DNA from: Candidatus Sumerlaeia bacterium
GTDB taxonomy: Bacteria; Sumerlaeota; Sumerlaeia; SLMS01; JAHLLQ01
Length of the DNA: 64,000 nt
Assembly: GCA_019634695.1 (NCBI GenBank)
Contig: JAHCAW010000006.1
Coordinates: 62,001-126,000, forward strand
Reading direction: 5' to 3'
Shown here piece by piece: positions 1 to 64,000 of this stretch. Below the pieces are notes generated by a model. It ran no database searches. It was not told the origin of the DNA and worked only from the letters and a program-made list of their open reading frames with translations. The translations under genes and the position numbers were made by a program. How positions within the stretch are numbered: position 1 is the stretch's first letter; each line of letters begins with the position of its first letter.

Positions 1-821
1 TTCGCTTCGAGGGAGCCGGCGTCTTCTACACCGACATCACGATCGCCAACCTCGTGTTTCGCAACGCTGCCGGCGGCATCCGACAGGTTGCCGGTGTGGC
101 GAGCTGGGAGAACGTCACCGCCAACAATGTCTTCCACGGTCTGACCGGCACGGCGATCGAGTTGGGCAACATCGGTGGCAATCAACAGATCGTGCAGAAC
201 ACGATCGTACAGTGCGGCGCGGGCGTTGTGCTCAACGGCTACTTCACCTTCGGCAGCACGGACTCGCTGCGCCTGCGCAACAATCTGGTCGCGGGATGCG
301 CCGGCGTCGGCATCCAGCTCGACAATGTTCACGCCCTGCGGACACGCGGGCGCTCGGGCCACAACAACGCGTTCTTCAACGGAACGAACTTCGCCGGCGC
401 CGGCATGCCGGCCGACACGGGCACCTACACCACGATGCGCCTTCCCGGCGAGTTGGCTTTTCCGCCGCTCTTCGCGCTGGACGAGGTCGGCGCCGCGTCC
501 TTCCGCCTCGGCACGAACTCGCCGCTGCTGCGCGCCGGCGACCCGTGGGGCTCGACGCTCGACGGTCAACGACGCGGCATTGGCGCGCTCTTCGATCCTG
601 CGCCGGAAACCCACACCGATCGCGGCGACGTCGATGGCGACGGACACGTCACACCGGCCGATGCGCAAGCCGCGTTCGGGTGCTTCCTGACCGGCGCGTG
701 TGCCGGCCATGGCTGGCCGCTGGCCGGCGATGTTGTGCCCGGACTCGGCGACGCGCGTGTCACGCCGGCCGACGCGCAGGCGATCTTCCGCCTCGCGCTC
801 GGTCAACTCCCCGAGCCCTGA
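1..821 (+). CDS. Secreted right-handed beta-helix protein with dockerin-like C-terminus (5' end outside window)
   Basis: The reading frame is already open at base 3, so the start lies upstream of the window. The visible 272 codons show short repeated strands rich in N, G and V (for example ITIANLVFRNAAGG, NNLVAGCAGVGIQLDN), typical of right-handed parallel beta-helix proteins that bind or cleave polysaccharides. The last 65 residues contain two Ca-binding-like loops (GDVDGDGHVTPADAQ and, more degenerate, GLGDARVTPADAQ). This resembles the paired repeat of type I dockerins, used in planctomycete-like bacteria as a surface or complex anchor. I see no lyase active site, so the substrate is unknown. 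It ends 107 bp before a glycosidase-like lipoprotein on the same strand, which fits a carbohydrate-related pair. Confidence 0.75.
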   Translation, partial: RFEGAGVFYTDITIANLVFRNAAGGIRQVAGVASWENVTANNVFHGLTGTAIELGNIGGNQQIVQNTIVQCGAGVVLNGYFTFGSTDSLRLRNNLVAGCAGVGIQLDNVHALRTRGRSGHNNAFFNGTNFAGAGMPADTGTYTTMRLPGELAFPPLFALDEVGAASFRLGTNSPLLRAGDPWGSTLDGQRRGIGALFDPAPETHTDRGDVDGDGHVTPADAQAAFGCFLTGACAGHGWPLAGDVVPGLGDARVTPADAQAIFRLALGQLPEP

Positions 822-928
822 ACAGCCGCCGACCCAATCGGCTTGCCCCTGCGCCGCGGCACGTTCTTGCTCCGGTGCGGAGCCGTTTGAATGCCGGCTC
901 GTGCCCCATCGCGAAGGAGTCCGTTCCC

Positions 929-2101
929 ATGCTGCGAAGCCTCACGCTTGTCCTGGCCGCGTGCCTCATCCTCTCCTGCGCACGAGCCGGCGGCCGCACC
1001 GATGCGGGCCCCGCGCCCCGTGAACGCGGGGTCTGGCTCAGCAAGAACGAGATGCTGCTGCCGCGCGCCGAACTCGAGCGCCTGCTCGACGGCTTCGCCG
1101 AGGCCCGCCTCAACGTCGTCTACGTCAACGCGCAACTCCGCGGCTTCCTCATGTATCCGGGCAGCAAGCACGTGCCCCAGTGGCCCGAGATGGCCGCGCA
1201 CGATCCCCGCATCATGGACTGGCTCATCCCCGCCATTCACGCGCGCGGCATGCGGGCCGAGGCCTGGATGGAGTACGGCTTCTACGCCTACTGGACACCC
1301 GACGCCACGAAGGACTCCAGCCGCGGGCCCATCCTCGACAAGCATCCCGAACTCGTCGCCATCGACTCCGACGGCAACCAGTACCTGCACAACCGCAACT
1401 GGGGCGACTTCTACTCGCTCTGTCCCAGCAACCCCAAGTCCCACGCCATCCTCATCGACCTGATGGACGAGGTGCTCGCGCTCCACAACTTCGATGGCAT
1501 CAACCTCGACCGCATCCGCTGGACCTCCGAGCACTTCTGCTACAACGACCACTGCAAGGCTCGCTTCCGCGAGCACGCCGGCATGGACCTTGTCCCCTTC
1601 GATAACGGCACCCCCGAGTGGGAGACCTGGAACGCCTGGCGCAAGGAGCAGCTCAACGCCTTCATGCGCGCGCTCTCCACGCGCATTCGCACCAATCATC
1701 CCGGCAAGTCCCTCACCGCCGCCGTCATGCCCCCCTACATGATCGATGAAAAGGCGCAGGACTGGCCGACCTGGCTGCGCGAGGGGACGCTCGACCGTGC
1801 GATGCCGATGATGTACGTTCCGGACCTGACGCGCGAGACGGCCTCGCTGCGTCGCATCGTCCCGGCGTCGGACCTGTCCCGCGTCGTCTACGGCATCAAC
1901 ACCGAGCAGCGCGAGGAGATCGTCCTGCGCCAGCTCGGCCAGCTCGCCGCCATGGACGACATCGCCGGGTTCGCCATCTGGTTCTCCGGCTCGGTTGCCC
2001 CGATGCTGCCCGCCATCGCCGCCCTGCCCGACACGACTTTCGTCGAAACCCCCGTCGCCCCCGGCGACGAACAGACTCCCGACAGGGCGCTGTTTGAATG
2101 A
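929..2101 (+). CDS. GHL10 (DUF187)-type glycosyl-hydrolase-like lipoprotein
   Basis: 390 residues from an ATG preceded by a GAAGGAG ribosome site 9 nt upstream. Residues 1-18 are a lipoprotein signal ending in a lipobox (LILSC), so the protein is probably anchored in a membrane facing the periplasm or outside. The rest is a TIM-barrel family: RGVWLS at the start, NVVYVNAQLRG on strand 2, LHNFDGINLDRIRW on the strand that carries catalytic acids in related families, then a conserved FYSLCPSNP segment. Relatives are called GHL10 or DUF187, assumed to cleave glycans; the substrate cannot be read from sequence. The frame continues open upstream for over 200 codons, but that part is antisense-like and lacks a signal peptide, so the ATG at 929 is preferred. 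A heptamer repeat begins on its stop codon. Confidence 0.85.
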   Translation: MLRSLTLVLAACLILSCARAGGRTDAGPAPRERGVWLSKNEMLLPRAELERLLDGFAEARLNVVYVNAQLRGFLMYPGSKHVPQWPEMAAHDPRIMDWLIPAIHARGMRAEAWMEYGFYAYWTPDATKDSSRGPILDKHPELVAIDSDGNQYLHNRNWGDFYSLCPSNPKSHAILIDLMDEVLALHNFDGINLDRIRWTSEHFCYNDHCKARFREHAGMDLVPFDNGTPEWETWNAWRKEQLNAFMRALSTRIRTNHPGKSLTAAVMPPYMIDEKAQDWPTWLREGTLDRAMPMMYVPDLTRETASLRRIVPASDLSRVVYGINTEQREEIVLRQLGQLAAMDDIAGFAIWFSGSVAPMLPAIAALPDTTFVETPVAPGDEQTPDRALFE

Positions 2102-2132
2102 AGGATGAAGGCGGAAGGCAAAGGGCAGGGGG
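2098..2132 (+). repeat. Heptamer array (5 units) overlapping the GHL10 stop codon
   Basis: Five contiguous 7-bp units: two exact ATGAAGG copies (2098 and 2105), then CGGAAGG (2112), CAAAGGG (2119) and CAGGGGG (2126). The first unit contains the TGA stop of the preceding gene. The phase is unbroken, and every unit has G at its last two positions. Similar period-7 arrays follow the serC and metX stop codons. Confidence 0.8.
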
Positions 2133-2211
2133 CGTTTGATTCGTATCTTATGGATTGGCCAATGGAATCGGAAAGGTCAATCTGTGAATTTCCAATGATC
2201 CTGCCCCCTCG

Positions 2212-2253
2212 GTCCATCACGTCCATTTGGTCCGTCGTGTCCATCCGATCCAT
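2212..2253 (+). repeat. Nonamer array of GTCCAT units upstream of a thioesterase gene
   Basis: GTCCAT or a one-base variant recurs at 2212, 2221, 2230 (GTCCGT), 2239 and 2248 (ATCCAT): exactly 9-bp spacing for five units, with variable 3-bp linkers. It ends 9 bp before the thioesterase ATG at 2263. The same hexamer with the same period recurs at 31134-31166 and, inverted, at 31031-31066. Confidence 0.85.
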
Positions 2254-2262
2254 TGTCCTGCC

Positions 2263-2727
2263 ATGACGCCCTCCTTCCCGGTGCCTGAACTTCTCTCCCG
2301 CGAGCAACGGGTGCCGGGCCGCGTTGCGGTGGGCGATCGTGCGGCGGTGCGGCTGGCGCCGGGGTTGCTGGATTTTCTGATGACGCCGCCGGGCGGGGAC
2401 GTTCCGCCGCCCGGCCGCGGCACGCATCCCATGAGCGGCCTGCCGCTCGGCCTCGCCGTCGAGGCGGCCATCCAGGCTGTCGACGGGCACGCGAACGGCA
2501 TCGACGTCCTGCGCGCCTGCACGTGCGAGTTCCTCGCGCCGGTGCAGCGCTCCGCCGCCCTGGTCGCCCGGGCCCGCGTGGTGCGCCTCGGCCGGCGCAG
2601 CGTCACGCTGCACACCGAGCTGTTCCACGAGCACAACCCCGATGCCATCTTCCGCGCCGAGTGCACCCTCGTGCGCGCGCCGCGCGGCAGCGCCGAAGAG
2701 ATCGCGCCCTTTATGGCCCCGGACTGA
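2263..2727 (+). CDS. Probable hotdog-fold (PaaI-like) thioesterase
   Basis: 154 residues. The layout suits the hotdog family: a central helix with small residues (MSGLPLGLAVEAAIQAV), then strands LRACTCEFLAPVQRSAALVARARVVRLGRRSVTLHTELF. The phrase -V-RLGRRSVTLHTELF is the usual signature of PaaI/acyl-CoA thioesterase-like proteins (the 'vv-lGr-l-v-e-el' strand pair). Such proteins hydrolyse acyl-CoA thioesters in the cytoplasm; the acyl group cannot be deduced. The start is ATG at 2263, chosen because the 36 bases upstream in frame belong to the nonamer repeat array. No strong ribosome site is visible. The gene converges with rluB and is flanked on both sides by nonamer arrays. Confidence 0.6.
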   Translation: MTPSFPVPELLSREQRVPGRVAVGDRAAVRLAPGLLDFLMTPPGGDVPPPGRGTHPMSGLPLGLAVEAAIQAVDGHANGIDVLRACTCEFLAPVQRSAALVARARVVRLGRRSVTLHTELFHEHNPDAIFRAECTLVRAPRGSAEEIAPFMAPD

Positions 2728-2780
2728 CGCCCGCCCCGGGCAGTTGGTGCATCCGGCGCCGGAGCGCACGATGCGACATC

Positions 2781-2825
2781 TGGAACGAATGGGACAAACA
2801 CGACAGATTCGCCCGATCCGTCGGA
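2781..2825 (+). repeat. Degenerate nonamer array between convergent thioesterase and rluB genes
   Basis: Five 9-bp units starting at 2781 (TGGAACGAA), 2790 (TGGGACAAA), 2799, 2808 and 2817. The first three carry (A/G)AC at positions 4-6 or a one-base variant. It shares the 9-bp period, but not the exact hexamer, of the 2212 array. Confidence 0.5.
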
Positions 2826-2873
2826 AGACTCCATAAAACCTGATTTCCGGAATTCTCGCCGCCTGGCCGCGCT

Positions 2874-3644
2874 TCAGCGCTTCTTCCCGCGTGGACCCCG
2901 CTGGGAGCGCTTCGAGTCAGTGCCGAACAGGCGCCGGAAGTCCTCCGGGCCCAGCTCCTTCCACTGCCCCGCCTGCAAGCCACCGAGAGTCAGCTTTCCG
3001 ATCCGCACGCGCTTCAGGTTCAGCACCCGCACGCCGAGCGCCTCGAACATCCGCCGCACCTGTCGGTTCCGGCCCTCGCGCAGCACCACGGCATACGCCG
3101 GTCGCCCGTCGCGATCCAGGCGCGTCAGTTGGCACGCCTGCGTCTTGCGGCCCTCGATCTCGACGCCCTCCTGAAACTGCTGCGCCTCCTCGACGGTCAG
3201 CTCCCGGCTCGCCCGCACCCGGTACTCCTTCTCGACCTCATGCGACGGATGTGTCAGCCGGTTCACCAACTCGCCGTCGGTCGTCAGCAGCAGCAGCCCC
3301 TCGGTGTCGAAGTCGAGTCGTCCGACGTAGGCCAGGCGCGACGCCAGCTCGCGGTGCTCCTCCGGCAACAGGTCGTAGACCGTTCGCCGGCCGCGCATGT
3401 CGCCGCGGCTGACGAGCACCTCGCGCGGCTTGTTCAGCATGAGCGTCACGTCGCGCGGTGCGAGCGTCAGCGGCTTGCCGTCGAACAATACGACGTCGCG
3501 CGCCGGATCGACCTGCGCCGACAGGTCCGCGCACACCACGCCGTTAATCGTCACGCGGCCGGCGCGCACGAGGTCCGCCGCGTCGCGTCGCGAGGCCGCG
3601 CCGCAACGGGCGAGAAAGCGCACGATGCGCAGCGTGTCGTTCAT
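2874..3644 (-). CDS. rluB: 23S rRNA pseudouridine synthase, RluB/RsuA family
   Basis: 256 residues. An N-terminal S4 RNA-binding domain (residues 5-60, VRFLARCGAASRRDAADLV..GRVTINGVV) is followed by the RsuA/RluB/RluE catalytic domain. The catalytic Asp sits in GRLDFDTEGLLLLTTDG, and the C-terminal motif EGRNRQVRRMFEALG is intact. It isomerises a uridine in rRNA; the exact target base is inferred from the RluB-like gene order. The start codon overlaps the scpB stop as ATGA (3641-3644), so the two are translationally coupled. The order scpA-scpB-rluB is conserved across many phyla. The C-terminus ends in a basic tail (RSQRGPRGKKR). Confidence 0.93.
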   Translation of the reverse strand: MNDTLRIVRFLARCGAASRRDAADLVRAGRVTINGVVCADLSAQVDPARDVVLFDGKPLTLAPRDVTLMLNKPREVLVSRGDMRGRRTVYDLLPEEHRELASRLAYVGRLDFDTEGLLLLTTDGELVNRLTHPSHEVEKEYRVRASRELTVEEAQQFQEGVEIEGRKTQACQLTRLDRDGRPAYAVVLREGRNRQVRRMFEALGVRVLNLKRVRIGKLTLGGLQAGQWKELGPEDFRRLFGTDSKRSQRGPRGKKR

Positions 3645-4363
3645 TCCTGGGCGGGTTCGGCGTCGGCGTTCGGTTCGGGGCTTTCGGTTTCCGGTGTCTC
3701 GTCGCCCGGCTCGGCCGCGTCCTGCTCGCTGCCCTTCATCGGCACGGTCAGGATCGTCTGCAAGTCCGTCAGCGAGGGCAGTTCCTTGAGGTTGCGCAAT
3801 CCGAACGTCTTGAGGAACTGGACGGTGGTGCCGTAGAGCGAGGGTCGGCCGGGAACTTCCTTCTGCCCGACGACCTCGACGAGGCCACTGTCCTGCAGCG
3901 ACCGCAGCACGCCTCCGCAGTCCACGCCGCGGATGGCCTCGATCTCGGCGCGCACGATGGGCTGCTTGTAGGCGACGATCGCCAGCGTCTCCATCACGGC
4001 CGGGCTCAGCGGGTTCTTGCGGCGGTGACGGTGCAGCGCCAGCACCCAATCGGCGACCTCGGCGCGCGTGGCGAGCTGGTAGCCGCCGGCGACCTCGACG
4101 AGCATCAGGCCGCTGCCCATGCCGGCGTAGCGTTCGCGCAGGATCGTCAGCGCGTCCTCAAGTTCCGCCAGCCCCACGCCTCCCGTCAGCGCCTGCAAGC
4201 GCTTGAGTGTCAGCGGCGCCGTCGTTGCAAACAGCAGCGCCTCGACGACCGCCGGCACCTCCTCGGCGCGCGGCAGCGGCAACGCCTCCTCGACGTCGCC
4301 CTCGGGCTCGCCGCCCGCGACGATTGCCTTCTCGTCCTCGCGTTCCTTCTTCTCAACCGACAT
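3641..4363 (-). CDS. scpB: Segregation and condensation protein B
   Basis: 240 residues. ScpB dimers join ScpA and the Smc ATPase in the condensin that compacts and separates chromosomes. The core (about residues 35-195) carries the paired winged helices: VVEALLFATTAPLTLKRL, LSPAVMETLAIVAYKQPI and the strongly conserved RGVDCGGVLRSLQDSGLVE...GRPSLYGTT. Acidic low-complexity tails at both ends (EKKEREDEK; about 40 residues of E/P/D at the C-terminus) are not part of the fold. The start overlaps the end of scpA by 11 bp, and the stop overlaps the rluB start. Confidence 0.95.
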   Translation of the reverse strand: MSVEKKEREDEKAIVAGGEPEGDVEEALPLPRAEEVPAVVEALLFATTAPLTLKRLQALTGGVGLAELEDALTILRERYAGMGSGLMLVEVAGGYQLATRAEVADWVLALHRHRRKNPLSPAVMETLAIVAYKQPIVRAEIEAIRGVDCGGVLRSLQDSGLVEVVGQKEVPGRPSLYGTTVQFLKTFGLRNLKELPSLTDLQTILTVPMKGSEQDAAEPGDETPETESPEPNADAEPAQE

Positions 4364-5141
4364 AGCCGACGTTCTCGTCCCAGGGAGCGATGAGGATGTC
4401 GCCGTAGGTGTCCGCCTGGGCGATCGTGATTTCCCGCATGCGCGACAGCTCCAGCAGTGCCAGGAAGTAGCAGATCGCCTCTTCCTTGTCCACGCACCGC
4501 TCGAACACGCGCGCGAAGTTGACGTGCCGCTCGCGCCGCAACAGCTCGCGCACCTCGAACAGCTTCTCCTCGACCGTGAAGCGCTCGCGCACCACCGTGT
4601 GGCTCGGCCGCACCCGCACCTGCTTGAGCACCACGACGAACGCGTCGTACAGCGCCCGGATGTCCTGGCGCGGCAACTCGTCCTCGCGGCCCGGCACCAG
4701 CGAAACCATCTGGGCCCGGTAGAAGACGCCGCTGTTGCGCTCCTCCAGGTCCGACAGGTCCGCCGAGATGTCCTTGAACTTGCGATACTCCACCAGGCGC
4801 CGGATCAGGTCCTGCGTCGAGAGGATCGCGTCGATCTCCTCCTCCTCGCCCAGCGCCTGCTCCTCCTCCTGGCGCGGCAGCACCGAGCGCGACTTGATGT
4901 TGAGCAGCGTCGCCGCCGTCACCAGAAAGTCGCCCGCCACCTCCAGGTTCAACTCCGCCATCGCCCCCAGGTACTCGAGGTACTGGCGGGTGATCTCGGA
5001 AATCTCGATGTCGTAGATGTCCATCTCGTGCACCTTGACGAGATGGAGCAACAGGTCGAGCGGCCCCTCGAAGACGGGCAGGACGAGACGCTTGGGGGCA
5101 TGGAGAACGGGGAGGGAGTCGGCCGTCACGCTCGGGGGCAT
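4353..5141 (-). CDS. scpA: Segregation and condensation protein A (kleisin)
   Basis: 262 residues from the ATG at 5141; another in-frame ATG at 5165 adds eight residues, and neither has a clear ribosome site. ScpA is the kleisin that bridges the two Smc heads. The signature FEGPLDLLLHLVKVHEMDIYDI lies near the N-terminus, followed by LVTAATLLNIKSRSVLP (the Smc-neck-binding helix) and an acidic linker. The C-terminal winged-helix region includes VFERCVDKEEAICYFLALLELSR. First gene of the scpA-scpB-rluB operon, divergent from the permease at 5291. Confidence 0.93.
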   Translation of the reverse strand: MPPSVTADSLPVLHAPKRLVLPVFEGPLDLLLHLVKVHEMDIYDIEISEITRQYLEYLGAMAELNLEVAGDFLVTAATLLNIKSRSVLPRQEEEQALGEEEEIDAILSTQDLIRRLVEYRKFKDISADLSDLEERNSGVFYRAQMVSLVPGREDELPRQDIRALYDAFVVVLKQVRVRPSHTVVRERFTVEEKLFEVRELLRRERHVNFARVFERCVDKEEAICYFLALLELSRMREITIAQADTYGDILIAPWDENVGYVG

Positions 5142-5290
5142 CCGGTTCGGATTACAGGCGCGCATGGTTGGCGGGGCGGGGGCGGGCTGCAAGGTTTTGT
5201 TCGGCCCCCGCCCGTCCCCGTCCAGCCCCCACGCCTCACAGGAACAACTCTTGCACCCCCAGCCCACCAGAGGGCTGACCGAATCCCGCC

Positions 5291-6406
5291 ATGACCTCCC
5301 TGTTCGCCAACATCCTCGCCCAGTCCTGGCTCGTCTTGGCCGAGGCTGCACCCTATATCCTGTTCGGCACCGCCATGGCCGGCGTCCTGCGCGCCCTGCT
5401 GCCGGCCGACCAGGTGCCCGGCTGGCTGGCGGGCCGGGGGTTCGGGCCCGCCTTCCGCGCCAGCCTCATTGGCCTGCCGCTGCCCTTGTGCTCCTGCTCC
5501 GTGCTGCCCGTCGCGATGGAGCTGCGCCAGCGTGGCGCCTCCCGCGGCGCCACCGGCGCCTTTCTGGTTTCCACCCCGCAGACCGGCGTCGATTCGATCC
5601 TGCTCTCTTTCGTGCTGCTGAACCCGCTGTTCGCGGTCGTGCGCGTGATCGGCTCGTTCGTCACCGCGCTGGTGACCGGGTTCCTTCAGACCCTGGCCGA
5701 CGATGGCTCGCCGATGGCAGGGGGCGCGGCAAAGCCCTCCTGCTGCTCGACGACGCAGCCGGTTGCCGGACAGCGGCCCCCGCTGCGCCAGCGCCTGCTC
5801 GCCGGCCAGCACTACGCCTTCGGCGACCTGTTGCCCAAGATGGCCAAGTTCTACGCCATCGGCATTTTGGCCACCGGCGTCGTCATGGCGCTGCTGCCGG
5901 AGGGCTTTCTGGAGCGGTATCTGGGCGGCGGCTTCGTCGGCATGCTGGTGGTGGCGGTGATGGGCGTGGCGGTGTACCTGTGCGCGTCGGCGGCGACCCC
6001 GTTGGCGGCCGCACTGGTGGCCAAGGGGATGTCGCCGGGCACGGCGCTGGTGATGTTGCTGGCCGGGCCGGCCGCCAGTCTGGCCTCGATGGCCGCCGTG
6101 CGGGCGATGATCGGCACGCGCGGGCTGGCGATCTACCTCTCCTCGATCACGGTCTGCGCCATCCTTGTCGGGCTGGCGCTGGATGGGCTGTACGTGGCGC
6201 TGGCGATTCCGGTGGTCGTGGCCGAAATGGGCCATCGCCACGAGCACCTGTCGCTGTTCTCCTACGGGTCGGCGCTGGTGCTGCTGGGCATCTTTGCCGT
6301 GCCGGCCTGGTGGGCGGTGCGCCGCCGCTGGCAAACCCACTTCCCGCCCCCGCCAGTTGCCCCCAAGCCCGGCGCTCCCCGCATTCGCCCCGAGGGCCTC
6401 GAGTAG
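5291..6406 (+). CDS. SO_0444-type heavy-metal permease (ArsP/UPF0718 family)
   Basis: 371 residues with about eight to ten hydrophobic segments in two halves. Each half carries one of the family's small-residue motifs: PLPLCSCSVLPVA (about residues 60-72, with a CxC pair) and CASAATPLAAALVAKGMSPG in the second half. This pattern identifies the SO_0444/DUF318 permeases, inner-membrane exporters proposed to move Cu, Zn or organo-arsenicals. The cytosolic linker between the halves has a further Cys pair (KPSCCSTT), which suggests thiol-binding metal delivery (inference). Argues against a plain ABC permease: no EAA loop. It starts 125 bp from the divergent scpA and is 76 bp ahead of argD on the same strand. 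Confidence 0.85.
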   Translation: MTSLFANILAQSWLVLAEAAPYILFGTAMAGVLRALLPADQVPGWLAGRGFGPAFRASLIGLPLPLCSCSVLPVAMELRQRGASRGATGAFLVSTPQTGVDSILLSFVLLNPLFAVVRVIGSFVTALVTGFLQTLADDGSPMAGGAAKPSCCSTTQPVAGQRPPLRQRLLAGQHYAFGDLLPKMAKFYAIGILATGVVMALLPEGFLERYLGGGFVGMLVVAVMGVAVYLCASAATPLAAALVAKGMSPGTALVMLLAGPAASLASMAAVRAMIGTRGLAIYLSSITVCAILVGLALDGLYVALAIPVVVAEMGHRHEHLSLFSYGSALVLLGIFAVPAWWAVRRRWQTHFPPPPVAPKPGAPRIRPEGLE

Positions 6407-6482
6407 CGCTTCCCGTTTGCGTCGCCGCGCGCCGCCGTGCCACAAGCGCCTCCGCCGCAACGCAACGCGGCAAGGAGCGGAA

Positions 6483-7700
6483 ATGACCCCCGGCGCCTCG
6501 AACAGCCAACTCTCCGACCTGGCCCGCGGGGCCTGCCTGCCCAACTACGGCGCGCGCGACGTCGCCATGGTGCGCGGGGCCGGCTCGCGCGTCTGGGACG
6601 CCGACGGTCGCGAGTACCTCGACTTCCTCGCCGGCATCGGCGTGAACAACGTCGGCCACTGCCATCCGGCCGTCACCGCCGCCATCGCCGCGCAGGCCGG
6701 CGCGCTCATTCATTGTTCGAACCTGTATCTCATCGAGCCCCAGGTCCGTCTGGCCGACCGCCTCTGTCGCCAGTCCGGCATGAGCCGCGCCTTCTTCGGC
6801 AACAGCGGCACTGAGGTCACCGAGGCGGCGATGAAGCTGGCCCGCCGCCGCGCGCGCGACGTTCGCGGACCGGGCCACGACACCATCATCGCCTTCGCCT
6901 CCTCCTTCCATGGCCGCACCTACGGCTCGATGAGTGCGACGTGGAATCCCAAGGTGCGCGAGGGCTTCGGCCCGCTGGTGCCCGGGATTCGTTTCGCCAC
7001 GGTCAACGATCTGGAAAGCGTCGATGCCGTCTGGGGCGACGATGTGTGCGGGGTGCTCGTCGAGACGGTGCAGGGCGAGGGCGGCATTCACCCGGCCACC
7101 GCCGACTTCCTGCGGGGGCTGCGCACGCGCTGCGACGCCGCGGACGCGTTGCTGGTTTTCGACGAGATTCAGTGCGGCATGGGCCGCTGCGGGTATGGCT
7201 TCGCGTACCAGGGGGCCGGCGTCGCGCCGGACGTGGTGCTGGCGGCCAAGGCGCTGGGCGGCGGGCTGCCGCTCGGGGCGTTGCTGGTGGGGGAGAAGGC
7301 CGTCGATGTGCTTCAGCCCGGCAGCCACGGCTCGACGTTCGGCGGCAACCCGGTGGCCTGTGCGGCCGGGCTCGCCGTGTGCGACGTCGTGTTCGACCCG
7401 TCCTTCCTGACCGAAGTGGGCGAGAAGGGCTGTCACTTCTGGGGCCGGCTGGGAGCGATCCAGCGTGACATGCCGGATCTCGTCGATACCATCCGGGGCC
7501 TCGGCCTGATGATCGGGATGGTGCTGACGCGTCCGGGTGCCGATGTCGTCGCACTGGCGCGCCGCCGCGGCCTGCTGATCAACTGCACGGCGGATCGCGT
7601 CCTGCGCTTTCTGCCGCCGCTGACGACCACCCGCGAGGAACTCGACGAGGGTGCCGACCGCCTTCGCGCCGCCCTCGAGGAGTTCCGCGCCAAGGGCTGA
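6483..7700 (+). CDS. argD: Acetylornithine aminotransferase (class III, PLP)
   Basis: 405 residues with a strong AAGGAG site 5 nt before the ATG. Class III aminotransferase hallmarks in order: YLDFLAGIGVNNVGHCHPAV, the NSGTEVTEAAMKLAR phosphate-binding loop, ETVQGEGGIHPA, LLVFDEIQCGMGRCG (PLP-binding Asp) and AAKALGGGLPLGALL with the Schiff-base Lys, then HGSTFGGNP. It converts N-acetylglutamate semialdehyde to N-acetylornithine in arginine synthesis; many ArgD proteins also act on succinyl-diaminopimelate precursors in lysine synthesis. No other arg gene is nearby, so the exact substrate rests on similarity. Probably co-transcribed with the sulfite reductase 81 bp downstream. Confidence 0.88.
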   Translation: MTPGASNSQLSDLARGACLPNYGARDVAMVRGAGSRVWDADGREYLDFLAGIGVNNVGHCHPAVTAAIAAQAGALIHCSNLYLIEPQVRLADRLCRQSGMSRAFFGNSGTEVTEAAMKLARRRARDVRGPGHDTIIAFASSFHGRTYGSMSATWNPKVREGFGPLVPGIRFATVNDLESVDAVWGDDVCGVLVETVQGEGGIHPATADFLRGLRTRCDAADALLVFDEIQCGMGRCGYGFAYQGAGVAPDVVLAAKALGGGLPLGALLVGEKAVDVLQPGSHGSTFGGNPVACAAGLAVCDVVFDPSFLTEVGEKGCHFWGRLGAIQRDMPDLVDTIRGLGLMIGMVLTRPGADVVALARRRGLLINCTADRVLRFLPPLTTTREELDEGADRLRAALEEFRAKG

Positions 7701-7781
7701 ACCCCACGCCCGGACCAGGAATTGCACCGCACCCCCTCAGTGGCCCAACTCCACCGCGCCACACCCTCCAAGGAGCCCCCC

Positions 7782-9527
7782 ATGTCGGACGCAGGCACCG
7801 GCAACGACGCCCCGAACCTCAGCAAGGTCGAGCACCTCAAGATCGCCAGCCAGGGCCTTTACGGCACCCTGCAGGAGAGTCTCGAGAGCGACAGCGACCA
7901 CTTCAGCGAGGACGAGATCCAGCTCCTCAAGCACCATGGCAGCTATCAGCAGGACGACCGGGACGCCCGGCGCGAGCGCCGCAAAGCCGGCCTCGACAAG
8001 GACTACAAGCTCATGGTCCGCACCAAGACTCCCGGCGGACGCATGACCGCCGCGCAGTACCTGCTGTGCGACGACCTGTCCGACACCTACGGCCAGGGCG
8101 ACCTGCGCATCACCTCGCGCCAGGGCTTCCAGTTCCACGGTGTCCTGAAGAAGAACATCCGCGCCCTGATCCACGATCTCAATCACTTGCAGCACCTGAC
8201 CACCCAGGGCGCCTGCGGCGACGTCGTGCGCAACGTCATGTGCAGCCCGGTCGTCGACATCGACCCGACAAGCGCCAACTGCGGCGTGGACCTGCTGGCC
8301 CTGGCCGAGCGCATCAGCACCCACTTCCTGGCCCAGTCCGGTTCCTACTACGACATCTGGCTCGACGACGAGAAGGTGGACATCGCGCCGGACGGCAGCA
8401 TCCGCTACAAGCAGAAGGGTCCGTCCAAGCCGGTCGAGGAGCCGATCTACGGCAAGCAGTACCTGCCGCGGAAGTTCAAGATCGGCATCGCGCTCGACTC
8501 GGACAACTCGATCGACGTCTACACGCAGGACGTGGGCATCGTGGCGCTGACGGAAGGCGGACGCGTGACGGCCTACGAGGTGCTCGTCGGTGGCGGACTC
8601 GGTTATGGCCACGGCAAGGCGGAGACCTACCCGCGGCTCGGTACGCCGCTCACCTGCGTCGGCGAGAAGGATCTGCTGGCCGTCGTCGAAGGCATCGTCA
8701 AGACGCAGCGCGACCTCGGCAACCGCGAGCAACGCCACCAGGCGCGCCTGAAGTACACGGTCGACCGTCTCGGCATCGACGCCATCCGCGCCAGCGTTGC
8801 CAAGCACGCCGGCATCGCGTTGCCGCCGCCGAGCGGGCGCCGCCCGCTCGACCAGCCCGATCACCTCGGCTGGCACAAGCAGGCCCAGCCCGGCCTCAAC
8901 TACGTCGGCGCGTGGGTCGAGAACGGCCGCATCCGCGACTTCGAGGGGGGCGCGCGCTTCCGCACCGGCCTGCGCCGCATCGTCGAGACCTACCGGCCCT
9001 CCATCCGCCTGACCGGCCACCACAACATTATCCTGGCCGACATCGCCGACGAGCACGTCGCCGCCGTCCAGGCACTGCTCGACGAGCACGGCATCCCGAC
9101 CGATCGCACCATCGAACCGATCCGTCGCCACGAAATGGCCTGCCCCGCGCTGCCGCTCTGCGGACTGGCGCTCGCCGAGGCCGAACGCGAGATGCCCCGC
9201 CTGATGGAACGCCTCGTCGCCCTGGGCCACGCCGAGGACGACGTCGTCATCCGCATGACCGGTTGCCCCAACAGTTGCGCGCGCCCCGAGACCAGCGAGA
9301 TCGGCATCGTTGGCCGCGGACCCGGCAAGTACAACCTCTACGTCGGCGGCGACCGCTTGGGTGCGCGCATGAACAGCCTGCTGGCCGAGAACGTCGAAGG
9401 CGACCGCATGCCCGAGACGATCGCAGCGTTGCTCGCCGCATGGCGACGCGAACGCGCCGCCGGCCAGAGCTTCGGCGATTGGGCCGACGCACGCGGCATG
9501 GATGCCCTGAAACCGATCCTGCCGTAA
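7782..9527 (+). CDS. Assimilatory sulfite reductase, sirohaem/[4Fe-4S] subunit
   Basis: 581 residues with AAGGAG 6 nt before the ATG. It belongs to the sirohaem nitrite/sulfite reductase family, with two ferredoxin-like halves and the cluster-binding cysteines in two motifs near the C-terminus: CPALPLC (Cx5C) and GCPNSC (Cx3C). Other family marks are LRITSRQGFQFHGVLKKN and VGGGLGYGHGKAETYPRL. These favour sulfite reductase (CysI or ferredoxin-type Sir) over nitrite reductase. It reduces sulfite to sulfide by six electrons in the cytoplasm. No CysJ flavoprotein is beside it, so ferredoxin is a likely donor (inference). The sulfide would feed MetY, encoded at 51.6 kb. A bidirectional terminator follows. 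Confidence 0.92.
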   Translation: MSDAGTGNDAPNLSKVEHLKIASQGLYGTLQESLESDSDHFSEDEIQLLKHHGSYQQDDRDARRERRKAGLDKDYKLMVRTKTPGGRMTAAQYLLCDDLSDTYGQGDLRITSRQGFQFHGVLKKNIRALIHDLNHLQHLTTQGACGDVVRNVMCSPVVDIDPTSANCGVDLLALAERISTHFLAQSGSYYDIWLDDEKVDIAPDGSIRYKQKGPSKPVEEPIYGKQYLPRKFKIGIALDSDNSIDVYTQDVGIVALTEGGRVTAYEVLVGGGLGYGHGKAETYPRLGTPLTCVGEKDLLAVVEGIVKTQRDLGNREQRHQARLKYTVDRLGIDAIRASVAKHAGIALPPPSGRRPLDQPDHLGWHKQAQPGLNYVGAWVENGRIRDFEGGARFRTGLRRIVETYRPSIRLTGHHNIILADIADEHVAAVQALLDEHGIPTDRTIEPIRRHEMACPALPLCGLALAEAEREMPRLMERLVALGHAEDDVVIRMTGCPNSCARPETSEIGIVGRGPGKYNLYVGGDRLGARMNSLLAENVEGDRMPETIAALLAAWRRERAAGQSFGDWADARGMDALKPILP

Positions 9528-9542
9528 CACGGACCTGTCGAA

Positions 9543-9581
9543 AAGAAGAATGCGGCCCCGGCAAGGGGCCGCACTCTTCTT
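9543..9581. terminator. Bidirectional hairpin terminator between convergent sir and serC
   Basis: Stem TGCGGCCCC/GGGGCCGCA (9551-9559 with 9565-9573) around a GGCAA loop. It extends outward, after one mismatch, through AAGAAGA (9543-9549) and TCTTCTT (9575-9581). The A-rich and T-rich flanks suit termination on both strands. Confidence 0.8.
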
Positions 9582-9602
9582 AACCACGAACCACGAACCA
9601 CG
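9582..9602 (-). repeat. Heptamer array, three exact units, downstream of serC
   Basis: Three perfect AACCACG units on the plus strand (CGTGGTT reading with serC) at 9582, 9589 and 9596. The array ends 6 bp past the serC stop codon and abuts the terminator hairpin. The same CGTGGTT unit follows metX at 54112. Confidence 0.85.
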
Positions 9603-9608
9603 CGCCCC

Positions 9609-10688
9609 TTACCCGTTGCGGCGCTCGAAGTCCTTCATGAATTCCACAAGCCCCTGCACGCCCTCGATCGGCATCGCGTTGTAGATGCTCGCGCGGATGC
9701 CGCCGACGTTGCGATGGCCCTTCAGTCCCGAGAAGCCCGCCTTCGACGCCTCGGAGACGAACTTGGCCTCGAGCTCCTCGCTCGGCAGCCGCCAGACCAC
9801 GTTCATCAGCGACCGGCTCGCCTTCTCCGCCGGCGTCGTCCAGAACGCGCTCGAGTCCAGGCAGTCGTACAGCACCGCCGCCTTCTTCTCGTTGTACCGC
9901 GCGATCCCGACAGGGCCGCCCTGGTTCTTCAGCCACTTGAACACCAGCGACATCACGTAGATCGCGAAGCACGGCGGCGTGTTGTAGCAGCTCTCGTGTT
10001 CAAGGTGCGTGCGGTACTGCAACATCGGGGGGATGTTGCTGGCGCCCGAGGCGATGAAGTCCTTGCGCGCCACGACCAGCGTCACGCCCGCCGGGCCGAG
10101 GTTCTTCTGCGCGCCCGCGTAGATCAGCGCGTAGCGGCTGACGTCGATCGGACGCGAGAGCATGTCCGAGCTCGCGTCGCAGACCAGCGGCGAATCCACC
10201 ACCGGCTCGCTCTTCCACTGCGTTCCGTAGATCGTGTTGTTCGAGGTGAAGTGCGTGTAGCGCGCGCCCGGCTTGTAGTCCGCCGTCGTCGGGATCGCCG
10301 CGTACTTCCCCGCCTTGCCGCTGGCCGCCACGTGCGCCTGACCGAAGGCGTTCGCTTCCTTGATGGCCTTCGACGACCAGACGCCGGTGTCGAGGTAGTT
10401 CGCCACGCCGCCGGCCAGGAAGTTCATCGGCACCATGAAGAACTGGCTGCTGGCGCCGCCCGACAGGAACAGCACCGCCCAGTCGTCGCCCAGTCCGAGC
10501 AGTTCGCGGCAGCCGGATTCGGCCTCGGCCAGCACCGCGACGAACTCCTTGCCGCGGTGCGAGTGCTCCATCACGCCCACGCCCGAGTTGCCCAGCGACA
10601 GCAGGTTCTCGCGCGCCTCCTCGAGCACCTCGACCGGCAGCACCGCCGGCCCGGCGCTGAAGTTCACCTTCCGCTCCGTGGTCACCAT
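9609..10688 (-). CDS. serC: Phosphoserine aminotransferase
   Basis: 359 residues, the normal length for SerC. Starts MVTTERKVNFSAGPAVLP, with the class V aminotransferase signature SAGPA. HRGKEF, FLSGGASSQF and the PLP lysine in YAGAQKNLGPAG are all present, followed by GMRASIYNAMP-like (GGIRASIYNAMPIEGV) near the C-terminus. It converts 3-phosphohydroxypyruvate and glutamate to phosphoserine and 2-oxoglutarate, and can serve the equivalent pyridoxal step. The start at 10688 has GGAG 10 nt upstream. No serA or serB nearby. Divergent from the NtrC-type regulator, with 219 bp between them. Confidence 0.95.
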   Translation of the reverse strand: MVTTERKVNFSAGPAVLPVEVLEEARENLLSLGNSGVGVMEHSHRGKEFVAVLAEAESGCRELLGLGDDWAVLFLSGGASSQFFMVPMNFLAGGVANYLDTGVWSSKAIKEANAFGQAHVAASGKAGKYAAIPTTADYKPGARYTHFTSNNTIYGTQWKSEPVVDSPLVCDASSDMLSRPIDVSRYALIYAGAQKNLGPAGVTLVVARKDFIASGASNIPPMLQYRTHLEHESCYNTPPCFAIYVMSLVFKWLKNQGGPVGIARYNEKKAAVLYDCLDSSAFWTTPAEKASRSLMNVVWRLPSEELEAKFVSEASKAGFSGLKGHRNVGGIRASIYNAMPIEGVQGLVEFMKDFERRNG

Positions 10689-10846
10689 GGCTCGTTTCTC
10701 CGTGGGCGCCCGTCCGGCAACGCCGGGACCGACCGCCGAGTTGGCCGCAGGATTCCCCCCGCGGCGGGGAGGCGACGCTGCCCAAGCCCGCCGACCCGGG
10801 TCAACGCCGGAAGCCCGGCCCGCGAAATGCCTCGACTCCCCGTCAG

Positions 10847-10869
10847 ACGTGGCGCAATCTGCGCCACGT
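10847..10869. promoter_or_regulatory. Perfect 10-bp dyad upstream of NtrC-family regulator
   Basis: ACGTGGCGCA, a 3-bp ATC centre, then TGCGCCACGT: a perfect inverted repeat 38 bp before the regulator's ATG and 158 bp from the serC start. The inner TGGCGCA..TGCGCCA half-sites look like those bound by Fis-type HTH activators. Autoregulation of the NtrC-type gene, serC, or both is an inference. Confidence 0.55.
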
Positions 10870-10907
10870 GCCCCGTTGTGATACCCCGAGGGGAAGAGTG
10901 TGTCCAA

Positions 10908-12281
<1,374 letters not shown>

Positions 12282-12323
12282 TACGGGTTCGCAAAGATAG
12301 CGACGCAGACTCTCCGGTCCGGA

Positions 12324-12419
12324 GAACTCCGAAGGAGTTCCGTCCATTAGCCCGGGGTTGCCGAGGAACGAGGCTACCCCGGGAAAGAGGTAATATCCAT
12401 TACAACCCCAACGGGGTTG
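12324..12419 (+). repeat. Three-hairpin repeat module, copy 1
   Basis: A 17-bp triloop hairpin GAACTCC-GAA-GGAGTTC (12324-12340); a 10-nt gap; a larger hairpin with stem CCCGGGGT/ACCCCGGG (12351-12383); a 19-nt gap; then the triloop hairpin CAACCCC-AAC-GGGGTTG (12403-12419). A further small hairpin (TCTCCG-GTC-CGGAGA, 12311-12325) directly precedes it. Copy 2 has the same layout inverted. Confidence 0.85.
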
Positions 12420-12520
12420 CGTCAACGTCCGATAGCCGACCGATTCGCGCGCATCGCTGCCGATTGGGCGAGTGGTTCGGAGCATCTGCCGCCCGTCTGG
12501 CCGGCTCTGCTCTCTTGCCG

Positions 12521-12613
12521 CAACCCCTTTGGGGTTGAGGCGAATGCGCGCGTTACCCGGGGTAGCTCGTTCCTCGCAACCCCGGGCTTTGAGATGCAAC
12601 CCCGTTGGGGTTG
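12521..12613 (-). repeat. Three-hairpin repeat module, copy 2 (inverted)
   Basis: Hairpin CAACCCC-TTT-GGGGTTG (12521-12537); an 18-nt gap; larger hairpin with stem CCCGGGGT/ACCCCGGG (12556-12586); a 10-nt gap; then hairpin CAACCCC-GTT-GGGGTTG (12597-12613). Read on the minus strand, it matches copy 1 in order, spacing and the inner CGAGGAACGAG loop of the larger hairpin. Confidence 0.85.
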
Positions 12614-12847
12614 TTCGTTTCGACAATGCCCCGTTGCAGCATTTGCTCTTCGGGTAGCCTGGAAGAATCGAGGCGTCGGGACAGGAACGAGCGGCACGGA
12701 CGGGACGTTGCGGATCCTCGGCGGGCTGCCCGTCCGTGGACTGCCGGCAATCCTCCGAATTCGTATGAGGGAACGCACGGACCTTCACGGACGGACACGG
12801 AACGTCTGGAAGGATTCCGGTCGGCAGGTATAGGATCTGCTTGGAAT

Positions 12848-14884
12848 TCAGGGTTCGTTGGGCACAGCAAACAGTCGCTCCACCGTGAATCCCTGCAGCC
12901 GCGTGTCGGTTTCGCCTGGCACGTGATCGGCCGGCCGCCAGAGGCGGCGCTCGAGGCGCAGGCGAGGCGTGGTCAGCAGGCGTTCAACCACGATATCGAC
13001 GGTCGTCTCGAAACGCCCATTCGGCGGGTGGAGTTCGATGCTGCCGTTCTCTCCCTCGAACGCGAGGCGCAGCACTTCGTCCGGTTCGGGATAGGGCAGG
13101 TTGATGCCCGCGAGATGCAGGCGACAGGTGCCCGGCGGGATGGGTGCATCGAAGAGGGCGATGGCCTCGGCGCGTTCGGTGCGTCGGCGGGTGGTGCCGT
13201 CGGGCGCTATCGACGCCGGGGCCCAGCCGTCGGCGCGGCGCTGTCTCTCCGGGGCCGCCACGGCGACGGTCCCGGGCGGGAAATCACCAAACGCGCGAAC
13301 GGGATCGGTGTGCGCTGCCGCGCGCAGGATCTCATGCCGCGCGCCGATCAGGTGAACGACGTAGTAGTCCGGCCACACCCGCACGAAGGGCGGCACGTTG
13401 GACACGTCCGTGCCCTGCGCCAGCTCACCACGCGACCATGCCGAGCGCCACGTCCAGGCGTCCGGCGCGTGATGGGCCTCCCATGCCGGCACGCGCAGAA
13501 TGACGGCGTCGCGTTCGGTCTCCGGCAGCGCCACGAGTGCGCCGACGGGCTCGAGCGTCACGCCGGGCAGAAAGGGGCGATAGAGCGGCAGCAGTTCCTC
13601 GGGCGTGAAGTAGACGCGCTCGAATCGACCGGCAAGTTCCTTGTTCAGCGCGCGCGAGCTGGCCATCAGCGTCTCGTGCTCGCGGTGCACCAACGTCTCC
13701 ATGTTTCCCGCCACAGCCCCGAGCACCCACGGAGCCAGCACGATCAGAATCCAGGGGCGCTCGCGCCCGAGTCGGTCCAGCGCCCACACGCCCAACGCCG
13801 TCAGCCCGAACAGCCAGGGACCCAGCGCAATCACCGGATACCGGCGACCCTCAAACAATTGCATCCAACCCATCCGCGACACTCCCCACAGGAAACCGAC
13901 AAAGGCGATTGTGGCAAGGATGCCCGTTCCGGCCACCACCAGCAGGAACGGATCGGCCGGGCGCGGCCGGCGCGTGCGCCACGCCGCCACGGCAAGCGCC
14001 AATGGAATCGCCAGCGTCGCCGCGCCGATGACCAGTTCGCCCCACGCATCGGCGACGCTCGGTGTCTTGCGGCCGAACACGGGCCAGTAGACCAGCGCCA
14101 GAAGCAGGTCGGCGACGGTCGGGTCCGCGATCCACTGCGTGCCGACCTCGCGGGCGTAGCCCAGATTGCGCACCAGCGCGGGCAGCCATGGCGCGAATGC
14201 CAGCAGCGCGGCCGCATGGGCCAGGGCGCCTTCGCGCAGGAAGGCGCCGCGGTGCTCGCGCCGCAGCGCCACGAGCACCAGCCAGGCGAGTCCGAGGAAG
14301 CCGAGGAACAGGCCGCCCAGCAGATGGGTCCACAACACGAGCGTCTCGAGAGCCCACACACCGCTCCACAGCAGCATTCGCCGCCGCGGCGCGAGCGTCG
14401 GCTCGCGGAAGAGTTCGAGCATCAACAGCCAGCACGCCAGCGTCGCCGCCGTCAGCACCGCATAATGCCGCATGTCGCCGGCAATGTAGACCACCTGCGC
14501 GCCGAAGAGGAGGCACACCGTCGCGCCGATGCCGGCCCACGCCCCCAGGAACCGCCGCCCGAGACACCATCCCGCCACGCCCATCAGCAGCACGAACGGC
14601 GCATTGAACGCGCGCAGCAGCGCGATCCCGGGCTCGATGCCCAGTGCACGCAGCCCCTCGCGCCACGTCCGCAGCAGCGCATAGTACCCCGGCGGATGCG
14701 CATCGACGCGGACCGCCTCGAGGATGCCATCAAGCGGCTTCGCGACGACGATCGCCGTGAAGATCTCGTCGAGCCAGAAGGACTCCAGCCGGTTGACGCG
14801 CACGACGAAGAGCACCGCGAGTGCGGCAAGGCACACGCCGCCGACAAGGCGCTCGGCGGACTTGCTGGCGGGGGTGTCGGGCAT
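12848..14884 (-). CDS. Polytopic membrane glycosyltransferase, GT39/ArnT-like
   Basis: 678 residues. About ten hydrophobic segments fill residues 15-430; the last 200 residues are soluble and probably extracytoplasmic. The first outer loop has the acidic pair of the GT-C superfamily (LESFWLDEIFTAIVVAKP) and a second loop has VDAHPPGYY, the pattern of PMT/ArnT/dolichyl-mannosyl-transferase-like enzymes that use polyprenyl-phosphate sugars. VYIAGDMRHYAVL is the usual third conserved patch. Acceptor and sugar are unknown. The start at 14884 is preferred over upstream codons because a hydrophobic segment follows directly and AAAGG lies 8 nt upstream. Alone on its strand next to the non-coding repeat region. 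Confidence 0.8.
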   Translation of the reverse strand: MPDTPASKSAERLVGGVCLAALAVLFVVRVNRLESFWLDEIFTAIVVAKPLDGILEAVRVDAHPPGYYALLRTWREGLRALGIEPGIALLRAFNAPFVLLMGVAGWCLGRRFLGAWAGIGATVCLLFGAQVVYIAGDMRHYAVLTAATLACWLLMLELFREPTLAPRRRMLLWSGVWALETLVLWTHLLGGLFLGFLGLAWLVLVALRREHRGAFLREGALAHAAALLAFAPWLPALVRNLGYAREVGTQWIADPTVADLLLALVYWPVFGRKTPSVADAWGELVIGAATLAIPLALAVAAWRTRRPRPADPFLLVVAGTGILATIAFVGFLWGVSRMGWMQLFEGRRYPVIALGPWLFGLTALGVWALDRLGRERPWILIVLAPWVLGAVAGNMETLVHREHETLMASSRALNKELAGRFERVYFTPEELLPLYRPFLPGVTLEPVGALVALPETERDAVILRVPAWEAHHAPDAWTWRSAWSRGELAQGTDVSNVPPFVRVWPDYYVVHLIGARHEILRAAAHTDPVRAFGDFPPGTVAVAAPERQRRADGWAPASIAPDGTTRRRTERAEAIALFDAPIPPGTCRLHLAGINLPYPEPDEVLRLAFEGENGSIELHPPNGRFETTVDIVVERLLTTPRLRLERRLWRPADHVPGETDTRLQGFTVERLFAVPNEP

Positions 14885-14993
14885 CGGCGGCCTTTCGATG
14901 CAGGAGGTTTGACGCCGCACGGGATTGCCGGGCAATCGGCAATGCGCGGGCGGGGGCTTGACGCGATACCGTGTCCCGCGCATTGTGCCGGGC

Positions 14994-15257
14994 ATGACCG
15001 TGCGCGACGTCATGTGCCTGTGTGGGCGGATCGACAACTTCACCGAGATGGTGATGTGCCCGCTGTGCGGCAAGGCGCTGTGCAAGGGGTGTGCGGTGGG
15101 CGCACCGCAACAGGCCGGCTGCTGCGGACGTCGGCGCACCTGTCACGACCAGCCGCCGCATCCGGCCGCCGAGGGCTTCGACAAGCCCCCCTTCCGGCCG
15201 GCTCCCGCGCCTCCTGCCCCGCGCGGTTGGCTCGCCCGCTTGCTCGGCCGTCGATGA
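14994..15257 (+). CDS. Small cysteine-rich, probably zinc-binding protein
   Basis: 87 residues, unrecognised. The first half has eight cysteines, two of them in CLC, then MCPLCGKALCKGC and later CCGRRRTC, a spacing that suggests one or two zinc knuckles. The second half is Pro/Ala-rich and ends with a short basic-hydrophobic helix (RGWLARLLGRR) that could bind a membrane or nucleic acid. A TTGACG box lies at 14958, about 30 bp upstream of the ATG, so the leader would be very short. It could be a shadow of random GC-rich sequence, but the clustered CxxC motifs make a real gene more likely. Confidence 0.5.
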   Translation: MTVRDVMCLCGRIDNFTEMVMCPLCGKALCKGCAVGAPQQAGCCGRRRTCHDQPPHPAAEGFDKPPFRPAPAPPAPRGWLARLLGRR

Positions 15258-15266
15258 GGACTCGAC

Positions 15267-16226
15267 TCAGTTTCGGGTCAGGTGCGTGCCGGTCTTGCCG
15301 TCGAGCGCGTCGGCGATGTGCTCAAGGTCCGTGATGATTGCATGCGGGCTCGCGTGGGGAGAGTTCTCGACGAAGTCGAGTGCCGCCTCAATCTTCGGGC
15401 CCATGGTGCCCTCGGGGAATTGCCCCTCGGCCAGCAGGCGCCGCGCCTCGGCGATCGTCAGACTGTCGAGCGCGCGTGCGTTCGGCGTCCGATAATCCAC
15501 CATCACCTTCTCGACGCCCGTGGCAATCACCAGCCGGCCGACGCCGAGCTCGATCGCCAGCAGGGCCGACGTGCGATCCTTACCGATCACCGCGTCCACG
15601 CCGATAAAGTCGCCGTTTGCATCCTGGCATACCGGGATGCCGCCGCCGCCGCAGCAGACCAGCAGCTCGCTCTCGTCCGCCAGCCGGCGGATCATGTCGA
15701 TCTGCATGATGCGCTTGGGCAGCGGCGACGGCACGACGATGCGGAACTCCTCGTTGTCGAACTCGCGCAGCGGCCAGCCGTACTTCTCCTTCAGCAGCAT
15801 GGCTTGCGCTTTCTTGAGGTACGTGCCGACGGGCTTCGTGGGATTCTTGAAGGCCGGATCGTCGGGGTCCACTTCGACGTTGGTGACGATGGCGCTGGCG
15901 GTGATGTCGGCCCGTCCGCGATGGCGCAGCTCATTGTTCAGGCATTGGGCGATCATGAAGCCCATGCCGGCCTGCGTGTCGGCCACGCACAGGTGCAGCG
16001 GAATTGGGTACACTTCGCAGGCGGACAGCTCGACGCGCCGCAGGATGCTGCCCACCTGCGGCCCATTGCCGTGCGTCACCATGATCTCGTGGCCGCGCAC
16101 GATCAGCTCGACGAGGTGGCGCGTGGATACCTGCGTGCGCGCAAACTGCTGGCCGATGTTGCCTTCCTCGCCCTTGACCGAAATGGCGTTTCCGCCCAGC
16201 GCGATCACGATCATCTTGGGATTCAT
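15267..16226 (-). CDS. arcC: Carbamate kinase
   Basis: 319 residues, normal length. Amino-acid-kinase fold with the family's motifs: VIALGGNAI at residues 6-14, VTHGNGPQVG, LCVADTQAGMGFMIAQ, VPSPLPKRI, CCGGGGIPV and DAVIGKDRTSALLA. The reaction is carbamoyl phosphate + ADP to ATP + carbamate (catabolic), or the reverse. No arcA, arcB or allantoin/agmatine genes are adjacent, so the source of carbamoyl phosphate is unknown. The start at 16226 has GGGAG about 8 nt upstream. 117 bp downstream of hemL on the same strand, so it may be the last gene of the hem transcript (inference). Confidence 0.92.
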   Translation of the reverse strand: MNPKMIVIALGGNAISVKGEEGNIGQQFARTQVSTRHLVELIVRGHEIMVTHGNGPQVGSILRRVELSACEVYPIPLHLCVADTQAGMGFMIAQCLNNELRHRGRADITASAIVTNVEVDPDDPAFKNPTKPVGTYLKKAQAMLLKEKYGWPLREFDNEEFRIVVPSPLPKRIMQIDMIRRLADESELLVCCGGGGIPVCQDANGDFIGVDAVIGKDRTSALLAIELGVGRLVIATGVEKVMVDYRTPNARALDSLTIAEARRLLAEGQFPEGTMGPKIEAALDFVENSPHASPHAIITDLEHIADALDGKTGTHLTRN

Positions 16227-16343
16227 GCGCGGTGCTCCCGCTCGCCTGCTGCCGGAACTGTCCCGACGACAACGACTCTGCACCCGGCGAGTCTGCCGGG
16301 GCAAGCAGCGGCCCTTGTTGCGCTTCGCGGAATCTCTTGGTGG

Positions 16344-17642
<1,299 letters not shown>

Positions 17643-17665
17643 GGTGGAAAACTCCGGAAAGGGTG

Positions 17666-19369
17666 TCAGACCAGCGCCTCGGCCAGGCGGCGGGCCAGCG
17701 ACGCGAAGGAAGCCTCGGGCGCCTCGACCACCGGGCCAAGCCCAGCCTGCTCGATCTGCCGCGAAGTCGTCGCCCCGATCGAGCCCAGCACCACGCCGTG
17801 CGCAAGGTCGCCCGCGCAGGCGGCGAACGAATCGACCGCCGACGGACTGCAAAACGCGACCGCCTGGCAGGCGCCCCCGCGCAGCAACTGCGCCAGCAGC
17901 CCGGCGTTCTCCGCGAGCAGCACGGTCTCGTACACCACCAGATCCACGACGTCGCATCCCCACGCGCGCGTCTGATCCGCCAACCGGGTCGGCGCCAGCG
18001 TCCCACGCAGCACGAGCACGCGCGCCCCGGCGCGTTCGCCGGCTGGCCATGCCTGCGCCAGCGCGGCCAGCAACTCCTCGCGTCCCGCCGTGCCAATCAG
18101 GTCGGCCTCGTGTCCCAGCGCGCGCAGGGCTTCCGCCGTGCCGGCCCCGACGCACGCCCAGCGTGTTGTGCGCAGGCAGTCGCGCGCGGCCTCCGGCGCG
18201 GCACGCAACGCCTCGACCGCCATGGCGCTCGTCACCAGCGTCCACGCAAAGGGCGCGGCGCCGGCGATTGCCGCGAAGGGCGACGGATTCGCCAGCACCC
18301 GCGTGCGCACGAGTGGCAGGCACACCGGCGTCAGGCCGCACGCGCGCAACTCGCGGCTCAGCGGGCCGTCGGCGTCCTCGTCGCGCGTGACGACCACGCG
18401 GCGCTCGCGTGCCTCGGACGTCGGTTGGTCGTCGGATGCCGCGGCAGGCGGCCTGCTCGCACACGCGATCAACTCGACCGCGCCGCGCGCGTGAAGGTCC
18501 TCGGCCGCGCGCGCGCCGAGTTCCTCCGGCGCGTCGAACGCACCGGTCAAATCGCACTCCAGCACCACGCTCGCATCGGCCGCCAGCACGCGCCCGCGCA
18601 ATCGCAGGCGTCCGTCCTCGAGTCTTTCCGCAAGCGCACCGAGTGGCACCTGGCATCCGCCGCCAAGCCGATCGAGCAACGTGCGCTCGGCTGTCACGCA
18701 GGCCCGCGTCGTCGCATCGTCGAGCGCCGCCAGCAACGTGGCCATCCGCTCGTCCGCCGCGCGAATCTGCAACCCAAGCGCTCCCTGTCCGGGAGCCGGA
18801 AGCATCCACGCCGAATCCAGCGCGCAGACATACGGCGGCTCGAGCCCCAGCCGCGACAGGCCCGCCTCGGCCAGCACGATCGCCGCGAACTGGCCGTCGA
18901 GCATCTTGCGCACGCGCGTCGGCACGTTGCCGCGAATGTCGCGCACCTCAAGGTGCGGGAAGCGCGCGCGCAACTGCGCGGCCCGGCGCAGGCTCGACGT
19001 GCCGATCACCGTGCCGGCTTCGAGCTGCTCGAGGCTCAACGGTCGCGGCGCCACCAGCACGTCGCGCCACGACACGCGCGGCGGCGTGGCGCCCAGCGCC
19101 AGGCCGGGCGGCTGCGCCGTCGGCAGATCCTTCAGGCTGTGCACTGCCAGGTCGATGCGCCCGTCGAGCAGGGCATGCTCGATCTCGCGCGTGAAGACGC
19201 CCTTGCCGCCGATAGCCGCCAGCGAGGCGTCGAGCACCCGGTCGCCCTGCGTCTGGATGATGGTGATGTCGGTCTCGAGTCCGGGATGCGCGCGACGCAG
19301 GGCCTCGGCGACCGTGCGACTCTGCGTCAGCGCGAGCTGACTGCCGCGGCTGCCGATGCGGACGATCAT
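17666..19369 (-). CDS. hemCD: HemC-HemD fusion: hydroxymethylbilane synthase and uroporphyrinogen-III synthase
   Basis: 567 residues. Residues 1-305 are porphobilinogen deaminase: [49 protein letters not shown] and [10 protein letters not shown], whose Cys holds the dipyrromethane cofactor. After a short linker, residues about 318-567 match uroporphyrinogen-III synthase ([10 protein letters not shown]..., [51 protein letters not shown]). One polypeptide therefore makes hydroxymethylbilane and cyclises it, limiting escape of the unstable linear intermediate. Its ATG overlaps the hemA stop by 4 bp (ATGA at 19366-19369). No stop or frameshift separates the halves. Similar fusions are known in scattered phyla. 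Confidence 0.93.
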
Positions 19370-20646
19370 TGGTGCGTCGCGGGGGCGTGGAGCTTCTCGA
19401 GGCCCAGAATCTTCTCGGCCAGTTCGAGTTCGCTCGCGCCCTCGGGTTGGTCGGCGCGCAATTCTGCCAGATGCTCGGTGATGCGATGCAGCAACGCATC
19501 GACGAGGCTGTGCGTGAACTTGTCGAGCTCGCAGCGATGGCGCTCGTCGAAGCGCCGGCCGTAGCGGTCGAGATGCTGGCGGCGGATGGCTTCCATCTCG
19601 CGGCGGAACTCGGCGACCAGTTCCTCGGCCGGCAGCGAACCGCGCCAGTGCTCGAGGCGATCGAGCTCGGCCGCGATCAGCACCTCGACGCGGGAGACCT
19701 CCTCGCGGCGGCGCTCGGAGTTCTCGTCGGCGATGGCCTGAAGACCGTCGAGCGTCAGCAGGCTGGCGCCCTCGATCGTGCGAACTGCCGTGTCGATGTT
19801 GGGTGGCACGGACAGATCGACATAGACGCGCGGGCGCGGGTCGGCGGCGGCCGCCTTGCGCGCCATGTCGCCCGTCACGATCAGGTGCGGCGCGCCGGTT
19901 GCGCAGACGATGATGTCCGCCCGCGTGACGGCATCGACGATGGATTCCATCGGGATGGGCGTGCAGCCCATCGACTCGGCCAGGGTACGGGCGCGCTCGC
20001 CGGTGCGATTGGTCAGCATCATGGCGCGGACGCCGCGGGCGGCCAACGCCTTGAGCGTCTGCTCGCCCATCGCGCCGGTGCCGATGATCAGGGCGGCGCG
20101 GTCGGCAAGGTCGGGGAACTGGACCTGCAACTGGGCGACGGCTGCGGTGGCGACCGACAGGTTGCCGCGGCTGATCTGCGTCTGGGCCCGCGCGCGGCGC
20201 CCGGTGCGGATCGCGCTCGTGAAGAGGCGTTCGAGGACCGGGCCGACCGTTCGGCACCCACGCGCCGTGTCCAGCGCCGTGCGCACCTGACCCAGAATCT
20301 CCAGCTCGCCCACGACCAGCGAATCGATCCCGCAGGCCACGGCCAGCAGGTGCTGCTCCGCCTCGCGGTCGTGCAGCATCAGGCAGAAGGGGGCCAGATC
20401 GGCCGGCTCAAGCCCGCGCGCGCGCGCGAAGGTCTCCAGCAGGTAGGCCGTGGCCGCCTTGGCCGACTCGGCATGACAGTAGAATTCGGTTCGGTTGCAG
20501 GTCGCCACGCCGACCAGTTCGGTCAGCGGCGAGCCGGACAGGGCGGCCGGCAGGAAGGCCTCCAAGGCGTCACGGGTCAGGGCGATGCGCCCCAACAGTT
20601 CGAAGGGGGCCTGCTTGTGGGTGAAGCCGATGAGGACAATGGACAT
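19366..20646 (-). CDS. hemA: Glutamyl-tRNA reductase
   Basis: 426 residues. First enzyme of C5 tetrapyrrole synthesis: it reduces Glu-tRNA(Glu) to glutamate-1-semialdehyde with NADPH. The catalytic Cys is in VATCNRTEFY at about residue 50; GIDSLVVGELEILGQVR and the Rossmann motif ALIIGTGAMGEQTLKAL follow, then ATGAPH and a helical dimerisation region at the C-terminus. Head gene of hemA-hemCD-hemL. The first few residues (MSIVLIGFTHKQAP) match the usual start. A TTGACT box about 67-72 bp upstream on the minus strand has no convincing -10. Confidence 0.96.
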   Translation of the reverse strand: MSIVLIGFTHKQAPFELLGRIALTRDALEAFLPAALSGSPLTELVGVATCNRTEFYCHAESAKAATAYLLETFARARGLEPADLAPFCLMLHDREAEQHLLAVACGIDSLVVGELEILGQVRTALDTARGCRTVGPVLERLFTSAIRTGRRARAQTQISRGNLSVATAAVAQLQVQFPDLADRAALIIGTGAMGEQTLKALAARGVRAMMLTNRTGERARTLAESMGCTPIPMESIVDAVTRADIIVCATGAPHLIVTGDMARKAAAADPRPRVYVDLSVPPNIDTAVRTIEGASLLTLDGLQAIADENSERRREEVSRVEVLIAAELDRLEHWRGSLPAEELVAEFRREMEAIRRQHLDRYGRRFDERHRCELDKFTHSLVDALLHRITEHLAELRADQPEGASELELAEKILGLEKLHAPATHQ

Positions 20647-20761
20647 CCGCTTATTCCCATCATGGCGACGGCGTCACCAGACACACCACGACGCGCCGGA
20701 GTCAAGAGGAACGGTGTCCGAATTCCCGATTTCTTTCACAAGAGGTCCAGATTGTCGCCTA

Positions 20762-21193
20762 CTACTCCGGCGGAGGCAGGTCTGGTACCGCCACCGGCCC
20801 CGTCGGGACCGCCGCCGCCACCCCCGGTTTCACCACCACCGGCAGCTCCACTTCCACCTCCGCCCCCCGCCGCGCACGGGCCCGCAGGATCACCGACCAA
20901 TGAATCTGCAAGTGCCGCCCCTGATAGGTTCGCGGCATGGCGGGGACAGGCAGCGCGAAGGCCCGCTCGAACCGGGCGGGGATCGACTCCCCCTTTTCGG
21001 CCAGCGAGATCATCTCGACCGCATCGGAGTCCTTGTCGCCGGCCCCCTGCGTCTCCCAGCCCAGTTCAACCTCGATGTGGCGTGCCTCCCAGTCCTCGTC
21101 GGCGGTGATGCGCGCCGTGCCGGTCAGCCGTTCGCCCGGAGCCCACTCGCTTCGGTGTCCGTCCAGCTCGAGCTGCAGCGACAAGTTGGCCAT
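20762..21193 (-). CDS. Arrestin-fold-like cytoplasmic protein, function unknown
   Basis: 143 residues, no signal peptide. The pattern of alternating strands (LSLQLELDGHRSEWAPGERLTGTARITAD...RHIEVELGWETQG...FERAFALPVPAMPRTYQGRHLQIHWSVILRARARRG) is that of one arrestin/Spo0M-like beta-sandwich: 'ePGe-l-G-v-l' early, and 'i-W-v-a-l' late. Spo0M-type proteins influence envelope or sporulation processes by unclear means. A Pro/Val-rich tail ends the protein. The start at 21193 has GGGAG about 9 nt upstream. Divergent from two small membrane-protein genes. Confidence 0.6.
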   Translation of the reverse strand: MANLSLQLELDGHRSEWAPGERLTGTARITADEDWEARHIEVELGWETQGAGDKDSDAVEMISLAEKGESIPARFERAFALPVPAMPRTYQGRHLQIHWSVILRARARRGAEVEVELPVVVKPGVAAAVPTGPVAVPDLPPPE

Positions 21194-21288
21194 TTCGGGA
21201 CTCCCTCTGGAGCGTTCCTCGCTTGCACCGCCGGGTCGTGTTCTGCCCGGTTCTTCTCCTCTACGTCCGGACCCGGAGTCCATTCCTG

Positions 21289-21750
21289 ATGAGCGAGTAT
21301 CTGGTCTTTCTGCACGCGGTCACCGGTGGTGTTGGGACGTTGCTGGCGGTGGCATTGGCGGCCGTCCTGTTGCGGTCGCGCGACACTGGGCGGCCGGAGT
21401 CCGTCCTGGCTTGGACGATCCTGACGCTGTTCTGGATCACGGCCTTCGCCGGCATCTGGTGGTACCTGACAGGCTACAACGAACCGAAGGCGCTGATCAA
21501 GGCCGGCCCGATGCCGTGGGCCCACAACGTGGTGATGGAGATCAAGGAGCACGCCTTTCTGGTGGGGCTGATGGTGTCGAGCGTGCTGCCGACGGTCGTC
21601 GGCGAGGCGCGGCGACTGGGCTCGCCGCAGGCGCGACGGATGGCGGCGCTGGCGTGCGTGGTGGTTGCGCTGATTGGGTTGTCGATGGAGGCGCTCGGTG
21701 CCTTCGTCAGTCTGGCGATTCGACTCTCGATGCCGGAGGCGACGGTATGA
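21289..21750 (+). CDS. Four-helix integral membrane protein, unknown
   Basis: 153 residues with four predicted membrane segments (about 5-27, 42-63, 86-106 and 124-146). It begins MSEYLVFLHAVTGGVGTLLAVALA. A conserved-looking histidine in the first segment and the MPWAHNVVMEIKEHAFLVG stretch resemble small haem-membrane proteins such as the DUF2214/CopD-like group, but the match is too weak to name. Its stop overlaps the start of the next gene as ATGA, so the two are coupled. No strong ribosome site was seen. Confidence 0.6.
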   Translation: MSEYLVFLHAVTGGVGTLLAVALAAVLLRSRDTGRPESVLAWTILTLFWITAFAGIWWYLTGYNEPKALIKAGPMPWAHNVVMEIKEHAFLVGLMVSSVLPTVVGEARRLGSPQARRMAALACVVVALIGLSMEALGAFVSLAIRLSMPEATV

Positions 21751-22082
21751 GCGACAAGGCGTGCGACACGCAGGTGCTGGCTTCGTGGCCCGGTGGGGTG
21801 GTGGTGGCCGGCGCGGTCACGGCTGCGCTGGCCGGATTGCTGACCGTGGCCAAGGACCTGATCGCGCCGATCAAGGCCGCCTTCGCGGCGTTGGCCGGCC
21901 ATCACTGGCGCGGCCAGACGCTGGTGCTGCTCGTCCTCTTCATCGTCCTGGCGTTTGCGTGCGATCGCCTGCGCGTTGCCGAGCGCTGGCGCCTGAGCCC
22001 CTGCCGCGCGGGCATGCTGCTGCTGGCAGGCTCGGCCGTCGGTGTCGTCAGCATCGTCGCCGTGTTTGTGCTGGCGGGGTGA
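21747..22082 (+). CDS. Small two- to three-helix membrane protein, unknown
   Basis: 111 residues, translationally coupled to the preceding membrane-protein gene by a 4-bp ATGA overlap. Hydrophobic segments lie at about 14-36, 52-70 and 87-109, separated by basic loops (CDRLRVAERWRLSPCR). Three cysteines are scattered. Coupling suggests that both proteins act in one complex (inference). Converges tightly with lepB, leaving only 4 bp between stops. Confidence 0.55.
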   Translation: MSDKACDTQVLASWPGGVVVAGAVTAALAGLLTVAKDLIAPIKAAFAALAGHHWRGQTLVLLVLFIVLAFACDRLRVAERWRLSPCRAGMLLLAGSAVGVVSIVAVFVLAG

Positions 22083-22086
22083 ACTC

Positions 22087-22638
22087 CTACTTCCCCTTGA
22101 GCGACCCCAGCCGGATGCGCGGCGCGTAGCGGTAGAACGCCCGGCCGACGATTTCGTCGCGGCGGATCGCGCCGAAGTTGGTCGAGTCGAAACTGTTGGC
22201 CGAGTTGTCGCCGACCAGGAAGTACTCGTCCTCGCCGAGTTGCGTCTGAAGGTAGGCGCGCAGGACCTGGGCGCCGGCGGCGCGGAAGCGCTCGGCTGTC
22301 GGCTCCTCGTTGACCAGAATCGCGTGGTCGATCCACGCGACGCGATCACCGGGCACGGCGACGATGCGCTTGAGGAAGGGCAGTTCGTCGGCTTGGCGCG
22401 GATTGACCATGACGATGTCGCCGCGTTCGAGTCCCGCGTCTGTCTTCAACGTCCGGATCAGGATACGGTCGCCCTTCATGATGGTCGGTTCCATCGAGGA
22501 ACTGACGACCTCCTGGGCCTGAATGCGGCCGCCTGCCAGCATACCCCAGAAGATCATCAGGGCGAGCAGGATGATGCTGCTGGCAAGGATGCGCAGGGTT
22601 GTCACGCGGCGGGGCTTTTCGGGCGCGGACTCGGTCAT
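22087..22638 (-). CDS. lepB: Signal peptidase I
   Basis: 183 residues. One N-terminal membrane anchor (residues 16-37), then the catalytic Ser48 in VVSSSMEPTI and the general base Lys90 in FLKRIVAVPGD. The later boxes VGDNSANSFDSTNFGAI and IVGRAFYRYAP complete the family. It removes signal peptides from exported proteins outside the inner membrane, and would process several secreted proteins encoded in this window. It starts 135 bp downstream of fusA, and the fusA terminator lies between them, so it has its own promoter. A TTGACA sequence on the minus strand overlaps the T-tract edge of that terminator. Confidence 0.95.
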   Translation of the reverse strand: MTESAPEKPRRVTTLRILASSIILLALMIFWGMLAGGRIQAQEVVSSSMEPTIMKGDRILIRTLKTDAGLERGDIVMVNPRQADELPFLKRIVAVPGDRVAWIDHAILVNEEPTAERFRAAGAQVLRAYLQTQLGEDEYFLVGDNSANSFDSTNFGAIRRDEIVGRAFYRYAPRIRLGSLKGK

Positions 22639-22700
22639 CGGGGCTTTCTCCGGGGCGGTTCCTGCCTGTTACCTTATGACTGTTAGCAAGATTGGGTGTC

Positions 22701-22746
22701 AAAAAGGAAGCGGCCCGGCACCGATCTTCGGGATCGGGGCCGGGCC
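22701..22746 (-). terminator. Rho-independent terminator of fusA
   Basis: On the minus strand, a stem of 14 bp (GGCCCGGC, one mismatch, CGATCGG-type arm) closes a 5-nt loop, followed by TTCCTTTTT (plus-strand A-tract 22701-22705). It lies 28 bp beyond the fusA stop. Confidence 0.88.
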
Positions 22747-22773
22747 ACTGGATTGCACGAGACCGGGTCGCTG

Positions 22774-24870
22774 TCAGCGCGCGGGCTTCTGGCCGGTGCG
22801 GGCGCCCACGATGCCTTCGGCCACGTAGTTGGGCACGGGCTCGTAGTGGCTGAACTGCATGGCGAAGGTGGCGCGACCGGAGGAGATGTTGCGGATGTCG
22901 GTGGCATAGCCGAACATCTCGGCCAGCGGGGCCAAGGCCTTGATCGTGCCGAGGTGGCCACGGGGGCGGATCTCCTCGATCTTGGCGCGGCGCTGGTTCA
23001 GGTTGCCGATGACGTCGCCCTGATAGTCGGGCGGCGTGGTGACCTCGAGGGCCATCATGGGCTCGAGCAGGATCATGCCGGCGCGCCGGCAGGCGTCCTT
23101 GAAGGCCATCGACCCGGCGATCCGGAAGGCCATTTCGGACGAGTCCACGTCGTGGTAGCTGCCGTCGTAGAGCGCGGCGCGGATATCGACGACCGGGTAG
23201 CCGGCGAGCACGCCGTTCTGCATGGCCTCGATGATGCCCTGCTCGACGGCCGGGATGAACTCCTTGGGGATCACGCCGCCCACGATCTCGTTCTTGAACG
23301 TGAAGCCGTGGCCGGGGTCGTTGGGCTCGATGCGGATGCGGACTTCGGCGAACTGGCCGCGGCCGCCCGACTGGCGGGCGAAGCGCGTCTGCTGCTCGGC
23401 CGAGCGCGTGATCGTCTCGCGGTACGCCACCTGCGGCCGGCCGACGTTGGCCTCGACCTTGAACTCGCGCTTCATGCGGTCGACAAGGATCTCGAGGTGC
23501 AACTCGCCCATGCCGTGCAGGATGGTCTGCGCGGTCTCGCGGTCGAGTTGGACGCGGAAGGTCGGGTCCTCCTCGGCCAGCTTGGCCAGCGCCGTGGACA
23601 TCTTCTCCAGGTCGCCCTTGCTCTTGGGCTCGACGGCGATCGAGATAACCGGCTCGGGGAAGGTCATCGACTCGAGCTGGATCGGGTGGTCGGGATCGCA
23701 CAGCGTGTCGCCGGTGCGGACGTTCTTCATGCCGACGAGCGCGACGATGTCGCCCGTGCGGGCCTCGTCGGTCGCCTCGCGGTTGATCGCGTGCATGATG
23801 TAGAGGCGGCCGATGCGCTCGTTGGAGTCCGACGTCGAGTTGAACGCATAGGAGCCGGCCTTCAGAACACCGGAGTAGACACGGATGTAGGTGAGCTTGT
23901 CGACGCCGCGGGGGTCGCGCATGACCTTGAAGGCCAGGGCGGCGAAGGGTTCGTCGTCGCGCGGGGCGCGGCTGGCGGGCTCCTCGGTGTCGGGCAGGTG
24001 GCCCTGGATGGCCTCGACGTCGCTGGGCGCGGGCAGGTACTCGAGTACGGCATCGAGCAGCATCTGGACGCCCTTGTTCTTGAAGGCCGAGCCGCACAGC
24101 ACCGGCGTGATGCGGGCGCGCAGCGTGGCGCTGCGGATCGCGTCGTGCAGCTCTTCGGTGGTGAACTTGGCGCCGTCGAGGAAGCGCTCGGCGAACAGGT
24201 CGTCGTACTCCGCGAGCGCCTCGAGCATCTTCTCGCGGTGCGTCTCGGCGAGTTCGAGGTACGCCTCGGGGATCGGGCCGTGGTTGAACGCGGCGTCCTT
24301 GTCGTTGGACTCCCAGATGCGGGACTCCATGTCGACGAGGTCGATGATGCCGACGAACTGGTCCTCGGCGCCGATGGGGAGCTGGATGGGCACGGGGTGG
24401 CAGCCCAGGCGCTCGCGCATCATCTCGACGCAGCCAAGGAAGTCGGCGCCGATGCGGTCCATCTTGTTGACGAAGGCGAGACGGGGCACGCCGTACTTGT
24501 CGGCTTGGCGCCAGACGGTCTCGGACTGGGGCTCGACGCCGCCGACGGCGCAGAAGACGGCCACCGCGCCGTCGAGCACGCGCACGCTGCGCTCGACTTC
24601 GACCGTGAAGTCCACGTGGCCGGGCGTGTCGATGATGTTGATCTCGTGGTCCTTCCAGTAGCAGCGGGTCGCGGCCGACGTGATCGTGATGCCGCGCTCG
24701 CGCTCCTGCTCCATCCAATCCATCTCGGCCGCGCCCTCGTGCACCTCGCCCATCTTGTGCGACTTGCCGGTGTAATAGAGGATGCGTTCGGTCGTCGTCG
24801 TCTTGCCCGCGTCGATGTGGGCCATGATGCCGATGTTGCGGACGCGGTTGAGCGGGGTGGTGCGTGGCAT
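22774..24870 (-). CDS. fusA: Translation elongation factor G
   Basis: 698 residues, full length. GTPase motifs: [19 protein letters not shown] (P-loop), [10 protein letters not shown] (switch I), [15 protein letters not shown], and [11 protein letters not shown] for guanine. The later domains carry the usual [21 protein letters not shown] and [26 protein letters not shown]. It moves tRNAs and mRNA through the ribosome. It stands apart from the rpsL-rpsG-tuf cluster, so it may be the only EF-G or one of two paralogues; the window cannot tell. A strong terminator follows. Confidence 0.97.
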
Positions 24871-24988
24871 GAAATCGATCCTTTGCCTGTCCGGAGGGTG
24901 TGTGCGGGGCGGGCGCGCGAGGGGGCGGCCCGGTCCACGGCCTGCGCCCGATTGCGGGCGCCAAGGCCCGACGGGCGGCCCATGCGAA

Positions 24989-25012
24989 CCCGGCCACCGT
25001 CAAATGGCCGGG
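24989..25012. other. Perfect 8-bp hairpin in the fusA upstream region
   Basis: CCCGGCCA and TGGCCGGG close an 8-nt loop (24997-25004). It lies between the XRE-type gene end (25149) and the fusA start (24870). No T-tract follows. It may be a weak terminator or a leader structure; nothing decides between them. Confidence 0.4.
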
Positions 25013-25148
25013 CGCGGCCGCCAGGCCGCACCACGAGGGCGCGAGGGGTCTAGGGACCTCCCCCCGCCCCGGTCAAGCCGGAAAACCGCTCGCCAAAAGG
25101 ATTCTCACGCAAGCGCCCATGCGTCCGCGTGCCGGCAGCCCCACCCCG

Positions 25149-25934
25149 TCACCCCTCCACACGCGACGGCTGCCACCAGCCCTCCACCACATGCGTCACC
25201 CGGGTTGACGACACTCGGCTCTGCAGCATCTTGCCCAGACCGCCCACCGGCAGCAGGACGTAGTGGCTCGACTTCCCCACCTTCGCGCTGTCCTGCAACC
25301 GGTAGATCCGCCGCAGGTGCGAAGTCTCCTCGGCGCGCAACTGCACGACCACCTCGGAGCCGTCCGGCACCTCCTCGTCCTCGAGGGCCTCGCGCACGAA
25401 AGCCAGCGGCCCGCCGCCGCGCACCGGCTCGGCCGTCACCGCCTCCAGCAGCAGTGCCTGCAACGCCTGACGCCCGTGCCGGGCAAAGTGCGGCAGCGAG
25501 GACTCCAGATCGGACACGAATGGCAACGCCGGCCGACCCCAAGCCACCTCCCCCGTGCCGGCCCGCACGCAGCCCGTGATTGCGGGCCGCGACGCCGCGT
25601 CGCGTTGCCGCGCCGTCAGGAACTTGTCCAGCATCTGCTGGAACTGCTCGACCGACAGGTCGGGACGGTCGACCATGGACCCGTTGCTATGATGGGCCAT
25701 CTGCTGTTGGATCAGCGCCGCGGCGTCGGCGATCGGATCGTAGCCCGGGTGCGCCCGGTCCATCCGCCAGCCCAGTCGCCCGAGCACCTCGACCATCAGG
25801 TCCAGCCGCGGGTAGGCCCCGCGCAGCCACCGCGAAATGTACGGGGGCTCGATTCCCAGCAGCAACGCCAACTGGGCCTGATTCAGGCCGCGTTCCTGCT
25901 GGGCCTCGCGCAAGGCGGATACGAAGAAGTTCAT
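25149..25934 (-). CDS. XRE-family regulator with possible degenerate LexA/S24-like C-terminus
   Basis: 261 residues. Residues 5-58 form an XRE helix-turn-helix: LREAQQERGLNQAQLALLLGIEPPYISRWLRGAYPRLDLMVEVLGRLG. The C-terminal third (EALEDEEVPDGSEVVVQLRAEETSHLRRIYRLQ) has the spacing of an S24/LexA 'pDGd-vvv...r-y' fold, but no Ser-Met-Pro nucleophile box or catalytic Lys can be identified, so it is probably a sensor domain without self-cleavage (inference). A middle linker of about 100 residues is Q- and A-rich. Target genes unknown. The 424-bp region upstream is gene-free. Confidence 0.7.
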   Translation of the reverse strand: MNFFVSALREAQQERGLNQAQLALLLGIEPPYISRWLRGAYPRLDLMVEVLGRLGWRMDRAHPGYDPIADAAALIQQQMAHHSNGSMVDRPDLSVEQFQQMLDKFLTARQRDAASRPAITGCVRAGTGEVAWGRPALPFVSDLESSLPHFARHGRQALQALLLEAVTAEPVRGGGPLAFVREALEDEEVPDGSEVVVQLRAEETSHLRRIYRLQDSAKVGKSSHYVLLPVGGLGKMLQSRVSSTRVTHVVEGWWQPSRVEG

Positions 25935-26358
25935 GGCAGGTCACCGTCCCATGGCGATTGGTGTGGCCGGCCCTCGCGGCCATCCCGCACCGGGGAGGGG
26001 CAAAATCGACCACCCCCCGGCAGGCCGTGCCAACCCTTGTCGAATCGACCGGGAGAATGCCAGCAGAAGTTTGGCAGATTTCATCCAAGCTTAATCTTTT
26101 TCCGCCGAGTCATCGCCGGACGGGGGGCACGGGTGGCTGACCGGACGAGTCGGACTTGTCCGGCGCTCCTCGCCAAGAAGAGGAGGTCCAGTTCCGAGGC
26201 GGCGGCTGAGAACTGCATTCGAGCAGGGCGGTCGAAGCTCAACAATCCCAAACATGCGCGTGGCGTGGCTGAACTTGGGCGAGACGCCCAAGCCACAGTT
26301 AACCGCCTCGGCACGCGCCTTGTCGCCGGAGAATTGTCCGCTATTCTCCAAACCCGCG
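25935..26358. other. 424-bp gene-free region with small dyads
   Basis: No credible gene. Near the XRE start there is an AT-richer stretch (26086-26100). Two 9-bp-period units (CGGACGAGT at 26142, CGGACTTGT at 26151) sit within a CCGGAC/GTCCGG dyad (26141-26163), and a triloop hairpin lies at 26274-26292. Confidence 0.5.
26274..26292. repeat. Triloop hairpin CTTGGGCG-AGA-CGCCCAAG
   Basis: Perfect 8-bp stem with a 3-nt loop. The design matches the triloop hairpins in the 12.3-12.6 kb element, with a different stem sequence. 67 bp from the end of the C25 protease gene. Confidence 0.55.
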
Positions 26359-29300
26359 TCAGTCCGCCACGGAGGAGATGCGCTGGAGGCTCCCCTTCAG
26401 GGCCATGCTGAAGCTGGGGCGCCGGGCGGCTTGGAGGTCCACCCCGGTGATGTCCCACTCGAAGACGGCCCGGACATCGCTGCCGGCCGGCACGCGGTCG
26501 AGCAGCACCTCGCCCAGATAGTTCGCCTCCACCTGGTCGGCGTCGCCGTAGAACCAGACGCTGACGCGTTGGGCGTCGGTCTGGCCGGCATTGCCGATCG
26601 TCGCGATCAGTTGCACGGTGCCGGGTCGGGTGCCGCGGGCGAGTTCGATGCCGCGCGGGCGCAGGTCCCAACGCGAGTGAACCGTCAGCGGCACGAGCAC
26701 GCGGTTGTTCTCCTTGTCGCCCTCGACGAGGGTCCCTTCCGAATCGACGAGGAGCTGGATGCGCGTGACGTCGCTGTTGTCGACGGGGTCCCAGCGAACG
26801 CGGAAGGGCCATGTTTCGCCGGGGGCGAGCGCGGGGATCGTGTCGTCGAGTTGGCCCGGGACGGAACGCAGCGACTGGCGGTAGGTCTGGTCGCCGTCGG
26901 CGAACAGGCCGACGCGAGCGGGGAAGGAGGCGACACTACCGATGTTCTCGACGACGCCGGAGACAAAGACCGTAAGGCCGTCGGCAAGGTGGGCGGGCTC
27001 GACACGGATGTCGGCTTGCGGGCGCAGGTCGGGCAACGAGTCGGCCCGCACGGTGCTGACCAGGCGGTTGTTGTCGCGATTGACCTCCTCGAGGTCCTCG
27101 ACGCCGCCGGTGATCTCGACGGTCAGGTCGGCGGTCATCTCGAGTTCCATGCGGACGGGGATCTCGATGCGGATGGCCTCGGCCGGTCCGACGCGACCGC
27201 CGACGCGTTCGCCGCTGATCTCGCGCCCGTCGGGATACCGGATGGTCCAATAGAGCTGGGTCATCGGCGTGCCGGACCCGGTGTTGGCAATGTAGGTTTC
27301 GAGCAGCGGCTGCCCGGTGCGGCCGCGCGCCGGCAGGAGGCGGAATGCCTGCTCGGGCAGGACGATGTCGGTGGGCTGGGCGGCGTCGCCCAGGACGAGA
27401 ATCTCGCGGACGGTGGAGCTGGGACGGGTCGGCGCGACGGAGTGCGGCGTGCGCGGCAGGACCTCGGCCTCGAGCACCCAGGCGCCCGGCGGAGCGGCGA
27501 TGCGCGTCTCGATGGTGCGGCGCTCGCCGGCGGCCAGCGGCACGACCTGCTCGGCCACCTGCTCGCGGGCGGCATCGGTGCGGCGATGCACGACCAGACG
27601 CGGCTCGGCGGCAAAGGGACTGCGGTTCTCCAGCGTCCAGGCGACGGTGCGGGCGGTGGCGGCGGGCTCCGCGGCACGGGGCTGGAAACCGGCAATGACG
27701 ACATCGGCCGGGCCGCGGTGCAGCGTCGTGCCGCCCTGATGGATCGCGCCGGCGGTGTCCCGACCCTGCACGACAACGCGGAACTCGGTGTGCCGGACGG
27801 GCAGCTCCACCTCGAGGTCGAGCGCGACGCTTGCTCCACTTGCAGGGACTTCGGTTGTGGCGAGCGTCACGCCGTCGCGCCCCTTGACGAGCGCGCGCAC
27901 GTGCTCGAGCGGCGCGGGGGAAGTGACTGTCAGCATCAGGTGACGCGGTCCGGCAGGCGCCGGCGCGAGCACCGGCGGATTGACCGCCACCTCGAGATCG
28001 CCCGTCGGCGCCGGGATCGCCAGCGTCGGGTCGCCGAGCAGCAGGTACATCTGCGAGTGATCGTCCGTCCCGCGGACGGCCTGGTAGTGCAGGCGCGACA
28101 TTTCGGAAAGCATGCCGAACTCGCGGACGTCGAGGTCGCCGAACGCGCGATAGAGTCCCTCGGCGAGGCGCTTGTGGAATTTGGCGAAGCCGGGGCCGGT
28201 CGGCACGAAGGCGCCGATCGCGCCGCCCTCGCGCACGCGCATCATGTCCTCGATGATCGTGATGTTCCATCGCGGCACCGGATAGTCGATCGCGCCGTTG
28301 TTGCACGTGAACGTGACGATGAAGGGGAGACGGTCGCCGTTGGTCAGGCGCAGGTTGTCGCTGTTCTCGCTGTCGCCGCCGAACCAGAGGCGCTGGTTGG
28401 ACCAGATGTTGGGCGAGCCGTGTCCGATGAAGGAGACGATCGCATGGCCGCTCTCGAAGGCTTCCTGGATGCGGCGGGTGACGAGCGGGCTGACCTTGAT
28501 CTCCTCGCCCTCGACGATCGCGCGCGGCAGATAGAAGTTGTCTTCCCACGGAAGCTCGGCGCTGTTGAGCAGGCGCTCGTCGATCCACGGGGCGAAGGCG
28601 GCATGGCGCACCTCGTGGGCGGCATCGTGGAACTCGCCCGGATCGGAGACGACGAAGACGCGCCCCGCCCAGTCCTGCGGCCCTTGCGCGCGATACGTGC
28701 GCGTCTTGCGCAGCACCTCGTCGGCGTCCTCGACCGAGGCGACCGACAGGCGGCCGACGAACAGGTCGGACAACTCGTCGTCGCCGACCGCCCAGGCGTA
28801 GAACGCATCGCTGGCGAACTCGGAAGCCAGCCGCGACGGCGACTGGCGGATCACGCGCGTGGGCACGTAGTTGCGCACGTCGTTGCGGGCCACACGCTGG
28901 CCGTCGCTGGTGCAGTCGCCGACAAGGATCAACGTCTCGGGGCGCCGGCCGCGCCATGCGGTCACCGCGTGCCGCACGAAGGCGCGCAGCGCGTCGCTGG
29001 ACAGTTCGCCCGCGCCGAAATCGTCATAGAGGGATTCGACGTCGATGGCGAGGACGCTGCGGCCCGTCGCGCGCAGGTCCTCGGCGAGGGCGTTGGCGTG
29101 GTCGGCGAACAGCTCGTGATGCAGCACCACGATGTCGGCGCCGTCGGGGTGATGACGCCAGTCCTGCCAGCGGCTCGCTCGAGCGGCGGGCGCGCGGACG
29201 ACGACGTCCTCCTCGATCAGCAACAGGCGCGTTTCCTCCGCAACGTGGGCGTGGATGCGGGCAACGCCGGCGTCGTCCTCGACGTGCAGGCGCACGGGAG

Positions 29301-30918
29301 CGGTCGGATCGGTGATGTCGAGCGCCATGACGCGGAAGGGTCGGAAGCCGACGGCTTGCAGCACGCGGTCGCCGCCGGCGGCATCGGTGCTGGTCAGGTT
29401 GACGTCGAGTTGTCCCTCGCGCGCCTTGAAGAGGCTGTCGGCCTCGATCTCGAGGGCGTCGAGGAAGATGGGGGGCAGGTTGCGGGCGCGGGCCGAATCG
29501 GCAACTTGAAGCGTGAAGGCGATGGTGTTGCGGTCGTGCCGCAGCAGGCCCTCGGGGATGTCGAACTCCAGGGCATCGTCGGCGGCGCGAACGGGCAGGC
29601 CGGACTCGACGACGATGCCGTTGAGTTCGACGCGCAGCGTGACCACGCCGGTCAGGCCCTTGCCGGCCGTGTACAGCAGGACCCGCCCGCGCGCGGCGGG
29701 CACCGGGTCGGGCAGCCCGTCGGTGACGAACTCATGGCGGGCGGTGCGGTCGTGCTGGAGCGGGTGCCAGACCCAGCGCATCTCGCGGATGCTGAGGAAG
29801 CTGCCGAGCTTGGTCTGGAGGGTGAGGTCCTCCTCGATGCGATAGAGGCGTCGGAAACGGTCGAGCGGCTCGGGCGCGGTCAGCGGGGCGCGTTGCGCGA
29901 ACGGCGGCGCGGGTTGCGTGCCCGGTCGCCGGCCGAGCCAATAGATGCGCTCGTCGCTTTCGGTCGAGCTGTTGCGCTGGCCCCAGAAGATGAGGCGCGC
30001 GCCGGCGGCGAAGCCGGCACCGGCCGGCCCGACGCGGATCGTGGCGACCTCCTCGCCGCGCGCCATCAGGCGCAGGTCGTCGGGATTGATCGTGCGCGGG
30101 TCGAGCCCCTGTTGGGCAAGCCAACGCCCGTCGAGCGCGTACAGGCGCGTCTCGGTGATCGGAATCTTGAGCCACGCGAAGTCGGGCGAATCCGCGGGGC
30201 GGGGCTGCCAGGTCGGCTCGCTCCAATCGTCGTCGGCCGTCGGCAGGGGAGCGGACTGGGCGTAAAGGTCGAGCGCTTCGGGATTGGCGACGGACAGGTC
30301 GAGCATCCGACGGAAACTGCGCGTGCGGTCCGTGAAGGCTTCGTCGCGCACGGCTTGTGGCTTCCATGCGGGAAAGGAGATCGCGAGGTCGAACTCGGCG
30401 ACGGCGAAGCGCTGGTTGTCGATCGTCATCGTGACGTCGGGATCGAGGCGGACGGCGAGCAGGCGCACGCGGCGCATGATGCCAAGGTCGGCGACGGTCA
30501 GCGCCTGGCGGAATCGGGCGTTCAGGCGCAGCTGGCGGAGCGGTTCGGCCTCCTCGTAGGGGACAAGCGCGCCGGTGTCGAGGTTGCGCAGGACGACGCG
30601 ACGCTCGACGACCTCAAAGTCGCCCGCCGGCGCGGCGAGCAGCCAGGCGTGCTGGCCCAGAGTCGGCTGGCCGGTCTCCAGCCGGGCCGCGATCTCGATG
30701 CGGTCGGCTGCCGACAGAACGCGCTGCGGCGCGGCCAGCAAGTGCGGCCGAGCCTCGGAGACGACCCCGTTGGGCGGAAACGCCGGCTGGGCGGCCCCAC
30801 GAGTGCCGGCGACGCCAAGCACGAGGGCAAGCAGCAGGCCACGCAGGGCAGCGGGAGGGAGGATGTTCAAGGGGTGGGAGATCCTGACATCGGAAATGGC
30901 GTGGCCGAGTGGCGCCAT
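26359..30918 (-). CDS. Giant secreted C25 (gingipain-like) cysteine protease with CARDB-type repeats
   Basis: 1519 residues. A hydrophobic signal sequence sits at about residues 25-43 (RGLLLALVLGVAGTRGAAQ), so the true start may be the TTG at 30870 rather than the ATG at 30918. Residues 60-620 are a long N-terminal region of beta-rich domains. The C25 catalytic region spans about 625-960, with His833 in VSFIGHGSPNIW and Cys872 in IVTFTCNNGAID, the His-Cys pair of gingipains. Beyond about residue 975, several Ig/CARDB-like domains follow (for example DLRPQADIRVEPAHLADG...VENIGSVASFPARVGLFADGD, and WTLENRSPFAAEP). Such proteins are exported and cut or sort surface proteins. There is no obvious C-terminal sorting signal. 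Alone on its strand. Confidence 0.88.
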   Translation of the reverse strand: MAPLGHAISDVRISHPLNILPPAALRGLLLALVLGVAGTRGAAQPAFPPNGVVSEARPHLLAAPQRVLSAADRIEIAARLETGQPTLGQHAWLLAAPAGDFEVVERRVVLRNLDTGALVPYEEAEPLRQLRLNARFRQALTVADLGIMRRVRLLAVRLDPDVTMTIDNQRFAVAEFDLAISFPAWKPQAVRDEAFTDRTRSFRRMLDLSVANPEALDLYAQSAPLPTADDDWSEPTWQPRPADSPDFAWLKIPITETRLYALDGRWLAQQGLDPRTINPDDLRLMARGEEVATIRVGPAGAGFAAGARLIFWGQRNSSTESDERIYWLGRRPGTQPAPPFAQRAPLTAPEPLDRFRRLYRIEEDLTLQTKLGSFLSIREMRWVWHPLQHDRTARHEFVTDGLPDPVPAARGRVLLYTAGKGLTGVVTLRVELNGIVVESGLPVRAADDALEFDIPEGLLRHDRNTIAFTLQVADSARARNLPPIFLDALEIEADSLFKAREGQLDVNLTSTDAAGGDRVLQAVGFRPFRVMALDITDPTAPVRLHVEDDAGVARIHAHVAEETRLLLIEEDVVVRAPAARASRWQDWRHHPDGADIVVLHHELFADHANALAEDLRATGRSVLAIDVESLYDDFGAGELSSDALRAFVRHAVTAWRGRRPETLILVGDCTSDGQRVARNDVRNYVPTRVIRQSPSRLASEFASDAFYAWAVGDDELSDLFVGRLSVASVEDADEVLRKTRTYRAQGPQDWAGRVFVVSDPGEFHDAAHEVRHAAFAPWIDERLLNSAELPWEDNFYLPRAIVEGEEIKVSPLVTRRIQEAFESGHAIVSFIGHGSPNIWSNQRLWFGGDSENSDNLRLTNGDRLPFIVTFTCNNGAIDYPVPRWNITIIEDMMRVREGGAIGAFVPTGPGFAKFHKRLAEGLYRAFGDLDVREFGMLSEMSRLHYQAVRGTDDHSQMYLLLGDPTLAIPAPTGDLEVAVNPPVLAPAPAGPRHLMLTVTSPAPLEHVRALVKGRDGVTLATTEVPASGASVALDLEVELPVRHTEFRVVVQGRDTAGAIHQGGTTLHRGPADVVIAGFQPRAAEPAATARTVAWTLENRSPFAAEPRLVVHRRTDAAREQVAEQVVPLAAGERRTIETRIAAPPGAWVLEAEVLPRTPHSVAPTRPSSTVREILVLGDAAQPTDIVLPEQAFRLLPARGRTGQPLLETYIANTGSGTPMTQLYWTIRYPDGREISGERVGGRVGPAEAIRIEIPVRMELEMTADLTVEITGGVEDLEEVNRDNNRLVSTVRADSLPDLRPQADIRVEPAHLADGLTVFVSGVVENIGSVASFPARVGLFADGDQTYRQSLRSVPGQLDDTIPALAPGETWPFRVRWDPVDNSDVTRIQLLVDSEGTLVEGDKENNRVLVPLTVHSRWDLRPRGIELARGTRPGTVQLIATIGNAGQTDAQRVSVWFYGDADQVEANYLGEVLLDRVPAGSDVRAVFEWDITGVDLQAARRPSFSMALKGSLQRISSVAD

Positions 30919-31030
30919 TGTGGGTCAGGGGAGGGCTGGACGCAACTCCGGGCTCGCAGCCCAGAGGACTCCCGGACGGGCGACGTGGTTGGCCCATGCT
31001 GGGAGCGCCCAGGCCAGCTCGGCACTCTCA

Positions 31031-31066
31031 ATGGACCCGATGGACGTCATGGACCCGATGGACGTC
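31031..31066 (+). repeat. Nonamer/18-mer array of ATGGAC units
   Basis: ATGGAC occurs at 31031, 31040, 31049 and 31058, exactly 9 bp apart. Linkers alternate CCG and GTC, so the whole is two perfect 18-bp copies. It is inverted relative to 31134-31166. Confidence 0.9.
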
Positions 31067-31095
31067 ATGACGGGGCGCCTGCCCGCCCGTCCCTT

Positions 31096-31119
31096 ACCGA
31101 TGCCCGCACCGATGCCCGC
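31096..31119 (+). repeat. 12-bp tandem duplication
   Basis: ACCGATGCCCGC twice in direct contact (31096-31107 and 31108-31119), between the two opposed nonamer blocks. Confidence 0.75.
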
Positions 31120-31133
31120 ACGGGTCCGTGCAG

Positions 31134-31166
31134 GTCCATCTCGTCCATAGGGTCCATCGTGTCCAT
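31134..31166 (-). repeat. Nonamer array of GTCCAT units, inverted to 31031
   Basis: GTCCAT at 31134, 31143, 31152 and 31161, exactly 9 bp apart, with linkers CTC, AGG and CGT. It ends 55 bp past the stop of the minus-strand SPT-like gene. Confidence 0.9.
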
Positions 31167-31221
31167 TCGACTTTGCCCGCGGCAAACGCCGCGCCGAGCT
31201 GGCCCGGGCGCTCCCGGGAGT

Positions 31222-32517
31222 TCAGCGCAACGTGTCGAGCACGCCGCTGCGTTTGCCGATGCGCTCGATCGCCTCGAGGGCGAAGGCGAGTTGCTCGCGC
31301 GTGTGGGTGGCCATGACGCTCAGGCGGATGAGCGCGCGGTTGGGCGGCGTGGCGGGCGCGACGACCGGGTTGACGAAGATGCCGGCTTCGTGGAGCGCGG
31401 CCCAGAAGCGGAAGCAGGCGATCGTGTCGCCGATCACGATCGGGATGATCGGCGTCTCGGAGTCGCCGGTGTCGAACCCCATGCGCTGGAGTTCGGACAT
31501 CAGGTAGTGGGTGTTGTCCCACAGGCGCTGGCGGCGTTCGGGTTCGTCGCGGATGATACGGATGGCGGCGCGTGCGGCGGCCACGCAGGCCGGCGCCATC
31601 GAGGCGGAGAAGATCAGCGCGCGCGCATGGTGCTTGAGGTAGTCGATGACGCAGGCGTCGCCGGCAACGAAACCGCCGATCGAGGCGACGGATTTCGAGA
31701 AGGTGCCCGCGATGAGTTCGACTTCCTCCTCGAGGCCGAAATGGCTGGCCGTGCCCTGTCCGTGGCTGCCCAGCACGCCGATGCCGTGCGCGTCGTCCAC
31801 GAGGATGCCGGCATGGTAGCGGCGGGCCAGCGCGACGATCTCGGGCAGGCGTGCCAGGTCGCCCTCCATCGAGTAGACGCCATCGACGACGATCAGCTTG
31901 CCGGTCGCGTCGTGCTGGCGCAGCACGCGCTCCAGGTTCTCCATGTCGTTGTGGCGGAACTTGTGAATCTTGCCGAAGCCGAGCCGGCAGCCGTCCATGA
32001 TCGAGGCGTGGTCCGCGCGGTCGATGAAGACATGGTCGTCCTTTCCGACCATGGCGGCGATGGCGCCCAAGTTGGCCTGCATGCCGGTGGTGAAGGTCAG
32101 CGCCGCCTCCTTGTTCATGAAGTCGGCGATTTCCTCCTCGAGCTCGATGTGAATCTTCAGGGTGCCGTTGAGGAAGCGCGAACCGGCGCACCCGCTGCCG
32201 TACTGGTCGATCGCCTTCTTGACCGCCTCCTTGACGCGCGGATCGTTCGTCAGCCCCATGTAGGAGTTGGAGCCGAGCATGAGCATGCGCCGACCGTCGA
32301 TCAGGACCTCGGTGTCCTGCGCGGACTCGATGCAGCGGAAGTAGGGATAGAGCCCGGCCTCGCGCAGCTCGTTGGCGCGGCGAAAGCGCATCGCCTTGTC
32401 GAAGATGGGGGACTGACTGCTCCGGGTGCGCCCGGCCGCCGGCACGACTTCGAAGACCTGCGCGGCGGCCTCCGGACTGGGCAAGCTGTCGGCGGACTCC
32501 AGTGCTGGATTCGTCAT
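31222..32517 (-). CDS. PLP-dependent acyl-CoA:amino-acid acyltransferase, serine-palmitoyltransferase-like
   Basis: 431 residues of the alpha-oxoamine synthase family (Kbl, BioF, HemA-ALAS, SPT). The segment [42 protein letters not shown], then [25 protein letters not shown], resembles bacterial SPT and SPT-like enzymes more than Kbl or BioF. The PLP lysine is in [13 protein letters not shown], with [11 protein letters not shown] (cofactor Asp) before it. The first 45 residues are a family-atypical extension. If SPT-like, it condenses a fatty acyl-CoA with serine, glycine or alanine, the first step of sphingolipid-like or related lipids. No ketoreductase or acyl-carrier protein is adjacent, so the substrate is open. 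Confidence 0.8.
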
Positions 32518-32720
32518 CGGCTCTCGTCCCCCGTTCGAATGCCCTGGCCGGGCGTTGCCGCGCCGCGGCGTTGGCGCGATTCCATCCCCGGTCTCCAGCA
32601 CTCCGTCCCGGATTACGCGCCTGTCAGGAGAGAATCTGGTTGGACGGCGCGCCCTATCCGCAAGGCTTTTTCCCGACTTTTCCCGAATCTACGGCAAAGT
32701 CCCGGGCAACCCCTTGATTC

Positions 32721-34265
32721 CTACAGCGTCGGTTCGCCGGGTCCGTGACGCTCGTCCGAGAAGCGGTTTGCCAGCGTCTTGATCAGCCGCAACCCGACCG
32801 CCGGGTTGCAGACGACCAGCCGCTCCAGTTCCGCGGCGTTGAAGACGGCGGCCACCACCGGAGTCTGGGCCCGCACGGTCGCGGTCCGCAGCCGCCCGGT
32901 CAGCGTGGCGACCTCGCCGATGAACGCGCCCTCGTGGCCCAAAGTGGCCAGCAGCTTGCCCGCGCGCTCGACCGTCACCTTCCCCTGCAGCAGAACGTAG
33001 GCCAGATAGGAGGTGTCCCCGTCCTCGATCAGGGTCTGGTCGGCCTCGAAGCGCACCAGATGACGCGCGAAGGTGGTCTGCTTGCACATGTCGATCCAGA
33101 CCGGATCGATCAGGGCGTCGATGAGTTCGAGGCGTTCCTTCTCGCCCAAGGGAAGGCCGAGGACGTTGGCGTACTCGCGCGAGTCGAGGCCGCGTTCTCC
33201 CCGCAGGCGCCGGATGGTGGCCAGCACCTCGGCGGCGCTGCCCGGGCGTTCGTCGCGCCGCAGGCGCAGCAGGCTCATGACGGTCTGCTCGAACTCCTGC
33301 GAGCAGTCGGGCCGCAGGCGCGAGAGCCGCGGCAGGCCGAAGTCGCGTCGCTCGTCGTCGGACTCGAAGTCCTTGGCGACATCGGAGGAGGGGCTGAAGC
33401 CGGCGAAGACCGCCCAGACGGTGGCGCCGACGCCGTAGAGGTCCGACCGCATGTCGAGCGCCGACTGCTCGTCGGTCTCGCCGAACTTGTCGATGATCTC
33501 CTGCTGCTCGGCCGAACGATAGCCTACGGTGCCGAGCCCCGGAGCGGAGAGACGCCACGGGACGAGCACGCCCTGTGCGATGCCGAAGTCGGTGAGTACG
33601 AAGCCTCCGCGCCCGTCGAGGAGCACGTTGCCGGGTTTGATGTCCAGATGCAGCATCGTGACGCTGTGGGCGGCGCGAAGGGCCGAGAGCAGATCGGTGA
33701 GCAATTGCCAGCCCTGGTCTTCGGTCAGGGTGCCGAAGTACTGCCGGTTGTCGTGGATGCTGCCGGCGGGGAAGTACTGCATGACGAGGAACAGGACCGG
33801 TCCGCGCACGGCCCAATCGTAGATCTTGGGGATGCGCGGATGGTCGAGCATGAGCAACGGCTGAAGTTCGCGCCGGATGAGTCGGGCGACCTTCTCCTTG
33901 TCGGGCATGTGGAAGATCTTGACGGCGACAGTCTCCGGCGGCGCCGCCGCGTTGCCCCGTTCGCGATCCAGGCAGGTGGCGCGATAGACGGATCCGAAGG
34001 CGCCGGCGCCGAGGCGTTCGTCGAGTCGGTAGCGGTACGTGCCGCGGATTTCGTCGCCAATCAGGGGCAGGTCGTCGGTCATGGGTGTTCCGTGTGGTGG
34101 GGGATTCTGCGGCTGCTGTGCGGTGGTCGGCTCGGTGTTGGCGTCGCAGGAGGGGCGGCCGACGAGGCGCAGGGTCTCAAGCTCATGGGGCGCGACGGCG
34201 CGCGTGGGGCGTTCGCCGTCGGCGGTGGGCTCGCCGGCCGAGTCGTCGCGCGGATCGTGGGCCAT
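32721..34265 (-). CDS. Ser/Thr protein kinase with C-terminal cyclic-nucleotide-binding domain
   Basis: 514 residues, with GGAGG 8 nt before the ATG. Residues 1-68 are a disordered P/T/E-rich leader. The kinase domain (about 75-345) has the G-loop LGAGAFGSVYRA, VAVKIF (ATP lysine), LHLDIKPGNVLL (catalytic loop; HLD in place of HRD, an accepted change) and LTDFGIA (DFG), then GTVGYRSAEQQ. A linker leads to a cNMP-binding beta-roll (about 400-500): DQTLIEDGDTSYLAYVLLQGKVTVERAGK, GAFIGEVATLTGRLRTATVRA. It phosphorylates proteins, probably under control of a cyclic nucleotide or a similar small ligand; the phosphate cassette is degenerate (GEVATLTG..RTATV), so real cNMP binding needs testing. No membrane anchor. 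Divergent from plsC. Confidence 0.88.
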   Translation of the reverse strand: MAHDPRDDSAGEPTADGERPTRAVAPHELETLRLVGRPSCDANTEPTTAQQPQNPPPHGTPMTDDLPLIGDEIRGTYRYRLDERLGAGAFGSVYRATCLDRERGNAAAPPETVAVKIFHMPDKEKVARLIRRELQPLLMLDHPRIPKIYDWAVRGPVLFLVMQYFPAGSIHDNRQYFGTLTEDQGWQLLTDLLSALRAAHSVTMLHLDIKPGNVLLDGRGGFVLTDFGIAQGVLVPWRLSAPGLGTVGYRSAEQQEIIDKFGETDEQSALDMRSDLYGVGATVWAVFAGFSPSSDVAKDFESDDERRDFGLPRLSRLRPDCSQEFEQTVMSLLRLRRDERPGSAAEVLATIRRLRGERGLDSREYANVLGLPLGEKERLELIDALIDPVWIDMCKQTTFARHLVRFEADQTLIEDGDTSYLAYVLLQGKVTVERAGKLLATLGHEGAFIGEVATLTGRLRTATVRAQTPVVAAVFNAAELERLVVCNPAVGLRLIKTLANRFSDERHGPGEPTL

Positions 34266-34432
34266 CGGGGGACCTCCACGGGGTCGCCGAACGCTGCGTG
34301 AGGATTCCACTGAAGCGGCGGCGTCGGGCGGGTGCAAGTGCAGCCTGCACGGAGACGCGAGTCTGCTTGCGACCGGTGGCGCGGGCGTGATTGCTGACGG
34401 GCCTACGCTTCGGAGCGTTGGGGACTTCCTGC

Positions 34433-35059
34433 ATGCTGGCACGGCTGTTCTACTGCTTCTGCGCACTGACGGTTCGGATACTCGCGACGATCGTGTTCCG
34501 TTTCACGACGTCGGGGGTCGGCCGTGTGCCGCGCAAGGGCCCGCTGCTGGTGGTGTGCAATCACGCGAGTAACTTCGACCCGCCGCTGGTGGCGGGGGGC
34601 GTGCTGCGCGTGCGGCAGGTGCGATTCTTGGCGAAGAAAGAACTGTGGAAAAGTCGGTTTCTCGGCGGCCTGGTCGGTGCGCTGGGAGCGTTTCCAGTGG
34701 ACCGCTCGTCGGCGGGCGACCGTCAGGCGATCGCGGCCTCGGTGGAGATCCTGCGCCGCGGCGAGGCACTGCTCGTCTTCCCGGAGGGCACGCGCACGGT
34801 CGACGGCAACTTGCAGGTCTTTCGCGAGGGCGCGGCGCGTCTGGCGTTGATGGTGCCCGGCACGCGCATTGTCCCCTTGCGCCTGACCGGCACGTTTGAA
34901 GCGTGGGGCAAGGGCAGGACGTTCCCCCGCCCGGTGCGCGTGCGCTTGCACGTCGGCGAATCCTTCGATCCGCGAGACCTCGCAACCCCGGAACTGGACA
35001 GAAAATCCTTGTATCGCGCCGTCACGACCGAGATGGTGACGCGCATTTCGAAACTGTGA
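34433..35059 (+). CDS. plsC: 1-acyl-sn-glycerol-3-phosphate acyltransferase
   Basis: 208 residues. Hydrophobic N-terminus (LARLFYCFCALTVRILATIVF), then the acyltransferase boxes: catalytic NHASNFD (HX4D) at about residues 44-50, FPVDRSS and LLVFPEGTRT. It adds the second acyl chain to lysophosphatidic acid at the inner membrane. 88 bp upstream of rpsA, on the same strand; a plsC-rpsA (often cmk-plsC-rpsA) neighbourhood is common. No cmk gene is seen here; the divergent neighbour is a kinase of another family. Confidence 0.9.
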   Translation: MLARLFYCFCALTVRILATIVFRFTTSGVGRVPRKGPLLVVCNHASNFDPPLVAGGVLRVRQVRFLAKKELWKSRFLGGLVGALGAFPVDRSSAGDRQAIAASVEILRRGEALLVFPEGTRTVDGNLQVFREGAARLALMVPGTRIVPLRLTGTFEAWGKGRTFPRPVRVRLHVGESFDPRDLATPELDRKSLYRAVTTEMVTRISKL

Positions 35060-35147
35060 ACCGGACACGTCCGACACGCGATCGCCCCCGGCGGCGTCGC
35101 ACTCCCAACCGAAACCAGCCGAACGGCAGCCCAGGAGAGTCCTTGCA

Positions 35148-36932
35148 ATGAACCCCGAACAGACGCCCGCCCACAACGCGGCCGACCCCAACACCCCGCA
35201 CGAGCACGACGAGCAGATGGACGCCGAACTGGCCCAGGAAATGGAACAGTTCGAGGCGATGCTGGACCAGCATCTGCCCGGTGGCTCCGAGGAAACGGTG
35301 CGCGGCGAGATCATCGACGTGCCGGTTGTTGCCGTGCGCGACGACTACGTGTTGGTGGACATCGGCGGTAAAGCCGAGGCGGCGATTCGCCTGTCGGAGT
35401 TTCCGCAGGTCGACGGCAAACCGCTGGTCGAGGTGGGTCAGGTGATCCGGGCGATGCCGGCGGGTCGGAACGACGACGGCACGCCGCGTTGGTCGCATCG
35501 CGCCGCGCGCGAGCGCGAGGCCGAGCGCGTGATCCGCGACGCGCAGGACAAGAACGCGCCCGTGCACGGCCGCGTCTCGATGGTCGTCAAGGGCGGTGTC
35601 ATGGTCGACATCGGCGTGCAGGCCTTCATGCCTGCCAGCCAGGTGGACCTGTTCAAGATTCCGGACCTGACCAGCTTGGTCGGGCAGGAGATGGACGTCT
35701 ACGTGACGGAGTTCGACGCGCGCCGCAAGCGCGCGGTCGTGTCGCGCCGGCGCGTGCTGTTCGAGCAGCGCGAGGCGGCCAAGCGCCAGATCCTCGGCGG
35801 GCTCGAGCCCGGTCAGGTCGTGCGCGGCAAGGTCAAGAACGCGCTCGACTTCGGCGTGTTCGTGGACCTCGGCGTGATCGACGGCTTCGTGCCGCGCGAG
35901 GAAGTGTCGTGGGACCGCGGCACGCACCCGGCACAGCTCGTCGCCTCGGGGCAGGAGCTCGAGGTCAAGGTCGTCAAGGTCGACATGGACAGCGGCAAGG
36001 TGACGTTGTCGCGCAAGCGCCTGGTGCCCGACCCGTGGGAGAGCATCGACGAGCGCTTCGCCGTCGGCGGCCGCGTGCGGGGCAAGGTCATCGCCGTGCA
36101 GAACTACGGCGTCTTCGTGCATCTCGAAGAGGGCGTCACGGGGATGATCCACGCGACGGACCTGAGCTGGACGCCGGGCAACAAGAAGCCGGGCGAGTTC
36201 GTCAACGTCGGCGACGACGTCGAGTGTCAGGTGCTCGAGATCAACAAGGAGACCAAGCGCATGTCGCTGGGTCTCAAGCAGCTCGAGCGCGACCCGTGGG
36301 CCGAGGCAAAGGATCGCTATCCGCGCAAGGCCGTCGTCAAGGGCGTGGTCACCTCGCTGACCAACTACGGCGCCTTCGTGCGTCTCGACGAATACATCGA
36401 GGCGATGATCCACGTGTCGGACCTCTCCTGGGAGCGCCGCATCGGCCACCCCAAGGAGATGCTCAAGGTCGGACAGGAGATCGAGGCGGTGGTGCTGAAG
36501 GTGGACGCGGCGCAGCGCCGCATCAGCCTGGGCATCAAGCAGCTTCAGGGCTCGCCGTTCGAGGCCTTCCTGAAGGAGCACCCGGTCGGCTCGATCGTCA
36601 CGGGCAAGGTGACGCGCTTCGCGCCCTTCGGCGCCTTCGTGGAACTCGCGCCCGCACTCGAGGGCCTGATCCACATCAGCCAGATCGACGACAAGCGCGT
36701 CGAGCTGCCCGAGAACGTGCTCACGGTCGGCGAGGACGTGACCTGCAAGATCGTGCGCGCCGAGGCCAAGAACCAGAAGATCAGCCTGTCGCGCAAGGAT
36801 GCGCTGCGCAAGATCGAGCGCGACAGCATCAAGGCCTACATGCGCAAGAGCGACGAGCAGAGCACGGGCCTCAACACGCTGGGCGAAGCGCTCAACCGCG
36901 CCCGCGAGGCGGCCGAGAACACGCCCGAGTAG
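35148..36932 (+). CDS. rpsA: 30S ribosomal protein S1
   Basis: 594 residues with AGGAG 10 nt before the ATG. Six S1/OB-fold repeats begin at about residues 50, 138, 222, 308, 395 and 478; typical phrases are GKVKNALDFGVFVDLGVIDGFV, GKVIAVQNYGVFVHLEEGVTGMIH and GVVTSLTNYGAFVRLDEYIEAMIH. The N-terminal 45 residues are an acidic, histidine-rich extension (PHEHDEQMDAELAQEME) that is not part of the S1 fold. It unfolds and positions mRNA on the 30S subunit. A hairpin at 36960 separates it from the convergent neighbour. Confidence 0.96.
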   Translation: MNPEQTPAHNAADPNTPHEHDEQMDAELAQEMEQFEAMLDQHLPGGSEETVRGEIIDVPVVAVRDDYVLVDIGGKAEAAIRLSEFPQVDGKPLVEVGQVIRAMPAGRNDDGTPRWSHRAAREREAERVIRDAQDKNAPVHGRVSMVVKGGVMVDIGVQAFMPASQVDLFKIPDLTSLVGQEMDVYVTEFDARRKRAVVSRRRVLFEQREAAKRQILGGLEPGQVVRGKVKNALDFGVFVDLGVIDGFVPREEVSWDRGTHPAQLVASGQELEVKVVKVDMDSGKVTLSRKRLVPDPWESIDERFAVGGRVRGKVIAVQNYGVFVHLEEGVTGMIHATDLSWTPGNKKPGEFVNVGDDVECQVLEINKETKRMSLGLKQLERDPWAEAKDRYPRKAVVKGVVTSLTNYGAFVRLDEYIEAMIHVSDLSWERRIGHPKEMLKVGQEIEAVVLKVDAAQRRISLGIKQLQGSPFEAFLKEHPVGSIVTGKVTRFAPFGAFVELAPALEGLIHISQIDDKRVELPENVLTVGEDVTCKIVRAEAKNQKISLSRKDALRKIERDSIKAYMRKSDEQSTGLNTLGEALNRAREAAENTPE

Positions 36933-36959
36933 TCGGACACTCAAGCCCCGTCATCATCT

Positions 36960-36993
36960 CCGCCCGCCGCACAGGTTCCTGTCCGGCGGGCGG
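36960..36993. terminator. Hairpin terminator between rpsA and a convergent gene
   Basis: CCGCCCGCCG (36960-36969) pairs with CGGCGGGCGG (36984-36993). After one mismatch, ACAGG pairs with CCTGT around a TT loop. No strong T-tract on either side, so efficiency is uncertain. Confidence 0.65.
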
Positions 36994-36994
36994 T

Positions 36995-38341
36995 TCAGTT
37001 CAGGTACTCGGCGCTGGCGGCCGCGGGCCGCGGAGCGCGAACCACATCGACGTGGACGGGCGCGAAGCGTTCGTCGGGCGCCTGAAAGCGCCGGTGCCAG
37101 TCGCAGGCGCGGGCCAACAGCACCTGCCGCGCAACGGCCACGCGCGCGGGTTCGGTCGTGCGCACCGTCAGTACGCGCTTGAGCACGTGCCGCGCCGCTT
37201 CCTGCGGGGCGATCTCGTCGGGTGCGCCGGCCAGCAGGTCGAGCTGCATGCCCGGCCGCTCGCCGCGGTCGAGCGCCGAACGCTGGGCCAGCGCCGCCTC
37301 GCGCGCGCGCTCGACCAACGAGTCGAACGCGCGCAGCAGCACCACCGTGCCGCTGCGGTCCAGGTCCACCGTCCACCGCACCTGCAACCAGTCGATCGCC
37401 TGCTCGTCGTCGCCGTGCCAGGTGTCGGGAAGTTCGTCGGTCACCGATGCGCGCCACGAACGATGGCGCAGCTCCTCGTCGGCGAACGCCTCGGCGAGCA
37501 CCTCGGCGTCGAACTTGCCCGCGCCCAGCAACGCGTAGCTGGCCAGGCACTCGTCCAGGATGCCGTCCTTGCCCGCCTGCGCGACGACATCGAGCAGCAA
37601 CTTGAGCGGACTGTCCTGCAGCAGGAACCACTGGCCGTGCAGCGGCCGGAAGCGGTCCTCGAGGAAGCGACGCGCGGCGGGCGCACGATTCTCGAGCGCC
37701 ATGCTGCCGAACGTCTCGTCGGCACGCGGCCCGATCTGATTCTGCTCCGCAACGCGCGCCAGATGCAGCCACTCGAAGAAGCGCGCCATGACGCCGGGCG
37801 TCAGGTCCAGCCGTCCGCCGATGCGCGTGGCCCACAACTGCGTCCAGTCGGCGAGCTCGCGGGCGCGCTGGTGCAGCGACTTGCGCGGGAAGGCCGAGAG
37901 CGATCCGCGCACGAGTGCTTGCAGGTCCAGCACCGGCAGGACGCGCACACCGAATTCCTCGTCGCTCGCCGACGTCAGCAGCACATCCTCGGACCCGATG
38001 TCGATGAGGTGCGCGCTCCGGTCGCCGAGCAGCAGCAGGTAGTCGGCAACGAGGCGTTCGTCGCGCAGCGCGCGCAGGATCGTGCGGTGTTCGCGCGCCA
38101 GGTCTTCGTAGCGTTTGAAGGCATCGTGAAGCGACGGCATGGCTCCGGGCACGGCGAGCACCAACATCGACTGCGAATCCGGGAGCGCCAAGGCCATCCA
38201 TGCCGCGCCGGCCAATCCGTCGCGTCGGCGGCTGCCCAATTCCTGCGGCCGCGTCGTCGGGCTCAGCCCCCACCCCAAGTGGCTCAGCAGCGACAGCAGG
38301 TGTCGCAAGCGGTCCTCGGGGGTGACGTTGCCCGTTTTCAT
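36995..38341 (-). CDS. Unrecognised 448-residue cytoplasmic protein
   Basis: No signal peptide, no membrane helix, no motif I can name. The N-terminal 180 residues look like an alpha/beta domain (MLVLAVPGAMPSLHDAFKRYEDL, VADYLLLLGDRSAHLIDIG), in rhythm similar to the N-terminal domains of restriction-type or phosphoesterase proteins. The middle (GGRLDLTPGVMARFFEWLHLARVAEQNQ; FLLQDSPLKLLLDVVAQAGKDGILDECL) and the C-terminal part (VLLRAFDSLVERAREAALAQRSALDRG) are helical and charged. There is no PD-(D/E)xK, methyltransferase NPPY or GTPase signature. Start uncertain: ATG at 38341 or 38416, neither with a clear ribosome site. Probably co-transcribed with the TPR protein 107 bp upstream. Confidence 0.55.
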   Translation of the reverse strand: MKTGNVTPEDRLRHLLSLLSHLGWGLSPTTRPQELGSRRRDGLAGAAWMALALPDSQSMLVLAVPGAMPSLHDAFKRYEDLAREHRTILRALRDERLVADYLLLLGDRSAHLIDIGSEDVLLTSASDEEFGVRVLPVLDLQALVRGSLSAFPRKSLHQRARELADWTQLWATRIGGRLDLTPGVMARFFEWLHLARVAEQNQIGPRADETFGSMALENRAPAARRFLEDRFRPLHGQWFLLQDSPLKLLLDVVAQAGKDGILDECLASYALLGAGKFDAEVLAEAFADEELRHRSWRASVTDELPDTWHGDDEQAIDWLQVRWTVDLDRSGTVVLLRAFDSLVERAREAALAQRSALDRGERPGMQLDLLAGAPDEIAPQEAARHVLKRVLTVRTTEPARVAVARQVLLARACDWHRRFQAPDERFAPVHVDVVRAPRPAAASAEYLN

Positions 38342-38448
38342 GCAATGGCCCACGGGAGGATTCTTCGCCCATGCGGGCGCACCAGCACCGTAGGCAAGTG
38401 CCGAACGGGAAACCACAGGAAAGTGAAGGCGCCGCCGATGATCGGCGC

Positions 38449-40320
38449 TCAGCGCATCAGGCCCAGGACGATGCCGACCACGCAGATCGTGCGGGCGATC
38501 TTGATCAGCCGGGCGGTCTCGCGGCCGTCGGGATCGTTGCGGTACTGGCCGAGAACGCCTTGGGCCACGAAGAAACCGATGATCGACGGGATGGCCGATC
38601 CGGACACCAGACTGAGGAAGGTGACAATGCCCGCGCCGCCGACCATGGCGGAGCCCAGGTTCTTGTCCTCGCGCTCGTTCTTCGGATCCATCAGAGCGCG
38701 GCGGGCGCGCTCGCGCAACTCCTCGATCGAGGGCGCGGCGGGTGACGCCGGAGGGGCGGTGCGTTGGCTATCGGGCACCTTGGGCGGCCGGGTGCGCGTG
38801 AAGACACCCTCTTCAATCGGGCTGGTATCGCCCTGACCGACGCGGCGCGGCGCCGGCGCGGTGGTGGTGTCGGGTTGCCCCACGCGGGCTTCCACCTTGG
38901 GGGGCGGCGGGGGAGGGGAAAGGGCTGGCCATGCGGGCGGGGCCTCGCGCCGGGCTTCCTCCTCGATGCGGGCGAGTTCGTTGCGGGCCGGTGCGTGGGA
39001 GGGATCCCACTCCAGCATCTTGCCCAGCAGCGCCTTGAGCTTCGGGCGGTCGTCGCGCCGGCGGTAGATGTCGGCGGCCAGCTTGGCGGTCGTCAGCGCG
39101 ATGCTGACCGAGCCGGCGGCACCGGCGACGGCGGCAAGATCCATCAACAGGTCGGCGTTCTCGCGTGCCAGCTCGACGGCCTGCCGGTGGGCGCGATGGG
39201 CGCGTTCCTCGGCGTTGGTGTGCAAGGCGGCGCGATAGGTGGCCAGCCATGACGCCGCGGCCGCGTCGTGGTGCCCGAAGTGCTCCAGTGCTGCGCTGCG
39301 CAGCTCAAGCAGCCTGCTGCTGTTGGGGAATCGGCTCAGCGCCTCATCGATCCGGGCCAGTGCCTGGGCTTCCTCTCCTTTGCGGACGAGGTCATCGAGG
39401 TCCTGTTCCCAGACTGCCCAAGGGTTGGCGGGCTCGGCCGGCGCAGGAGCTGCGGCGACGGGCGCGGGCTTGGGTGGTGCCGGGGCGACTGGTTCGGGTC
39501 GCGGGGGCTGCGGGGGGGCTTGCGCCCGAGCGGGGGGTGGCGGGGGCGCCGCAGGGCGCACGAAAGCAGGCGGCTGCGGGGGACGCGGAGCCTCGGACCG
39601 GCGAGCGGTTGGCTGCGGAGGCGGGGGTGGCGTTCCCGCGGGGGGAGGTGGCGGCGCCAGCAGGCCCGTCTGCGCCACGGGCGATCCGGTCAGCACCGGG
39701 GCGGTCGGCAGTTCCAGCGTGCGGATGCGAATCGAGGAGTCGAGCAGCTTGATCTCGTCGCGCTGCACACGCAGGTCGTTGTCCTTGCCGAGCAGCGCCT
39801 TCATCGAATCGACCTGAATGTGCACGGGCGCCAGTTGGGCCCCCAGGGCACCGCCGCGCTTGTACTGGCCGATGGGCGTGGTGATGGGAGGAACGAGCGG
39901 CTCGTGGCGGCCGATGGGGCGCGCGTTGAGTTGCTCGATGACCGAAAGGATCGTACCGATGGAGGCCGGGTTGCGCAGCCACTGGTCCCAGGCCTCGGGG
40001 CCGCTGACCACCGTGCGGCGCTCGATGCCCTGGAGGATCGTCGGGATCGCCAGCTTCATGCTGGCGAACTCGCGCCCAAAGGTCGGCGGGCGCGTCGCCA
40101 GCAGGTCGGCCGCCTTGCGGAAGGACTCCTCGGCCTTGCGCGCGTCGCGCACGGCAAGGTCCGTCTGCCCCAGCAGGAACCAGAGCTCGGGCACGTCCGG
40201 ATTCGCCTCGGCCGCGTTGCCGATCGCCATCCGCGCGAGCATGTAAGCCCGCTGCGAATACAGGCCCTTCCATTCCTCGATGACCGAGCCGAGCGGGCTG
40301 GTGGTAGCCGTCTTGCTCAT
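38449..40320 (-). CDS. TPR protein with proline-rich linker and C-terminal membrane segments
   Basis: 623 residues. Residues 20-80 look like one or two TPRs (AYMLARMAIGNAAEANPDVPELWFLLGQTDLAVRDARKAEESFRKA). A proline/alanine-rich linker at about 210-310 contains long PPPPP runs. A second TPR-like helical block (about 320-460) follows (LVRKGEEAQALARIDEALSRFPNSSRLLELRSAALEHFG). The last 70 residues carry two hydrophobic segments (GAGIVTFLSLVSGSAIPSIIGFFVAQGVLG and ICVVGIVLGLM), giving a tail-anchored layout with the TPRs in the cytoplasm. Probable role: a scaffold; partners unknown. The first of a two-gene minus-strand set with the 448-residue protein. Confidence 0.7.
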   Translation of the reverse strand: MSKTATTSPLGSVIEEWKGLYSQRAYMLARMAIGNAAEANPDVPELWFLLGQTDLAVRDARKAEESFRKAADLLATRPPTFGREFASMKLAIPTILQGIERRTVVSGPEAWDQWLRNPASIGTILSVIEQLNARPIGRHEPLVPPITTPIGQYKRGGALGAQLAPVHIQVDSMKALLGKDNDLRVQRDEIKLLDSSIRIRTLELPTAPVLTGSPVAQTGLLAPPPPPAGTPPPPPQPTARRSEAPRPPQPPAFVRPAAPPPPPARAQAPPQPPRPEPVAPAPPKPAPVAAAPAPAEPANPWAVWEQDLDDLVRKGEEAQALARIDEALSRFPNSSRLLELRSAALEHFGHHDAAAASWLATYRAALHTNAEERAHRAHRQAVELARENADLLMDLAAVAGAAGSVSIALTTAKLAADIYRRRDDRPKLKALLGKMLEWDPSHAPARNELARIEEEARREAPPAWPALSPPPPPPKVEARVGQPDTTTAPAPRRVGQGDTSPIEEGVFTRTRPPKVPDSQRTAPPASPAAPSIEELRERARRALMDPKNEREDKNLGSAMVGGAGIVTFLSLVSGSAIPSIIGFFVAQGVLGQYRNDPDGRETARLIKIARTICVVGIVLGLMR

Positions 40321-40536
40321 GGGACCTCGCATTGCGGCCGACGTTGGTGTCCGCAGCACCTACTGTCCGGCGACCGGGCTATTCAACTCCTCTAGCCGAC
40401 GCCCGGACCGCCGGGCAAGCCTACTTGACCCCTTCGGCGCACTGCGGAGCCGGTTTTTGTCTTGTCCCAGCCGGCACGGATTCCGAGCACTGGCGCCGCG
40501 CACCACTCACCCCCAAACCCCCGCAAGCGGTCCCCC

Positions 40537-41454
40537 ATGATCACCGGCACCTTCCTCGACGAAATCAGCCACGACATCCCCGACGCCAACTGGGGACGCG
40601 ACGAGTGGACGCGCGACTTCCGCGCCATGGCCGACACCGGCATCGACACCGTCATCCTGATCCGCGCCGGCTATCGCGACATCGCCACCTTCGATTCCAA
40701 GGTCCTGCGCCGCGAGCACCCCCACCTCATCGTCGCCGACGACCAGGTCGGCATGTTCCTCGACCTCGCCGAGCGCCACGGAATGACCTTCTACTTCGGC
40801 ACCTACGACTCGGGCCGCTACTGGCACAGCGGCCAGCACGACCGCGAGGCCGACCTCAACATCGCCTTCACCGAGGAGTTCATCTCGCGCTACGGCCACT
40901 GCAAGGCCTTCGGCGGCTGGTACATCAGCCACGAGATCAACTCCTTCGACGAAGGCGTCATGAAGGTCTACGAGCGCCTGGCCGGGCACCTGAAGTCCCT
41001 GCGCGACCTGCCCATCCTGATTTCCCCATACATCCGCGGCGTGAAGCAGTTCGGCGCCGAGCAGGCCATCGGCCTGAGCGAACACGAGCGCGAGTGGCGC
41101 GAAGTCTTCGCCCGCATCCGCGGCCACGTCGATATCGTCGCCTTCCAGGACGGGCACGTGGACTACGCCGTGCTGCCCGACTACCTGGCGGTCAACGCCG
41201 CCCTCGCACGCGAGCACGGCATCGCCTGCTGGTCCAACATCGAAAGCTTCGACCGCGACATGCCGATCAAGTTCCCGCCCATCGGCTGGCGCAAGATGCG
41301 CTACAAGATGCAGGCAGCCATGCGTGCCGGCGTCGACAAGCTTATCACTTTCGAGTTCTCGCACTTCATGAGCCCGAACTCGATCTACCCGGCGGCGCAC
41401 ACGCTGCACCGGCGCTACATGGAATTCAAGCGCGCCGCCGACACGGCGGTCTGA
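40537..41454 (+). CDS. DUF4434-type TIM-barrel glycoside-hydrolase-like protein
   Basis: 305 residues without a signal peptide. Begins MITGTFLDEISHDIPDANWGRDEWTRDFRAMADTGIDTVILIRAGY, the standard N-terminus of the DUF4434 family, which adopts a glycosidase-like barrel. HCKAFGGWYISHEIN and DIVAFQDGHVDY are the strands that hold acidic residues in relatives. YWHSGQHDREADL is a loop variant. Activity has not been established for the family as far as I know, and the lack of an export signal would suit intracellular oligosaccharides. It faces the TPR gene across a 216-bp divergent spacer. Confidence 0.8.
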   Translation: MITGTFLDEISHDIPDANWGRDEWTRDFRAMADTGIDTVILIRAGYRDIATFDSKVLRREHPHLIVADDQVGMFLDLAERHGMTFYFGTYDSGRYWHSGQHDREADLNIAFTEEFISRYGHCKAFGGWYISHEINSFDEGVMKVYERLAGHLKSLRDLPILISPYIRGVKQFGAEQAIGLSEHEREWREVFARIRGHVDIVAFQDGHVDYAVLPDYLAVNAALAREHGIACWSNIESFDRDMPIKFPPIGWRKMRYKMQAAMRAGVDKLITFEFSHFMSPNSIYPAAHTLHRRYMEFKRAADTAV

Positions 41455-41641
41455 CGCGTCCCCAATCCGAACCCGGAGCGTGAGCGACGAGCCCGCTCAG
41501 GCATACCGGTCGCTGCTCGCTGCCCCCAACCAATGCCGGCCGTCCCCCACGGGCTCGCAGTGGACCAGTCGCGCCGCGTCCGTTTCGCATGAGCCCCGAC
41601 AATCGGGGTCCCGCCGATACAACGCGGCAGTCGTGTGGAAA

Positions 41642-41959
41642 TCAGGGACTCGCGCGGTGGTCCAGTTCCCGGATCATGCGATCAACGACGCGGCCGAGTT
41701 CCGGAATCTGGACCGTGCATGTCAGGAAGACGATCTCGGGGTATCGGGGGAGATACTTCCCCTCAGTGACGCGGTCGAGGCGCTTGACTGCTTCGCCTAT
41801 TGCAAGCAGGACAAGGCAGATGGAATCGAGCAAGGCTTCGCCATCGGAGGTGGCGGTGAAGTCTGCGGGGGCGGCAATGCGCCGCATGCGCAAGGTGATG
41901 CGCTCGATGAGCTCGCGCAAGGCGAGCAATTGGTCCCGCAGGATATCGGCATCACACAT
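41642..41959 (-). CDS. hepT: HepT-like (DUF86) toxin, apparently lacking the HEPN active-site segment
   Basis: 105 residues. The N-terminal 75 residues fit the DUF86/HepT family (ILRDQLLALRELIERITLRMRRI..., LLDSICLVLLAIGEAVKRLDRVTEGKYLPRYPE). In relatives the YP(E/D/Q) is followed by about 22 residues containing the HEPN RNase motif (a W-x-G-x-R-[D/N]-x4-H block). Here YPE runs straight into IVFLTCTVQIPELGRVVDRMIRELDH, which corresponds to the segment after that motif. Reading across is in frame, so it looks like an in-frame internal deletion near plus-strand position 41734. The only R..H left (RELDH) is in the wrong place. An RNase function is therefore unlikely. Overlaps mntA by 8 bp. Family alignment is from memory. 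Confidence 0.75.
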   Translation of the reverse strand: MCDADILRDQLLALRELIERITLRMRRIAAPADFTATSDGEALLDSICLVLLAIGEAVKRLDRVTEGKYLPRYPEIVFLTCTVQIPELGRVVDRMIRELDHRASP

Positions 41960-42242
41960 AGACGGCCTCCCCGTCGATGCGGCGCTTGAGGCGGGGCGGC
42001 AAATCGCCCCGGTAGCGAACCAGGTCGACGGAGGCGCCCAGATGCTCTTCGAGTTCGAGCCGGAGTCCCACCATGGTCCAGAGATCGTGCGGCGGCAGGT
42101 CGATGACGACATCGATGTCGCTGTCGTCACGCGCTTCGTCGCGAGCCACGGAACCGAACAGACCGAGACGCCTGACGCTGTACTTGCGCTCGAACGCTGG
42201 CTTGCACTCGCGCAGGATGCTCAATGCTTGGTCGCGATTCAC
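41952..42242 (-). CDS. mntA: Minimal nucleotidyltransferase antitoxin (MntA-type)
   Basis: 96 residues from a GTG start with GGAGG about 8 nt upstream. Compact nucleotidyltransferase of the MNT class: LGLFGSVARDEARDDSDIDVVIDL has the GSx10DxD catalytic core, and a third acidic position lies near ASVDLVRY. In type VII toxin-antitoxin systems, MntA adds AMP groups to a tyrosine near the HEPN motif of HepT and so silences it. Here the partner HepT seems to have lost that region, so MntA may be an orphan or have other targets (inference). The frame is intact. Confidence 0.85.
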   Translation of the reverse strand: MNRDQALSILRECKPAFERKYSVRRLGLFGSVARDEARDDSDIDVVIDLPPHDLWTMVGLRLELEEHLGASVDLVRYRGDLPPRLKRRIDGEAVYV

Positions 42243-42399
42243 GCGGACACCTCCGCCATCCCCCTAATGCCTCTCGAGTGATCGGTCGACAACATGGCTT
42301 GGGGGGGCTCGTCGGATGCGGGGATGCGGCCTGTCGCTGGGAAGGCCTATGGGATTCCTCGCCGCGAGCCGCGGACGGGTCAAGGCGAAGCCCCGCGGC

Positions 42400-43191
42400 C
42401 TACAAATCCCCCAAGTCCTTGCGCACGCGTTCGATGTGGCGGGCGGCGCCGGTGAGGGGATCGACCGAGACCAGGACGCCGCACAGACGCACGTCGCGCG
42501 GCTCGGCGACGTCGAAGCGTCGCGGCCGCAGCGTCAGCAGCGCCTCGAGCACCGCCTGCCGATCCGCGCCGATCACCGACTCGTACGGCCCCGTCATCCC
42601 CGAGTCCGTGATGTAGGCCGTGCCGTGCGGCAGCACGCGCTCGTCGGCCGTCGGGATGTGGGTGTGGGTGCCGACGACGGCGGTGGCGCGACCGTCGAGA
42701 TACCACCCCATGGCGACCTTCTCGCTGGTGGTCTCGGCGTGGAAGTCGACGAACAGGATCGCCGTGCGCTCGCGCATCTCGTCCAGCACGCGGTCGGCGG
42801 CGCGATAGGGGTCGTCGAAGTTTTCCATGAAGGCGCGGCCGCACAGGTTCAGCACTCCGATGGGAAAGCCGGCGGCGGTGTTGAAGACTCCCCAGCCCTG
42901 GCCGGGCGTGCCCGGCGGAAAGTTCTCGGGCCGCAGCAGGCGCGGCTCGGCATCGAAGACGGCGTTGGAGTCGCGCTGGTAGAAGCTGTGATTGCCGCCG
43001 GTCAGCACATCGACGCCGCGGCCCAGCAGTTCCTCGACGATCTTGGCGGTGACGCCCTTGCCACCGGCCGAGTTCTCGCAGTTGGCGATCACGACATCGA
43101 CGGCATGCTCGCGGCGCAAATCGGGCAGGGCCTTGCGGACGGCCTCGCGGCCGGGCCGGCCGTAAATGTCGCCGATGAAGAGGATGTTCAT
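42400..43191 (-). CDS. ymdB: YmdB-type metallophosphoesterase (TIGR00282)
   Basis: 263 residues, full length. All metal ligands are visible: MNILFIGDIYGRPGR, ANCENSAGGKG (N and E), TGGNHSFYQ, FVDFHAETTSEKVAMGWYLDGR and VGTHTHIPTADERVLPHGTAYITDSGMTGP. Members of this family cleave 2',3'-cyclic nucleotides with two metal ions, and affect biofilm and motility in Bacillus. Cytoplasmic. It follows a 107-residue hypothetical gene by 23 bp, which suggests co-transcription. Confidence 0.92.
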   Translation of the reverse strand: MNILFIGDIYGRPGREAVRKALPDLRREHAVDVVIANCENSAGGKGVTAKIVEELLGRGVDVLTGGNHSFYQRDSNAVFDAEPRLLRPENFPPGTPGQGWGVFNTAAGFPIGVLNLCGRAFMENFDDPYRAADRVLDEMRERTAILFVDFHAETTSEKVAMGWYLDGRATAVVGTHTHIPTADERVLPHGTAYITDSGMTGPYESVIGADRQAVLEALLTLRPRRFDVAEPRDVRLCGVLVSVDPLTGAARHIERVRKDLGDL

Positions 43192-43214
43192 GCGAGGGCG
43201 TCCCTTTGGAGTGG

Positions 43215-43538
43215 TCAGGCGCGCGGCAGCACAACGCCGCCGGCGTCGGTCTCGATCCAGCGCGTGCGGGCTTCGTCGCGGCTTTCGAAGTAGCGGGCCG
43301 CCGCGCCGGGCGCCAGCGGGGCGAGCGCGGCCGGTTGTCCCGCCGCCGCTTCGTAGAATTGGAGCGAGTACGGACCGGGCGGGTCTTTCATGACGAAGGC
43401 CACGCGATGGAACCGGGGGCCGTCGGGCGGCACCGGTGTGACCGAGTGGATCTCAATGGCGCGGGGGCGCAGCCCGGCCCGGGCGACCTCGATGAGGCGC
43501 CGACGGCGGGCGGGAAACAGGCGGTCCAACAAGGGCAT
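43215..43538 (-). CDS. Small hypothetical protein upstream of ymdB
   Basis: 107 residues, unrecognised. Basic N-terminus (RLFPARRRRLIEVARAGL), a single small beta-rich domain (FHRVAFVMKDPPGPYSLQFYEAAAG) and no signal peptide. AAGG lies 9 nt before the ATG. The 23-bp gap to ymdB argues that it is a real gene. No function is proposed. Confidence 0.55.
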   Translation of the reverse strand: MPLLDRLFPARRRRLIEVARAGLRPRAIEIHSVTPVPPDGPRFHRVAFVMKDPPGPYSLQFYEAAAGQPAALAPLAPGAAARYFESRDEARTRWIETDAGGVVLPRA

Positions 43539-43840
43539 GGCGGGGTACCTTGGGCTGCTCGGGGCCAGGCGCGTGGGGTGCCCAACGGTGGGCGGACGCG
43601 GGGTGGGGGAGCAAGTCCCGTGCTGGCCGGACAGGCGGGATGAACGCTTGATACTAAATGAAGTTACTAAAATGGCTCACTTGGCCTTGACAGGAGGCGT
43701 CCGGAGGTGGGTAGGCTCGCTGCCTCACAGGGTTGTGATGGATCCCGCCCCGGCGGGCCTTATTCTCTCAGCTCTGGGAAACCCCACGGCCGCGACGCGC
43801 CTTCCCCCGAGTCGGTCGGCGGCATCCGGAGAGACCCCTC
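43539..43840. other. 302-bp gene-free region upstream of the prepilin
   Basis: It lies between a minus-strand small gene and the plus-strand prepilin. Locally AT-rich at 43651-43675, with a candidate promoter at 43687-43717. Otherwise nothing recognisable. Confidence 0.55.
43687..43717 (+). promoter_or_regulatory. Candidate promoter for the first prepilin gene
   Basis: TTGACA at 43687-43692 and TAGGCT at 43712-43717, with a long 19-bp spacer. An AT-rich stretch lies directly upstream, an unusual composition here. A weaker -10 match makes this provisional. Confidence 0.35.
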
Positions 43841-44479
43841 ATGAAGAACCAACGTCAAGCATTCACCCTGATCGAGCTGCTGATCGTGGTGGCCATCATC
43901 GCGATTCTGGCGGCCATCGCCGTCCCGAACTTCCTGGAGGCGCAGGTGCGCTCGAAGGTCAGTCGCGTCGCCTCCGATATGCGCAGCCTTGCCACGGCCG
44001 TCGAAGCCTACCGCGTCGATTACAACAAGATGTTCCCCACTTACCGAATCACCGCGGCCGAAAGCCGGGTCTTCATTTGGGGATACGTCACCACCCCGGT
44101 GGCCTATATCACCAGCGCCCCGCGCGATCCGTTCAACATTTCCGACACCGATCCGAACAACCGCGTCGTCACCATCTGGGGACCCGACTACATCGATGGC
44201 AACGTCACCGTCCGCCATCGCAACGGTGCCTCGGCCACGATCGGCAGCACCGAGACGCGCAGTGCCACCTTCTTCGATCCGTACCCGGGCTACGTGGCCT
44301 CGCCGAACACGGGCAACGGTGGCGGCACGATGCTGAAGAACAACTTCTGGGTCATGATCAGTTGGGGCCCGGACCAGGTGTTCGACATCCTGAACCCGAC
44401 CTTCCCTTCCCCGCTGACGCCGTACGATCCGACGAACGGCACCGTCAGCGCCGGCGACGTGACGCGCTTCCAGCAGTAA
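43841..44479 (+). CDS. Type II secretion/type IV-like prepilin (pseudopilin), copy 1
   Basis: 212 residues. Short basic leader MKNQRQA, then the class III prepilin site: cleavage before FTLIELLIVVAIIAILAAIA with Glu at mature position +5. After the helix comes a FLEAQVRSKVSRVASDMRSL block, typical of pseudopilins in Hydrogenedentes/Sumerlaeota-like bacteria. The globular part has SWGPDQVFDILNP and ends YDPTNGTVSAGDVTRFQQ. No prepilin peptidase or GspE/F gene is adjacent. A GGAGAGA ribosome site lies about 9 nt before the ATG. Terminator at 44556. Confidence 0.92.
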   Translation: MKNQRQAFTLIELLIVVAIIAILAAIAVPNFLEAQVRSKVSRVASDMRSLATAVEAYRVDYNKMFPTYRITAAESRVFIWGYVTTPVAYITSAPRDPFNISDTDPNNRVVTIWGPDYIDGNVTVRHRNGASATIGSTETRSATFFDPYPGYVASPNTGNGGGTMLKNNFWVMISWGPDQVFDILNPTFPSPLTPYDPTNGTVSAGDVTRFQQ

Positions 44480-44555
44480 GCCCCGCCGCCTGCCGCCGGG
44501 CATCCGTCGGCCGGCATCTGGTGGGCCAAGACAGCCATTCCCCTACCCCCCCCTC

Positions 44556-44593
44556 GGGCCGGAAGCTCTCGAACACGAGCGTTCCGGCCCTTT
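44556..44593 (+). terminator. Rho-independent terminator after prepilin 1
   Basis: GGGCCGGAA (44556-44564) pairs with TTCCGGCCC (44582-44590), with GCTC/GAGC extending inside, then TTT. It separates the two prepilin genes. Confidence 0.85.
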
Positions 44594-44725
44594 GTCATGC
44601 CCAAGCGCAAGCGCCCGGTTCACGGATTGGACTTGGCAGACCGGTCGGGGCTGGTCCAGCGTCCCTACGCTGGCATTCGGGCACCCATCCACGAGCCTTG
44701 GCGCGACTCGGAGCGCTTTTCACCC

Positions 44726-45391
44726 ATGACACGCCCTTTCCAGATTCGCCGGTTCGGCTTTACCCTGATCGAGCTGCTGATCGTCGTGGCCATCATCGCG
44801 ATTCTGGCGGCGATTGCGGTGCCGAACTTTCTTGAGGCGCAGACGCGCTCGAAGGTCAGCCGGACGAAGGCGGATCTGCGGTCGATCGCCGTGGCGCTCG
44901 AGGCCTATGCGGTGGACCACACCAAGTTCCCCGTCAAGCTGGGCAGCCCGATGCCGGCCGGTGTGGTCGGCAACACGCCCGGTTCGGGGCTTGGCTCCTG
45001 GATTCCCCAGACGCTGGAGGACGGCAGCTCCATCACGACGCCCGTGGCCTACATGACCTCGGTGCCGCGCGATGCCTTCAACGTCAGCAGTCCGATCACG
45101 GCGGCCGTGCCGGCCAGCCACCCGATTCGCAGCTTCCGTTACTATCGCAACGTCCTGCCTCCGCTGAACACGGCGACGGCGGACACCGTTCGTGGCTCGG
45201 ACCAGAACGGGGCCCAGCTCCTGGCCCCCGGCCTGACGCGCTTGGACCGCTGGGGCGCCTGGTACATGCTCTCCTTCGGACCCGACCTCGATGACGACAT
45301 CCCCGGCATCAGCAATCGCTATGACCCGACCAACGGCACCGTCTCCAACGGGGACATCTACTACAGCCAGAAGGCCAACTTCGAGAACTGA
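44726..45391 (+). CDS. Type II secretion/type IV-like prepilin (pseudopilin), copy 2
   Basis: 221 residues. Leader MTRPFQIRRFG, then the same FTLIELLIVVAIIAILAAIA helix and a FLEAQTRSKVSRTKADLRSIA block. From the helix through that block, the DNA is nearly identical to copy 1 for about 100 bp; the globular parts then diverge, but the last segment (FGPDLDDDIPGISNRYDPTNGTVSNGD) again resembles copy 1. So it is a tandem duplicate with a changed middle. The product would assemble into the same pseudopilus or be an alternative surface pilin. Ends at a terminator with a T-tract at 45454. Confidence 0.92.
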   Translation: MTRPFQIRRFGFTLIELLIVVAIIAILAAIAVPNFLEAQTRSKVSRTKADLRSIAVALEAYAVDHTKFPVKLGSPMPAGVVGNTPGSGLGSWIPQTLEDGSSITTPVAYMTSVPRDAFNVSSPITAAVPASHPIRSFRYYRNVLPPLNTATADTVRGSDQNGAQLLAPGLTRLDRWGAWYMLSFGPDLDDDIPGISNRYDPTNGTVSNGDIYYSQKANFEN

Positions 45392-45393
45392 TC

Positions 45394-45462
45394 CGGCCCC
45401 CGGGTGACCCGGCCCATCAGTCGCGGCTCCCGGCGCGGATGCACCGGGGGCCGCTTTTCTCT
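45394..45462 (+). terminator. Terminator after prepilin 2
   Basis: CGGCCCCCGGGTG (45394) pairs with CACCGGGGGCCG (45442-45453) across a loop of about 35 nt, followed by CTTTTCTCTT. Confidence 0.7.
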
Positions 45463-45497
45463 TGCCGTGGTGCGCGGTTGCCCGCAGGCCATGGGGT

Positions 45498-45845
45498 ATG
45501 AGCGTGCGTTCGCGGACATCGGCCCGTCGCGTGGGGCCCCCGGGCTTCTTCGGCACCTTGTGGCGTCTGACACTGGTGGGCGCGTTGCTGTTCGGCGGGG
45601 CGGGCGCGGCGGGCTACGCGGTGGTGCGGCATCTGGTGCAGACGGCGGAGACGCCGGCGCCGGACCTGTTGGCGCTCGACGCCGCGGTCGCCTTCGAGCG
45701 CGCATCGGCCAAGGGCTTCTCGGCGCGCATCGCCGGACGCGAGCCCAGCACCGTGCTCGACTCCGGCCACGTCGTGGCCCAGCGGCCGCAACCCGGCGCC
45801 TGGGTCAAGGAAGGCGCCACCATCCAGCTCACGCTGGCCGAGTGA
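45498..45845 (+). CDS. Membrane-anchored single-PASTA-domain protein
   Basis: 115 residues. A basic N-terminus and one membrane helix (about 20-44: LWRLTLVGALLFGGAGAAGYAVV) are followed by a single PASTA repeat (about 54-115: APDLLALDAAVAFERASAKGFSARIAGREPS..VVAQRPQPGAWVKEGATIQLTLAE). PASTA domains bind peptidoglycan fragments or shape penicillin-binding proteins and kinases. Here the kinase is missing, so it may be a sensor or scaffold for cell-wall enzymes (inference). The start is ATG 45498, as the upstream in-frame ATG lies in the preceding terminator area. Converges with the GH57 gene. Confidence 0.8.
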   Translation: MSVRSRTSARRVGPPGFFGTLWRLTLVGALLFGGAGAAGYAVVRHLVQTAETPAPDLLALDAAVAFERASAKGFSARIAGREPSTVLDSGHVVAQRPQPGAWVKEGATIQLTLAE

Positions 45846-45854
45846 TGCCCCGCT

Positions 45855-47966
45855 TCAACCGTGACGGACGGTGTAGTCGATCGAGACCTCGAAGGTCTTG
45901 CCCGGGGCGAGCTTGAGCTTCCACACCGGCATGACGACGGTGCTCTGGTAGACGCGCTCGATGCCGTTCTCCGAATCGGAGACGGTTTCGATCGGCAGGC
46001 GCCAATGCTCGGCCGCCTGCGACACGGCCCACTCGACGCGCAGCTTCTGCCAGCCATCGACGAGCGCGAAGCGGCGCACGTTGCGCAGCCGGCCCGTCGT
46101 GTCCAGCGTGTTCTCGCCGCCAAGGTTGGCGCCCTCGACTTCGTGGAAGCGGTCCGGCGCGTTGCCGGCCAGCAGGTTGACGTTGAACTCGATGCCGAAC
46201 AGCGCCTCGATGTCCACGTCCCAGCGATTGGTCACGCGGTAGTCGATGCGGCAGGCGCAGTCGTGGTCGGTCAGGTGCAGCGTCTTCTCGACCAGCACCG
46301 GGATGCCGCCAATGGGCAGGTTGACGAATCCCTCGCGCCGCATGCGCACGACCGCGCCCTTGCGTGCGGCTTCCCACTCGAGCTCGTAGGGTTGCGCGAC
46401 GAACTCGCCGAGTTCGGGATAGACCGCGCCGCGGAAGAGTTCGGGCGTCGTCTCGAGTCCCATGAAGTGATCGATCAACGAGCCGCGGCGATACCAGTCG
46501 CGGGCGAGATGGCGGACGAGGTCGTGCTCGCGCACGCGCGGGGCCTGTCCGTCGGGGTGCTCGAGCTTGTCGTGGTACGACTCGCGACGTCGCATCAACG
46601 TGTCGAGCAGGTTGGTGCGGGCGGCGCGGATGTCGTGCTCGACGAGCATGCCGCCGGTCATGGGCTTGAGGATGAGGGCCTGCGCGGGCGTTTCGACGAG
46701 CAGGTCGAGGCCGCCATCCACGTCGAAGTCCCGCGCGAGGAAGGAGACGCGGGGCTCGGTGCCGTGGAGCAACTCGTCGGCGATGGTGTCGGCGGCGATC
46801 AGGTGCCCGTAGAGCGCGTGGCGGAGGTTCGTGAGATAGATGCCGCCGAAGACGCCGTGCCAGTAGGGGCAGTTGCACTGAGCCCGCCAGAGGTGGCGGC
46901 GTGCCTCGTCGAGGAGTGCGCGATTGCGCGGCGTGGGCTCGATGGCGTCGAGTTTGCGGCCGACATGGAGCACGCGCTTGTTGAGGTGGTTCGCCTCGTC
47001 GTACTTGCTGAAGAAGGAGCGCCAGAAGCCGCCGCGCAGGTAGGTGCGGGCCTGCTCGTAGAGCCCGTTCTCCTTCAGGGCGTTGCGCGTGGCGTCGAGT
47101 TCGCGCGAGCCCTCGGCCGGCAGCGCCCACTGCATCATCTCGGTGTACGAGGCGGTCGGCAGGTAGACGCGGCCGAGCGGCGCGGTCGTGTCGAGCACCT
47201 CGGAGAAGGTCTTCATCTGAAGCCACTCGCGGTTGTTCACGACCTTCTCGACGAAGCGGTACATCCAGCCGTCCTGGTAGCAGTACCAGTGGGAGTCGGG
47301 CCAGACGCCGAACTTCTCGCCGTCGTCGGCCATGACAACGGTGCGGGCGGCGTGGGCGTCGGCGGCCTCGCGCAGGTAGTGGATCGTCTCCTCGGGCAGG
47401 GCGTAGGGGATGCGATGGCGCACGGCCTCATTGATCGGGAAGACGGCGAGCGCATGGCCCTCGTCCTCGGTGAGGTAGTAGCCCAGGGCCTGCTCGGGGC
47501 GGATGCCGACGGCGGCGAAGTGCGAATCGTCCAGGACGGTGTACTCGATACCGGCGGCCGCCAGCGTGCGGGGCAGCGTGGGCTCCCACACGCGTTCGGC
47601 GAGCCACATGCCGCGCGGGCGCACGCCGAAGCGGCGTTCGAGCCAGTCCGACATCAGCTTGATCTGGCCGATGCGGTCGGCCTCGGGGATTGTCGGCAGG
47701 ATCGGCTCGTAGAAGGCACCGCCGAGCAGCTCGACCTGACCCGCGGCGACGAGTTGACCGAGCCGGTCGAGGTACTCGGGGCGATGTGCTTCGATCCACT
47801 CGAGCAACGGCCCGGTGTGGTGCAGCACGGCGCGAAAGCCGCGGTAGGCCTCGAGCACCTCGAGAAAGGGGCGATAGGCCTTCTCGAAGGCGTCGGCGAA
47901 GACATGGTCGAAGTTGCCGACCGGCTGGTGGTCGTGCAGGGCGAAGATGAACTGGACCGTCTTCAT
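45855..47966 (-). CDS. GH57 alpha-glucanotransferase/amylase with DUF1925-DUF1926
   Basis: 703 residues. The N-terminal GH57 (beta/alpha)7 barrel starts FIFALHDHQPVGNFDHVF. The nucleophile Glu is in RGMWLAERVWEPTLP and the acid Asp in VVMADDGEKFGVWP, as in Thermococcus 4-alpha-glucanotransferase. DUF1925-like helical and DUF1926 beta-sandwich domains complete the family architecture (LPIGGIPVLVEKTLHLTDHDCACRIDYRVTNRW). It rearranges or hydrolyses alpha-1,4-glucans, probably glycogen. No signal peptide, so cytoplasmic. It starts 23 bp after hprK with GGAG upstream, so it is the last gene of a probable amiC-hprK-GH57 run. Confidence 0.92.
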   Translation of the reverse strand: MKTVQFIFALHDHQPVGNFDHVFADAFEKAYRPFLEVLEAYRGFRAVLHHTGPLLEWIEAHRPEYLDRLGQLVAAGQVELLGGAFYEPILPTIPEADRIGQIKLMSDWLERRFGVRPRGMWLAERVWEPTLPRTLAAAGIEYTVLDDSHFAAVGIRPEQALGYYLTEDEGHALAVFPINEAVRHRIPYALPEETIHYLREAADAHAARTVVMADDGEKFGVWPDSHWYCYQDGWMYRFVEKVVNNREWLQMKTFSEVLDTTAPLGRVYLPTASYTEMMQWALPAEGSRELDATRNALKENGLYEQARTYLRGGFWRSFFSKYDEANHLNKRVLHVGRKLDAIEPTPRNRALLDEARRHLWRAQCNCPYWHGVFGGIYLTNLRHALYGHLIAADTIADELLHGTEPRVSFLARDFDVDGGLDLLVETPAQALILKPMTGGMLVEHDIRAARTNLLDTLMRRRESYHDKLEHPDGQAPRVREHDLVRHLARDWYRRGSLIDHFMGLETTPELFRGAVYPELGEFVAQPYELEWEAARKGAVVRMRREGFVNLPIGGIPVLVEKTLHLTDHDCACRIDYRVTNRWDVDIEALFGIEFNVNLLAGNAPDRFHEVEGANLGGENTLDTTGRLRNVRRFALVDGWQKLRVEWAVSQAAEHWRLPIETVSDSENGIERVYQSTVVMPVWKLKLAPGKTFEVSIDYTVRHG

Positions 47967-47989
47967 CGCTTCTCCGTGGGGGGCGGGGC

Positions 47990-48934
47990 TTAGATCAGGC
48001 GGGCGCGCGCCATCTGCTTGATGAGGCGCTCGTTCAGTTCCTGGGCCGGATTGCGGCCCTGCGAGTGGATGCGGAATTGCAGGGCGGCGACCTCGACGAG
48101 GATCGAGGCATTGCGGCCCGGCTCGACCGGGATCGTGAACTCGCGCACCTCGACGCCGAGCAGCGTGGCGAAGTGCTCGTCGAGCCCGAGCCGGTCGATC
48201 TCGGTGACGTCGTCCGTCTTGCGCCGCTTCAGGCGCACCACCAGGTCCACCTTCTTCTCGTCGCGCACCGATCCGGCGCCGAACAGCAACTCGACATCGA
48301 CGATGCCCAGGCCGCGCACCTCCATGTGGTGGGCCACGTTGCTGGCGGCCGAACCCATCAGCAGGTTGCGGCCCAGACGCTTGAGCATCACGACGTCGTC
48401 GGCCACGAGACGATGACCGCGCTCGATCAACTCGAGGCCGACCTCGGACTTGCCGACGCCGGCCGAACCCGTGATCAGCACGCCGACGCCGAAGACGTCG
48501 ACGAGCACGCCGTGGGCGGTGCTGGTCGGGGCGAAGACGCGCTCAAGGTGGAAGCCGAGCATGCTTGAGATGCGCGAAGTCGTGTGCCCGGTGACGACCA
48601 GCGGGATGTTGCGCCGCTCGCACATCTCGGTGAGCCCCTCGGGCGGCTCGAGCCCGGAGGTGACGATGATCAGGGGGACGGCGTAATCGAGCGCGGCGGC
48701 CATGCGTTCGGCGCGCACGGCCGGCTCCATCTTGGCCAGAAAGGCCAGCTCGGTGTTGCCGAGAATCTGGACGCGATCGTGGGTGTAAATGTCGAGGAAG
48801 CCGGCGAAGGCGAGACCGGGCCGGTTGAGTTCGCTGGACGAGACGGTGTTGTCGAGCCCCTTGCGGCCGGCGATCAGGCGCAGGTCGAACTGCTTGCCCT
48901 TCTCGTTGAGGAGTTGGGAGACGGAGATCTGCAT
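47990..48934 (-). CDS. hprK: HPr kinase/phosphorylase
   Basis: 314 residues. The N-terminal domain has SVSQLLNEKGKQFDLRLIAG and LNRPGLAFAGF. The C-terminal catalytic domain has Walker A GSAGVGKSEVGLELIERGHRLVADDVV, LGIVDVELLFG, and EFTIPVEPGRNASILVEVAAL, the usual allosteric/HPr-contact tail. It phosphorylates and dephosphorylates Ser46 of HPr in response to carbon status. No ptsH or EI gene is in this window; in such bacteria HprK can act with a reduced PTS. GGAG 8 nt before the ATG. Adjacent to the GH57 glucanase, which suits control of stored-sugar use (inference). Confidence 0.94.
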   Translation of the reverse strand: MQISVSQLLNEKGKQFDLRLIAGRKGLDNTVSSSELNRPGLAFAGFLDIYTHDRVQILGNTELAFLAKMEPAVRAERMAAALDYAVPLIIVTSGLEPPEGLTEMCERRNIPLVVTGHTTSRISSMLGFHLERVFAPTSTAHGVLVDVFGVGVLITGSAGVGKSEVGLELIERGHRLVADDVVMLKRLGRNLLMGSAASNVAHHMEVRGLGIVDVELLFGAGSVRDEKKVDLVVRLKRRKTDDVTEIDRLGLDEHFATLLGVEVREFTIPVEPGRNASILVEVAALQFRIHSQGRNPAQELNERLIKQMARARLI

Positions 48935-49051
48935 GGGGGGACTCCGCCGGTGGGGGAATGACTGGCCGCCAAGGTCACGGGACGGCACGGCGAAGGGTCA
49001 AGCCCGGGGTGGCCGGGGGGCGGACCCGCGGGGCAGCGAGACCCGTTTGCT

Positions 49052-50401
49052 TTATCGGCCGGCGACCTGACGCGAGCGCGCCGCCCGGAACGCGGGGTCC
49101 GTCGCCTCGAAGTGGGCCACGATGCCCTCGTAGAGCAGGCGCGCCACCTTGTCCTGGAAGGCGGAGTCCATGGCCAGACGCGCCTCCTCGGGGTGGCTGA
49201 TGAAGCCGACCTCAATGAGGACCGAGGGCATGTTGTAGTTCTCGAGCACCTTGAAGCGAGCGCTCTTGATGCCGCGGTAGTGGCGCTTGAAGTAGGGGTC
49301 GCGCAGGAAGGCGGTCTCGAGGGAGCGGGCCGCGGCGCGCGACTCGATCGCCTGCTCCTCCAGCGCATCGATCATCATCTGGTTGAGCACCTCGCGGGCT
49401 CCGCGGCCGGCGGCCGAAATGTCCGAGCCCGGGCCTTCCTCGTTGTCGAGCTGCTGGAGGTAGCGCAGGGCCACCGAGTCGGCTTCCTTCGGACTCCACG
49501 TGAAGAACTCGAGTCCGCGCGCCGTCTTGGGGGTCGACTCCGGTACGGCGTTGTAATGGATGGAGACGAAGTATTCGCCGCCGAACTGCTCGGCGCGGCG
49601 GGTGCGCTCGCGCAGGCCGAGGTACTCATCCTGACGGCGCGTCAGGCGGGGCTCGAGGAGTGGGTCGGCGGCGAGCAGGCGCTCGAGGCGCAAGGCGATC
49701 GGCAGGGTCGCCGAAGCCTCGTCCACCTTGCGGCCATAGGCGAAGCCGTAGCTGGACTGGAAGGTGCGCGGCAGCATCTCGGCGCCGCGCTGGCCCCGCT
49801 CGGCCCGCAAGAACCCGTAACCTCCGCGGTGGCTGCCGCCATGGCCGGCGTCGACGACGACGATGCGTGGTCGAAAGGCACCAGCGCGGACGGGAGGCGC
49901 CGGCGCGGGCGTGGCAGCGGATCGGGGAGAGGGCTTGGCTGTCGGGGCTGCGTCGGACAGGCGAAGGGGAGCGGGCGCCTCGGAGGCGGGCGTGTCTTCG
50001 CCCTCGAACAAGTCGAACACGAGCCGGTCCGGCCCGGTCAGGCGGTGGGACTCGACGCGGACTGGTCGTTCCACATGCAGGTGGACGTAGGCGATCGTGC
50101 GGTCGGGATGGAAGCTGAGGACCTGATCGGTGACGAGCCGGGTGATGGTCAGGTTGCGGATGTCCTCGGCAGGGACGCCGGTAACGCCGGCGATCTCGAT
50201 CGAGACGGTGCTTTCGCTTGTCGAGGCGTTGCGGGTGCGAAACGTGGCGGGTCCGTCGAGTTCGATGACGCAGCGGACGAAACCGGCCTGGTCGGCGACG
50301 CGCACGTCGCGGATGCGCTGGCCCGGGGCAACCAGTGGCATCAGGCACAGCAGCCCCAGCAGGGCCAGCCGCAGCGCCGGATACCATTGGAAACGCCTCA
50401 T
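49052..50401 (-). CDS. amiC: N-acetylmuramoyl-L-alanine amidase with AMIN domain
   Basis: 449 residues. Signal peptide at 1-27 ([17 protein letters not shown]). AMIN domain at about 28-125 (DVRVADQAGFVRCVIELDGPATFRTR...RLVFDLFEG), which targets peptidoglycan or the septum. A Pro/Ala linker follows, then amidase_3 (about 165-425) with zinc ligands in VVDAGHGGSH, KVDEAS, SIHYNAVPES, and catalytic Glu in VLIEVGFISHPEEARL. It splits the amide between N-acetylmuramic acid and the stem peptide during daughter-cell separation. Intact and full length. Confidence 0.92.
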   Translation of the reverse strand: MRRFQWYPALRLALLGLLCLMPLVAPGQRIRDVRVADQAGFVRCVIELDGPATFRTRNASTSESTVSIEIAGVTGVPAEDIRNLTITRLVTDQVLSFHPDRTIAYVHLHVERPVRVESHRLTGPDRLVFDLFEGEDTPASEAPAPLRLSDAAPTAKPSPRSAATPAPAPPVRAGAFRPRIVVVDAGHGGSHRGGYGFLRAERGQRGAEMLPRTFQSSYGFAYGRKVDEASATLPIALRLERLLAADPLLEPRLTRRQDEYLGLRERTRRAEQFGGEYFVSIHYNAVPESTPKTARGLEFFTWSPKEADSVALRYLQQLDNEEGPGSDISAAGRGAREVLNQMMIDALEEQAIESRAAARSLETAFLRDPYFKRHYRGIKSARFKVLENYNMPSVLIEVGFISHPEEARLAMDSAFQDKVARLLYEGIVAHFEATDPAFRAARSRQVAGR

Positions 50402-50628
50402 GAAACGATGCCCTGTTGGCGATGACAGGCCGATTCCGGCCAGCAGACGCTGGACCTTGCCCGGTCTGGTCCCAACAACGTCAAGATCGGAATAAAGCGT
50501 TTCGACGGTCGTCGGCTCCGGCGCCCGCCGGCCAATCCGGGCTTGCCAGCCGCCGGCCCTTCCGCCAGTCTGCCGGACAGGGACCTCTCCGAGGGGGGGA
50601 GGCATCCTCAGTCCCTGACGAGGCGGAC

Positions 50629-50844
50629 ATGGAAACAATGGATCTGCTCACGAAGATTCAGGAGCGCATCAAGGAGAAGGACGAGGTCATCGGCATCCAG
50701 ATGGATCAGATTGCCGAACTGGAGGACCGAATCGCCACGCTCGAGGCGGAAGTCGAGCAGTTGCGGTCCGAGAATCAGAGCCTGGGCACGATCAAGGCGG
50801 AATACGACGCCCTGAAGAAGCAGCTCGACTCGATCCTGAAGTAG
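50629..50844 (+). CDS. Small coiled-coil protein, unknown
   Basis: 71 residues. From residue 8 to the end it is one long heptad pattern (IQMDQIAELEDRIATLEAEVEQLRSEN), so a parallel or antiparallel coiled coil is nearly certain. No signal or membrane segment. The length resembles FtsB/ZapB-like division proteins but lacks the FtsB membrane helix; ZapB is the nearest analogue in shape, though with no claim of homology. A GAGG site lies 6 nt before the ATG. Upstream of a lipoprotein gene on the same strand. Confidence 0.6.
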   Translation: METMDLLTKIQERIKEKDEVIGIQMDQIAELEDRIATLEAEVEQLRSENQSLGTIKAEYDALKKQLDSILK

Positions 50845-50891
50845 GACGCGCGGTCCGGCGCCACCGCAACCATCCGAGGGGGTTTCGTATC

Positions 50892-51476
50892 ATGAGAGGT
50901 TCGCACTTCGGGCTGCTGGCCCTTGCCTTGACGCTGACGGTGGCCATGGTCGGCTGCAACCGGGGCCCCGAGAAGAAACGCCTCGAGATGGACCCGCGCT
51001 TTTCGGTGAATGTCATGCCGGTGCCGTCGTTCTGGCCCCGGCCGAACATGGACTGGCCGAAGGAGCCGCTCGAACGCGTCGCCCACCAGCGCGCCTGGGT
51101 CGAATACGGAACCCCCGACTTCATTCGCAAGGTCTTCACGTTCGACGACCGCATCGTGCGGCCGATCGAACTCGAGGAGCGGCACACGCTCATCGGCAAG
51201 CGCCCGACGCCGCTGATGCAGTGGATCTATCTGGACAGGGGCATCACGGTGACGTTCAACGGGCCGCGCTACGAGGAAGGCAAGCTGAGCGACCAACTCC
51301 GCGTCGTCTGCCTCCACGGCGACCCCAACGACATCAAGGAGTTCCCCCGCCCCGAGTTCACGCAAACGAGCTTCTACTACCACAACCACGGGCTGGAGTT
51401 CGTCTTCATCGACGGCGTGCAAACCCGGCGCATCCGCCTGTCGGACCCGATCCACGGGGCCACCGAGCTGCGCTGA
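50892..51476 (+). CDS. Predicted lipoprotein, function unknown
   Basis: 194 residues. Lipoprotein signal MRGSHFGLLALALTLTVAMVGC with Cys22 as the lipid site; position +2 is Asn, so the Asp inner-membrane retention rule does not apply. The mature part is beta-rich with many prolines and aromatic residues (PSFWPRPNMDWPKEPLER, VRPIELEERHTLIG, QWIYLDRGITVTFNG) and no motif I can name. GAGGGGG precedes the ATG. It follows the coiled-coil gene by 47 bp, so they probably share a transcript. Envelope role only by location. Confidence 0.7.
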   Translation: MRGSHFGLLALALTLTVAMVGCNRGPEKKRLEMDPRFSVNVMPVPSFWPRPNMDWPKEPLERVAHQRAWVEYGTPDFIRKVFTFDDRIVRPIELEERHTLIGKRPTPLMQWIYLDRGITVTFNGPRYEEGKLSDQLRVVCLHGDPNDIKEFPRPEFTQTSFYYHNHGLEFVFIDGVQTRRIRLSDPIHGATELR

Positions 51477-51631
51477 GGCCCGCCTCCGCGCAGCCGGCGG
51501 CTCTCTGTCATATGCCGCCCGTGCACCAAGCCCCGTCTTGACAGCACCTCGCCCGAAGGGAAACGCTCACACCCCTGTGCGCGTCGCCCTCGGCGCGGTC
51601 TTATTCCCATTCCTCAAAAGGCAGTCTACCC

Positions 51632-52927
51632 ATGGGCACCAACGGCCATCGACTCGACACCCTGTGCGTCCACGCGGGACAGGAACCCGACCCGACAACC
51701 AACTCCCGGGGCGTGCCGATTTACCGCACGTCGTCCTACGTCTTCCGCGACACCGAACACGCGGCCAACCTGTTCAGTCTCAAGGAACTGGGCAACGTCT
51801 ACACGCGACTGATGAACCCGACGCACGACGTACTCGAGAAGCGCGCGGCCGCCCTCGAAGGCGGGGCCGCGGCGCTCGCGCTCTCCTCCGGCACCAGCGG
51901 CGTTCACTATTCCGTCATCAACGTCTGCCAGGCCGGCGACGAGATCGTCTCGGCCAACGACCTGTATGGCGGCACCTACACGATGTTCGACAGCATCCAC
52001 CCGCAGCTCGGCATCAAGACGCACTTCGTCGATCCGACCAAGCCGGAGAACTTCGCCAAGGCCATCACGCCCAAGACCAAGATGATCTTCATGGAGACCA
52101 TCGGCAACCCGGCGCTCAACGTCCCGGACTTCGACGCGATCGTCGACATCGCCAGGGCCCACAACATCCCGGTGGTGTGCGACAACACCTTCGGCACGCC
52201 GGTGCTGTGCCGGCCGATCGAGCGAGGCGTCAACGTCGTCGTCAACTCGCTGACCAAGTGGATGGGCGGACACGGCACGGGCATCGGCGGCGTCGTCGTC
52301 GATGGCGCCAACTTCAACTGGGGCCAGCCCAAGTTCCCGCTCTTCAACGAGCCCGATCCCTCGTACCACGGCATTCGCTATGCGCACGACCTGGGCGACC
52401 TGAATCCGGTCTGCTACATCCTGCGCATGCGGCTCGTTCCGCTGCGCAACCTCGGCGCGTGCATCTCGCCCGACAACGCCTGGATGTTCCTGCAAGGGCT
52501 CGAGACGCTGGCACTGCGCATGGAGCGGCACTGCTCGAACGCGATGAAGGTCGCGCAGTACCTGCGCACCCACAAGAAGGTTGAGTGGGTGAAGTACCCG
52601 GGCCTTGAGGACCACCCGACGCACGCCAATGCGAAGAAGTACCTGTCCGGCGGCTTCGGCGGCATGGTGGTCTTCGGCATCAAGGGCGGCGCCGAGGCCG
52701 GCTGCAAGTTCATCGAAAGCCTCAAGCTCTTCAGCCACCTGGCCAACGTCGGCGACGCCAAGAGCCTGGCGATCCACTCCTACAGCACGACGCACAGCCA
52801 ACTCACCCACGAGCAGCGGGTGGCCGGCGGTATCCTGCCCGAACTCGTCCGCCTCTCGGTCGGCATCGAGCATCCCGACGACATCATCGAGGACATCGAC
52901 CGCGCGCTGGCCGCCTCGGCCAAGTGA
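51632..52927 (+). CDS. metY: O-acetylhomoserine sulfhydrylase (MetY)
   Basis: 431 residues. Cys/Met-metabolism PLP enzyme: RLDTLCVHAGQEPDPTTNSRGVPIYRTSSYVFRDTEHAA is the MetY-type start. AALALSSGTSGVHYSVIN, the cofactor lysine in VVVNSLTKWMGGHGTGIGG, and FGGMVVFGIKGG follow. It combines O-acetylhomoserine with sulfide to give homocysteine. The source of sulfide is probably the sulfite reductase at 7.8 kb. It is 10 bp upstream of metX, so the two form an operon. No SAM riboswitch was recognised in the 155-bp leader. Confidence 0.94.
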   Translation: MGTNGHRLDTLCVHAGQEPDPTTNSRGVPIYRTSSYVFRDTEHAANLFSLKELGNVYTRLMNPTHDVLEKRAAALEGGAAALALSSGTSGVHYSVINVCQAGDEIVSANDLYGGTYTMFDSIHPQLGIKTHFVDPTKPENFAKAITPKTKMIFMETIGNPALNVPDFDAIVDIARAHNIPVVCDNTFGTPVLCRPIERGVNVVVNSLTKWMGGHGTGIGGVVVDGANFNWGQPKFPLFNEPDPSYHGIRYAHDLGDLNPVCYILRMRLVPLRNLGACISPDNAWMFLQGLETLALRMERHCSNAMKVAQYLRTHKKVEWVKYPGLEDHPTHANAKKYLSGGFGGMVVFGIKGGAEAGCKFIESLKLFSHLANVGDAKSLAIHSYSTTHSQLTHEQRVAGGILPELVRLSVGIEHPDDIIEDIDRALAASAK

Positions 52928-52937
52928 CCCGCACCCC

Positions 52938-54107
52938 ATGACCCCTTCCCCCGATCCCAGCATCTCCCGCACACGGTTCCTTCAGGTCGCCAGCCTGGAG
53001 GAACCGTTCGTCCTGCACAACGGCAAGACCCTCGGCCCGGTGGTGGTCGCCTACAAGACGTGGGGCACGCTCAACGCGGCGCGCTCGAACGCCGTGCTGG
53101 TCTTCCATGCACTCAGCGGCAGCCAGAACGCAGCGGGCTACGATCCCGAGGGCACGGGCGAATACTGGGGCGAGGAATGCCACCATGGCTGGTGGGACGC
53201 CTTCATCGGGCCGGGCAAGGCCGTCGATACCGACAAGTACTTCGTGGTCTGCTGCAACTACCTCGGCGGGTGCTACGGGACCACCGGACCCGCCGACATC
53301 AATCCGGAGACCGGCAAGCCCTACGGCCGCGCGTTTCCCTACCCGACCATCTCCGACATCGTGGACTCGCAGATGCGCGTGCTCGATCATCTGGGCATCG
53401 AGTGCCTACTGGCCGTGATCGGCGGGTCGATGGGCGGCTTCTGCGCGATGGACCTCGCGGCGCGCTACCCGACGCGCGTCCGCGGCGTGATCCCCATCGC
53501 CAGCGGCCTGCGCGCCACCGTGCTCGCCAAGGCGCTCAACTTCGAACAAATCTACGCCATCGCCGAGGACCAGAACTTCCGCGGCGGGGACTACTACGAT
53601 GGCGAAGCACCGTGGCGCGGCCTCATGCTGGCCCGCATGATCTCGCACAAGACGTTCATCTCGCTCGAGTACCTCGAGCGCCGCGCTCGCGAGGTCATCA
53701 TCCAGCCCACCGACGTCCTCTCCGGCTACCTGCTCGAGCACCGCGTCGAATCCTACATGCTCCATCAGGGCCGCAAGTTCATCGAGCGCTTCGACGCCAA
53801 CGCCTACCTGCGCATCATCACGGCCTGGCAATCGTTCGACCTGCCCCGCGCCCTCGCCGACAGCGATCCCGTCAGCGCCCTCGAACCCTGCCGCCACCAG
53901 CGTTGGCTCGTCTTCAGCATCGATTCCGACGTCTGCTACTATCCCAACGAGCAGCGCGAAATCTCGCAGGTGCTCAAGACTCTGGGCATCGAACACTGGT
54001 ACCTGACCGTGCACTCCGACAAGGGGCACGACTCCTTCCTGCTCGAGCCCGAACTCTTCAGCCCCCACATCGTCTTCCTGCTCGGCTACCTGTCGAGCGC
54101 AGCGTAG
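52938..54107 (+). CDS. metX: Homoserine O-acetyltransferase
   Basis: 389 residues of the alpha/beta-hydrolase MetX family. Nucleophile Ser in LLAVIGGSMGGFCAMD; Asp in VFSIDSDVCYYPNEQ; His in HSDKGHDSFLLEP. The oxyanion and specificity region (GGCYGTTGPADINPETGKPYGRAFP) is of MetX type, and the succinyl-type alternative cannot be ruled out. It makes O-acetylhomoserine for MetY encoded directly upstream (10-bp gap). A four-unit heptamer array begins 4 bp after its stop codon. Confidence 0.94.
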   Translation: MTPSPDPSISRTRFLQVASLEEPFVLHNGKTLGPVVVAYKTWGTLNAARSNAVLVFHALSGSQNAAGYDPEGTGEYWGEECHHGWWDAFIGPGKAVDTDKYFVVCCNYLGGCYGTTGPADINPETGKPYGRAFPYPTISDIVDSQMRVLDHLGIECLLAVIGGSMGGFCAMDLAARYPTRVRGVIPIASGLRATVLAKALNFEQIYAIAEDQNFRGGDYYDGEAPWRGLMLARMISHKTFISLEYLERRAREVIIQPTDVLSGYLLEHRVESYMLHQGRKFIERFDANAYLRIITAWQSFDLPRALADSDPVSALEPCRHQRWLVFSIDSDVCYYPNEQREISQVLKTLGIEHWYLTVHSDKGHDSFLLEPELFSPHIVFLLGYLSSAA

Positions 54108-54111
54108 AGGG

Positions 54112-54139
54112 CGTGGTTCGTTGTTCGTGGTTCGTTGTT
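54112..54139 (+). repeat. Heptamer array downstream of metX
   Basis: Four 7-bp units in strict phase alternate CGTGGTT (54112, 54126) and CGTTGTT (54119, 54133). The first begins 4 bp after the stop codon. CGTGGTT is the same unit, in the same gene orientation, as after serC. Confidence 0.85.
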
Positions 54140-54212
54140 TGTGAGACAGATCCGCACGATCCCTGCGGTCTCGTCACTCAAGCAGGTTCTCGAGACCGCC
54201 GCGCTGTCCGCA

Positions 54213-55028
54213 TCACGACGCGTGCCGTGTTGCCACGACAAGCAACGCATTGCCGAGGCGCGCGGGAGCGAGCAGCGCCTCCTTCGCACGCGCCATTGCT
54301 CCGGCAAGGCCGCGCTCGCTGCCCGATCCGCTCGTCGTCGTCAGCACGCGCACCGCGAGCCCTTCGCGCTGCATCAAGCCACCCAGCGCGCGTGCCGACG
54401 GCAGGTGAAAGTGATACTCCGGCAGCAGCATGTTCCAGCGTTCCCCGTGCAGCCGCGCGCGCAGGGAACCCGCGTTGGGCGTCTGCACGAGCAGCACGCC
54501 GCCCGGGCGCAGCAACGCCGCGGCCCGCGCGACGAACGCCCGCGGCTCGAGAACATGCTCGAACACGTCGAGCGCCACCAGCGCATCGTAACGTCCGTGC
54601 GCCTCCTCGCCCCAGGCGAGGAAGTCCGTCTCGTGAATGACGACCTCGGCATTGCGGCGCCGGGCCGCAGCCGCCAGCGCGCGCGACAACTCGACGCCTT
54701 CCACCTGCCAGCCGAGTGCGTGGGCCTGTTCGAGCAACAGGCCCGTGCTGCACCCGACGTCCAGCAGCCGCCCGCGCCCGCCCGCATAACGCTCGACCAG
54801 ATCAAGTCGCCGCGCGAAGTAGCCGGCGCGCGCGTTGTCGGAGCGCTCCTGGTGCTCGGCCGCGCGATCGCCCTCGAAGTGCTCGTTCGCCTCAACTGTC
54901 GGCAACGGCACCAAGACGATCGAGCTGCAGCCCCGGCAACGGCGATACGACCGTGCGGTGTCCACCTGACGGATGATCGCGGAGGCGCGGGAGATGTCCA
55001 ATGCCCCGCACAGGCCGCAGGGTGTCAT
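54213..55028 (-). CDS. Class I SAM-dependent methyltransferase with N-terminal zinc-ribbon
   Basis: 271 residues. The N-terminal 35 residues have CGLCG and CRGC, a zinc-ribbon often found on sugar or polysaccharide methyltransferases. The SAM-binding motif is LLDVGCSTGLLLEQA, with VEGVEL after it and LVALDVFEHVLEPRAF as the motif-II/III region. The conserved PNAGSLRARLHGERWNMLLPEYHFH segment occurs in Methyltransf_23-type enzymes that act on glycan or lipid-linked substrates. Target unknown. The start overlaps the stop of the upstream gene as ATGA (55025-55028). Confidence 0.85.
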   Translation of the reverse strand: MTPCGLCGALDISRASAIIRQVDTARSYRRCRGCSSIVLVPLPTVEANEHFEGDRAAEHQERSDNARAGYFARRLDLVERYAGGRGRLLDVGCSTGLLLEQAHALGWQVEGVELSRALAAAARRRNAEVVIHETDFLAWGEEAHGRYDALVALDVFEHVLEPRAFVARAAALLRPGGVLLVQTPNAGSLRARLHGERWNMLLPEYHFHLPSARALGGLMQREGLAVRVLTTTSGSGSERGLAGAMARAKEALLAPARLGNALLVVATRHAS

Positions 55029-55591
55029 GGGCCGTCCTCGCGCTCGATCGCCGCATCGTATTCCTTGGCGCGGTTGGGCACGTCGCTCCAGACGCCGAGC
55101 GCCACATCCTGGTCGGGCCGCGCCTGGCGCGCGTCGAACATCGGATCGACTTTCGGCAGGATCAGATGGCGCAACGCCTCGTAGAGCATCGTGGCGTCGG
55201 GCTTGGCGGCGCCGCGGAACTCGCGCAGGAACTCGCCCCAGTAGGCCGCCGTCGGCTGCACCACGTTGGATCCGGGCGCGCCCCAGTCGAACAGCAACAG
55301 TTCGCCGCGCGAGAACTCCTGAAACTCGAGCAGCACCGAGAAGCGGTCGCGCGAATCGGGATCGCGATAGCGAATCAGCACGTTGCTGATCTCGTCGAAG
55401 GCGATGTCGTGCGTCTCCTTGATCGCCCAGCAGGAGACTGTCTCGAACAGCAGTCGGCGCGTGTGGCGGTCGACGTCGAGTTGGCGCCGCGCGGCGCCGA
55501 GCGTCAGCGCCATCGCACGCGGGTGGCTGCGCGCGACGATGCCCCGATCCTCGAAGACGACTTCCGGCCCCGGAACCAGTGACGATGCCAT
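55025..55591 (-). CDS. Hypothetical cytoplasmic protein coupled to the methyltransferase
   Basis: 188 residues, unrecognised. Mixed alpha/beta with charged and aromatic motifs: RDRFSVLLEFQEFSRGELLLFDWGAPGSNVVQPTAAYWGEFLREF. No signal peptide or transmembrane helix. The 4-bp overlap with the methyltransferase gene implies a shared product stoichiometry. The start is ambiguous: ATG 55591 without a clear ribosome site, or an in-frame start up to about 45 codons further upstream. Confidence 0.6.
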   Translation of the reverse strand: MASSLVPGPEVVFEDRGIVARSHPRAMALTLGAARRQLDVDRHTRRLLFETVSCWAIKETHDIAFDEISNVLIRYRDPDSRDRFSVLLEFQEFSRGELLLFDWGAPGSNVVQPTAAYWGEFLREFRGAAKPDATMLYEALRHLILPKVDPMFDARQARPDQDVALGVWSDVPNRAKEYDAAIEREDGP

Positions 55592-55746
55592 GATGCGTGT
55601 GCCCCGCAAGGAGATGACGGTGTTGCACGAGCAGGCGCCCGGATGTCGCACAGGGCAACAGGGATTCGGCTCGCACGGCCGGCGTTGACCCCGCCCCGCC
55701 GCCCGACCAGCCTGCACCGCAGGCAAGCGGCAGGGGAGCGCTATCC

Positions 55747-57060
55747 GTGAAGCATCGACTCATTCTGCCACGCTGGGTCCTCCTGCTGGGAGCATGCCTC
55801 CTGGCGCACGCGGGGCTGGCGCAGAACTTCCCGGGCATTCAGTACTCGGCGGCGGTACCCCTCGCGCCGGGGGTGGTGGCCTACGAGGGCGCCTCGACGT
55901 CGCCGCGCTGGCAGATTCGCGTGATCGAAGTGGACATGACGGAAAAGAACGTCAACCTGGTGCCCGTGCGGGCGTTGCCGGGGGTGCTCGAGCGCACCAG
56001 CACCATGGCCTCCCGCGCGCATGCCGTGGCCGCCGTAAACGGGGGCTACTTCGGCGCCAACCCGGCGCAGTCCTACAGCCACTTGCAGATCGACGGCGTG
56101 GTGCTGGACCGCACCGTCGCCACGCGCCCGGCACGATCCGTCTTCGGCGTCAGCGCCAACCACCAGGAGGCGATGGCAATCACGCGGCTGAACTCGCTCG
56201 GCGAGGAGGTCGCGCCCTTCCATCCGCAATGGAGTCGCGTCGTCGATGCGATCGGCGCGGGGCCGCGCCTGATGAGCAACGGCGCCGTGGACGTGCGCCA
56301 CGTCGAGGAGGAGTTCGACGCCGCCAGCGGCATCGACGCGACAGGCCGCCAGCCCCGCACGGCGATTGGCTTCAACGCGACGACGGCGCGTGTCTGGCTC
56401 GTGACCGTCGATGGGCGCCAGTCGGCATGGAGCGTCGGCATGACGCTCGACGAGCTCGCCCGCCTGCTCCAGGACCTCGGCGCCCGCGAGGCCCTGAACT
56501 TCGACGGCGGCGGCTCGACGACCTCCTGGACCAGCGTCGCCGGCGTCTTCAACCGCCCCTCCGACTCCGGCAACACGGAGCGCGCCGTCATCAACGCCCT
56601 CGCCGTCGTGCCCTCCTTCCTCATCGACAACACCGACACCGAGTTCACGCGCACCGGCACGTGGAGCACCTCGGCAAACGCCGGTTTCTACAATACCAAT
56701 TCGCTCTTCGCGGCGACCGGCACGGCGCAGCATACGGCCACCTGGCGGCCGGACTTCGCGCGCGCCGGACTCTACGAGGTCTCGGCCTGGTGGATATCCT
56801 CGGGCAATCGCTCCGCGGCGGCCGACTTCGTCGTGCTCCATCGCAACGGCAGCACCGCCGCGCCGCAGAACCAGACACTCGACGGCAGCCGCTGGAACGT
56901 CCTGGGCCGATTCGAGTTCGATCCCGGCACGGCCGGGCACGTCACGCTGACGAGCACGGGCGCCGCCGGTGAGTTCGTCTCCGCCGACGCCGTCAAGTTC
57001 GTCCTCGTCGAACCCCGCACCCCCACGCCCCCGACGCGCGAAGGATGGGTGGTGCGATGA
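55747..57060 (+). CDS. Secreted phosphodiester glycosidase (NAGPA/DUF2233) with golvesin-like C-terminal domain
   Basis: 437 residues from a GTG start. Signal peptide at 1-24 (WVLLLGACLLAHAGLAQ). Residues about 35-300 are the NAGPA-type domain: AAVNGGYFGAN, GAGPRLMSNG, RTAIGFNATTARVWLVTVDG and EALNFDGGGSTTSW, the family's core motifs. The C-terminal 130 residues (FLIDNTDTEFTRTGTWSTS...YEVSAWWISSGNRSAAADF) are a golvesin/xanthan-lyase C-terminal-like beta-sandwich, which probably binds polysaccharide. NAGPA relatives remove a terminal GlcNAc from phosphodiester-linked glycans; the natural substrate here is unknown. On the same strand, 96 bp before ribE. Confidence 0.85.
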   Translation: MKHRLILPRWVLLLGACLLAHAGLAQNFPGIQYSAAVPLAPGVVAYEGASTSPRWQIRVIEVDMTEKNVNLVPVRALPGVLERTSTMASRAHAVAAVNGGYFGANPAQSYSHLQIDGVVLDRTVATRPARSVFGVSANHQEAMAITRLNSLGEEVAPFHPQWSRVVDAIGAGPRLMSNGAVDVRHVEEEFDAASGIDATGRQPRTAIGFNATTARVWLVTVDGRQSAWSVGMTLDELARLLQDLGAREALNFDGGGSTTSWTSVAGVFNRPSDSGNTERAVINALAVVPSFLIDNTDTEFTRTGTWSTSANAGFYNTNSLFAATGTAQHTATWRPDFARAGLYEVSAWWISSGNRSAAADFVVLHRNGSTAAPQNQTLDGSRWNVLGRFEFDPGTAGHVTLTSTGAAGEFVSADAVKFVLVEPRTPTPPTREGWVVR

Positions 57061-57156
57061 TTCGCGGCGCCGTCCCGCCGGAGGGTCTTTTCCCTTCACG
57101 CCGCGGGGCGGGCGGGGGCAGATGACCGCCAGACGGATTGCCGGAGGCGCCCCAGC

Positions 57157-57801
57157 ATGTTCACCGGACTGATCGAGGAGGTCGGCACACTCGAGGCCCT
57201 GACGCCGCGCGGCGACGGGCTGGAGGTGCGCGTGGCCGCGGCGCTGGCGGCACGGGTGAAGCGCGGCGAAAGCGTCGCCATCGACGGCGTCTGCCTGACG
57301 GTCGAGACGTTCGACGCCTCGGGCTTCTCGGTCTTCGCCTCGCCCGAGACGCTGGCGAAGACGACGCTCGGCGACCGGCGCGCCGGCGACGGGGTGAACC
57401 TGGAACGGGCACTCGCGCTGGGCGACCGCCTCGGCGGCCACCTCGTCAGCGGCCACGTCGACGCCACCGGCCGCCTGCGCTCCGTGCGCGCGGTCCAGGG
57501 CTCGTGGGAGGTGCGCTTCGAGGCCCCCGCGGCCCTGCTGCGCCAGTCCATCCCCAAAGGCTCCCTCGCCGTCGACGGCATCAGCCTGACGATCGTCGAC
57601 CTGACCGACGAGGACTTCTCGGTCTGGATCATCCCGGAGACGTGGCACCACACCACGCTCTCCCGGCGCCGCATCGGCGAGGCGGTCAACCTCGAGTCCG
57701 ACATGATCGGCAAGTACGTCGCGCGCTTCCTCGGCAACGCGCTCGGCACGCCCACCGATCCCGGGCGCCTCGAGGACCTCTGGCAGCGCTTCAGGGGCTG
57801 A
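57157..57801 (+). CDS. ribE: Riboflavin synthase alpha chain
   Basis: 214 residues with GGAGG about 8 nt before the ATG. Two homologous lumazine-binding halves: MFTGLIEEVGTLEAL, GESVAIDGVCLTVETF, and GGHLVSGHVDATGRL... then KGSLAVDGISLTIVDL, WIIPETWHHTTLS and VNLESDMIGKYVARFL. It dismutates two 6,7-dimethyl-8-ribityllumazine molecules to riboflavin. No other rib gene is in the window and no FMN riboswitch was recognised. Intact. Confidence 0.96.
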   Translation: MFTGLIEEVGTLEALTPRGDGLEVRVAAALAARVKRGESVAIDGVCLTVETFDASGFSVFASPETLAKTTLGDRRAGDGVNLERALALGDRLGGHLVSGHVDATGRLRSVRAVQGSWEVRFEAPAALLRQSIPKGSLAVDGISLTIVDLTDEDFSVWIIPETWHHTTLSRRRIGEAVNLESDMIGKYVARFLGNALGTPTDPGRLEDLWQRFRG

Positions 57802-57859
57802 GCGGCCGCATCTTCGATAGGTTGGCGTCTGTCGCTTGCGCATGAGAGTGAGAATCCAC

Positions 57860-57888
57860 TTGACTACAGCGGGGGGGGTAGGTATGCG
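57860..57888 (+). promoter_or_regulatory. Candidate promoter of the secreted-protein cluster
   Basis: TTGACT at 57860-57865, a spacer of exactly 17 bp, then TATGCG at 57883-57888, 40 bp before the GTG of the first cluster gene. Confidence 0.45.
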
Positions 57889-57927
57889 CCCGTGCTGACG
57901 AGAAAGTTACAGGCGAGGTGACATGCC

Positions 57928-59265
57928 GTGACGAACTCGATTCTCAAACAGGGCATGCGGGCGACGCTTGGAGTGCCGTCCCTTTTCGTGGTTGCGATCA
58001 TGCTGCCGGTTCTTCTTTCCGTGGCTGGGGCGCAGGAGCGGGGATACGGCGTCCAGTTGGCCTCGTTCGAGAAGAGCCGCCAAGGCGACGCAAACACCTC
58101 TGCGCAGTCGGTGCCGGCTGACGTCCGATCGAGCGTGCAAGTCGTCCTGGCGGAAGAACGCTGGCGAGTCCTGCTGGGCCCTTTCGCGCACTACCCGGAC
58201 GCGTTGCTGGTTCGCGATCACATCCGAACCCGCCTGCCGTCGGCGACCGACGCGTTCGTCTATCGCTATGATTCGCCCGGGGAGAAGGAGTTCACCTTGG
58301 CTGTGGACTTGCTGCCTTCTCTTTTCGGCACCAACGGGCTCGTCACGTCCGAACTGCCGATCCAGACCGTAGCAGGTGACCCGATCTACGAGTCCTTGCG
58401 GGCATTGGACCGGCCCGGTAACGACGAGTCCTACGAAGTCGCGCTGAAAGCGCGAGCCTCGACGGTTCCGAACGAGCACCCTGTTGCCGGCTACATCGGT
58501 CTGAATCTGGGAATTCAGCGAATCAAGGCTGGTGAGCTTGATGATGCGCTCGAGTTGCTCCTGCCGGTCGCACATGGCGAGGTCAACTCCGCGGCGGTCC
58601 ATCGGGTCATGGCGATCCGTCGAGTGGCTTGGATCTGGCACCAGCAGGGCGACCGCTTGGGTGCCTATCGGGCCTACCGGGAACTGGAGCGCTTCTCATC
58701 GAGCGAGTTGGTTCGTGCCACCTGCGCCGCCGAGTGCGTTGGGCTGCTGATGGAGTTGGCCGAGTCGGGCAACAAGGGCACTCACGAGGATGTCCGACGG
58801 GAGATCGCCCGCTACCTTGACCTCATTCCGGAGAGATACGTTCGCCAACGTGCCCTCCTGCACCTGATGGAGCACGAGTCCTGGGCACGGCAGCCCGACC
58901 GCGACCTCGAGCGGGCAGCCCTGCTGGGCGAGGAGCTTGTCGCGCGCTACTCGGGCCTGCCCGAGCCTCCGTTGCGCGAGCTGGCGACGGCAAGCTGGCA
59001 GACCGCCATGTACCACCGTCTGGCCGGCAACCAGGAGAAGGCACTCGAGTGGACATACCGCACACTGCGCGACTATCCCGAGGATGTCGAGACCTTTGCG
59101 AACAGCCACCCTCACGCAAAGGCCAAGTTTCAACTCACCGAAATGGTTTTCTTGACAGGCACCAGGCAAGAGTACTTCTCCATGCTGCGTGACCTGATTC
59201 GCGAGTATCCTCAAGACAGACTAGTGCAGCGGATGGCTGATATCTATCCGCATCTCCGAAACTAA
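57928..59265 (+). CDS. Secreted SPOR-like/TPR protein, unknown
   Basis: 445 residues from a GTG with GAGGTGA about 9 nt upstream. Signal peptide at about 1-36 (LFVVAIMLPVLLSVAGAQ). Residues 37-115 resemble a SPOR domain (YGVQLASFEKSRQ...WRVLLGPFAHYPDALLVRDHIRT), which binds denuded glycan strands. The remaining 320 residues are helical and probably TPR-like (LGIQRIKAGELDDALELLLPV, AYRAYRELERFSSSEL, LAGNQEKALEWTYRTLRDYPED), suggesting a periplasmic binding platform. First gene of a four-gene plus-strand cluster, which is visibly less GC-rich than its surroundings. I know no equivalent set. Confidence 0.7.
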   Translation: MTNSILKQGMRATLGVPSLFVVAIMLPVLLSVAGAQERGYGVQLASFEKSRQGDANTSAQSVPADVRSSVQVVLAEERWRVLLGPFAHYPDALLVRDHIRTRLPSATDAFVYRYDSPGEKEFTLAVDLLPSLFGTNGLVTSELPIQTVAGDPIYESLRALDRPGNDESYEVALKARASTVPNEHPVAGYIGLNLGIQRIKAGELDDALELLLPVAHGEVNSAAVHRVMAIRRVAWIWHQQGDRLGAYRAYRELERFSSSELVRATCAAECVGLLMELAESGNKGTHEDVRREIARYLDLIPERYVRQRALLHLMEHESWARQPDRDLERAALLGEELVARYSGLPEPPLRELATASWQTAMYHRLAGNQEKALEWTYRTLRDYPEDVETFANSHPHAKAKFQLTEMVFLTGTRQEYFSMLRDLIREYPQDRLVQRMADIYPHLRN

Positions 59266-59291
59266 GTACACCTGCTCAAGGAATGCATGCC

Positions 59292-59753
59292 ATGTCTCGA
59301 CTTCACGTATTGCTGCTGGCACTCCTCGTCTTAATCACCTCCTCTGCTCCCCGGGCAGAGGACACTGGAGGAACCTGTGCTGTGTGGATAGGTGGCTGCC
59401 CGGCCGATCTGAATGACCGAGGTTGTGCGCATGTGACTAATGCCGCGAGATGCGGCGTCCCCTGCATGCAAAGCTGTACTGTCATCGGGGCACCTTCGTG
59501 TTCCTGCCAAGGCCTGTTGGGCTTTGGTCTGTGCAAGCCGAACACTCAACAGACCCGGGTGTATTCCTCCTGCCTGACCGGCAATCAGCCATGCCCCTAC
59601 AACAAAACCTGCAAGTCTTATGGCTCCAGTTCCAAGGTCGTGGGCTTGGTCGCCGTGTGCTCGGGAGATGTTTGCAGTCCACTAGCGACTTGTGAATTGC
59701 AGTCTTGCACAGAAATTTACGCTCCGGGTCCCAAATGTGATTGCCAGTACTGA
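59292..59753 (+). CDS. Secreted cysteine-rich protein with 18 cysteines, unknown
   Basis: 153 residues from the ATG at 59292 (AAGGA 9 nt upstream; an earlier ATG at 59283 adds three residues). Signal peptide at about 1-22 (LLLALLVLITSSAPRAE). The mature chain of about 130 residues holds 18 cysteines, an even number, with close pairs such as SCSC and CDC and many CxxxC-like spacings. That suggests up to nine disulfides and an extracytoplasmic life. No match to conotoxin-like, LDL-receptor or EGF consensus can be claimed. GC content is lower than in most of the window. 22 bp before the next gene's start, with the same strand on both sides. Confidence 0.7.
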   Translation: MSRLHVLLLALLVLITSSAPRAEDTGGTCAVWIGGCPADLNDRGCAHVTNAARCGVPCMQSCTVIGAPSCSCQGLLGFGLCKPNTQQTRVYSSCLTGNQPCPYNKTCKSYGSSSKVVGLVAVCSGDVCSPLATCELQSCTEIYAPGPKCDCQY

Positions 59754-59775
59754 CACATACTCGACCTGTCGCATC

Positions 59776-60828
59776 ATGCGAACGGGGAACTTGCTCGTGG
59801 CGCTTGTTTGCGTCATGATGGTGCACGCCTCCGGCTTGGCACAGAGTGGCATAGCCGACGTGCTGCGTGAGGCCGCCTCGCGGCAAGAGCAGGGCGTGTC
59901 CGGCTGTCGAATAGTATACGGGCTGATGGAATCGGAAATCCGAGCCGCGGAGAAATTTGAGAACTTGATGACCCAGTTGGTCACCGAGCGCAATCGCCTG
60001 CTGTCCGACGGCGCCGCGTTTTCGGCATACCCGGAAGATGTCCGTGCGAGCTTTGTTGAAGACCTCCTGCGGCAGCGTGATTGGTTCGCCGACGTGCTCG
60101 AGAATTCTCGGGGGCATGAGGAGTTGATTGAAACTGCCGCCGGATTCGAGGGGCGCATCGAGCTTGTGTACGACAAGGACGCGAAGGCGCTGCGGGTGAC
60201 ACGCGAGGACGAGCGCGATCACCAAACGTTCCTCGGGACCGTGGACCCGGCTAGTGCGTTTCGTGTCCATCTGGAAATGAACTTACCACCGCGGCGCTCG
60301 CTCCAGGTCTTGCGGCACGACAGGCCCACGGCGCCAGAGCACGACCTTGAGCGCAACCGTGCCGCCACCACATCGCTCCAGCCCGATCGGGCAAGGCGCG
60401 ATTGGTTGGTCCAATCACTCGGAATACCACTGATCGAGTGGGAGTTGCTGCGCAATCCGGTCATCAGCTCCAGCGGAACCGAAATTCACATATCCTCGGT
60501 CAGCCCCGAGGGCATCCGGTGGGAATGTACTGTCGACCGCACGCTTGATTTCAAAGTAACATCTATGCGGACGGGTTTCAAGCAGCGCGAGCACAGGGTC
60601 GTTGCGCTGATGGACTACGTTCGCATCAACGATGTCTGGTTGCCGACACGAAGCGAGGTCACCGAGTATGACGTTATGGGCGACGGCAAGCTGTTGAATC
60701 GAAGAGTACTTACACTTCGCGAGTTCCACAGTAATACGCGCATGAGTGTCGAGGAGGTACTCGATGAGCCTCCGGATGCGCAGGAAGGGATCGATTCCCC
60801 CCACGGGTCCGAGCAGCAACCGCAATAG
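59776..60828 (+). CDS. Secreted protein, tandem paralogue A, unknown family
   Basis: 350 residues. Signal peptide at about 1-23 (LLVALVCVMMVHASGLAQ). The rest is a soluble alpha/beta protein with no named motif. It is homologous to the gene at 61040 over the full length: for example RRDWLVQSLGIPLIEWELLRNP and EGIRWECTVDRTLDFKVT here correspond to RRDWLIESLGVPLVDWSLLRNP and HDVRWECTLDRSMGWKLT there, and DDxER/TREDERD-type acidic segments align too. The C-terminal half has the strand rhythm of LolA-like or DUF4292-like lipid-binding sandwiches (inference). The tail (LDEPPDAQEGIDSPHGSEQQPQ) is poorly ordered. Confidence 0.7.
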   Translation: MRTGNLLVALVCVMMVHASGLAQSGIADVLREAASRQEQGVSGCRIVYGLMESEIRAAEKFENLMTQLVTERNRLLSDGAAFSAYPEDVRASFVEDLLRQRDWFADVLENSRGHEELIETAAGFEGRIELVYDKDAKALRVTREDERDHQTFLGTVDPASAFRVHLEMNLPPRRSLQVLRHDRPTAPEHDLERNRAATTSLQPDRARRDWLVQSLGIPLIEWELLRNPVISSSGTEIHISSVSPEGIRWECTVDRTLDFKVTSMRTGFKQREHRVVALMDYVRINDVWLPTRSEVTEYDVMGDGKLLNRRVLTLREFHSNTRMSVEEVLDEPPDAQEGIDSPHGSEQQPQ

Positions 60829-61039
60829 GATCTCGACACTTTGGAACTTTGGACTACCCGCGTCGGGTCGGCCTCCTGCCTGCTCGTCCTCGATCGCTTC
60901 CGAATCCATCGTCCCGGTGCCCGGCTGCCGAGTTGCTCGTTGGAAGTGTGTCGAGTCAGAGAATATGTCGTGCACTATCTCTGGATGCGTGCATCGACAT
61001 GTGGCTGCTTCAGGTAGACCCTTGTGGAGCCCTGGATAG

Positions 61040-62092
61040 ATGAATACATTGATGCGTCCACTCTGCTGCATCGTTGCTGCTGCCCTGTCGCTGAGCAGGT
61101 GTTGGAGTGCGGTGCCTCCACCTTTCGACGAAATCCAGGAAGCTGCGAGGGCCCAACTCGAAGCCCTTTCGGGTCGCCGCATCGTCATGCAGTTCGTCGA
61201 GGAAAAGCCGTTGGCCGTCTCCGATTTCCGGACCTCGATGGAGCGAATTGTCTCAGACCACGACCGGATTCAGATGGACGACTCCCTTCTTGCGCGCCAT
61301 CCGCGTGAACTTTGGCCCCAAATCCGGGAGAACTTCGCGGACCAGCGCGAGCAGTTCGCCGGTACGTTGCGCGACCTGGCAGGACAGGAAGGGTTGTTTC
61401 AGTTCTGTTCGGACTTCAGGGGTCGACTGGAGATCGTTCTGGACCAGCCCTCAGACACCCTGCGGCTGACCCGAACCGACGAACGCGACATCCACTCCCT
61501 GCTCGATGCTGCCGATCCTCACAATGCACTCGTCGAATACCTCAAGCTGAACACATCTGGATCGAGCATTATCGTGTTCGAGCGCGATACCCACTCGACC
61601 TTCGAACTGGATCGCAATCGCCTGATCGTGACTCACGCTCTCGAGACGGGCAGACGGGACTGGCTGATTGAGTCCCTCGGTGTGCCGCTCGTCGATTGGT
61701 CACTCTTGCGCAACCCAGTCCTGAGTTGGAGTGGGTCCGAACTGAACGTGACAACAAGCGGGCCGCACGATGTCCGTTGGGAGTGCACCCTGGATCGCTC
61801 CATGGGCTGGAAGCTGACGCGATTGCGGACCGGGGTCGGCAAGCAGGATCAGACCACTATCGTCTTGTCGGACTTCATTCGGGTCGACGATACTTGGCTG
61901 CCCGGACGGGCGGAAGTCACCGAATTTGACATCCGAAAGAGTCGGGGGGTCAGACTTCGCAAGACCTTGACACTGCTGGAGTACTACCCCGCGGAGCGCT
62001 GGAGTTTGGCCGAAACGACAGCCCTCCCGACTGACGAGCACACCGTTGTCGACGGCGTGGGCTTCCCGCACCCTGACGCGGTTGCCCCCTAG
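61040..62092 (+). CDS. Secreted protein, tandem paralogue B, unknown family
   Basis: 350 residues. Signal peptide at about 1-24 (RPLCCIVAAALSLSRCWSA). The same protein architecture as the preceding gene: an N-terminal helical part (IQEAARAQLEALSGRRIVMQF; paralogue A has ASRQEQGVSGCRIVYGL), a central DFRGRLEIVLDQPSDTLRLTRTDERD (A: GFEGRIELVYDKDAKALRVTREDERD), and the WECTLDR/LPGRAEVTEFDI C-terminal half. No ribosome site is evident. 211 bp separate it from paralogue A; this gap has no coding sequence that I can support. Its stop shares a CTAG with the stop of the convergent next gene. Confidence 0.7.
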   Translation: MNTLMRPLCCIVAAALSLSRCWSAVPPPFDEIQEAARAQLEALSGRRIVMQFVEEKPLAVSDFRTSMERIVSDHDRIQMDDSLLARHPRELWPQIRENFADQREQFAGTLRDLAGQEGLFQFCSDFRGRLEIVLDQPSDTLRLTRTDERDIHSLLDAADPHNALVEYLKLNTSGSSIIVFERDTHSTFELDRNRLIVTHALETGRRDWLIESLGVPLVDWSLLRNPVLSWSGSELNVTTSGPHDVRWECTLDRSMGWKLTRLRTGVGKQDQTTIVLSDFIRVDDTWLPGRAEVTEFDIRKSRGVRLRKTLTLLEYYPAERWSLAETTALPTDEHTVVDGVGFPHPDAVAP

Positions 62093-62883
62093 TTGGCGGA
62101 AGGCACCATCAGGACAGTCCGGGCCAACGGGTTCTCCACGAAACCCCACCCTTCGATTCCCCGCAGTTCCAGAAACTCGCGTGCCAGAATGGCGCGCAGT
62201 TGCTCCGGACTGACCCCGGCGGGCAGGGGGACCGGCGCCGCGAGGTCGGCGTCGAGGTCGGCGTCGAGGCCGGCGACGAGGCGGGCGAGGGCGTCGCGGT
62301 CGGCGGGGGCCAGGCGCTCGGGGTGCTCGACGCGGAACGTCCAGAGGGGCGGCGGGGCGACTGGGGCGTCCGGGCAGGCGGCGGCAGCGAGGGCGTGGAG
62401 TTCGGCGGCGAGGGCGGGTGCGAGGTCGGCGGACAGGCGACCGATCCCCTGCGCCAGGGCATCCTCCGGGCCCTGCCACGAGACGCCCCAGGCGGCGACC
62501 GGTCGGGTGCGGGCCGGTCGACCGTCGGTCTCGAGGGTCGCGATCCAGCGGACGCGGGCGCGCCAAGGGCCTTCGGGCGAGGCCCGCTCGGCCGGTTCGG
62601 CGACCACCGTGGCGGCCAGCCGCCCGGGCCAGGCGCCGGCCAGCAGGACGTGCATCGGGGCCAGGACGGCCTCGGCGTCGGGCAGGGCAAGGCGGGACTC
62701 CAGCCGAAAGTCGGCCGGGACGGGCTCGCCGGCGGCAGGGCAGGGCGGGGGAGCGGGCGCCTCGATGGGAGCCGGCGCGGGCGGAGGCGGCGGGGTCGCG
62801 GGCGCGCGCCCGCACAGGCCGAGACCCGCGGCGAGCAGCGGGAGACTCCATCTGAGACTGGGTTCGCGGTTGCGGCGCGGCAT
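62089..62883 (-). CDS. Secreted Pro/Ala-rich protein, unknown
   Basis: 264 residues. Signal-like N-terminus (LRWSLPLLAAGLGLCGRAPA) with a possible lipidation Cys, then a proline-rich spacer (PPPPPAPAPIEAPAPPP) and a beta-rich core (RARVRWIATLETDGRPARTRPVAAWGVSWQG), ending with a helical segment (LRAILAREFLELRGIEGWGFVENP). The last part (TVLMVPSAN) has a shape reminiscent of penicillin-binding-protein activator LpoB-like proteins, but I will not assign it. High GC, unlike the neighbouring secreted cluster. Stop codon shared as CTAG with paralogue B. Confidence 0.65.
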   Translation of the reverse strand: MPRRNREPSLRWSLPLLAAGLGLCGRAPATPPPPPAPAPIEAPAPPPCPAAGEPVPADFRLESRLALPDAEAVLAPMHVLLAGAWPGRLAATVVAEPAERASPEGPWRARVRWIATLETDGRPARTRPVAAWGVSWQGPEDALAQGIGRLSADLAPALAAELHALAAAACPDAPVAPPPLWTFRVEHPERLAPADRDALARLVAGLDADLDADLAAPVPLPAGVSPEQLRAILAREFLELRGIEGWGFVENPLARTVLMVPSAN

Positions 62884-62925
62884 CGGTCTGGGCTTCCGCG
62901 GGTCAGGAATATGCCTGCTTTGACC

Positions 62926-62956
62926 TTGACGGGTTCCGGCGCGGGCCCGCTAGCCT
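62926..62956 (+). promoter_or_regulatory. Candidate promoter for ftsH
   Basis: TTGACG at 62926-62931 and TAGCCT at 62951-62956, a 19-bp spacer like that of the prepilin-1 candidate. The leader would be about 105 nt. An alternative TTGACA at 62978 has no good -10 partner. Confidence 0.3.
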
Positions 62957-63014
62957 AAAGCTCCGGCGCGCTGCGGGTTGACACAATCCTTGCGTCAGGG
63001 CGACAAACAGATAG

Positions 63015-64000
<986 letters not shown>

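Follow-up and report, generated by a model that had tools for sequence, protein, structure and literature searches.

Arrays of the heptamers GGGNATC and GGGGAYT have been described in Xanthomonas and Nostoc, and their function was left open (PMC4692102; Rehm et al., 2015). They lie nearer the 5' neighbouring ORF in either direction, on the coding strand past stop codons and on the non-coding strand before start codons; few are located between divergent genes, and convergent inverted pairs occur (PMC4692102). The 7-bp STRRs of cyanobacteria are intergenic tandem repeats that sometimes form hairpins (PMC2670836). In marine Beggiatoaceae, the largest class of TAACTGA repeats ends 1 nt upstream of a start codon (PMC4679880; MacGregor, 2015), and, according to the same paper, the long SSRs of many bacteria are most often heptamers. 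Heptamer-derived satellites and SSR surveys have also been published (PMC6749651, PMC4060949), whereas the REP elements are GTAG/CGTC-tagged palindromes (PMC3733652). These accounts, and the comparisons made with them below, refer to the consulted passages of each paper.

The present study concerns an array of five heptamers in a stretch of 64,000 nucleotides from a Candidatus Sumerlaeia bacterium (the window), together with related arrays in the same genome (G000) and in other bacteria. Unlike GGGNATC and GGGGAYT, the units found here are ATGAAGG, CGTGGTT, GTTAGTG, and others, for which a GGG tract is unneeded. Like the cyanobacterial STRRs they form intergenic tandem 7-bp repeats, and the name STRR is used here for the period only; the rule of strand and gene edge that the arrays follow is absent from the STRR passages of PMC2670836. 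Heptamers adjoining start codons and a patchy occurrence across phyla are shared with the TAACTGA repeats, the outward strand of which, TCAGTTA, resembles the TCAGTTT family of a congener (G001). However, TAACTGA repeats adjoin start edges almost exclusively, with a single inverted repeat, whereas the arrays described here occur at both edges and in inverted pairs; the array under study itself has another unit and adjoins a stop codon. Being small, dispersed, intergenic, and able to form stems, the arrays are also reminiscent of REP elements, but they consist of degenerate tandem heptamers, and a conserved palindrome was not noticed at the locus.

As the strand-and-edge rule has already been published for the GGGNATC repeats (PMC4692102), it is not new for Xanthomonas and Nostoc. 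This work adds the units, the breadth of phyla, and the gain of spacer DNA: beyond the GGGNATC work, arrays are linked to spacer gain and the ATGAAGG unit is traced over about a dozen named phyla. No report of such a rule for (ATGAAGG)n across phyla was found in the literature searched, which most subscription papers lay outside. A rule obeyed by several unrelated units in many phyla, at starts as at stops, speaks against accounts based solely on 3' ends or G-quadruplexes. It also makes the origin of the heptamers testable: are arrays and spacer DNA gained in a single step?

Materials and methods

The genome G000 comprises 4.35 Mb in 127 contigs and is 86% complete. The sample consisted of stretches totalling 1.59 Mb plus the window (1.65 Mb, 38% of the genome) and contained 893 spacers (168 kb). 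Genes were called with a simple trained finder of our own making, runs of identity at lag p were scored in the spacers, and dinucleotide-shuffled sequences served as controls. Arrays were oriented by the G-rich strand read 5' to 3', and the gene behind an array defines its 5' edge. A score threshold of 9 placed 41 of 48 arrays nearer the 5' edge and a threshold of 11 placed 33 of 36 there; the stricter one is quoted throughout, except for pair and framing counts, which use 9.

For other bacteria, a scan for exact (ATGAAGG)4 yielded at least 120 stretches, with 80 loci among the matches listed. The matches listed comprised 86 cross-phylum arrays; 21 at contig edges and seven in called genes were set aside, leaving 58 intergenic arrays, 55 of which were used for the distal part of the spacer. 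Between G000 and G001, 79 conserved adjacent gene pairs lay within the sequence compared.

The array and its spacer

The features of the locus and the two further arrays of the window are summarized in Table 1. The five units read ATGAAGG, ATGAAGG, CGGAAGG, CAAAGGG, and CAGGGGG, with a lag-7 identity of 21/28, and the array begins one base ahead of the TGA of the GHL10 gene (PF02638, E=7e-23), which lies within the first heptamer. The array of five heptamers overlapping a stop codon, as originally reported, is real. Its lag-7 score of 11.5 compares with 0.8 occurrences of a score ≥11 per 168 kb of shuffled spacer. As it is missing from the TRF list at score 30, it is weak taken alone; what lends it credibility is the genome-wide context alone. 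The units contain GG, and seldom GGG.

Table 1. Coordinates of features in the window
Feature	Position	Strand	Remarks
GHL10 gene (PF02638), stop TGA 2099-2101	929..2101	+	
Heptamer array, ATGAAGG x2 + CGGAAGG, CAAAGGG, CAGGGGG	2098..2132	+	Left edge of spacer; G-rich strand directed away from GHL10
161-bp spacer between GHL10 and hotdog genes	2102..2262	.	
AT-rich spacer core	2133..2211	.	46% G+C over 2133-2212 vs 68% in the genome sample
Five degenerate nonamers, GTCCATNNN on + / ATGGAC-type on -	2212..2256	-	Right edge; read from sequence
Hotdog thioesterase gene (PF13622, PF03061)	2263..2727	+	
(CGTGGTT)3, equal to (AACCACG)3 on +, 6 bp from stop of aminotransferase class-V ('serC') gene	9582..9602	-	Edge-and-strand rule obeyed
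CGTGGTT/CGTTGTT array, 4 bp past stop of alpha/beta-hydrolase ('metX') gene	54112..54142	+	Edge-and-strand rule obeyed

At the opposite edge of the spacer, the inverted partner of the array is made of nonamers rather than heptamers. Their G/A-rich strand is directed away from the hotdog gene; they fall under the period-9 cut-off of 11 and are absent from the scored period-9 list. Folding of the 161-bp spacer was like that of its shuffles (z 0.11), Rfam gave no match at E≤1 within 1900-2500, and no promoter-like site was found at the locus. No terminator-like site was located in the spacer; two such sites sit within the next gene. Truncation of GHL10 at the array was considered and rejected after comparison by eye of the C-terminal ends with those of relatives.

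The arrays noted earlier after 'serC' and 'metX' were both recovered as described. Between (AACCACG)3 and the convergent neighbour, a terminator-like hairpin is seen by eye at 9550-9580, so that this array lies between stop codon and hairpin.

Excess of period 7 in the genome

In the spacers of the G000 sample, 36 period-7 runs scored ≥11, compared to 0.8 in shuffled sequence. Period 9 gave 25 runs (0.4 shuffled) and period 14, a harmonic of 7, gave 29; the remaining periods from 4 to 13 gave 0 to 3 runs each. Only nine period-7 arrays of this score were found in 1.47 Mb of called genes, against 36 in 168 kb of spacer. Searches by pattern agreed: AAGGNNNAAGGNNNAAGG had 14 matches in G000 and its reversed pattern none, and CGTGGTTCGTGGTT with ≤1 mismatch had 117 matches, its control five. 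The genome-wide scan suggested in the preliminary description thus recovered, over 38% of the genome, an excess of period 7 clustered just past stop codons. The comparison drawn there with STRRs is apt in the broad sense of intergenic heptamer SSRs, given the 36 runs versus 0.8 and their position outside coding DNA.

Position and strand relative to gene edges

The 5' gene edge was the nearer one for 33 of 36 arrays (17.8 on average under random placement, 29 in the best of 2000 trials), as in the GGGNATC repeats, and 25 of 36 started ≤20 nt from it (random mean 6.7, best 15). Random placement relative to genes, the counter-case named in the preliminary description, is rejected. The period-9 arrays, which serve as an internal control, showed no edge preference (2 of 25 at ≤20 nt, null 2.4). 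Divergent spacers harboured a single array of the 36, though they make up 30% of spacer DNA.

Stop edges accounted for 22 of the 33 arrays nearer the 5' edge and start edges for 11, a 2.3-fold preference per edge for stops in G000 (Fisher p 0.02). Whereas 21 of the 22 stop-edge arrays begin -8 to +13 nt from the stop, those at start edges range from -1 to 200 nt, and their G-rich strand is the non-coding one. ATGAAGG contains TGA and supplies the stop at some loci; CGTGGTT has no stop triplet, so that its nearness to stops is not an artefact of gene finding. G makes up 60% of the bases that separate edge and array, compared to 36% at control edges, and an outward skew is nearly nil in spacers without arrays.

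The link to stop codons therefore holds in part: arrays are tightly clustered past stops, but start edges obey the same rule. A role specific to 3' ends, as first proposed, is weakened by the start-adjoining arrays, by inverted arrays at both edges of a spacer, and by the near equality of starts and stops across phyla (see below). What the arrays have in common is their strand with respect to a gene edge and not the proximity of a stop codon.

Inverted arrays at both edges

Two inverted arrays, each with the G-rich strand first, framed 8 of 39 array-bearing spacers, while 0.65 would be expected for independent edges; convergent inverted pairs are a further likeness to the GGGNATC repeats. Both arrays belonged to one family in all eight pairs (chance 0.40 per pair). 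A ninth spacer held two arrays of different families in the same direction, and the other 30 held a single array. Excluding divergent spacers, those with arrays were longer (medians 176 to 237 bp vs 84 to 93 bp), which may be cause or effect of the arrays.

The same rule in other bacteria

Among the matches listed, (ATGAAGG)4 loci came, according to the record titles, from Planctomycetota, Verrucomicrobia, Acidobacteria, Cyanobacteria, Chloroflexi, and Proteobacteria. Further hosts among these matches were Armatimonadetes, Elusimicrobia, Hydrogenedentes, Chitinispirillaceae, Actinomycetota, Zixibacteria, and others, about a dozen named phyla altogether. The 5' edge was nearer for 46 of the 58 intergenic arrays among the matches listed, again as for the GGGNATC repeats, with 24 at stops and 22 at starts; a rerun with other training bins gave 47 of 60. 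In the same set, 38 of 58 arrays began ≤20 nt from the 5' edge and four ended ≤20 nt from the 3' edge. The distal part of the spacer held an inverted repeat in 25 of 55 cases and a direct repeat in four; TTCATCC was present there in 27 of 55, compared to 9 of 263 spacers without arrays (arrays again from the matches listed). Contigs of a viral collection repeated the ATGAAGG result (45 vs 16 of 63, null 27.2), while CGTGGTT arrays of that collection, 13 only, were nearer the 5' edge in seven cases.

The reversed unit GGAAGTA was rarer (9 stretches vs 65), yet six of its seven intergenic arrays lay ≤20 nt from the 5' edge. AAGAGTG, intended as a permuted control, occurred in 44 stretches, with 26 of 40 arrays at ≤20 nt (null 11.1). 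For GATAGAG, with five stretches, one of four arrays lay ≤20 nt from the 5' edge. An effect specific to the ATGAAGG motif was rejected, as GGAAGTA and AAGAGTG arrays obey the rule as well; it concerns G-rich heptamers and not one word.

Closer to the window, the GTTNGTK family is patchy, being present in 4 of 61 genomes around G000. In 0.80 Mb of the congener G001, 20 period-7 arrays were counted, the majority with the unit TCAGTTT; judged by eye, most of the 20 fit the layout and some do not.

Probable spacer gain against relatives

The GHL10 and hotdog genes, 161 bp apart in G000, are separated by 10 bp in G011 (same order, 59% identity in GHL10), and in G033 and G024 the stop of the one and the start of the other overlap as ATGA. 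The array probably marks one edge of DNA gained between the two genes. At three of the conserved gene pairs arrays are present only in G001, where the spacer exceeds its G000 counterpart by 524, 169, and 102 bp. The one pair with arrays only in G000 opposes this trend, the G001 spacer being the longer (2059 vs 612). The median spacer difference was 0 for the 75 pairs without arrays. Taken together, these comparisons indicate, in few cases, that arrays tend to accompany spacer gain.

Origin of the arrays

At about an even chance, we regard the array at 2098 as a member of a class of dispersed, degenerate intergenic heptamer repeats (STRR or long-SSR type) that adjoin gene edges, turn the G-rich strand outward, and come into being along with new spacer DNA through a process at the DNA level. 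Local synthesis, slippage, or an inserted segment bounded by inverted heptamers could produce both, and the repeats would persist only at sites that leave every gene intact, genes acting as a selective boundary. The stop codon would then merely mark the nearest tolerated point, here the TGA inside ATGAAGG, and the arrays would require no 3'-end function. A DNA-level origin bounded by genes is suggested by the like behaviour of start and stop edges across phyla. The account is favoured by the excess over shuffled sequence, by the edge and strand placement in G000, among the listed (ATGAAGG)4 matches and in the viral collection, by the inverted one-family pairs, by the longer spacers at this junction and three others, and by the near lack of outward skew in spacers without arrays.

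Several points stand against this account. In G000, stops are preferred and the distances to them are much tighter than those to starts, as a 3'-end role predicts. Cases of spacer gain are few, and longer spacers give more room for arrays. At the pair with arrays only in G000 the longer spacer is that of G001, and the viral CGTGGTT arrays follow no clear rule. Moreover, most published arrays of Xanthomonas are conserved in a comparison of two species (PMC4692102), pointing to stable arrays and not to rapid turnover. A further caveat is that the gene edges derive from our own finder.

A function at the RNA level is rather unlikely in our estimation. The arrays would then be elements of untranslated regions, as suggested for cyanobacterial STRRs: past a stop, a hairpin or barrier involved in mRNA stability, termination, or coupling; before a start, a leader free of structure, allowing initiation that does not rely on a Shine-Dalgarno site. 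The tight spacing to stops (-8 to +13 nt), the nearly empty divergent spacers (1 of 36 arrays), the possible base pairing of inverted pairs, and the array between stop and terminator-like hairpin at 9550-9580 (by eye) would suit such a role, and STRR hairpins and roles of this kind have been proposed (PMC2670836). However, the 161-bp spacer folds like its shuffles and has neither an Rfam match nor a terminator-like site, 30 of 39 array-bearing spacers have one array only, and an outward strand identical at starts and stops is not what an mRNA-based role predicts.

Plain slippage, by which heptamer SSRs would grow anywhere and persist only in non-coding DNA, with gene proximity a by-product of short spacers, is unlikely. 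The prevalence of heptamers among long SSRs, for which slippage has been proposed (PMC4692102, PMC4679880), the nine arrays in 1.47 Mb of coding DNA, and the slippage-like variation of the units are all consistent with it, but it leaves unexplained the strand orientation (33 of 36), the closeness to the edge (25 vs 6.7), and the inverted pairs of one family.

That a small mobile element, bounded by inverted heptamers and variable in its core, inserts between genes is improbable: edge-to-edge framing by inverted ends of the same family, spacer gain, the patchy GTTNGTK family (4 of 61 genomes), and dispersed repeats inside some cores speak for it, whereas cores of separate sites are mostly unrelated, unit order differs between the two ends, many arrays are single, no plasmid match was obtained (a repeat filter may hide matches), and the 161-bp spacer has different repeats at its two edges.

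Equally doubtful is a DNA-end process common to many bacterial phyla in which the 3' ends on both sides of intergenic breaks are extended by G/T- or G/A-rich heptamers, which would leave a scar like that of telomere addition at gene borders. The outward orientation at both edges, the G-rich stretches by the edge, the one-family pairs with unlike unit order, and the spacer gain between once-overlapping genes fit this account; we know of no enzyme for such heptamer scars.

Further repeats in array-bearing spacers

CGTGGTT arrays often alternate with CGTTNTT or similar units, which results in a super-period of 14 (54112-54142 in the window; C42:45890-45947 and C51:101995-102023 in G000). In G001, the spacer at C2:37716-38265 (L316) measures 550 bp, compared to 26 bp in G000, and TCAGTTT and CGTGGTT heptamers frame its AT-rich core. 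Near-perfect hairpins of (ATGAAGG)4, 13 bp, and (CCTTCAT)4 extend from edge to edge between genes at two sites of one Acidobacteriota genome (L191 1085-1163 and L220 5375-5452), with differing loops.

A dispersed repeat of about 30 bp with a GCTCACGCTCCGGGTTCTGATTGG core is present in three tandem copies at C79:25705-26030 of G000 (L135), inside a heptamer-framed core, and as single copies in many spacers. Within the window, one spacer contains ATGGACNNN units of a period-9 family (31031-31069) facing inverted GTCCATNNN units (31134-31166). In the genome sample, this family has both orientations in 3 of 8 spacers, shows no edge preference, and always has ATGGAC first.

Follow-up and report, generated by a model that had tools for sequence, protein, structure and literature searches.

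Our preferred reading, to which we assign a probability of roughly 0.78, is that the window (the whole stretch of 64,000 nucleotides analyzed) carries a type VII (HepT/MntA, HEPN-MNT) toxin-antitoxin module, probably of horizontal origin, whose toxin was inactivated by a single in-frame 69-nt deletion and which is now an ordinary relic. The locus comprises the following features:

40537..41454, plus strand: conserved convergent flanking gene, with 83% protein identity in the same-genus genome.
41642..41959, minus strand: hepT, an internally deleted HEPN (HepT-like) toxin gene of 105 aa; the reading frame is open, with a normal start and stop.
41731..41732, minus strand: junction of the hepT deletion, where codon 76 (ATC, I) is directly followed by codon 77 (GTC, V); all full-length relatives have a further 23 codons (69 nt) at this point.
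41952..42242, minus strand: mntA, a minimal nucleotidyltransferase of 96 aa with a GTG start and an intact GSX10DXD motif.
42400..43191, minus strand: metallophosphoesterase-like flanking gene, upstream of the module on the same strand and present in 12 of the 12 relatives searched.

The hepT frame runs from an ATG at 41959 to a stop codon ending at 41642. mntA lies directly upstream, and the two genes share 8 bp, an overlap usual for such pairs. Of the features by which a HepT/MntA module is recognized, an MNT antitoxin with GSX10DXD and an antitoxin gene placed directly upstream of the HEPN gene are both present here; a HEPN toxin with RX4-6HXY is not.

Alignment of the window HepT, first with 7 and then with 14 full-length members of its subfamily, reveals a single gap of exactly 23 residues (69 nt, in frame) between I76 and V77, which corresponds to window positions 41732/41731. 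The missing residues are present in all 14 relatives. The initial annotation had proposed that the HepT at 41642-41959 carries an internal in-frame deletion of about 22 residues with a junction at 41734; this is borne out, with slightly adjusted length and position. At this place the closest relative, G072, reads RYPDVDWKNAKGMRDIITHHYANVDATTVFFTCKRKMPRLLETIRRMIREFE, and the window protein reads RYPEI-VFLTCTVQIPELGRVVDRMIRELD. In the pairwise alignment of the two (64 bits, E 2e-19), ...RYPDV[DWKNAKGMRDIITHHYANVDATT]VFFTCKRKMPRLLETIRRMIREFE stands against ...RYPEI[gap]VFLTCTVQIPELGRVVDRMIRELD. Because both flanks align and are clearly homologous to G072, an alignment accident is ruled out.

The missing stretch contains W, G, R-D and H-H-Y, some of the best-conserved residues in the subfamily. 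The subfamily motif R-D-x3-H-H-Y, i.e., RX4HXY, is invariant in the other 14 members and lies wholly within the window's gap. For the HepT of Shewanella, the reported active RNase motif is RX4H, and the tyrosine of RX4HXY receives three AMPs from MntA (PMC7641770). As judged from the alignment, the deletion takes out all of RX4HXY, and with it both the helix on which the proposed catalytic Arg and His lie and the Tyr that MntA poly-AMPylates in characterized systems; the early suggestion that the lost stretch holds both the HEPN motif and the AMPylated tyrosine agrees with this result. An R-x4-6-H motif elsewhere in the protein, named at the outset as the finding that would speak against this view, was not found beyond a single R-x6-H string at residues 94-101 (RMIRELDH). 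As a compensating motif this string was rejected: it is misplaced in the last helix, is not followed by x-Y, and occurs at chance frequency, being present in 31% of shuffles.

Outside the gap, the window HepT matches 25 of the 34 subfamily-conserved columns (74%; intact members, 62-100%). There is no stop or frameshift in the gene, and nothing beyond the gap is visibly decayed. With hepT otherwise free of decay, the deletion event is probably recent, although constraint on what is left of HepT would leave the same picture.

Profile searches and structure prediction are in line with such a loss. The window HepT scores 12.1 bits against Pfam PF01934, under the gathering cut-off of 23.5, and it is missing from the matches listed for this profile across the whole genome; at the profile level it matches the HepT fold family with an E-value of about 6e-4. 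Its homology marks the protein as a HepT by descent, despite the sub-threshold Pfam score. The lost stretch corresponds to residues 78-100 of the intact relative L038, which in its AlphaFold model make up all of helix 79-94 and the beginning of helix 98-107. The 105-aa window protein is modeled as a compact helical protein with a mean pLDDT of 84, just one of five models, from a four-row alignment, exceeding 74; its helix 2 is complete. The initial annotation had recommended an AlphaFold model as a check, and the outcome leans towards its claim: in Foldseek searches of the PDB with the intact L038 model, ranks 1, 5 and 6 are taken by the HEPN toxin 8xdj and rank 14 by the HEPN-MNT complex 8xeh, and no HEPN is among the best 50 matches listed for the model of the deleted protein, a result that is indicative, not decisive, both models coming from four-row alignments and Foldseek E-values being above 0.09. 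We infer that the shortened HepT would no longer fold as a dimeric HEPN RNase, and that it would be non-toxic and could not be AMPylated on the canonical tyrosine.

The MntA partner was described initially as intact, and this is correct. GSX10DXD is kept (GSVARDEARDDSDID), as is the later conserved VDxV aspartate, and alignment with seven partner MntAs of the subfamily shows that nothing essential is missing and that most subfamily positions are retained. The protein matches Pfam PF01909 above the cut-off (3e-13) and the NCBIfam MntA_antitoxin model below it (E 6.7e-11; 42 bits against a cut-off of 60 bits). Its best paralogues in the same genome share no more than about 40% identity with it. 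MntA also matches the PADLOC phage-defense-candidate models PDC-S09 (6.6e-24), which carry no description.

The deletion looks private to the window genome. The short HepT form was not found in 99 relatives, in the 39-genome class, in a collection of genome contigs, in viral contigs, or in plasmid and phage collections. Nor was it found in any other of 386 broader genomes, so that the many homologues of the same short form which the initial annotation had named as counterevidence did not appear; the full-length subfamily members found in these 386 genomes keep the motif. Within the window's class, RX4-6HXY is kept in 23 of 23 other distinct HepT loci whose motif was located by pattern, a few further weak matches being left out of this count. 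An R-x4-H-x-Y string is likewise present in L003, a different HepT copy from the genome of the window.

The recognizable relatives form one HepT subfamily, comprising G072, Bacteroidales and Margulisiibacteriota MAGs, Bacteroidales and Sulfurimonas plasmids, and others. No other member of this subfamily occurs in the window's class (39 genomes, including the same-genus genome G001), and GC3 is 0.75 in hepT and 0.79 in mntA, as against 0.85-0.94 in four nearby genes. Because the subfamily is absent elsewhere in the class and GC3 is lower in both genes, the module was probably acquired horizontally. The metallophosphoesterase-like gene at 42400..43191 (-), which we take to be YmdB-like, shares 76.6% DNA identity with the copy in the same-genus genome. 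Both flanking genes exist in G001, where they are rearranged and lie about 11 kb apart; since the flanks are rearranged in this relative, the comparison places the module at or near a rearrangement breakpoint.

Some further observations concern the neighborhood at large. In the comparison of window 40537-43191 with G001 C11 (L067), the ymdB-like gene is in the other relative orientation. Positions 43841-44479 and 44597-45391 hold two adjoining type IV prepilin-like genes with near-identical N-terminal segments (FTLIELLIVVAIIAILAAIAVPNFLEAQ-RSKVSR), and both of these genes match one position in the same-genus genome (BLASTN).

Decay of hepT recurs within the subfamily. Besides the window, 4 broken hepT genes were seen among about 22 subfamily copies, with lesions unrelated to that of the window, sequencing error being possible for individual copies. 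In L072 (Parabacteroides distasonis plasmid NZ_OY725812.1, about 1500-1860), hepT has an in-frame stop and, exactly between RDVI and HHY and hence inside RX4HXY, a frameshift; the gene is unannotated in the record, and mntA upstream reads open. In L135 (Bacteroides finegoldii plasmid NZ_OY725940.1, 904-1257), an in-frame stop splits hepT, which is annotated as two ORFs (‘hypothetical protein’ and ‘DUF86 domain-containing protein’), and mntA upstream is again open. The hepT of L114 has two stops and a changed C-terminus, and the adjoining mntA frame is without GSX10DXD; the hepT of L133 is damaged at its 5' end, and its mntA also has a stop. A broken hepT beside an open mntA is the pattern expected if toxin loss must precede antitoxin loss. 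In published TA surveys, truncated toxins next to a surviving antitoxin are reported to be common, and defective toxin genes to make up as much as 30-50% of the homologues of some TA families; for chromosomal TA systems, homologues with truncated toxins are documented (PMC7280312).

The following course of events is proposed. One in-frame 69-nt deletion would have deprived hepT of its RX4HXY helix and left the toxin inactive. Losing a costly toxin by mutation while the antitoxin is spared would be harmless or favored, and mntA, not yet decayed, would be expected to decay in turn. The short form looks private, hepT decay is recurrent, and no HEPN is among the 50 matches listed for the model of the deleted protein; simple toxin decay suffices to explain everything seen. 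The initial annotation had called the system disarmed or repurposed: the first term stands, and the second finds no positive support. A decoy or immunity role for the short HepT, also put forward there, is not upheld, given a short form seen in no second genome and hepT decay that recurs in the subfamily.

There is, nevertheless, a point to be made against decay. Two thirds of random deletions are not in frame. The deletion in hepT is in frame and the remainder of the gene looks constrained, both of which would fit a retained shortened protein as well. The disarmed module might be kept because MntA, perhaps with the short HepT as a scaffold, protects against incoming toxins of the same subfamily (anti-addiction) or modifies another target. 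This we consider unlikely. MntA does retain its catalytic motifs and most subfamily positions, hepT is still open, and among other TA and restriction-modification systems there are described cases of a solitary antitoxin that weakens killing by a related system (PMC3874152). However, an intact MntA is equally expected after a recent event, and there is no second short-form copy in which selection could be tested. The other HepTs of this genome are so remote in sequence that they make unlikely targets: tblastn with the window HepT matches only itself in its own genome, and BLASTP comparison with two of the others gave no meaningful alignment. Because the three other HepTs each adjoin an MNT match of their own and the two compared are dissimilar, an in-genome immunity or decoy role is unlikely. 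A stronger version seems to us very improbable: a single in-frame deletion would here have domesticated a type VII module, the short HepT being stably kept as a partner without catalysis that lets MntA work on its own as an AMPylase, be it for immunity to related HepT toxins or on another target.

Toxin decay must also be weighed against explanations in which hepT, or its toxicity, is not lost. The population might carry an intact hepT, with the 69 nt missing from the consensus through assembly error or a minority strain variant. The genome is an incomplete assembly (127 contigs, 86% complete), and everything outside the gap looks undamaged; an exactly in-frame loss of 69 nt inside a gene is, however, not a typical assembly error, and we rate this explanation as quite improbable. 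As to toxicity, motif loss alone is no proof of its loss, because the Arg and His of RX4HXY are dispensable for RNase activity and toxicity in the Legionella HEPN (PMC11586414) and toxicity has been scored for some HEPNs that have no such motif (PMC3710099). The short protein could act through a different active site or through RNA binding: the Legionella HEPN relies on Q44/E47, which lie in helix 2, and its toxicity survives the mutations R98A and H103A (PMC11586414); helix 2 is undamaged in the window protein. Yet removal of a whole core helix and of the Y-loop is far more than the loss of two side chains; the Y-loop, which connects alpha4 and alpha5, contributes to the dimer interface in the Legionella HEPN. 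Moreover, without the tyrosine MntA could not neutralize the toxin in the known way, which would make an active toxin hard to tolerate. Continued toxicity is, in our opinion, very improbable.

Inactivation of the toxin by deletion thus remains the preferred reading. On this reading the locus clearly exemplifies a HepT/MntA pair that decays from the toxin side first, the lesion lying exactly over the catalytic and AMPylation segment, and it fits the published picture in which chromosomal TA systems drift towards loss of toxicity. It is also a warning that an annotated MntA neighbor is no guarantee of an active HepT. For the domestication of AMPylating antitoxins, the locus would be informative only if the short form turned out to be conserved.

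Among experimentally characterized systems, HepT/MntA of Shewanella oneidensis (SO_3166/SO_3165; PDB 5yep, 6m6u, 6m6v; PMC7641770) shares with the window the antitoxin-then-toxin order, a GSX10DXD MntA and, at the profile level, the HepT fold. Unlike it, the window HepT is without RX4HXY and the helix that bears it; the two are otherwise very distant and belong to different HepT subfamilies. The HEPN-MNT pair of Legionella pneumophila (PDB 8xdj, 8xeh; PMC11586414) is the best fold match of the intact L038 model, but its toxin is complete, with catalysis assigned to Q44/E47 instead of RX4HXY, whereas the window toxin is deleted. Much closer are the full-length members of the window's own subfamily, namely G072, L036 and L037 (Bacteroidales MAGs), L038 (Margulisiibacteriota), and L069-L071 (Bacteroidales and Sulfurimonas plasmids). 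Across all that remains of the window HepT these are 30-40% identical to it, a distance at which synonymous sites are saturated, and they have the same two-gene layout, but all of them keep the 23 residues with R-D-x3-H-H-Y. The degenerate copies L072 and L135 resemble the window in that hepT is broken and mntA open; they were broken by stops or a frameshift, and the window by a clean in-frame deletion.
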